Positions 1-34,160 of a stretch of 34,160 nucleotides of DNA are shown here, piece after piece (position 1 is the stretch's first letter; each line of letters begins with the position of its first letter). The notes below the pieces were generated by a model. That model had not been told where the DNA came from. It worked only from the letters and a program-made list of their open reading frames with translations, and did not search any database. A program made the position numbers and the translations under genes. Origin of the DNA: Nevskia sp. (GTDB lineage: Bacteria > Pseudomonadota > Gammaproteobacteria > Nevskiales > Nevskiaceae); the NCBI RefSeq assembly GCF_023266035.1, contig NZ_JAHFRY010000032.1, forward strand, positions 1 through 34,160. The letters are read 5' to 3'.

Positions 1-386
1 ATCTGGGTCACGACTCGATCGTGTTCTTCCCGGAAGGCACGACCACCGACGGCTCGATCGTGCTCAAGTTCCAGCCGCGCCTGTTCGCGACGGCGATCGA
101 AACCAAGCGCCTGGTGCAGCCGGTCGCGCTGCGCTACAGCCCTGCGGCGAACGGCACGAAGACCGCGCCGTTCATTGGCGATGACGATCTGATCCGCAAC
201 ATCTATCGCCTGCTGAAGAACGGCACTATCACCGCCGAAGTCATCTACTGCCCGGCGATCGAGCCCGGCGACCATGATCGCGCCGCGCTGGCCCACGCCG
301 CACATACGGCGATCTGCACCGCGATCGCGCCGGATTCGATCCGCACGCCGACTTCGCGCGAGGCGCGCGATTCGCTCGCGGCCTGA
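1..386 (+). CDS. 1-acyl-sn-glycerol-3-phosphate acyltransferase (PlsC-like), 5'-truncated by window edge
   Basis: Frame open from window start; VFFPEGTTTDGSIVLKFQPRLFATAIE matches the FPEGT block of PlsC/LPLAT acyltransferases; stop at 384-386. Confidence 0.8.
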   Translation, partial: LGHDSIVFFPEGTTTDGSIVLKFQPRLFATAIETKRLVQPVALRYSPAANGTKTAPFIGDDDLIRNIYRLLKNGTITAEVIYCPAIEPGDHDRAALAHAAHTAICTAIAPDSIRTPTSREARDSLAA

Positions 387-486
387 GATCACAGCCCAGC
401 TAGTAGGAAAGTAGCAGTGCCGCGCCCGGCGCAATCGGCCCTGCGGCCGTAAACTACGCGGCATTCCCGACACATCAGGTTCCCCT

Positions 487-1482
487 GTGTCCCAGTCGCC
501 CCCTGTTGCCCAGCCTGCCCCGCCCGCTCCGATCGTCGCCGGCGTCAAGCTGCGCGCCGCCGAAAAGATGGCGCGCATCCCGATCAAGGTCGAGCCGACC
601 GTCAACCCGCTGCGCAAGCCGAACTGGATTCGCGCCAAGCTCGGCGAATCGGCCGAAGTCGCCAAGGTCAAGGCGGCGTTGCGCGCCAATGGCCTGCACA
701 CGGTCTGCGAAGAAGCCAGTTGCCCGAACCTGTCCGAATGCTTCGGCAAGGGCACGGCGACGTTCATGATCATGGGCGACATCTGCACCCGGCGCTGCCC
801 GTTCTGCGACGTGGCCCATGGCCGCCCGAACGCGCTGGACACCGAGGAGCCGGCCAAGCTGGCACGCACCATCGCCGACATGGGCCTGCGCTACGTGGTC
901 ATCACCAGCGTCGATCGGGACGATCTGAAGGACGGCGGCGCCGCCCACTTCGCGGCCTGCATTGCCGAATCCCGCGTCGCGTCACCGAAGCTGGTCATCG
1001 AAGTGCTGGTGCCGGACTTCCGCGGCCGCATGGACCCGGCGCTGGCGATCTTCAAGGACAACCCGCCGGACGTCTTCAACCACAATCTGGAAACCGTGCC
1101 GCGCCTGTACAAGCAGGCTCGTCCGGGTTCGGATTACGACTGGTCGCTGGATCTGCTGGAACGTTTCAAGGGCCTGCACCCGAACGTGCCGACCAAGTCC
1201 GGCCTGATGCTCGGCCTCGGCGAAGAGATCGAAGAGATCGAGCAGGTGATGCGTGACCTGCGAGCCCATGGCGTCAACATGCTCACGCTGGGCCAGTACC
1301 TGCAGCCATCGAAGCACCACCTGCCGGTGAGCCGCTACGTGCACCCGGACGAGTTCGAGCGCCTGCGCGTGGTCGGCCTGGAGATGGGCTTCGATCACGT
1401 CGCCAGCGGCCCGATGGTGCGCTCCAGCTACCATGCCGACCAGCAAGCGCATGGCGTGCTGGCCGGTGAAACCAGCGCCTGA
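487..1482 (+). CDS. lipA: Lipoyl synthase (radical SAM)
   Basis: 331 aa, GTG start; [41 protein letters not shown] (CxxxCxxC radical-SAM motif and auxiliary cluster cysteines) typical of LipA. Confidence 0.97.
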
Positions 1483-1490
1483 GACTGCGC

Positions 1491-3725
<2,235 letters not shown>

Positions 3726-3754
3726 ACTTCGCAGGCTTTCAAGGACCCTCCCGC

Positions 3755-5983
3755 TTGCGACCCTCTACGTTCCGACTGCTGCGCGCCTGCGCGGTCTTAT
3801 CAGTGCTGTGCAGCAGCGCCGCTCGCGGCGAACCGGCGTCGTGCCCGCAGGTCGATTTCACCAGCGAGATGCCGCCGATTCCGGCCGATCCGAAACTGGT
3901 GCTGAACGCCGACCAGGTCGATTTCAACGAAGGCGGCCAGTCCAGCCTCAGCGGCTCGGTGCGGGTCAGCCAGAACGGCCGCGAGTTCGCCGCCGAGAAG
4001 GTCGACTACAGCGAATCCGACCAGCGTCTCCGCACCGATTCGCAGACCTTGTTCCGCGACTCGCGCTACGCGATCCGCAGTGGCCAGACCGACTACGATC
4101 TGAAGCTCGGCAATGGCGTGTTCCTCAACAACGATTTCACCCTGCGCTCGATCAACGGCCGCGGCGTAGCCGAACGGATGTCGGTGGCCGAGGCCGGCAA
4201 CGCCAAGCTCGAACAGGTGCGCTTCACCACCTGCGCGCCCGGCAACGAGGCCTGGACGCTGACGGCATCGACCATCTCGCTCGATCAGGACACCGGCCGC
4301 GGCGAAGCCACCAACGCGCTGCTGCGTTTTCAGGGCGTGCCGCTGTTCTATCTGCCCTGGTTCCAGTTTCCGATCGATGGCCTGCGCCATTCCGGCTTCC
4401 TGTTCCCGATCGTCGGCAACAACCAGAACACCGGTTTCGATATCCGCTGGCCGGTCTATCTGAATCTCGGTTCGAACTACGACGTGACCCTGATTCCGCG
4501 CTATCTGTCGGAGCGCGGTGCGCAGATCGGCGGTGAAGGCCGCTATCTGCTGTCCAGCAACGAGGGTTCGCTGTTCGGCGAATACCTGCCCAGCGATGAC
4601 AAGCTCGGCGGTGAAAGCCGCAGCTATATCGACTACCGCCATGTTGGCGCGCTGAGTCATAGCCTCGGTGTCGAAGCCAAGTACGGCTATGTCAGCGACC
4701 GCAATTACTTCGCAACCTTCGGCGGCGGTGTCGATCTGACCTCGACGCCGTTTCTGGAGCGCGGCGTCAAGTTCACCTACCAGGCGCCGACCGTGTTCCG
4801 GGTCGAAGCCCTGGTGCAGGAATACCAGACGCTGGCCACCACCCAGACTTCCAGCCTGACCGGTCTTGATCCGGACCCGTACACGCGCCTGCCGCAGATT
4901 CGGGTCGACGGCCTGAGCAAGAACAGCTTCCTCGGCACCCGCGCCGGCATGTTCGGCGAGTTCACCAATTTTGCGCGGGCCGGCTCGGTGGAAGGCCAGA
5001 GAGTCATCGCCCAGCCTTATCTGCGCTGGGAGCACGATCAATTGTCCTGGTATGCAAACGCCCAGAGCGATCTGTCGTACACCGCCTACAACCTGACCAA
5101 CACCGATGCTGGTGTGCCCGATGCACCGCGCCGCACCTTGCCGCTGCTCAGCGCCGAGGGCGGTCTGCGTTTCGAGCGTCTCACCGGTGGCGGCAACATG
5201 CAGACCTTGGAGCCGAAGCTGTTCTATCTGTACGTGCCGTATCGCGATCAAAGCCTGCTGCCCTTGTTCGACAGCGGCCTGCCCGATTTCGATTTCCCGC
5301 AGCTGTTCGCACGCAATCGCTATTCCGGCTACGACCGGGTATCCGACGCCAACCAGCTGACCACCGCCGTCACCTCGCGGCTGATCGAAAGCGATTCCGG
5401 CATCGCCCGGCTCAGCGCCACGCTCGGCCAGATCTATTACTTTCGCGGCCCGCGAGTCGATCTGCCCAACTTCGCCACGCCGAGCGAAGGCGGCTCCAAC
5501 CTGCTCGGCAATCTCGAATACCAGCTGAGCAGCCGCTGGTCGGCAACCGGCACCAGCGAAGTCGCGCCGACCCTCGACCGCGTGCAGCGCAGTTCCGTCG
5601 CGCTTCGCTACCGGGACCCGGAGGCCAGCGCCGGTGGCCGCCGCTTCGACCTCGCCTACCGCTACCGGCGCGATCTGCTCGAACAGGCCGATGCCAGCTT
5701 CTCGACACCGATCACCGATGCCTGGCGGCTGGCGGCGCGGATGCGTTACAGCCTGCGCGACGACAGCACCCTGGAAGCCTTCGGCGGCGCCGTATACCAG
5801 ACCTGTTGCTGGGCGGTCAGCGCCACCTATCGTCGCTATCTGGTCGGCGGCGTCGATCGCTTCAACAACGGCTTCTACGTGCAGCTCGAACTGAAAGGCC
5901 TGACCCGGATCGGCAACGGCTTCGAACGCCTGCTGCCGAACGATGATTTCGACAGCGACCGGCGCAGCCTGGGCAGTCGCTGA
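3755..5983 (+). CDS. lptD: LPS-assembly protein LptD
   Basis: Signal-peptide-like N-terminus, then LVLNADQVDFNEGGQSSLSGSVRVSQNGREFAAEKVDY (OstA-like domain) and a long beta-barrel region with PLFYLPWFQFPIDGLRHSGFLFP and QTCCWAVSATYRR. TTG at 3755 proposed; ORF track extends upstream to 3521. Confidence 0.93.
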   Translation: MRPSTFRLLRACAVLSVLCSSAARGEPASCPQVDFTSEMPPIPADPKLVLNADQVDFNEGGQSSLSGSVRVSQNGREFAAEKVDYSESDQRLRTDSQTLFRDSRYAIRSGQTDYDLKLGNGVFLNNDFTLRSINGRGVAERMSVAEAGNAKLEQVRFTTCAPGNEAWTLTASTISLDQDTGRGEATNALLRFQGVPLFYLPWFQFPIDGLRHSGFLFPIVGNNQNTGFDIRWPVYLNLGSNYDVTLIPRYLSERGAQIGGEGRYLLSSNEGSLFGEYLPSDDKLGGESRSYIDYRHVGALSHSLGVEAKYGYVSDRNYFATFGGGVDLTSTPFLERGVKFTYQAPTVFRVEALVQEYQTLATTQTSSLTGLDPDPYTRLPQIRVDGLSKNSFLGTRAGMFGEFTNFARAGSVEGQRVIAQPYLRWEHDQLSWYANAQSDLSYTAYNLTNTDAGVPDAPRRTLPLLSAEGGLRFERLTGGGNMQTLEPKLFYLYVPYRDQSLLPLFDSGLPDFDFPQLFARNRYSGYDRVSDANQLTTAVTSRLIESDSGIARLSATLGQIYYFRGPRVDLPNFATPSEGGSNLLGNLEYQLSSRWSATGTSEVAPTLDRVQRSSVALRYRDPEASAGGRRFDLAYRYRRDLLEQADASFSTPITDAWRLAARMRYSLRDDSTLEAFGGAVYQTCCWAVSATYRRYLVGGVDRFNNGFYVQLELKGLTRIGNGFERLLPNDDFDSDRRSLGSR

Positions 5984-6038
5984 AGCCCCTCAAGCCGCGC
6001 GTGATAACCTTTTCGCCCGTTCTGTCTCACCTGTGCTG

Positions 6039-7382
6039 ATGATGCCCACCAAGTCCCTGCTCAAGCTCGCATTCCTGATCGTCGCCACTCTGACCGGCGC
6101 GAAGGCGCTGGCGGCGGTGGAGTCACTCGATCGCATCATCGCCGTGGTCAACGACGGCGTGGTGCTGCAGAGCGAGATGGAACGCGCCCTGAAGATCGCC
6201 GAAGCCCAGTTGCGCGATCGCAACATCCCGGCACCGCCCGTCGGCGTGATCGAATCGCAAGTGCTGGAACGCCTGATCGTCACCCGCCTGCAGACCCAGC
6301 GCGCCGCCGAAGCCGGCATCCGCATCGATGATCGCGAACTGAACGACGTGCTGGCCTCGGTCGCCGCCCAGAACAAGCTGAGCCTGCCGCAATTCATCGA
6401 AGTGCTGAAGAAGGACGGTCTCGACTACACGTCGGTCCGCGAACAGATCCGCGATGAAGTGCTGACCCAGCGCGTGCGCCAGAAGGAAGTCGCTTCGCGC
6501 GTGCAGGTCACCGATCAGGACATCGATCTGGCGCTGGCCACCGCCTCTGCCGAAGACACCACCGAATATCGCCTCGCCCACATCCTGGTGTCGGTGCCGG
6601 ACGGCGCCACCACCGAAGTCCGCGAAGCAGCGCGCGCCAAGGCCACGGCGCTGCTCGCCCGTGCCCGCGGCGGCGAAGATTTCACCCAGATGGCGATCGC
6701 CAATTCCGATGGCCAGCAGGCCTTGTCCGGCGGCGATCTCGACTGGCGCAAGGGCGCCAACCTGCCGACCGCATTCGCCAAGGTCGCGCCGAAGCTCGCC
6801 ATCGGCGATGTTGCCGACATCATCGAATCCGGCAGTGGCTTCAATCTGATCAAGCTGACCGACAAGCGCGACGCCGGCGAGCGCACCACGGTCAGCGAGA
6901 CCAAGTCGCAGCACATCCTGCTGCAGGTCAACGCAATGCGTGACGACGATGGCTCCCAGGCACTGATCCGCGAGATTCACGAACGCCTGCTCAAGGGCGA
7001 GGATTTCGCCGTGCTGGCGAAGAAGTACTCGGACGATCCGGGTTCCAAGAATTCGAGTGGCGATCTCGGCTGGCAGCCGCCGGGTGTGTTCGCCCCGGAG
7101 TTCCAGAAAGCGCTCGACGAACTGCAGCCTGGCCAGCTCAGCACGCCATTCCACACCCAGTTCGGCTGGCATATCGCCAAGGTCAACGATCGCCGTACCC
7201 GTGACGCGACGGTGGAAGCCCGCCGCGGCCGTATCCGCACCTCGATCTCGGTGCGCAAGGAAGCCGAGGAATACGAGACCTGGGTGCGCCGTCTGCGCGA
7301 GGAAGCCTACGTCGAATATCGGACCACGCCCGATGCCGCGACGACCACGCCTGCCCCTGCTGCTGTCACGCCGGCCGGCTAG
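6039..7382 (+). CDS. surA: Peptidylprolyl isomerase SurA
   Basis: MMPTKSLLKLAFLIVATLTGAKALAAVESLDRIIAVVNDGVVLQSEM; two parvulin domains (EYRLAHILVSVPDGA and SETKSQHILLQVNAMRDDD); follows lptD. Confidence 0.95.
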   Translation: MMPTKSLLKLAFLIVATLTGAKALAAVESLDRIIAVVNDGVVLQSEMERALKIAEAQLRDRNIPAPPVGVIESQVLERLIVTRLQTQRAAEAGIRIDDRELNDVLASVAAQNKLSLPQFIEVLKKDGLDYTSVREQIRDEVLTQRVRQKEVASRVQVTDQDIDLALATASAEDTTEYRLAHILVSVPDGATTEVREAARAKATALLARARGGEDFTQMAIANSDGQQALSGGDLDWRKGANLPTAFAKVAPKLAIGDVADIIESGSGFNLIKLTDKRDAGERTTVSETKSQHILLQVNAMRDDDGSQALIREIHERLLKGEDFAVLAKKYSDDPGSKNSSGDLGWQPPGVFAPEFQKALDELQPGQLSTPFHTQFGWHIAKVNDRRTRDATVEARRGRIRTSISVRKEAEEYETWVRRLREEAYVEYRTTPDAATTTPAPAAVTPAG

Positions 7383-8366
7383 GTGTTGCCCCGCCTGATC
7401 GTCACGCCGGGCGAACCGGCGGGCATCGGCCCTGATCTGATCATCCGTATCGCGCAGGATCCGCTGGCCGCGCAGCTGGCAGTGGTTGCCGATCCTGAGT
7501 TGCTCGTCGAACGCGCTGCCCTGCTCGGCTTGCCGCTACGCCTGGTCGCGGCCAGCGATGCCGTCCACGTGCCGGGCAGCCTGCAGGTGCATCCGGTTGA
7601 AACGGCGGCGCCGGTCAATGCCGGCCATCTCGATCCGGCCAACGCCGGCTACGTACTGCATACCTTGAGAGTGGCCGCTCGCGCCTGCCTGTCTGGCGCC
7701 GCCGATGCGATGGTCACAGCCCCCGTGCACAAGGGCGTGATCAACGATGCCGGCATGCCGTTCACCGGTCATACCGAATTTCTCGCCGAGCTCTGTGGCG
7801 CGCCACTGCCGGTGATGCTGCTCGCCGCTCCCAAACTGCGCGTGGCGCTGGCGACGACTCATCTGCCGCTGCGCGCGGTGCCGGATGCGATCACCCGCGA
7901 GGGTCTGGCGGCCGTGCTGCGGATTGTCGATGGCGATCTGCGAACCAAGTTCGGCATCGCCCGTCCGCGCATCCTGGTCTGCGGCCTGAACCCGCATGCC
8001 GGCGAAGGCGGACATCTGGGACGCGAAGAGATCGACACCATCATTCCGGTGCTCGATCAGCTTCGTACCGAAGGTCTGGACCTGATCGGCCCGTTGCCGG
8101 CGGACACGCTGTTCACTGCCAAAGGACTCACCGGTGCCGATGCCGTACTCGCCATGTATCACGATCAGGGCCTGCCAGTGCTGAAGTCCAGTGGCTTCGG
8201 CGAGGCGGTGAACATCACGCTCGGCCTGCCGATCATCCGTACCTCGGTCGATCACGGCACCGCGCTGGAACTGGCCGGCACTGGCCGCGCCGATACCGGC
8301 AGCCTGCGGGCAGCGATCGATGCCGCCATCGAACTGGTCGCCCGCCGTCAGGAGATCGCTCGATGA
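7383..8366 (+). CDS. pdxA: 4-hydroxythreonine-4-phosphate dehydrogenase
   Basis: [85 protein letters not shown] are PdxA motifs; GTG start. Confidence 0.95.
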
Positions 8367-9122
8367 GCGCACCGAAAAAACGCTTCGGCCAGCATTTCCT
8401 GCACGATCAGGCGGTGCTTGACCGCATCGTTCGTACCGTCAACCCGAAGCCGGACGATGCCCTGGTCGAGATCGGCCCTGGTCGCGGCGCATTGACCCGG
8501 CTGCTGCTGCCGAAGGTGACGCGGCTGCGCGTGGTCGAGATCGATCGCGATGTGATCGCGCCGCTGCGTGCGGCCTGCGGCCAGTCGGAGAAGCTGGAAA
8601 TCCACATGGGCGATGCGCTGGAAGTCGATTTCGCGCAGTTCATCGACGATGGCCGGCCGCTGCGTCTGGTCGGCAACCTGCCGTACAACATTTCCACGCC
8701 GCTGCTGTTTCACCTGCTCGGCGTCGCCGGCCTGGTGAAGGACATGCACTTCATGCTGCAGAAGGCCGGGCAGCGACGACTACGGCCGGCTGACGGTATC
8801 GATGGCGGCGCGCGCCGCAGCAGTCAGTCTGTTCGATGTCGGCCCGGAAGCGTTTCATCCGCCGCCGAAGGTCGATTCCGCCGTGGTGCGACTGACGCCG
8901 AGGCCGGCGCCGTTTCCGCTGGCTGATCTCGGTGCCTACGAGCGGCTGGTCGCCGCAGCATTCAACCAGCGGCGCAAGACCTTGGCCAATGGTCTGAAGG
9001 GATTGCTGACGGCAGCGCAGATTGCTGCCGTCGGCATCGAGCCGGGCATCCGCGCCGAGCAGTTGTCGCCTGCCGAGTTTGCGCGGCTATCGGATGCCTG
9101 GGCCAGCCTGCCGGCGGTCTGA
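8363..9122 (+). pseudogene. ksgA: 16S rRNA (adenine1518/1519-N6)-dimethyltransferase, disrupted by frameshift/internal deletion near 8764
   Basis: N-terminal part ([23 protein letters not shown]...VEIGPGRGALTR...LVGNLPYNISTPLLFHLL...DMHFMLQK) in frame 8363; C-terminal part (GSDDYGRLTVSMAARAAAVSLFDVGPEAFHPPPKVDSAVVRL...AFNQRRKTLANGLKG) in the next frame from 8769. Confidence 0.85.
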
Positions 9123-9134
9123 CTGCAGACCGCC
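9113..9134. terminator. Candidate hairpin at convergent ksgA / DUF3613 gene ends
   Basis: GGCGGTCTG-ACTG-CAGACCGCC, 9-bp stem spanning the ksgA stop; T-rich stretch (TTATTTTT) only ~14 nt downstream, so weak as an intrinsic terminator. Confidence 0.4.
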
Positions 9135-9150
9135 CCGAATTCGCTACGAC

Positions 9151-9441
9151 TTATTTTTCCTTGGTCGTAAACGAGTCACGATCGAATTTTTCCGGGATTG
9201 GATGCTTGAAGCTGTCCGCGTAGCGATCGTAGATGTTCTTTGCCGCGTCGCCTGGCAGCGGCCGGGCAGTACGCGATGCCGCGCTGCCGCTGGCCTGCAG
9301 CTGGGTCCAGTCACGCGTCGTCGAGCCGAAGCTCGCGGCCGCCGCTTCGCCGTTGCCGGCGCTGGACGATTCCTCCGCGCAGGCCGAACCGGCGGTGAAC
9401 GCCAAGGCCAGGACGGGGACCAACATGATCTTTGCGCGCAT
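9151..9441 (-). CDS. DUF3613-like secreted small protein at end of tad operon
   Basis: MRAKIMLVPVLALAFTAGSACAEE signal peptide; DWTQLQASGSAASRTARPLPGDAAKNIYDRYADSFKHPIPEKF resembles DUF3613 proteins associated with Tad loci. Confidence 0.65.
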   Translation of the reverse strand: MRAKIMLVPVLALAFTAGSACAEESSSAGNGEAAAASFGSTTRDWTQLQASGSAASRTARPLPGDAAKNIYDRYADSFKHPIPEKFDRDSFTTKEK

Positions 9442-9517
9442 CTTCCTTCTCCTGTGTGACCGGCAAACTCGATCTACCGGTCGGTGATATTGATTCCTGA
9501 AGCGGGCGTACGCCGAT

Positions 9518-10231
9518 TCAGCTCGGCGTACGGCTGCTACGCGCGGCCTGCCGGCTGCGGATGTTCTGGGCATCGGCACGCAGCCGTTTCATCGTTTCGG
9601 CCGTGGCACCCGCCTGTTTGGCCATCTGATCAGCGCCCGGCTGATTGCCGGTCAGCAGCATCAGGATGATCAAATTGTTGCGGCTCTTGAGCTGCGCCGG
9701 TGCCAGCTCGGCGGCCGTCGATAACTCCGGCAGCGCTTCCGAATAGCGGCCAGCTTCCATCAGGGCATAGCCCAGATCGTTGCGAATCTCGACATCGGTC
9801 GGCAACTTTGCCGAAGCGCTGCGCAGCGCCCGGATCGCGCCTTCCAGATCCTTGCGCGTCAGCATCAGGCCGATGCCATGCCAGGCCTTGCCTTCCAGCG
9901 GTCCGCCCATCAGACGTCGGTACAACAGTTCGGCCGGAGCGGTCTGGCCCAGGCGACGGCGCGTCTCGGCTTCCAGATAGATCAGCTGCGCACTGTTCGG
10001 TGCCGCCTGCTTCTGCTCCTGGATGTGGGCGAGCGCAGCGTAATACTGGCCTTTGTCGAGCAGCCCGCGAATCACGTCATCGCGAATCTCGACGACCTTG
10101 GAAGGGTCCGCCGCGATCGGCTCGTAATCATCCGGCGGCGTCTGGCGGACCACGCGCTGGGCGCAGCCACTCAGCAGCAACACGATGACGAGAGCAGATA
10201 GCCCTTTCACGGTCGGGTCTTGAAGGCTCAC
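9518..10231 (-). CDS. tadD: TPR lipoprotein, TadD-like
   Basis: Lipobox LLLSGCAQ; TPR-like helices (LGYALMEAGRYSEALPELSTAAELAP); ATGA overlap with tadC. Confidence 0.8.
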   Translation of the reverse strand: MSLQDPTVKGLSALVIVLLLSGCAQRVVRQTPPDDYEPIAADPSKVVEIRDDVIRGLLDKGQYYAALAHIQEQKQAAPNSAQLIYLEAETRRRLGQTAPAELLYRRLMGGPLEGKAWHGIGLMLTRKDLEGAIRALRSASAKLPTDVEIRNDLGYALMEAGRYSEALPELSTAAELAPAQLKSRNNLIILMLLTGNQPGADQMAKQAGATAETMKRLRADAQNIRSRQAARSSRTPS

Positions 10232-11169
10232 TTCCCGGCAACGGTGCCGAGCGTGCGAATGATGCCGAGCGTCGCTGGTCCTGCCACGAAGATCAGCAGC
10301 GCCGGAAAGAAGAACAACACCATGACCACGGTCAGACGGCCGGAGATGATGTTGACCTGCTCGCGCAGATCGAGACCGCGACGCTCTTCGATCAGCTTCA
10401 TCATATCGAGCAGCGGTTCGCGCACTTCGCCGCCGTAACGATCGACCTGGCGCAGCACGCCGATGATGTTGCTGAGATCGTCGACCTCCAGCATGTCACC
10501 GAGCTGGCGCAGCACCTCGCCGGTATCGGCACCGGTATCGAACTGGCGCACGGCAGAATCGAATTCGCGGCCCAGTTCAGGCAGCACGCCACGGCCGTCA
10601 CGAACGATCGAGGCCAGCGCCTGACGCGTCGACAAACCCGCTTCGAACAGCAGCACCATCAGATGCACGAACAGCGGCACCTCACGTTTGATCTTCTGCC
10701 GCCGCGCCGCGGCAGCCCGGCGTAGCACGATGCGCGGCAGCAGCAGCGAGATCGCGAACGCCGCGAAGATCATCGCGTAGAGCATCGGCGGCTTGAACAG
10801 CTTGCCACCGCTCAGCACGCCGATGAACACGCCGATGCCGAGCAATACCGGCACCAGTCCCTGCAGGGCGTAGAAGATCAGCCGTGATTCCGGCCCGCGC
10901 CAGCCAGCCTGGGCGAGCAGACGTGGCGTTTCGCCTTCCTTGTCGACCAGCTTGTCCAGCGACTGGCCACGGCGGGCAAAGCCTTCGAGCAGTTGCTTGT
11001 GTTCGGCGCCATCGAAGTTGTCGCCAAGCTCGGTCCCGTCGAGTTCGAGACGGCGGCGCAGACGCCGGCCAGCTTGGGCATCGAATGCCATCCAAATCAG
11101 CACACCCAGCGTGGCAATGCCAAACAGCACGGCACCGACCACGACCATCGCATAGATCGTCGGACTCAT
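10228..11169 (-). CDS. tadC: Tad inner-membrane protein TadC (type II secretion F family)
   Basis: Hydrophobic segments and KIKREVPLFVHLMVLLFEAGLSTRQALASIVRD; GspF/TadC-like; order tadA-tadB-tadC. Start set at MSPTIYAM. Confidence 0.88.
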   Translation of the reverse strand: MSPTIYAMVVVGAVLFGIATLGVLIWMAFDAQAGRRLRRRLELDGTELGDNFDGAEHKQLLEGFARRGQSLDKLVDKEGETPRLLAQAGWRGPESRLIFYALQGLVPVLLGIGVFIGVLSGGKLFKPPMLYAMIFAAFAISLLLPRIVLRRAAAARRQKIKREVPLFVHLMVLLFEAGLSTRQALASIVRDGRGVLPELGREFDSAVRQFDTGADTGEVLRQLGDMLEVDDLSNIIGVLRQVDRYGGEVREPLLDMMKLIEERRGLDLREQVNIISGRLTVVMVLFFFPALLIFVAGPATLGIIRTLGTVAGK

Positions 11170-12092
11170 GATTCGCTCTCGTCGATGCCCTTCAGCATCC
11201 GCCACATGGCCACGAAACCAAGCACCAGCATGGCCCCGGAACCGGCCAGCAGCAGCAGGCCGGTGGAGTCGTCGATCATCACGTTGTAATACTTGGGGTT
11301 GCTGATGTACATCCAGGCGAACAGGCCAACATTGATGAAGGCCAGCATCTTCGCGGAGAAGCGGGTTTCGGCCGTCAGTGCACGCAGTTCCTGCGCGGCC
11401 GACGAGCGCTGGCGAATCACCACGATCAGGCTTTTCAGCACGCCGCGCATGCTGCCGCCGTACTTGCGATTGATGCTGGCGGCAAGCGCCATCACTTTCA
11501 GATCACGAAGACGATAGATTTCGCCGGCTTCGCTCAACACCTGTTCCAGCGGCGCGCCGAGGCGCACCTGACGGCCGATCGAGGAAAATAACGGCCGGAT
11601 CGGATTGGGTGCTTCGCGCGCCGCCTGATTCAAGGCTTCATCGAGCGTGTTGCCAGCAGCGAGCACGCGGATCGCGTTCTCCAGATAGGCCGGCAATTGT
11701 TCGACGATCTTGATCCGGCGCCAGACCGCGCGCTGGATCAGCAGCATGTAGACCAGGGTCAGGCCGATGCCAACCACTGGCAGAACGATGAACGGCCCGG
11801 CGATCACCGTCAGCAGCACAGTAACGACCACTACGCCGAGAAGCAGACGGATCACGGCCTCCGGGCGAATTTCCGAACCGGTGCGCCAGAACAGATGACA
11901 GACCCAGCGCAGCACCGGATTGCGGATCGTCGCGCTGCCCTGGTTGATCGCGGCCTCGTCGGCGCCGCTGACTCGCAGGCGCATCTTGACGTCGGACTGG
12001 TACTCCTGGTCCCGGGCCTGCAAAAACAGCCAGACGGCGACACCGAGCAGCAACACGGCGCCCAGCACGATCAAGGTCACTCCGGCGTTCAT
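11166..12092 (-). CDS. tadB: Tad inner-membrane protein TadB (type II secretion F family)
   Basis: EQLPAYLENAIRVLAAGNTLDEALNQAAREAPNPIRPLFSSIGRQVRLGAPLEQVL; directly follows tadA with a 4-nt overlap. Confidence 0.88.
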   Translation of the reverse strand: MNAGVTLIVLGAVLLLGVAVWLFLQARDQEYQSDVKMRLRVSGADEAAINQGSATIRNPVLRWVCHLFWRTGSEIRPEAVIRLLLGVVVVTVLLTVIAGPFIVLPVVGIGLTLVYMLLIQRAVWRRIKIVEQLPAYLENAIRVLAAGNTLDEALNQAAREAPNPIRPLFSSIGRQVRLGAPLEQVLSEAGEIYRLRDLKVMALAASINRKYGGSMRGVLKSLIVVIRQRSSAAQELRALTAETRFSAKMLAFINVGLFAWMYISNPKYYNVMIDDSTGLLLLAGSGAMLVLGFVAMWRMLKGIDESES

Positions 12093-13306
12093 GCAGCCTC
12101 CTGTGGCACCACGATGCCGGACTCGGGTTCGTAGCGAAACACGTTGTGCATCACCAGTTCGCTGCCATCGAGGCCGCGCAGTTCGCTGATCGACATCACC
12201 CGACGCTGGCCGCTGGACAGGCGCGAGACATGGACGACCAGTTGGATCGCCGCCGCAATCTGGCCGCGCAGCGTCTTTTCGCCGCCGGTGTAGCCGGCGA
12301 AGCCGGCCAGCAACTCGATGCGGTGCATCGCATCGCGAACATTGTTCGCATGCAGCGTGGTCATCGAGCCGTCGTGGCCGGTGTTCATCGCCTGCAGCAT
12401 GTCCAGCACTTCATCGCTGCGCACCTCGCCGACGATGATCCGATCCGGCCGCATGCGCAGGGCATTGCGAACCAGATCGCGCGCGCTGATCGCCCGCTGG
12501 CCTTCCAGATTCGGCGGCCGGGTTTCCAGGCGCACGACGTGGTTGTGGCGCAAGCGCAGTTCGGCGGCATCCTCGACAGTGACGATGCGCTCGCCGGACG
12601 GAATCCAGCTGCTCAGCAGGTTCAGGAAGGTGGTCTTGCCCGAGCCGGTGCCGCCAACGACGATCAGATTGGTCCGCGTCTCGACCTTGCGCTTCAGGTA
12701 ATCGAGTTCCGGCTGGGTGATGCTGCCGCTTTTCAACAGGTCTTCTGCGGTAAGCGGCACCTTCTTGAACTTGCGGATCGACAGGCAGGGCCCATCGAGC
12801 GCGATCGGCGGAATGATCGCGTTGACTCGCGAACCATCGGGCAGACGGGCATCGACCATCGGCGTCGATTCATCGACCCGGCGACCGAGCGGCGCCAGGA
12901 TGCGCTGAATCACGCGAATGACGTGGTTGTCATCGTTGAAGCGCACCGGCGCCGAATAGAGCTTGCCGCCCCGCTCGATGAAAACGTTATGCGGGCCATT
13001 GACGACGATGTCGTTGACAGTGTCGTCATCGACCAGGCTCTGGATCGGCCCGAAGCCGAGCAACTCGTTGCGAGAATCGGCGATCAGCGCTTCCGATTCG
13101 CGCTGGTTGACCGGCAGCCGCTGTTCGAGCACGTAGCGCTTGACCTGCTCGGCCACAAAGCGCTCGACCTTGTCGGCCGGCCAGGTGTAGATATCGAGCT
13201 TGCGATCCTCGATCTGGGCGATCAGATGCCGATGCACGCTGCTCTTCAGCGTCTGGTACTGATCCGACAGCCGGAACCGCTCGATCTGATCCGTCACGGC
13301 CGGCAC
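12089..13306 (-). CDS. tadA: Tad secretion ATPase TadA/CpaF
   Basis: Walker A IVVGGTGSGKTTFLNLL; AELRLRHNHVVRLETRPPN, RMRPDRIIVGEVRSDEVLDMLQAMNTGHDGSMTTLHANN are TadA/CpaF hallmarks. Confidence 0.96.
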   Translation of the reverse strand: MPAVTDQIERFRLSDQYQTLKSSVHRHLIAQIEDRKLDIYTWPADKVERFVAEQVKRYVLEQRLPVNQRESEALIADSRNELLGFGPIQSLVDDDTVNDIVVNGPHNVFIERGGKLYSAPVRFNDDNHVIRVIQRILAPLGRRVDESTPMVDARLPDGSRVNAIIPPIALDGPCLSIRKFKKVPLTAEDLLKSGSITQPELDYLKRKVETRTNLIVVGGTGSGKTTFLNLLSSWIPSGERIVTVEDAAELRLRHNHVVRLETRPPNLEGQRAISARDLVRNALRMRPDRIIVGEVRSDEVLDMLQAMNTGHDGSMTTLHANNVRDAMHRIELLAGFAGYTGGEKTLRGQIAAAIQLVVHVSRLSSGQRRVMSISELRGLDGSELVMHNVFRYEPESGIVVPQEAA

Positions 13307-13309
13307 CGG

Positions 13310-14500
13310 TTACCGGAGCAGCCGATCAAGAAAGCCTTGCGGCGCCGCCACGGCCTTCATGTCGCCGGACATCAGCAGACCCGCCAGTTCCTGCATGCCG
13401 GCGCAGTAAGGATCCTTCTTGGCCAGCGTGTACAGCGGTTCGCCGGAATTCATCGACAGCAGGCGGTTGAAGCTTTCGGTCTGCAAGGAACTGAGCAGCG
13501 GCAACTCGAACAGTTCGGCGAGATTGCGTGGTTCCAGACCCAGGCGCCGACGATAGTTGTCGACCACCAGCGCGGTGCGATCCAGCGAGCAGTCCTGGGC
13601 ACGCAAGGCGCGCAGCAGATACTTGTTGTGGCGCGATTTCAGGATCGACTGATCAGACAGCAGCAGGCTGCGATCAGCCATGTTGACCAGACCGGACAGT
13701 GCCGTGATCGGGGCGTGGCCATCGACGGCCACCACCATGTAAGTGAACAGGCCACGCAGCACCTGCATCAGCTTCAGCAACTGATCAGCATCGAAGCTGG
13801 CCCGGCCGAGCAGATCCTCGGGCAGGCTGAGCACGTAGAGGCCGCTGGCGTGCTTGGGGAACGCGGTATCGATCAAGGTCTGATCGCAGCGATGCGCATC
13901 ATTGACTGCATCGAGCACGTTGTAGGTCGGATTCAGGTTCAGGAAGATCGCTGCCGCACCGGACGGTGTGGCGAGATCGACCAGCAACACTTTCTCGCCC
14001 GGATTGATGCGCTCGATCAGCGCCAGCGCCAGATGCTCGGCGAAGAACGCGATCGACTCATGCGGGTGGCCGGACAAGGTCAGGAAAATCTGCCCGGCCT
14101 TGGTCGGCACGGCGGCCGATGCCGTGGCCGTGCGCTTCAGCAGGCGGCCGATCTGCGGCCCAAGCTTGGCGTCATCCCGGCCGCGCACCAAGTAGTCACG
14201 GGCGCCGGCGCGCATCGCAGCGAGCATGCATTCGGCATCTTCGCTGGCACCGAGGCCGACCACCGGAACCTGCCAGTGACGCTCTAGAAACTGTTCGACG
14301 AAGCTCGCGCGCATCATCGCGTTGGCCGGCGTGAACTCGCAGAACACCAGACCATAACGACCCTGCGCTTCGACACTGGCCAGCAGTTCCGTCGGTACCA
14401 GGCCGCGGATCGCGATGACGTCGAGATTGGCGTCCTCGGCATCCTGCAGCCAGGATGCGAATTCCGGATCGTCGGCGACGACCAGTACTTTCGTCTTCAT
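13310..14500 (-). CDS. tadZ: Pilus assembly protein TadZ/CpaE-like
   Basis: N-terminal receiver-like region (VLVVADDPEF...AAMRAGARDYLVRG) plus MinD-like region (KVLLVDLATPSGAAAIFLNL...YMVVAVDGHAPITALSGLVNMADRSLLLSDQ); between secretin and tadA. Confidence 0.85.
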   Translation of the reverse strand: MKTKVLVVADDPEFASWLQDAEDANLDVIAIRGLVPTELLASVEAQGRYGLVFCEFTPANAMMRASFVEQFLERHWQVPVVGLGASEDAECMLAAMRAGARDYLVRGRDDAKLGPQIGRLLKRTATASAAVPTKAGQIFLTLSGHPHESIAFFAEHLALALIERINPGEKVLLVDLATPSGAAAIFLNLNPTYNVLDAVNDAHRCDQTLIDTAFPKHASGLYVLSLPEDLLGRASFDADQLLKLMQVLRGLFTYMVVAVDGHAPITALSGLVNMADRSLLLSDQSILKSRHNKYLLRALRAQDCSLDRTALVVDNYRRRLGLEPRNLAELFELPLLSSLQTESFNRLLSMNSGEPLYTLAKKDPYCAGMQELAGLLMSGDMKAVAAPQGFLDRLLR

Positions 14501-14550
14501 GCGCAGCACATCTTCACGGTCGTTCGGATCTTCTTCGGTGGGCGGCGGAA

Positions 14551-15945
14551 CTACTTGCTGTAACCGGTATCGGCGCTCTGGCCGAAATCACCGGATTCCA
14601 GGAACATCGTTTCGGCGAAGTTCGGACGATAGCGATCGGTCGAAGCACCCGGCAGCGGCGGCAAAGCCGCGCCCTTGGCGATCGGACGCACCAGGTGCGG
14701 CGTGATCACCATGATCAGCTCCTTCTCGTTGCGGGTGATATTGGTGGTGCGGAAGAACGCGCCCAGCACCGGGATGTCACCCAGCCACGGCACCTTGTCG
14801 ACATTGGTCGACAGGTTGTTGCTGACCAGGCCGCTGAGCACGAAGGTTTCGCCATCACCCAGTTCCACCGTGGTGTCGGTGCGGCGAATGACGATGCCCG
14901 GAATCGTGGTGCCGCCGATGGTCACCGCATTGGTGAAATCGAGATCACTGACTTCCGGCGCCACCTTGATCGCGATGCGGCTGTTCGACAGCACGGTCGG
15001 CGTCAGGTTGAGACGCACACCGAACTCGCGAAACTGCACGGTGATCGAACCGCTGCCGTTGGCACCGCCGCCCTGCGGCACCGGATACGGAAACTCGCCA
15101 CCGGCGAGAAAGCTGGCGGTCTGGCCGCTGAGCGCGGTCAGGCTCGGTTCGGCCAGGGTGCGGGCCAGGCCCTTGCGTTCCAGCACGCTGAGAATACCGG
15201 TGTAACCGTTGTTGCCGAACACGATGTTGAAGGCATCGCCGATCGGCAGAAAGCCGGTGGCGCCGGCGAAGGCACCGACGAGGCCGGAGCCAGCGCCCGA
15301 CAACGGAGCTCCTGCCAGCGAACTCGGAATGCCGATGCCGGCCGCGCTATTGGCGCCGAGTTTGAACAGATTGATTCCGTACTGCTGCAGCGAGCGACGG
15401 TTGACCTCGACGATACGGACCTGACTCATCACCTGGGTCTCGCCGCCGACCAGGCTGCGATCGACCGGCGGCGGGGCATCCTTGTCACGCGGCGCCGACG
15501 TCTGGCTGGCCTTGCGATGCGCCAGCAGATTCGGCACCGAGCCGTCCAAAGCGCCGTTCGGCTGCACGGTCAGCTTCGAAAGCGCGGGATCGCTGCTGGC
15601 CGGTGCGGCCACGGCGATACGGTACTCGGTCGGCTCGGAAACGCCTTTGGCGCCACGCGTCCAGACCAGCAGGCTGGTGGTGCCGCCGAGCTTGCCATTG
15701 ATCAACAGCTCGCGGCCATTGACGACATTGACATCGGCAACTTTCGGATCACCGATCGCCACCCGGGTGACCGATCCCTTGGCGCGCACCAGCTTGTGCG
15801 TACCCGGCTCGACCAGCACCGTTTCGGCCTTGGCCATCGCCACGGCTTGCGCATGAACCGGAAGCGGCAGCTGCGCGGTGACCACTACCACGAGTGCGGC
15901 GACGGCGAAGCTTCGAGACAGCTGCCGAGTGATCGAGAAGCGCAT
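14551..15945 (-). CDS. rcpA: Tad outer-membrane secretin RcpA/CpaC
   Basis: BON/pilus-N-like domain (GSVTRVAIGDPKVADVNVVNGRELLINGKLGGTTSLLVW) and secretin domain (VELGDGETFVLSGLVSNNLSTNVDKVPWLGDIPVLGAFFR...ELIMVITPHLVRP). ATG at 15945 gives the signal peptide. Confidence 0.93.
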   Translation of the reverse strand: MRFSITRQLSRSFAVAALVVVVTAQLPLPVHAQAVAMAKAETVLVEPGTHKLVRAKGSVTRVAIGDPKVADVNVVNGRELLINGKLGGTTSLLVWTRGAKGVSEPTEYRIAVAAPASSDPALSKLTVQPNGALDGSVPNLLAHRKASQTSAPRDKDAPPPVDRSLVGGETQVMSQVRIVEVNRRSLQQYGINLFKLGANSAAGIGIPSSLAGAPLSGAGSGLVGAFAGATGFLPIGDAFNIVFGNNGYTGILSVLERKGLARTLAEPSLTALSGQTASFLAGGEFPYPVPQGGGANGSGSITVQFREFGVRLNLTPTVLSNSRIAIKVAPEVSDLDFTNAVTIGGTTIPGIVIRRTDTTVELGDGETFVLSGLVSNNLSTNVDKVPWLGDIPVLGAFFRTTNITRNEKELIMVITPHLVRPIAKGAALPPLPGASTDRYRPNFAETMFLESGDFGQSADTGYSK

Positions 15946-16031
15946 GCCAGTTCCTGTGCGAGCTGCGAGCGGCGACCGGGACGCGGCCGAGTCAAAAGTG
16001 TGGAGTTCGGCGATCAGCTGCGAAGCGCGGC

Positions 16032-17030
16032 TCATGGCGACACCGTCTTGAGGTCCGAACCGCGATAGATCTCGATGCGCGGCGGCCCCTCACTGCGCAC
16101 GGCCTTCTTCTTGCCCTTGGCAATCAGCTGGGTCAGTTCGGTGGCGGTGATGATCTGTGCCGCAGCCAGTTCGGCTTCGGCATCCGCCTTGGCCTTCGCT
16201 TCCGGGCTCAGCGGCAGGCTGCTGGCGGTCTCACTGACAGCACTGATCGCTGGTGCGTCGGTATCGGCTGCGGCAGCAGTCGTTGCCGGCGTGCCATGCA
16301 GAGCGAGCCGAAGTTCGCCGTAGCTGGAACCGAGCAGTACCTTGGTGACCTGAGGTTCGGGAATCGCCAGCACGGCGGTGCGCTCGCGGCGAGCCTGAGC
16401 CTGCTTGTCCTTTTCTTCGGGCAGGCCCTTCGGCGGCTCGACCAGATGATCCTCGTACGACAGCACGCGGATATCACGAATCAACACGCGGGCCTGGGTC
16501 GGAATGTCTTCGGTCTTGTCCGGGCCGAACTTTTCGCCAGTCGGCGTGCTGGTCACCGATTTGATGTAGACCAGCACGTCGACGGTATCGCCAGGGCGGA
16601 CGAAGCCGCCGACGCCGACCACATCGTCAACCTTCAGCGACAGCGCGCGGAAACCATCCGGCACCCCGCGGGCAATCATGTTGGCGTCCTTGAAGAAGCG
16701 CGGCACCACCGGCGCACCGGCATCGATATCGATCAGCGGCGTGCGGCCGATGGCGTCGTCGACATTGGCGAAGTACTCGGTCGGCGCAATCGTGACCGGC
16801 GCCAGCACGATCGCATCGCGGTCGATCGGCACGTTGGCTGCCAGCGGCCGGGTGGCAATCACGACCAGGATCTGTGGCACTGCCGGCGCAGTCGCAACCG
16901 ACTGCTGCTCCTGGGCCTTCGAGGCACTTTCGGCAAAGCTGCGGCTCATCCGCCAGCCGACAATGGCCAGGATGATGGCCAGCAATCCGAGCACGATCGC
17001 GACGATCCGAATCGCGTTGCTGTTGTTCAT
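16032..17030 (-). CDS. cpaB: Flp pilus assembly protein CpaB/RcpC
   Basis: N-terminal TM, SAF-like region (VVIATRPLAANVPIDRDAIVLAPV), LSLKVDDVVGVGGFVRPGDTVDVLV, and RIEIYRGSDLKTV C-terminus. Confidence 0.9.
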   Translation of the reverse strand: MNNSNAIRIVAIVLGLLAIILAIVGWRMSRSFAESASKAQEQQSVATAPAVPQILVVIATRPLAANVPIDRDAIVLAPVTIAPTEYFANVDDAIGRTPLIDIDAGAPVVPRFFKDANMIARGVPDGFRALSLKVDDVVGVGGFVRPGDTVDVLVYIKSVTSTPTGEKFGPDKTEDIPTQARVLIRDIRVLSYEDHLVEPPKGLPEEKDKQAQARRERTAVLAIPEPQVTKVLLGSSYGELRLALHGTPATTAAAADTDAPAISAVSETASSLPLSPEAKAKADAEAELAAAQIITATELTQLIAKGKKKAVRSEGPPRIEIYRGSDLKTVSP

Positions 17031-17126
17031 GCGTGTGCCGCTCCCTATTGATTATCAGCCGCTTTTTGCCGGCAGCTTAATGATGCATCGCTGTTACTTG
17101 AGGCCGTTACCGGCTCAGTTCATAGA

Positions 17127-17594
17127 TCAGGACAAACGACCTGCTGCCGTCGCCTGCAATGCCGCCGGCAACGGCGGAATCGAGCCGATGCCCATCGGCA
17201 GCACCATCTGCGGAAACAGGGTGGGCGTCGTCAGGTTGTAGGTCACCAAAATGCGCAGAGTGTTGGTCGCGACGTCGACCGGAGCAACCAGATACGTCAG
17301 CGCTGAAGGCACCGCAGCGTTTGCCAAGGTGAAATTGCTGATAACGGATTCAGCAACCGCCGCATTGATCGCGGCGAAGTAGGCGGCATCGCTGCTCCTT
17401 GGCGCTACTGCAATGGCCGCTCGCAGCGCTTCTTGGGCAATAAAATTGATCCGCTGCTGCAGGAAATAGACGTAGCCGTAGGTCACCGTGCCGTAGATGA
17501 TCGCGAACAACAGCGGGAACACCAACGCAAACTCGATCGCCGATGCGCCAGTGATGCGGCGTGGCAACCGGTTCAGCGAACGATGACGGGCCAT
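17127..17594 (-). CDS. TadE-like pseudopilin
   Basis: RRITGASAIEFALVFPLLFAIIYGTVTYGYVYFLQQRINFIAQEALRAA: G|ASAIEF prepilin-peptidase-like motif followed by hydrophobic helix. Confidence 0.85.
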   Translation of the reverse strand: MARHRSLNRLPRRITGASAIEFALVFPLLFAIIYGTVTYGYVYFLQQRINFIAQEALRAAIAVAPRSSDAAYFAAINAAVAESVISNFTLANAAVPSALTYLVAPVDVATNTLRILVTYNLTTPTLFPQMVLPMGIGSIPPLPAALQATAAGRLS

Positions 17595-18007
17595 GATCGG
17601 GTGTTCCAGAACAGCATGAGGACAACTGGACGGACTTGCGGACGCGAACGCTTGGGCTCAGCAGGTGACGTAGCAACGATATCTCAATAATCCTGGCTGT
17701 TCCGCTTCAAACCTCGGCAGTAGCCAAATTTTTTCACATCGAAGCTTTCCAGCAAAAGACCGATCGATACCGCTGGCAATGCAGTTGAATGGCGGCGGAG
17801 AACCCATGGCGATTTCTGGGCAGCCTGCTTCGACATTCACCGGAAAGCCAACAAGAACGGCACTCTGTGACGACACTTTGAAACAAACTGGGCATCCGGC
17901 TACACCGGAAGATCGATCCAGCGCAGACGGATGCCCAAATCTGCCAACCACGGCACCGTGAGCGAGCCTTCGGTGTCGGGAAAATTCAGGAAAGCTCGGG
18001 CAAGCTC

Positions 18008-18187
18008 TTAACGGGCATTGGCGTTGGTGAGCGCAGTATTTGTTTTTGTGAACAAAGTATTGAGCTGGGGGCCAATCAACAGCAAGGTAGCGACGATGCC
18101 GATTGCAATCAAACCAACAATCAGGCCGTACTCGACAGCGCTGGCACCTTCGTCATCACGGAGAAAATTCTGGATTCGCTTGATCAT
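18008..18187 (-). CDS. flp: Flp-family type IVb pilin (59 aa), absent from supplied ORF track
   Basis: Reverse-strand translation MIKRIQNFLRDDEGASAVEYGLIVGLIAIGIVATLLLIGPQLNTLFTKTNTALTNANAR*; G|ASAVEYGLI Flp motif; first gene of the tad operon. Confidence 0.95.
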   Translation of the reverse strand: MIKRIQNFLRDDEGASAVEYGLIVGLIAIGIVATLLLIGPQLNTLFTKTNTALTNANAR

Positions 18188-18350
18188 CGGTATTACTCCA
18201 TCAGTCAGGTTTCGGGGGCGGTTCGGGTGCTTGAAACCCGTGAACAGACGATAGGCCAGGCACCGAGGAGCGTCAAAGCTGCTGGCTCCCGCAACTACTA
18301 CCGCTCATCGGTTATGGTGATCGGCACTTTCTGCAAAAACTGAAGCCGCC

Positions 18351-19190
18351 GTGGCGATTTACGCAATTGGGGACCTTCAAGGCTGTTGCGATGCGCTGAA
18401 GCGCTTGCTCGACCACGTGCGCTTCGATCCGGCCAGCGATCAGCTCTGGTTCGCGGGTGACTTGGTCAACCGCGGGCCGCAATCCGCCGAAACCCTGCGC
18501 ACGGTAATCGCGCTCGGTGACAGCGCCGTCAGCGTGCTCGGCAACCATGACCTTCATCTGCTCGCCGTCGCCGCCGGTGGCAAGCGTGGCCGGCGCGACA
18601 CGCTGGACGACATTCTCGACGCACCCGATCGCGACGAACTGCTGCACTGGTTGCGCCATTGCCCGCTGATGCATGGCGCTTCGGGCAGTTCCTGGCAGTT
18701 ACTGCACGCCGGCCTGCCGCCACAGTGGACGATCAGCGAGGCAGCGCGCCACGCGCGCGCCGTCGAAGCGGTATTGCGCGGCCCGAATCACGAAGCCTTG
18801 CTGAGCCACATGTATGGCGATCAGCCGGACCTCTGGCAGACCGACCTCAAAGGCTGGCCATACCTGCGTTTCGTCATCAACTGTTTCACCCGCCTGCGCT
18901 ACTGCACGCCGCAAGGCCGGATCGCTACCGAACCGAAGGGCACGCCGGGCAGTCAGCCTGCCGGCTTGCTGCCCTGGTTCGCGGTGCCCGGCCGGAAAAG
19001 TGCCGGCACGCCGATCCTGTTTGGCCACTGGTCAACGTTGGGCCAGGTGCATTGGCCGGAACATCAGGTCTGGGGACTCGACACCGGCTGCCTCTGGGGC
19101 GGCCGGCTCAGTGCGCTGCGTCTCGACGATGCGGCCTTGTTCAGCATTCCTTGCGATGAACACAGGCGCCCAGGCGCCGAGCAGGATTGA
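18351..19190 (+). CDS. apaH: Bis(5'-nucleosyl)-tetraphosphatase, symmetrical
   Basis: AIYAIGDLQGCCDALKRLLDHV, WFAGDLVNRGPQSAETLR, VLGNHDLHLLAVAAG metallophosphatase motifs; GTG start. Confidence 0.95.
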   Translation: MAIYAIGDLQGCCDALKRLLDHVRFDPASDQLWFAGDLVNRGPQSAETLRTVIALGDSAVSVLGNHDLHLLAVAAGGKRGRRDTLDDILDAPDRDELLHWLRHCPLMHGASGSSWQLLHAGLPPQWTISEAARHARAVEAVLRGPNHEALLSHMYGDQPDLWQTDLKGWPYLRFVINCFTRLRYCTPQGRIATEPKGTPGSQPAGLLPWFAVPGRKSAGTPILFGHWSTLGQVHWPEHQVWGLDTGCLWGGRLSALRLDDAALFSIPCDEHRRPGAEQD

Positions 19191-19934
19191 TCAAGAAGTC
19201 CGGCCTTCGATCCAGATCAGCGCCGCCATCCGCCCGCAGACGCCATCGCGCCGGAACGAATAAAAACGCGCCGGATCGGCATGGGTGCTGATGCCACCAC
19301 CGTAGATCTGGGTGACGCCAGCTCGCGTCAGCCGCTGGCGTGCCAGCGCGAACAGATCGCCGAAGTATTTATCCGGCTGAACACCCGGCCGGAAGCAGGA
19401 TGCCGCTACCGGATCGAAGGCAACGAACGCCTCACGAACTTCAGCGCCCACCTCGAAAGCCTCCGGGCCGATTGCCGGCCCGATCCAGGCCATCAGCCGC
19501 TCCGGCGCGACCGGTAGCGCAGCAACAGTGCTTTCGAGCACGCCAGCGCAGAGACCGCGCCAGCCGGCATGCGCAGCGGCGACGACGCTGGCATCCCGAT
19601 CGCAGAACAGCACGGCGAGACAGTCGGCCGATTGCACCGCACAGACGACGTCCGCCTGTGAGGTGAAAACGCCATCGGCTTCCGGCTCCAGCTGCTGATG
19701 CGGCAGGCTCAGCACCCGCGTGCCGTGTACCTGACGCAACCATTCCGGCGCCGACGGCAGGCCCAGATGCTCGGCGAGCAGGCGGCGATTTTCGACGACA
19801 GCGGCCGGATCGTCCCCGCAGTTGCGGCCCAGATTCAGGCCGGCGTAAGGCCCGTTGCTGACGCCGCCCTCGCGCGTCGTGAACGCGGCGCGGATCGCCG
19901 CCGGTGCCGGCCAGTTGGGGATGAGCGGCGCCAT
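19191..19934 (-). CDS. pgeF: Peptidoglycan editing factor / YfiH-LACC1 family protein
   Basis: AFTTREGGVSNGPYAGLNLG, QVHGTRVL, SADCLAVLFCD, AAHAGWRGLCAGVLE, IGPAIGPEAFEVG motifs. Confidence 0.93.
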   Translation of the reverse strand: MAPLIPNWPAPAAIRAAFTTREGGVSNGPYAGLNLGRNCGDDPAAVVENRRLLAEHLGLPSAPEWLRQVHGTRVLSLPHQQLEPEADGVFTSQADVVCAVQSADCLAVLFCDRDASVVAAAHAGWRGLCAGVLESTVAALPVAPERLMAWIGPAIGPEAFEVGAEVREAFVAFDPVAASCFRPGVQPDKYFGDLFALARQRLTRAGVTQIYGGGISTHADPARFYSFRRDGVCGRMAALIWIEGRTS

Positions 19935-19947
19935 CGTTCAGGGGCGC

Positions 19948-20895
19948 TCAGGGAGCAGCGCGCAGGCGATCGAGCAGGCGCAGCATGTCCGGCGGCGCTT
20001 CGGCCGAGAATTCCATCTCCTCGCCGCTGATTGGATGCTCCAGCTGCAGGTTGCGCGCATGCAGCGCCTGGCGCGGGAAACCATTCAGCGCCAGACGTAG
20101 CGTCTCCTCGATGTTGCGGCCGCGGGTGATACGGCCGCCGTAGACGGCATCGCCGACGATCGGATGAAGGATCTGCGCCATGTGCACGCGAATCTGGTGG
20201 GTGCGGCCGGTTTCCAGCCGCACGCGCAGCAGGGTGTGATTGGCGAAGCGTTCCTGCACCCGATAGTGGGTGACCGCCGGGCGACCATCCTCGACCACGG
20301 CCATCTTCAGGCGATTGCGCGGATCGCGGCCGATCGGCTGATCGACCGTGCCACCAGCGGTGACGGCGCCGTTGACCAGCGCGTCGTACTCGCGGCGGAT
20401 GTCGCGCGCCGCCATGTCCGCCACCAGCCGCGTATAGGCGACCAGGGTCAGGCCGACGATCAGCAGGCCACTGGTGTCCTTGTCGAGCCGATGCACGAGC
20501 CCGGCGCGCGGCAGCAACTCGGTTTTCGGGAAGCGATGCAAAAGCGCGTTCTGCATCGTCGAATCGGACTGACCGGCGCCCGGGTGCACGGTGAGGCCCG
20601 GCGGCTTGTTGATCACCGCGATGTCGTTGTCTTCGTAAACCACTTCGAGCGGGATCGCCTGCGGCCGGTCATTGCCGGCCAGCGGCTGTTCGTCGACCGT
20701 CAGGTCGAGCACGTCGCCCATGGCCACCGGCTGGCGTGCCTTCTCGGCCGGCGCGCCGTTGATGATCAGCGCCCCGCTTTCGATCCAGGTTTTCAGCCGG
20801 CCCCGAGACCAGGCCGGGAACAACCGCGCGGCCACGGCGTCCAAGCGCTGCCCGTGCAGGAAATCGGGTACCTGCGCCTGCTCCACCTGGCTCAT
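19948..20895 (-). CDS. rluD: 23S rRNA pseudouridine(1911/1915/1917) synthase
   Basis: S4 domain then VINKPPGLTVHPGAG and LVHRLDKDTSGLLIVGLT, RLETGRTHQIRVHMAQILHPIVGDAVYGG; downstream of pgeF partner and divergent from bamD. Confidence 0.94.
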   Translation of the reverse strand: MSQVEQAQVPDFLHGQRLDAVAARLFPAWSRGRLKTWIESGALIINGAPAEKARQPVAMGDVLDLTVDEQPLAGNDRPQAIPLEVVYEDNDIAVINKPPGLTVHPGAGQSDSTMQNALLHRFPKTELLPRAGLVHRLDKDTSGLLIVGLTLVAYTRLVADMAARDIRREYDALVNGAVTAGGTVDQPIGRDPRNRLKMAVVEDGRPAVTHYRVQERFANHTLLRVRLETGRTHQIRVHMAQILHPIVGDAVYGGRITRGRNIEETLRLALNGFPRQALHARNLQLEHPISGEEMEFSAEAPPDMLRLLDRLRAAP

Positions 20896-20951
20896 GATCT
20901 CGTCACCCGACACCAGAGTTGGTGCCCCGACGAGGGCTGACAGCCATCGGC

Positions 20952-20957
20952 TATACT
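20952..20957 (+). promoter_or_regulatory. Candidate -10 box for bamD
   Basis: TATACT ~20 nt upstream of the earliest bamD start; no convincing -35 at 17 bp. Confidence 0.35.
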
Positions 20958-20973
20958 CATTTTTTGACTCAAC

Positions 20974-22542
20974 GTGCTGATGCTCCGCGTAATGATCGAT
21001 CGTTCTTCCCGCGGCCCGTCCGCAACGCGCGCACTGCGCATTATCTGCCTCGCCTCACTGGCGGCCCTCGCGACTGGCTGCGCCTCGAAAGGCGAAAAAG
21101 CCGATCGCCCGGACAATCCGTTCCGGCCTGGCTCGGAAGTCAGCCCCGCCGGCGCCACGCCGCAGACCGAAGAGGCGCTGAAAGCCGAAGCGGCGCTGTT
21201 CTACCGGCGCGCGCATGAAGCGATGGTGGCCTCCGATTACGAGACCGCAACCACCCGCTACACGCAGCTGATTGCCCGCTACCCGTTCACCGAGTATTCG
21301 ACTCAGGCCGAGCTCGAGAAGATCTTCGTCCAGTATCGCAGCTTCGCGCCGGACGAAGCGCTGCTCGCCGCGGATCGCTTCATCCGCGAACATCCGCACC
21401 ACGTCCACGCCGATTACGTCCAGTACTTGAAGGGTCTGATCAATTCGAGCCGCACGCAGGCGCTCAGCGATTACCTGCCGATCGACTCGAGCAAGAAGGA
21501 CGTCACCGGCGAACGCCGCGCCTATGACGATTTCGCCGTCTTGCTGCAGCGCTATCCCAGCAGCCCCTACGCTGGTGATGCCCGCAAGCGGATGATCTAT
21601 CTGCGCAACCGGGTGGCCGCGCATGAGCTGTCGATCGTCCGCTACTACGTCAAGCGCCAGGCTTGGGTGGCGGTATCGAAGCGCGCCGAGAATCTGATTG
21701 CCGAATACCCAGGCGCCCCCGCGACAGTCGAAGCGCTGAAGCTGCTGAAGCTGAGCTATGAAAAACTGGGCCTGACGCCACAAGTGGCCGATCTCGACCT
21801 GCTGATCGCCAGCAATGCCGAGTCGATCGCCCAGGCCAGCGCGCCGCCGCCGAAGCCGGGTCCGCGTACCGTCATCGTCCTGCCTACCGATCAGCCGTCG
21901 GCAGCGCCAGCCGCAGTGCAGCCGGACGCGGCTGCAAGCCCGGCGGCACTGAGCAGCGAAGCTCCAAAAGGTCTTTTCGAAAGAATCGGCGGCTACTTCG
22001 AATCGCTGAACAAGACCTACACGATCGACAGCAAGGAGGCGAAACCGGCCGATGCAGCAGCCGCGGGAACTGCCACAGCGCCTGCAGTGGGCACTCGGGC
22101 TGAGCCCGCCAACCCGTCGTCGGCCAATCAGCCGGATGCCGCGTCGCTGACCACTGGCCCTTACGTGGGCGAACCAGCGGTCGTCAATCTGCCACCTTTG
22201 TTCAGCGATGGAGACGCCGCCAAGCCGGCCGCCCAACCCGCCACCGAGACGGCGCCGAAGGTCGAGGCTGCTGCGCCTGCAGCTGCACCGGCGCCCGAGG
22301 CGCAGAAGGAAAAAGGCGGTCTGTTCGACTTCCTGAACAAGACCTACACGATCGGCGGCAGCAAGACCGGTGAAGCGGCGGCGAAGGATGCGCCGGCAAC
22401 CACGGGTGAAGCGGCGCCCAGCGACAGCAAGACCCGGCTGAAGATGGATTACGAAGCGCCAGACGGCAGCAGCCAGCCGGTTACGGTCAACGGCAACACG
22501 ACGACCGAGCCGCAATCTGCCGCCCCTCCAGCCACGCCTTAA
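20974..22542 (+). CDS. bamD: Outer-membrane assembly factor BamD with long C-terminal extension
   Basis: Lipobox LATGCASK; TPR region ALFYRRAHEAMVASDYETATTRYTQLIARYPFTEYSTQAELEKIFVQYRSFAPDEALLAADRFIREHPHHVHADYVQYLKGL is BamD; ~250 further Ala/Pro-rich residues. Start could be 20974, 20980 or 20992. Confidence 0.92.
   Translation: MLMLRVMIDRSSRGPSATRALRIICLASLAALATGCASKGEKADRPDNPFRPGSEVSPAGATPQTEEALKAEAALFYRRAHEAMVASDYETATTRYTQLIARYPFTEYSTQAELEKIFVQYRSFAPDEALLAADRFIREHPHHVHADYVQYLKGLINSSRTQALSDYLPIDSSKKDVTGERRAYDDFAVLLQRYPSSPYAGDARKRMIYLRNRVAAHELSIVRYYVKRQAWVAVSKRAENLIAEYPGAPATVEALKLLKLSYEKLGLTPQVADLDLLIASNAESIAQASAPPPKPGPRTVIVLPTDQPSAAPAAVQPDAAASPAALSSEAPKGLFERIGGYFESLNKTYTIDSKEAKPADAAAAGTATAPAVGTRAEPANPSSANQPDAASLTTGPYVGEPAVVNLPPLFSDGDAAKPAAQPATETAPKVEAAAPAAAPAPEAQKEKGGLFDFLNKTYTIGGSKTGEAAAKDAPATTGEAAPSDSKTRLKMDYEAPDGSSQPVTVNGNTTTEPQSAAPPATP
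22006..22354 (+). repeat. Two in-frame copies of a 22-nt exact repeat (CTGAACAAGACCTACACGATCG) at 22006-22027 and 22333-22354 inside bamD
   Basis: Read directly; offset 327 nt (109 codons); both encode LNKTYTI(D/G). Confidence 0.95.
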
Positions 22543-22571
22543 GCCCAGCGATCGGCAGCCGATGGACCATC

Positions 22572-22599
22572 AGGGCGCAGCGAAAGCCGCGCCCTTTTT
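22572..22599 (+). terminator. Rho-independent terminator after bamD
   Basis: AGGGCGC-AGCGAAAGCC-GCGCCCT followed by TTTTT; inner GC(GAAA)GC forms a GNRA-type tetraloop. Confidence 0.85.
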
Positions 22600-22611
22600 C
22601 GTGCTCGCAGT

Positions 22612-24264
22612 TCAGCGGTCGCCGTAGACCGCAGTGATCGGGTAGCGCCGTTCGCGTCCGAACGCACAGGGCGTGATCTTCGGCCCTGGCGGTGCCTGGC
22701 GGCGCTTGTATTCGGAACGGCGCACCAGCCCGGCAACGCGGCGCACGGTCGCTTCATCAAAGCCCATCGCGACGATCTCGGGGATCGACAGGCTGCGCTC
22801 GACATAGGCTTCGAGGATCGGATCGAGCACCTCGTAAGGCGGCAGCGAATCCGAATCCTTCTGGTCCGGCCGCAGTTCAGCACTGGGCGGACGCTCGATG
22901 ACCCGCTCGGGAATCACCGGCTTGCCTGCCGGCGCCAGCGTGTTGCGATAGCGCGACAGCTCGTAGACCAGGCCCTTGTAGGCATCCTTGATCGGCGCGA
23001 AACCGCCGAACATATCGCCGTACAAGGTCGAATAGCCGACCGCCATCTCGCTCTTGTTGCCGGTGGTCAGCACCACCGGCCCGAACTTGTTCGATAGCGC
23101 CATCAGCAGCACGCCGCGCGAGCGCGACTGCATGTTTTCCTCGGCAAGATCGATCGGCCGGTCGCCGAAGATCGGCGCCAGAGTCTCGGTGAACGCCTCG
23201 AACGGCCGTTCGATCGGCAGCACCGAATAGCGGATGCCGAGCGCCTCGGCTTCGAGCCGCGCATCGTCATTGGACATGTCCATCGTGTAGCGCGATGGCA
23301 GCGACACCGCCCAGACCCGATCGGCGCCCAGGGCATCGGCGGCGATCGTCGCGACCAGCGCCGAGTCGATCCCGCCGGACAAACCCAGCAGCACGCCGGG
23401 AAAACCGTTGCGATTGACGTAGTCACGCGTCGCCTGCACCAGCGCGCGATAGACCTGCGCGACGCTCGATGACGCCGCCCGCCGCTCGCCACTGAATGTC
23501 AGCGCGCCGTCTTGGCGAGTGACGTTCAGCGGGAAAACGCCTTCATCGAACAGCGGCGCTTCGAAGCCCAGCGAGCCGTTGACGTCGATCGCCAGCGAAT
23601 CACCGTCGAACACCAGTTCGTCCTGGCCACCTGCGCAGTTGACGTAGACGATCGGCAGATCCTGCTCGGCTAGGCGCTGACGCAGCACCACGCGACGCTC
23701 GTCCGGCTTGCCGATGTTGTACGGCGAGGCATTGATGTTGAGCAGCAGTTCGGCACCGGCGGCCTTCGCCCGCGCCGTTGGGCCCGGGCCCCAGATGTCT
23801 TCGCAGATGCACAGGCCTATGGTCAGGCCATCGAGCTTGAACACCGTCGCGCTCGGCGCGCCCTGCGTGAAATGGCGGCGTTCGTCGAACACGCCGTAGT
23901 TCGGCAGCAATTGCTTGCGGGCTCGGGCGACCAGCCGGCCGTCACGATAGACCGAGGCCGCGTTGTAGGTGCGACGGCCGCCGGCATCGTCGACGAACTC
24001 CGGATGGCCGACGACGATGTGAATGCCGTTCGAGGCGGCCGCAACCTGCTCCAGCCCGACAGCGATTGCCTGCGGCAGCGCGGTGCGCAGCAGCAGGTCA
24101 TCGGGCGGATAGCCGAGCAGCGACAGCTCCGGTGTGGCGACCAGCTGGGCGCCAAATTCATCGCGAGCCTTGGTGGCCGCCGCAATGATCTTGGCGACAT
24201 TGCCGTCGATGTCGCCGACCCAGAGGTTCAGCTGGGCGGCAGCGAGGACCAGCGGCTTGTTCAT
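22612..24264 (-). CDS. nadE: NAD+ synthase, glutamine-hydrolysing
   Basis: N-terminal nitrilase domain (AQLNLWVGDIDGNVAKI, ATPELSLLGYPPDDLLLR, GLCICEDIW) and synthetase domain (GVLLGLSGGIDSALVATIAADALG, TTGNKSEMAVGYSTLYGDMFGGFAPIKD). Confidence 0.96.
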   Translation of the reverse strand: MNKPLVLAAAQLNLWVGDIDGNVAKIIAAATKARDEFGAQLVATPELSLLGYPPDDLLLRTALPQAIAVGLEQVAAASNGIHIVVGHPEFVDDAGGRRTYNAASVYRDGRLVARARKQLLPNYGVFDERRHFTQGAPSATVFKLDGLTIGLCICEDIWGPGPTARAKAAGAELLLNINASPYNIGKPDERRVVLRQRLAEQDLPIVYVNCAGGQDELVFDGDSLAIDVNGSLGFEAPLFDEGVFPLNVTRQDGALTFSGERRAASSSVAQVYRALVQATRDYVNRNGFPGVLLGLSGGIDSALVATIAADALGADRVWAVSLPSRYTMDMSNDDARLEAEALGIRYSVLPIERPFEAFTETLAPIFGDRPIDLAEENMQSRSRGVLLMALSNKFGPVVLTTGNKSEMAVGYSTLYGDMFGGFAPIKDAYKGLVYELSRYRNTLAPAGKPVIPERVIERPPSAELRPDQKDSDSLPPYEVLDPILEAYVERSLSIPEIVAMGFDEATVRRVAGLVRRSEYKRRQAPPGPKITPCAFGRERRYPITAVYGDR

Positions 24265-24318
24265 CAGAATTTCGTTTCCACAATCGGGGCCGACACGATA
24301 CCGGCACGATAAACGAGA

Positions 24319-24342
24319 AAGGGCGCGACGAATCGCGCCCTT
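24319..24342 (-). terminator. Intrinsic terminator downstream of sucD
   Basis: AAGGGCGCGA-CGAA-TCGCGCCCTT perfect 10-bp stem; minus-strand continuation TTTCTCGTTT is T-rich. Confidence 0.75.
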
Positions 24343-24370
24343 CCCGGTTACTTCAGTTGCTGGACAGCGA

Positions 24371-25240
24371 TCAGAGCAGCGACTTCATCGCCGCACCGAG
24401 GTCCGCCGGCGAGCGAACCGTCTTGACGCCGGCCGCTTCGAGCGCCGCGAACTTCTCGTCCGCCGTGCCCTTGCCGCCGGCGATGATCGCGCCGGCATGG
24501 CCCATGCGCTTGCCGGCCGGAGCGGTGACACCGGCGATGTAGGCCACCACCGGCTTCTTGACGTACTGCTTGATGTAGGCCGCCGCTTCTTCTTCCGAAG
24601 AACCACCGATTTCGCCGACCATGATCATGCCGTCGGTGTCCGGATCGGCTTCGAAGCGCTTCAGCACGTCGATGAAGCCGAGGCCGCGAACCGGATCGCC
24701 ACCGATGCCGACGCAGGTCGACTGGCCGAGGCCGTTCTGGGTGGTCTGGTGCACGGTTTCGTAGGTCAGCGTGCCCGAACGGGAGACGATGCCGATACGG
24801 CCCGGCTTGTGGATGTGGCCCGGCATGATGCCGATCTTGCACTGGCCAGGCGTGATCACGCCGGGGCAGTTCGGACCGATCAGCACGGCGTCCGGATAGG
24901 CCTTCAGCGCGGCCTTGACCTTGACCATGTCGATCACTGGAATGCCTTCGGTGATGCAGATGATGACCTTGATGCCGGCATCGGCCGCTTCGAGGATCGC
25001 ATCAGCCGCGCCGGGGGCCGGCACGTAGATCATCGTCGCGTCGGCGCCGGTGGCGCGCACGGCGTCATGGGCGGTGTTGAATACCGGCAGCGACAGGTGG
25101 CTGCTGCCGCCCTTGCCTGGCGATACGCCGCCGACCATCTTGGTGCCGTAGGCGATCGCCTGTTCGGAATGGAAGGTGCCCTGCTTGCCGGTGAAGCCCT
25201 GGCAGATGACCTTGGTGTCTTTGTTGATCAGGATGCTCAT
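24371..25240 (-). CDS. sucD: Succinate-CoA ligase subunit alpha
   Basis: [45 protein letters not shown]...[35 protein letters not shown]. Start internal to the longer ORF. Confidence 0.96.
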
Positions 25241-25263
25241 TGCAGTCTCATTAATCCCTGGTT

Positions 25264-26427
25264 CTAGGCCTTGCTGGCAGCGACAACGGCCTTGGCCGCT
25301 TCGGTGAGATCGGAAATCGGCGTGATGGCGAGGCCGGATTCGCGCAGCAGCGCCTGGCCCTTTTCCATGTTGGTGCCCTGCAGGCGCGCAATCACCGGAA
25401 TCTTCAGACCAACCTGCTTGACCGCGGCGATGATGCCTTCGGCGATCAGATCGCAGCGGACGATGCCGCCGAAGATGTTGATGAAGATCGCCTTCACTTC
25501 CGGGCTGGCGGTGATCAGCTTGAAGGCTTCGGTCACCTTCTCCGCCGTGGTACCGCCGCCGACGTCGAGAAAGTTCGCCGGCTGGCCGCCGTGCAATTTC
25601 ACGATGTCCATGGTCGCCATCGCCAGACCGGCGCCGTTGACCATGCAGCCGATGTCGCCTTCCAGAGTCACGTAGTTCAGATCGAACTTGGCAGCGGCAC
25701 GCTCGCGCTCGTCTTCCTGCGAGCCGTCGCGCATCTCGGCGATGCTCTTCTGGCGGAACAGCGCGTTGTCGTCGAAATTCATCTTGGCGTCGAGCGCGAA
25801 GACATTGCCTTCGGCGGTGACGATCAGCGGATTGATCTCGACCATGCTGGCATCGCATTCGGTGACGATCTTGTAGACGCCGGCCATGATCTTGGTGAAC
25901 TGGTCGACCTGATCCTTGCTCAGGTCCATGAAGAAGCCGAGTTCACGCGCCTGGTACGCCTGGAAGCCGGCAGCCGGATTGACGGTGACGGTCTTGATCT
26001 TTTCCGGGGTGTGCTCGGCAACTTCCTCGATGTCCATGCCGCCGGCAGCGGAGGCCATCAGGATCACGCATTCGCTGGTGCGGTCGACGAGCGCCGACAC
26101 GTACAGCTCGCGGACGATGTTGGAAGGCTTTTCGACCCAGACCGAATTCACCGGCAAACCCTTGGCATCGGTCTGCTTGGTGACCAGCATCTTGCCGAGC
26201 ATGCCCTTCGCTGCTTCTTCAGCGGCATCGGCACCGCTGACCAGCTTCACGCCGCCGACCTTGCCGCGACCGCCTGCGTGCACCTGCGCCTTGACCACGA
26301 CCTTTTCCGTGCCGAGCTGCTTGGCGACGGCGCGGGCCTGTTCCGGACTGGTGGCCAGACCACCCTGTGGTACCGGAATGCCGTAGCGCGCAAATACTTC
26401 CTTCGCCTGATACTCGTGCAGGTTCAT
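25264..26427 (-). CDS. sucC: ADP-forming succinate-CoA ligase subunit beta
   Basis: [73 protein letters not shown]. Start internal to the longer ORF. Confidence 0.96.
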
Positions 26428-26599
26428 GCTTCCCCCAAAAGGATTGCAATGGCCCCGGTCACAATCTGCGCCGGGCGCCTGTGCGGAATTGATACAGCCG
26501 GACGGCTGCGGCCAGCATTCTCCCTGAATCATTCGATGCAGGCAAAGCATTTGCACCGCTACACTCGTGCTCTTGTCAGTTCATTGTTAAGGCGTGTTC

Positions 26600-26812
26600 A
26601 TGTCCCTACTCATCCGGGTATTGCTGCTGGTCGCCGTAGGCGCTCTGCTCTACCGCAGCTATGTCCGCTGGCAGTTGCAGAACCGTCAGCGCAACGCGCC
26701 GCCGCCGGAACGCTTCGAACCGATGGCGCGTTGCACGGGCTGTGGCACCTATCTGCCGTCGAACACGCTGTCGCCCAGCCAGCGTTGCGGAGCCTGCGAG
26801 CAGCGGCCGTGA
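26600..26812 (+). CDS. PP0621-family small membrane/zinc-ribbon-like protein
   Basis: N-terminal TM (LLIRVLLLVAVGALLY) and ARCTGCGTYLPSNTLSPSQRCGACEQRP with two CxxC pairs; immediately upstream of pilS. Confidence 0.7.
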   Translation: MSLLIRVLLLVAVGALLYRSYVRWQLQNRQRNAPPPERFEPMARCTGCGTYLPSNTLSPSQRCGACEQRP

Positions 26813-26845
26813 TCGTCACGCAGCGCTGAGGCTGCGACCGGAACC

Positions 26846-28528
26846 ATGGCCAGCCTGGTTCGCGATCCCTTCGTCGATCCCGAGGACTGGCGGATCCTCA
26901 GAACGCTGGCCGTCTATCGGCTGGCTCTGATCGCGCTGCTGCTGGCCGTCCATTTCCTAGAACTCAGCGCCTGGTTCTTCGATCACTCGGAGCCGAGCAA
27001 TTTCTTCCGCATCGTCGCCGCCTACGCACTGCCGGCGCTGTTGCTGCTGATCGCCACCTATCAGCGCTTTCCATCGAGCGGCATGCAGGCGCATCTGGCG
27101 TTCTTCGTCGATGCGCTGGCGATCCTGCTGCTGATGTATGCCGCGCATGGCGCGTCATCCGGCCTCGGCGTGCTGTTGATCACGCCTGCCGTTGGCTGCA
27201 GCCTGGTGCTGCCGCTGCGCCTGGGCCTGCTGCACGCAGCACTCGCCACCTTCGCGGTGTTCGGAGCGGAATTCCTGCGCCAGTCGATGAACCGCATCGA
27301 AGGTGCGGATCTGACCAACGCCGGGCTGATCGGCCTGATGCTGTTCGTCACCTCGCTCGGTGCCGGCGCGGTGGCCGCGCGGGCGCGCAAGAGCGAAGCG
27401 CTGGCGGCACGTTTCGGCAGCGATCTGGCCAGCCTGTCGCGGATCAACGAGCGGATCGTCGAAAGCATGGACACGGCGGTGCTGGTGATCGATGAAGAAC
27501 GCCGTCTGCGCCTGCAAAACGCTGCCAGCCGGCGTTTGCTCGCCCGTTCCGATGGCGATTCCGATAGCAGCCAGAGCATCGACGGCCAGTCGCTGATCAG
27601 CGCCGCGCCGATCCTTGCTCAGGCGCTGTACCGCTGGCAGGAAGCGCCGAACCTCGATCCCGAACCCATCGCCCTGAGCCCCGGCGGCGCCGATCTGCTG
27701 CCGCGCTTCACCCGCCTGGGCCAGAACGCCTGGGCGCCGGTGCTGGTGCTGCTCGAAGATGCGGCCCGGGTGCGCGAACAGGCGCAGCAACTGAAGCTGG
27801 CCGCGCTCGGGCGCCTGTCGGCCGGCATCGCTCACGAGATCAGGAATCCGCTGTCGGCGATCCGCCACGCCGGCCAGTTGCTGGCCGAATCACCGGCGCT
27901 GCCCGAGCAGGATCGGCGCCTGCTCGACATGATCCAGCGCCACACAGTGCGCATCGACAAGATCGTCGAAGACGTGCTGCGCCTGTCGCGTCGCGATGCC
28001 GCCGTGCCGCAGAACCTGCTGCTGCGCAGCTTTCTCGAACGCTGCATCGCGACCTGGGCCGAAGGCTGCCCGGATGGTGCGCGGGCGATTCGCATCGACT
28101 CGATTCCGGAGCACCTCAGCGTGCGCTTCGACCCGGACCAGTTGCAGCAGGTGCTGCACAACCTCTGGCAGAACAGCTTCGAGCACGGCGCACTGGAAAC
28201 CGGAGAAGGGGCCGATAACGCCGAAACGGTCGCGATCAACGTGCGCCTCAGCGCCGGCCGTCTCAGCCCGGGCCAGCGGCCCTATCTGGACATCATCGAC
28301 GACGGTCGCGGTATCCCGGCCGAAGTACGCGAGCAACTGTTCGAACCGTTCTTTACCACCGCCCGTCGCGGCACCGGCCTGGGACTGTATTTGTCTCGGG
28401 AAATATGTGAATACAATCAAGCACGTCTATCGCATGTGCCACGTAGCCCAGGAACTCGAGGAACCCAGTTCCGCCTCGTGTTCGCGGCCAGCGAAGCACC
28501 GCTTACTCCCGTCCCGACTCGTTCATGA
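26846..28528 (+). CDS. pilS: Type IV pilus two-component sensor kinase PilS
   Basis: Multi-TM N-terminus, PAS-like region, HisKA LGRLSAGIAHEIRNPLSAIRHAGQLLAESP, N box LHNLWQNSFEHG, G box GTGLGLYLSREICEYNQARL; followed by pilR. Confidence 0.9.
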   Translation: MASLVRDPFVDPEDWRILRTLAVYRLALIALLLAVHFLELSAWFFDHSEPSNFFRIVAAYALPALLLLIATYQRFPSSGMQAHLAFFVDALAILLLMYAAHGASSGLGVLLITPAVGCSLVLPLRLGLLHAALATFAVFGAEFLRQSMNRIEGADLTNAGLIGLMLFVTSLGAGAVAARARKSEALAARFGSDLASLSRINERIVESMDTAVLVIDEERRLRLQNAASRRLLARSDGDSDSSQSIDGQSLISAAPILAQALYRWQEAPNLDPEPIALSPGGADLLPRFTRLGQNAWAPVLVLLEDAARVREQAQQLKLAALGRLSAGIAHEIRNPLSAIRHAGQLLAESPALPEQDRRLLDMIQRHTVRIDKIVEDVLRLSRRDAAVPQNLLLRSFLERCIATWAEGCPDGARAIRIDSIPEHLSVRFDPDQLQQVLHNLWQNSFEHGALETGEGADNAETVAINVRLSAGRLSPGQRPYLDIIDDGRGIPAEVREQLFEPFFTTARRGTGLGLYLSREICEYNQARLSHVPRSPGTRGTQFRLVFAASEAPLTPVPTRS

Positions 28529-29871
28529 GCAAAGCCCCCGCACAAGCCTTGATCGTCGACGATGAAGCCGACATCCGCGAACTGCTCGAAATCACCTTGC
28601 TGCGCATGGGCTTAGGCACTCGCGCCGCCGGCACCGTACGCGAAGCGCGTGCGCTGCTGGCCGAGCACAGTTTCGAGTTGTGCTTGACCGACATGCGCCT
28701 GCCCGACGGCAACGGCATCGAGCTGGTCAGCCATATCCAGAAGAAGCATCCGGGCCTGCCGGTCGCGGTGATCACCGCCTACGGCAGCGCCCAGGCGGCC
28801 GTCGAAAGCCTGAAGGCCGGGGCTTTCGATTTTGTCTCCAAGCCCATCGATCTGACCCAGTTGCGCAAGCTGGTCGACACCGCACTGAAGCTGAAGCGCG
28901 AGAGCACCTCAGGCGACGGCGGTCTGCTCGGCAACACCCCGGTGATCGAAGCGCTGCGGGCGCTGATCGATCGCCTGGCGCGCAGCCAGGCGCCGGTGCA
29001 CATCACCGGCGAATCCGGCACCGGCAAGGAACTGGTCGCCCGGCTCATCCACACGCGTAGCCCGCGCGCCGATGCGCCGTTCGTGCCGGTGAACTGCGGG
29101 GCGATTCCGGCCGAGCTGATGGAAAGCGAATTCTTCGGCCATCTGAAAGGCAGCTTCACCGGCGCCACGCGTGACAAGGCCGGCCTGTTCCAGGCGGCGG
29201 AAGGCGGCACCTTGTTCCTCGATGAAGTCGGCGATCTGCCGCTGCACATGCAGGTGAAGCTGCTGCGCGCATTGCAGGAGCGGGCGGTGAGGCCGGTCGG
29301 CGGCGATACCGAAGTGGCGGTCAACGTCCGGGTGATCTCGGCGACCCACAAGGACCTGAGCCAGCTGCTGGCACTCGGCACTTTCCGCCAGGATCTCTAT
29401 TACCGGCTCAATGTCATCGAGGTACGCACGCCGTCCCTGCGCGAGCGCCGCGACGACATCCCGCTGCTGACCCAGGCGATCCTGGTCAAGCTGGCTCGAA
29501 GCAATGGCCTGGCGACGACGCCGACGCTCGATGCCGCCGCCCTCGCCCGTCTCTGCGAGCACCCGTTCCCGGGCAATGTCCGCGAGCTGGAAAACGTTCT
29601 CGAGCGCGCCGTCACGCTCAGCGACGGCAGTTCGATCCTGGCTTGCGATCTGCAGCTGCGGGGCGATTGCGTGACCCGCGCAGCCGCTGCGCCAGTTGCC
29701 GCGCAGAGCGCCGTCGGCAACGATCTCGAAGGCCAGATGGAAGACATCGAGCGCCGCGCGATCGTCGAAGCGCTGGCCACGGCGCGCTACAACAAGACCC
29801 GCGCCGCGGCCCTGCTCGGCATGAGCTTCCGGTCACTGCGCTACCGGATCAAGAAGCTGAACATCGAGTGA
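28525..29871 (+). CDS. pilR: Sigma-54-dependent response regulator PilR
   Basis: Receiver (ALIVDDEADIRELLEITLLRMG...LTDMRLPDGNGIEL), AAA+ sigma-54 domain (ITGESGTGKELVARLIH, GSFTGA), Fis-type HTH (YNKTRAAALLGMSFRSLRYRIKKLNIE); 4-nt overlap with pilS. Confidence 0.94.
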   Translation: MSKAPAQALIVDDEADIRELLEITLLRMGLGTRAAGTVREARALLAEHSFELCLTDMRLPDGNGIELVSHIQKKHPGLPVAVITAYGSAQAAVESLKAGAFDFVSKPIDLTQLRKLVDTALKLKRESTSGDGGLLGNTPVIEALRALIDRLARSQAPVHITGESGTGKELVARLIHTRSPRADAPFVPVNCGAIPAELMESEFFGHLKGSFTGATRDKAGLFQAAEGGTLFLDEVGDLPLHMQVKLLRALQERAVRPVGGDTEVAVNVRVISATHKDLSQLLALGTFRQDLYYRLNVIEVRTPSLRERRDDIPLLTQAILVKLARSNGLATTPTLDAAALARLCEHPFPGNVRELENVLERAVTLSDGSSILACDLQLRGDCVTRAAAAPVAAQSAVGNDLEGQMEDIERRAIVEALATARYNKTRAAALLGMSFRSLRYRIKKLNIE

Positions 29872-29925
29872 CGCGGCGGCACCACTTCTTGCTTCATTGA
29901 CCCATCACATTCATTGGGGAATTCG

Positions 29926-31785
29926 TTGAAAGCTTTCTACTGTTCATCGATCGCCGCGCTGGTCCTGCTGTCCGGCTGTGCCGGCAAGTCCGCGAAGCCG
30001 GACGCCGAGCCCGTGCCGCCGGGCGTGCTGGCACTTTCGGCGCCGGCCAAGGGCGATCCAGCCCAGCGGCTGACGGCACTGCTGGCCAGCGAATGGCAGC
30101 GTTGGCTGGTCGATCACCCCGAGGAAGCCTCGCTGACCGGCGACCATCGCTACGACGATCGCTGGACCGACATGAGCCTGGATGCGATCGAGGCACGCCA
30201 TCTCGCCGACGCTGGGGCGCTGCTGAAGCTGCTGGAGATCGATCGCGAGCGCCTGACGCCAGCCGCGCAGCTGAACTTCGATCTCTACCGTCAGCAGCTC
30301 GAGCGCGACATCGAGGCCTACCGCTATCGCGGCCATCTGCAGCCGATCAACCATCTCGGCGGCGTGCAGACTTCCGACCAGCTCGCCGAAGCGCTGCAGT
30401 TCGAAACCGTGCTCGATTACGAGAACTGGATCCGCCGCATCCGTGGCATCGACGCTGCCGTCGATCAGAGCATCGTCCTGCTGCGCATGGGCCTCGCCGA
30501 AGGCCGCACCGTGCCAAAGGTGATCATGAAGCGGGTGCCGCCGCAGATCGACCGGCAGCTGGTCAAGAAGCCCGAAGCCAGCCCGCTGTACACGCCGTTC
30601 CTGAAGTTCGCTGCGAGCGTGCCGGAAGACCAGCGCGCCCGGCTGGCCGACGCCGCAAAGGCCGCGATCCGCGACAGCGCCCTGCCCGCCTGGCAGCGGC
30701 TGAAGGACGTGGTGGCGAAGGAATACCTGCCGAAGTGTCGTGATTCGGTCGGCGCCTCGGAATTGCCCGAAGGCCGTGACGCCTATGCCTTCGCGGCGCG
30801 CACCAGCACCACCACCAATCTGACGCCGGACGAGATTCACGATATCGGCCAGCGCGAAGTCACGCGCATCCGCGGCGAGATGGAAGCGATCCGCAAGCAG
30901 GTCGGCTACCAGGGCAACCTGAAAGCCTTTTTCACCTATCTGCGCACCGATCCGAAGTTCTTCTACCGAGATGGCGCGACCTTGCTGAGCGCTTATCGCG
31001 ATATCGCCAAGCGCATCGATCCGGAACTGCCCAAGTTGTTCGGCAAGCTGCCGCGCCTGCCTTACGGCGTGCGCGCCGTGCCCGAGGCCAGCGCCCCGGA
31101 CACCCACACCGCCTACTACCAGCCGGGCGCCGCCGATGGCACCCGCGCCGGCAATTTCTACGCGAATCTCTACAAGCCCGGCTCGCGGCCGAAGTGGGAG
31201 CAGGAAGCGCTGACCGCCCACGAAGCAGTGCCCGGCCATCATCTGCAGATCTCGCTGCAACAGGAACTGGTCAGCGATGCTGGCGGCACGCTGCCGGCGT
31301 TCCGCAGCCAGATCTCGTTCACTGCGTTCGTCGAAGGCTGGGGCCTGTACGCGGAAAGCCTCGGCCCGGAGATCGGCCTGTATAAGGACCCGTACTCGAA
31401 ATTCGGCCAGCTCACCTACGAGATGTGGCGCGCCGTACGCCTGGTCGTCGACACCGGCATGCACGCCAAGGGCTGGAGCCGCCAGCAGGCGATCGACTTC
31501 TTCAAGGCCAACACGCCGCGCGCCGAGCTCGATATCACCAACGAGATCGATCGCTACATCGCCTGGCCGGGCCAGGCGCTGGCCTACAAGATCGGCGAGC
31601 TGAAGATCAAGGAACTGCGCGCTCGCGCAACGGCGGCACTAGGCTCGAAGTTCGATATCCGCGGCTTCCACGACGTGGTGCTCGGCTCCGGCGCCGTGCC
31701 GCTGGACATCCTCGAGCGGAACGTCGATGCCTGGATCGAGCAGCAGGACGGCGGCGTGATCGTCAGGCTGCGCGGCACGCCCTAG
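29926..31785 (+). CDS. DUF885 family lipoprotein (putative metallopeptidase)
   Basis: Lipobox LVLLSGCAG; EALTAHEAVPGHHLQISLQQEL (HExxH-like HEAVPGHH) and FVEGWGLYAESLGPEIGLY typical of DUF885. TTG start proposed after GGGGA; ORF track starts at 29914. Confidence 0.87.
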   Translation: MKAFYCSSIAALVLLSGCAGKSAKPDAEPVPPGVLALSAPAKGDPAQRLTALLASEWQRWLVDHPEEASLTGDHRYDDRWTDMSLDAIEARHLADAGALLKLLEIDRERLTPAAQLNFDLYRQQLERDIEAYRYRGHLQPINHLGGVQTSDQLAEALQFETVLDYENWIRRIRGIDAAVDQSIVLLRMGLAEGRTVPKVIMKRVPPQIDRQLVKKPEASPLYTPFLKFAASVPEDQRARLADAAKAAIRDSALPAWQRLKDVVAKEYLPKCRDSVGASELPEGRDAYAFAARTSTTTNLTPDEIHDIGQREVTRIRGEMEAIRKQVGYQGNLKAFFTYLRTDPKFFYRDGATLLSAYRDIAKRIDPELPKLFGKLPRLPYGVRAVPEASAPDTHTAYYQPGAADGTRAGNFYANLYKPGSRPKWEQEALTAHEAVPGHHLQISLQQELVSDAGGTLPAFRSQISFTAFVEGWGLYAESLGPEIGLYKDPYSKFGQLTYEMWRAVRLVVDTGMHAKGWSRQQAIDFFKANTPRAELDITNEIDRYIAWPGQALAYKIGELKIKELRARATAALGSKFDIRGFHDVVLGSGAVPLDILERNVDAWIEQQDGGVIVRLRGTP

Positions 31786-31792
31786 GCCAAGC

Positions 31793-32581
31793 TCAGAAGA
31801 CGCTGCGGACCAGGCCGCCTTCAGCGCGGATCGCCGCGCCATTGATGATCGCGGCGCGTGCGCTGCAGACGAAGGCGACGACATCGGCGATCTCGCTGGG
31901 ATCGATCAGCCGGCCGATCAGCGAGGTCGGCCGGTTCTCGGCGATGAAGCGCTTGCCGATCTCGTCCGCGCCCAGGCCAGGAAACAGATCGGCCATGAAT
32001 TTCTCGACGCTCTCGGTGCGCGTCGGCCCCGGCAACACCGAGTTGACCGTCACCCGCGTGCCCTTGGTCAGCTCGGCCAGCGCCCGCGAGATGCCGAGCT
32101 GCATGGTCTTGGTCGCGCTGTAGTGGGCCATCTCCGGCGCCGGGCTGACGCCCGATTCGCTGGAGATGAACACCACCCGGCCATCCCCCCGCGCCAGCAT
32201 GCCGCGCAGATAGTGACGCGCCAGGCGCACGCCGCTCATCACGTTGACCTCGAACAGGCGCTGCCAGTCGGCATCGCTTTCCTCGAAGAAGCCGACCGCC
32301 TCGTAGATGCCGAGGTTGTTGACCAGGATGTCGACCTCGGGCAACTGCTTGATCGTTGCTTCACAGCCTTCGGCAGTGCCGTTGTCGGCGGCCAGCGCGA
32401 TCAGCTTCGCATCAGGATTTGTTGCACGGATGCTGGCGATCGCCTGGGCCACGGCCTTGTCGCTGCGGCCATTGACGATCACGGTTGCGCCTTCGGCCGC
32501 CAGCGTGCGGGCGATCTCCAGGCCGATGCCGCCACTGGATGCCGTGACCAGCGCGGTGCTGCTTTCGAGTCCTAGTTTCAT
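31793..32581 (-). CDS. SDR family NAD(P)-dependent oxidoreductase
   Basis: [40 protein letters not shown] (TGxxxGxG-like), [30 protein letters not shown] (YxxxK). Confidence 0.92.
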
Positions 32582-32605
32582 GAGTTTCCAATCCGTAAAA
32601 GAAAA

Positions 32606-32638
32606 GGCGCGGCGCCGGAGTTTGTCCGGGGCCGCGCC
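32606..32638 (-). terminator. Intrinsic terminator/attenuator between the 147-aa gene and the SDR gene
   Basis: GGCGCGGC-G-CCGG-AGTTTGT-CCGG-G-GCCGCGCC stem; minus-strand 3' flank TTTTCTTTTAC is U-rich. Confidence 0.75.
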
Positions 32639-32687
32639 GAAGGGTAGCGCGGCGAGCGTGCCGCGCGAGGAGGAACTGCTTGATCGC

Positions 32688-33131
32688 TTACGCAGCGCGC
32701 GCGTAGCTGCGTGCTTCGGCGATCTTCGCTGGCACCGCACCGGCGGCGACCGGGAACAGGCCGAACACGGTGCGAACGTTGTCGACGGTGATCGCCGCTT
32801 CGCCGATCGCCGCCTCGCTGTAGCCCTCGCGAGCCAGGCGAGCCCGCTCGGCACTGGCATCACGTTCGGCAACCACCGCGTCAACGTAATCAGCCAGCAT
32901 CTTCAGGCGGGTGCCGAGTATCGACGGCGCGCTCGGCGCAGCCAGATTCGGCACTGCCGGCAAGCGGCTCTGAACCACGGCCTGCTCGACCACGGTCAGC
33001 GCGGAATCACGGCCGAACAGGCCGGCGCGACGAAACATGGCCGCCAGCAGCGGACGCGGCAGGCCGGTAACGGCCACGATATTGGTACGGGGAAGGTTCT
33101 GGGTACTGATGTTCTGGCTGTTGCTGTTCAT
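32688..33131 (-). CDS. Hypothetical protein (147 aa), family not recognised
   Basis: Complete ORF with ATG start, divergent from the LysR gene, followed by a terminator-like hairpin; at most a weak, unreliable resemblance to carboxymuconolactone decarboxylase/AhpD-like C-termini. Confidence 0.65.
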
Positions 33132-33148
33132 CGATCTGCTCCTGTTTC

Positions 33149-33168
33149 AACGCCGGCTTGCTGGCGTT
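33149..33168. promoter_or_regulatory. Near-perfect 20-bp palindrome upstream of the 147-aa gene
   Basis: AACGCCGGC-TT-GCTGGCGTT (one mismatch pair), 17 nt upstream of the minus-strand start codon at 33131. Confidence 0.45.
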
Positions 33169-33231
33169 TCATGGAGCGCACTTTGCTCTTTGCCTGATCG
33201 CAATAGAAGACGTCATTTACGAATTCTATTT

Positions 33232-33245
33232 TTGCAATTTTGCAA
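33232..33245. promoter_or_regulatory. Tandem TTGCAA palindromes upstream of the LysR gene
   Basis: TTGCAA-TT-TTGCAA in the AT-rich intergenic segment, ~21 nt before the LysR start. Confidence 0.35.
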
Positions 33246-33266
33246 GATAAGCCTCAGGCTGCCGTC

Positions 33267-34160
33267 ATGAACTGGGACGATCTGCGCTATGTGCTGGCCA
33301 TTTCCCGCGCCGGCGGCCTGAATGGCGCGGCGCGGCTGCTGGCGGTCAATCCATCGAGCGTCTATCGCCGCCTCGAAACCCTGGAACTGGCGCTGGAAGT
33401 GCGGCTGTTCGAACGCCTGCGTGCCGGCTACCGGCTGACACCGGCTGGCGAGGCCCTGGCCGAAGCGGCGGAAAAGATGGAGCGCGAGGCGCTCGCCGTC
33501 GAAGGCCGGATCAAGGGCACCGACGTGCGCCTGGAAGGCCACATCCGGCTCAGCACCAGCGAAGCCGTGGCCCTGCATCTGCTGCCGCGCTGGCTGGCAG
33601 AGTTCCGCGATACCTATCCCGGCCTGACCCTGGACATCGCCTCGACCAACCAGATCGCCGACCTGTCCAAGCGCGAGGCCGACGTGGTGATCCGCGGCAC
33701 CGCGCATCCGCCCGAGCATCTGGTCGGCCGCCGGGCCGGCCGGATCGTGTTCGCGTCCTATGCCTCGAAGACCTATCTCGACCGGGTTGGCCGTGGCCGG
33801 CCGCTCGCCGACTACGACTGGCTCGGCTTCGAGGGCCCGATGCTGCGCGTGCAGCAGGCCAAATGGCTGGCCGCGAACGTGCCGGAGCCCAGAGTCCGCC
33901 TGCGCTACGACAGCTTCGCGCCGCTGCGGCTGGCGGTCGCCTCCCACCTTGGTTGTGCTGCGCTGCCCTGGTTCGCCTGCTTCGACGATCCCGAACTCGA
34001 ACGCCTGCCCGACACTGAAAACGACTCCGGCTTCGATTTCTGGGTGCTGACCCATCCGGACCTGCGCAAGAGCGCCCGCGTCCGCGCCTTCCTGCAGTTC
34101 TTCGGCACGCGCTTGGCGGCGCTCGATGAAACGGTGATGGGCAGCGTCGCAGCGATCTGA
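33267..34160 (+). CDS. LysR family transcriptional regulator
   Basis: MNWDDLRYVLAISRAGGLNGAARLLAVNPSSVYRRLETLELALEVRLFERLRAGYRLTPAGEAL winged-HTH; effector domain follows; stop at window end. Confidence 0.93.
   Translation: MNWDDLRYVLAISRAGGLNGAARLLAVNPSSVYRRLETLELALEVRLFERLRAGYRLTPAGEALAEAAEKMEREALAVEGRIKGTDVRLEGHIRLSTSEAVALHLLPRWLAEFRDTYPGLTLDIASTNQIADLSKREADVVIRGTAHPPEHLVGRRAGRIVFASYASKTYLDRVGRGRPLADYDWLGFEGPMLRVQQAKWLAANVPEPRVRLRYDSFAPLRLAVASHLGCAALPWFACFDDPELERLPDTENDSGFDFWVLTHPDLRKSARVRAFLQFFGTRLAALDETVMGSVAAI

Follow-up and report, generated by a model that had tools for sequence, protein, structure and literature searches.

BamD is an essential subunit of BAM, the machinery by which bacteria assemble their outer membrane. 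The window analysed here, a 34,160-nucleotide stretch of a Nevskia contig (NZ_JAHFRY010000032.1), carries bamD on its forward strand at positions 20974 to 22542. The frame comprises 522 codons from a GTG start, with in-frame ATG codons at 20980 and 20992 as alternatives, and its translation is exactly the one from which an earlier sequence-only reading had recognised a BamD of 522 residues, against 245 in E. coli. The product matched PF13525 (YfiO) in Pfam (E = 5.1e-51; 173.8 bits against a cutoff of 25) and BamD chains in the PDB (best E = 1e-44), and it is the one full-length copy in the genome, the other PF13525 match being weak (E = 1.4e-12) and on a separate contig. Upstream lie rluD and pgeF, divergently oriented on the opposite strand, and downstream lies a gene for NAD synthase; bamD of E. 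coli also sits beside rluD and pgeF. We conclude from gene context and the single strong match that the frame encodes a BamD orthologue and not YbgF/CpoB. An antisense open frame of 486 codons opposite bamD (positions 21055 to 22515, reverse strand) probably arises from the GC-rich codon usage of the gene.

The protein begins with a signal peptide and a lipobox recognised from sequence, LATG-C36 (positions 20974 to 21081, forward strand), in which G35 and C36 were unchanged across seven aligned BamDs, and the lipobox indicates an outer-membrane lipoprotein. The TPR (YfiO) domain follows at residues 73 to 269 (positions 21190 to 21780, forward strand) and was supported by Pfam, AlphaFold and Foldseek: the core, which ends near residue 283, was predicted mostly at a pLDDT of 80 to 95, and its Foldseek matches were solved BamD structures. 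The remainder, residues 286 to 522 (positions 21829 to 22539, forward strand), is an Ala/Pro-rich extension predicted to be disordered; the long tail of about 250 residues seen by the sequence-only reading is thus present and measures about 237. When the full protein was modelled, residues 297 to 449 and 454 to 522 fell below a pLDDT of 50, with tail values of approximately 27 to 44 in a run on a shallow seven-sequence alignment; the model was uninformative as to where the tail lies. We conclude that the protein is an ordinary BamD lipoprotein with a prolonged C terminus.

Both of the similar modules previously proposed for the tail are present, although the second copy is less complete than the first. 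Module 1, GLFERIGGYFESLNKTYTI (residues 333 to 351; positions 21970 to 22026, forward strand), consists of an amphipathic helix, GLFERIGGYFESLN, followed by KTYTI; AlphaFold predicted a helix at residues 335 to 345 with low confidence, and the hydrophobic moment of the tail peaks there (0.57). Module 2, EKGGLFDFLNKTYTIGG (residues 446 to 462; positions 22309 to 22359, forward strand), has neither the Arg/Lys nor the central part of the helix, and a single helical turn was predicted at residues 452 to 455, again with low confidence. Twenty-two identical nucleotides, ctgaacaagacctacacgatcg, are common to the two copies, and when the tail was matched to itself without gaps, 1 of 300 composition-preserving shuffles reached its best score. 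A profile search for the module, as the sequence-only reading had suggested, was run on the whole genome and on relatives. Against the 4.5-Mb genome in six frames, the module 1 profile recovered module 1 (E = 2e-15) and module 2 (E = 0.0017) and gave no further match outside BamD. We conclude that the duplication is not due to chance, since the profile found only module 2 elsewhere and shuffled tails rarely reached the self-match.

The earlier inventory of the tail was incomplete, as two other blocks are also conserved. The proximal block, KPGPR(TVIVLPT), spans residues 294 to 305 (positions 21853 to 21888, forward strand), and its KPGPR portion (residues 294 to 298) was identical in nine of nine aligned Nevskia-type genomes. 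The middle block, ASLTTGPYVGEPAVVNLPPLF (residues 390 to 410; positions 22141 to 22203, forward strand), was recognised by its conservation in the same nine genomes. A weaker motif near the C terminus, TRLKMDYEAPDG (residues 487 to 498; positions 22432 to 22467, forward strand), with the string RLKMDYEAPDG in the window, was present in the three closest genomes and missing from the other six of the clade. Strings resembling L.I.YE.P.D were seen in other genera of the family (LEIFYESPDD, FRIYMEPYDD and LRIYMESYDD).

Conservation was measured over the nine Nevskia-type genomes that carry both modules, and dN/dS over the four closest. The TPR core had a mean identity of 80%; module 1 reached 65%, and module 2, at 85%, surpassed the core. 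The linkers overall ranged from 34 to 52%, and the middle block (ASLTTGPYxGEPxVVxxPPxF) reached 70% compared to 34 to 35% in the linkers adjoining it. The dN/dS ratio was 0.10 for the core, 0.11 for module 1, 0.08 for module 2 and 0.18 for the middle block, compared to 0.22 to 0.44 for the four linkers, and none of 1,000 column permutations reached the contrast between modules and linkers. Because modules and core have approximately equal rates of synonymous change, the constraint is on the protein. In eight of the nine genomes both copies have the same residue at the Thr/Ser of LNK[TS]Y, a hint that they change in concert or are under matched selection. The sequence-only reading had held that a lack of conservation in orthologues, or neutral drift of the tail, would count against it, and neither was found for the modules. 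We conclude that the modules are under purifying selection like that on the TPR core, whereas the linkers drift.

BamD tails were compared across every one of the 58 genomes of the family, most other families of the order, about 65 further BamDs from the class and 33 BamDs that belong to different classes of the phylum, the last being mostly alphaproteobacteria if the GTDB division of the phylum is followed. Tails in the family had a median length of 92.5 residues and a maximum of 362, and the median was 51.5 residues in the rest of the order and 19 in the sampled other families of the class. LNKTYTI, after which the module had been named, was limited to nine genomes of one Nevskia-type clade, and this restriction rules it out as the ancestral unit. 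In sister genera KTYTI is replaced by other strand-like strings (TLVLPS, EVVIPT and TYVIGG), and the helix ahead of it is kept (GFFSRVAGLFSGLD, GVFSRIAGAFSFLD, GFMSRFTHAFDFFD and GFFERLGNWFSFG), also in forms with Trp such as PSWLDRLLRRD. In this comparison LNKTYTI is the part specific to the clade, and the Phe/Trp-Arg helix preceding it, G-[FW]-[FLI]-x-[RK]-hydrophobic, is older and more widespread.

In a maximum-likelihood tree of BamD cores, carriers of the motif turned up on branches within the family both deep and shallow. This scatter over the tree is most simply explained if the motif is ancestral and was later lost in some lineages and duplicated separately in others. Tails with two or three copies arise separately in sister Nevskia genomes, in genus g11, in the other-class BamD L214 and in PDB chain 9pxg_D. 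Short motif-free tails were found in several genera, including g5 and much of g9, and the motif is therefore not indispensable. Weak module-like matches outside BamD in genus g6 were rejected, as one fell in an unrelated frame and the other in a response regulator, at GAFDFLQKPY in its receiver. Other tails have features of their own. The tail of L214 (genome G486) is approximately 230 residues long and contains three related modules (GVGSRIAGLVPFVG, KRGLSRLVPFLG and KSLSRFVPFIG), apparently an independent expansion. Three BamDs of a BamC-less family of the class (L233, L234 and L235; family f15) share a different conserved motif, YPW[AM]IRKLNPFAGE, and those of family f3 of the order (L117 to L125) lack the module and have SYPNY[VIL]LHRDEFYRQ[RQ]AG.

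A de novo motif search was conducted on only the 26 longer other-class tails, and it returned GSWISR[IF]F with a log-likelihood of 332, compared to 185 to 199 in five shuffled sets. At p <= 0.02 the motif was found in 22 of the 58 family tails, with 1.2 expected from shuffles that ignore relatedness, and in 13 of 22 family representatives; its summed score over the family lay 12.6 standard deviations above the shuffles. All four tails of gammaproteobacterial family f162 also carried it, but among other families of the order 1 of 24 tails matched, with 0.5 expected, which is chance level. A core element, NYPDSxWY, served as a negative control and matched 2 of the 58 family tails. A hand-made profile agreed with the de novo result, although its register was chosen after the family tails had been seen and that of the de novo motif was not. 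Shuffling inside hydrophobic blocks indicated that the order of residues, beyond their clustering, carries the signal. The module 1 of the window itself was marginal against the hand-made other-class profile (p = 0.06), the significant matches being relatives, and L011, a 92%-identical relative, matched the de novo motif at p = 0.02. When a module 1 HMM was searched against relatives, the top matches were correct but scores overlapped those of shuffled tails, and per-tail shuffles were therefore used; a regular-expression enrichment designed after the sequences had been seen is given low weight. Sequence statistics thus support a shared motif of the form [GS]-[FW]-[FILW]-x-[RK]-hydrophobic-hydrophobic located after the TPR domain. 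The families closest to this one within the order lack the motif, which leaves room for convergence of short hydrophobic tail motifs. We conclude that what is duplicated here is probably a Nevskia version of a C-terminal BamD motif that is widespread and has been duplicated independently as well as lost.

The BamD of E. coli (YfiO; PDB 5d0o, 3tgo and 2yhc) is the same YfiO TPR lipoprotein, about 35% identical over approximately 210 residues, but it stops at the last TPR helix and has neither tail nor motif. The BamD of PDB 9pxg/9pxi, whose length of 341 residues we take to fit Pseudomonas aeruginosa, has a C-terminal extension of about 110 residues, and the tail of L132 (family f162) matched chain 9pxg_D. 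Like the window's tail, that of 9pxg_D holds two copies of the motif, here containing Trp (RSWLAKATLGLIE and RSWWSYMTFGLFD), but it is shorter and lacks LNKTYTI. The other-class tails resemble those of the family in carrying a GSWISRxF-like motif, which in them is terminal, usually single, basic and rich in Trp. Long BamD tails are thus known already, in passing, from the 9pxg chain and from alphaproteobacteria: excerpts of Anwari et al. 2012 (PMC3359395) report a 60-residue C-terminal extension in the BamD of Caulobacter that was left out of the alignment, and in those excerpts no motif in it is described. The same excerpts describe a motif in the disordered N terminus of BamC/BamF that binds BamD; it is likewise short and conserved, and lies in a disordered stretch of a BAM lipoprotein, but it belongs to another protein and another location, and the family gave no BamC match. 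No description of a conserved motif at the C terminus of BamD was found in the open-licence literature searched.

The sequence-only reading had also proposed modules on a flexible tether, and this is supported by the sequence, by the selection on the modules, by their recurrence in relatives and by the AlphaFold model, in which the tail has low confidence and is helical at the modules alone. As modelled, the anatomy of a disordered tail with helix at the modules is that of a tether with motifs that fold upon binding. The most likely function, to which we assign a probability of about one-half, is docking within BAM, with the tail serving as a tethered peptide that binds another part of the machinery. 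The disordered tether would extend the BamD C terminus and display the short motifs, and the amphipathic helix would fold upon binding and dock the tail onto a periplasmic BAM surface; the likeliest candidates are a BamA POTRA domain, a further BAM subunit or a substrate-delivering chaperone. In E. coli, BamD sits on POTRA-5 and POTRA-2 and forms a periplasmic ring (PMC13067283), so the tail could reach the POTRA domains of BamA, BamE or an incoming chaperone; BamE is present in the Nevskia genome. In the Nevskia clade, a long tail bearing the motif twice, with KTYTI added as a strand-like extension, may provide a bivalent or longer-reaching contact through two copies on a tether of approximately 240 residues. 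Nothing in the analysis points to the peptidoglycan contact that had been suggested alongside, and an OMP or BAM partner stays a candidate.

The main rival to docking within BAM is membrane binding, in which the module would be an amphipathic helix keeping the tail, and with it the BAM ring, at the inner leaflet of the outer membrane. The peak in hydrophobic moment at module 1 fits such a helix, as do the other-class versions, which are rich in Trp and carry a net charge of +1 to +3 as interfacial helices would. The Nevskiaceae versions, however, carry a net charge of -2 to +1, and selection has kept specific residues (LN and Y) beyond mere amphipathicity; we regard membrane binding as unlikely. 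Less likely still is that the module mimics an OMP beta-signal and docks in cis in the substrate site of BamD as a gate or pseudosubstrate. BamD binds OMP signals (PMC10945584), module 2 (EKGGLFDF) fits the pattern polar-x-G-x-x-aromatic-x-hydrophobic, and 13 fitting strings were found in family tails with 1.6 expected, genera g3 and g7 among their sources. Seven of the 13 nonetheless come from one clade, the internal-signal pattern was not enriched (17 strings with 24.7 expected), AlphaFold did not confidently place the tail, and neither module 1 nor most genera fit the pattern; mimicry by both modules, or of the internal signal, was not supported.

Replacement of BamC is another explanation, in which the tail would cover the same BamD surface in cis. 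PF06804 (BamC) was found in 0 of 58 family genomes compared to 237 of 369 in the class sample, and alphaproteobacteria, in which BamD is extended at its C terminus, are reported to lack BamC (PMC3359395). Tail presence does not track BamC absence, however: among other gammaproteobacterial genomes without an above-cutoff BamC match, 17 of 20 tails were short and motif-free, family f162 carries BamC and the motif together, and other tested families of the order have neither. Replacement therefore does not explain the pattern, and we consider it improbable in simple form. The least probable reading is that the tail is a functionless, neutral low-complexity extension. Linkers drift and differ in length, and may well be neutral spacers, and several relatives are short-tailed; purifying selection on the modules nevertheless equals that on the TPR core, and the modules recur over genera and classes.

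Docking within BAM stays the preferred reading of the tail. Knowledge of BamD comes mostly from E. coli, whose BamD is tail-free, and a conserved motif on a flexible BamD tail, which several lineages have duplicated independently, points to a contact within BAM that would be invisible there. The motif is short enough for peptide testing. A broader proposal, which we hold more tentatively, is that an ancient BamD C-terminal motif, present in most sampled other-class genomes, pseudomonad-like bacteria and Nevskiaceae and not in E. coli, binds a fixed site on BAM. If so, structures based on E. coli would miss a standard BAM contact, and the Nevskia clade would have made a bivalent tether from it.
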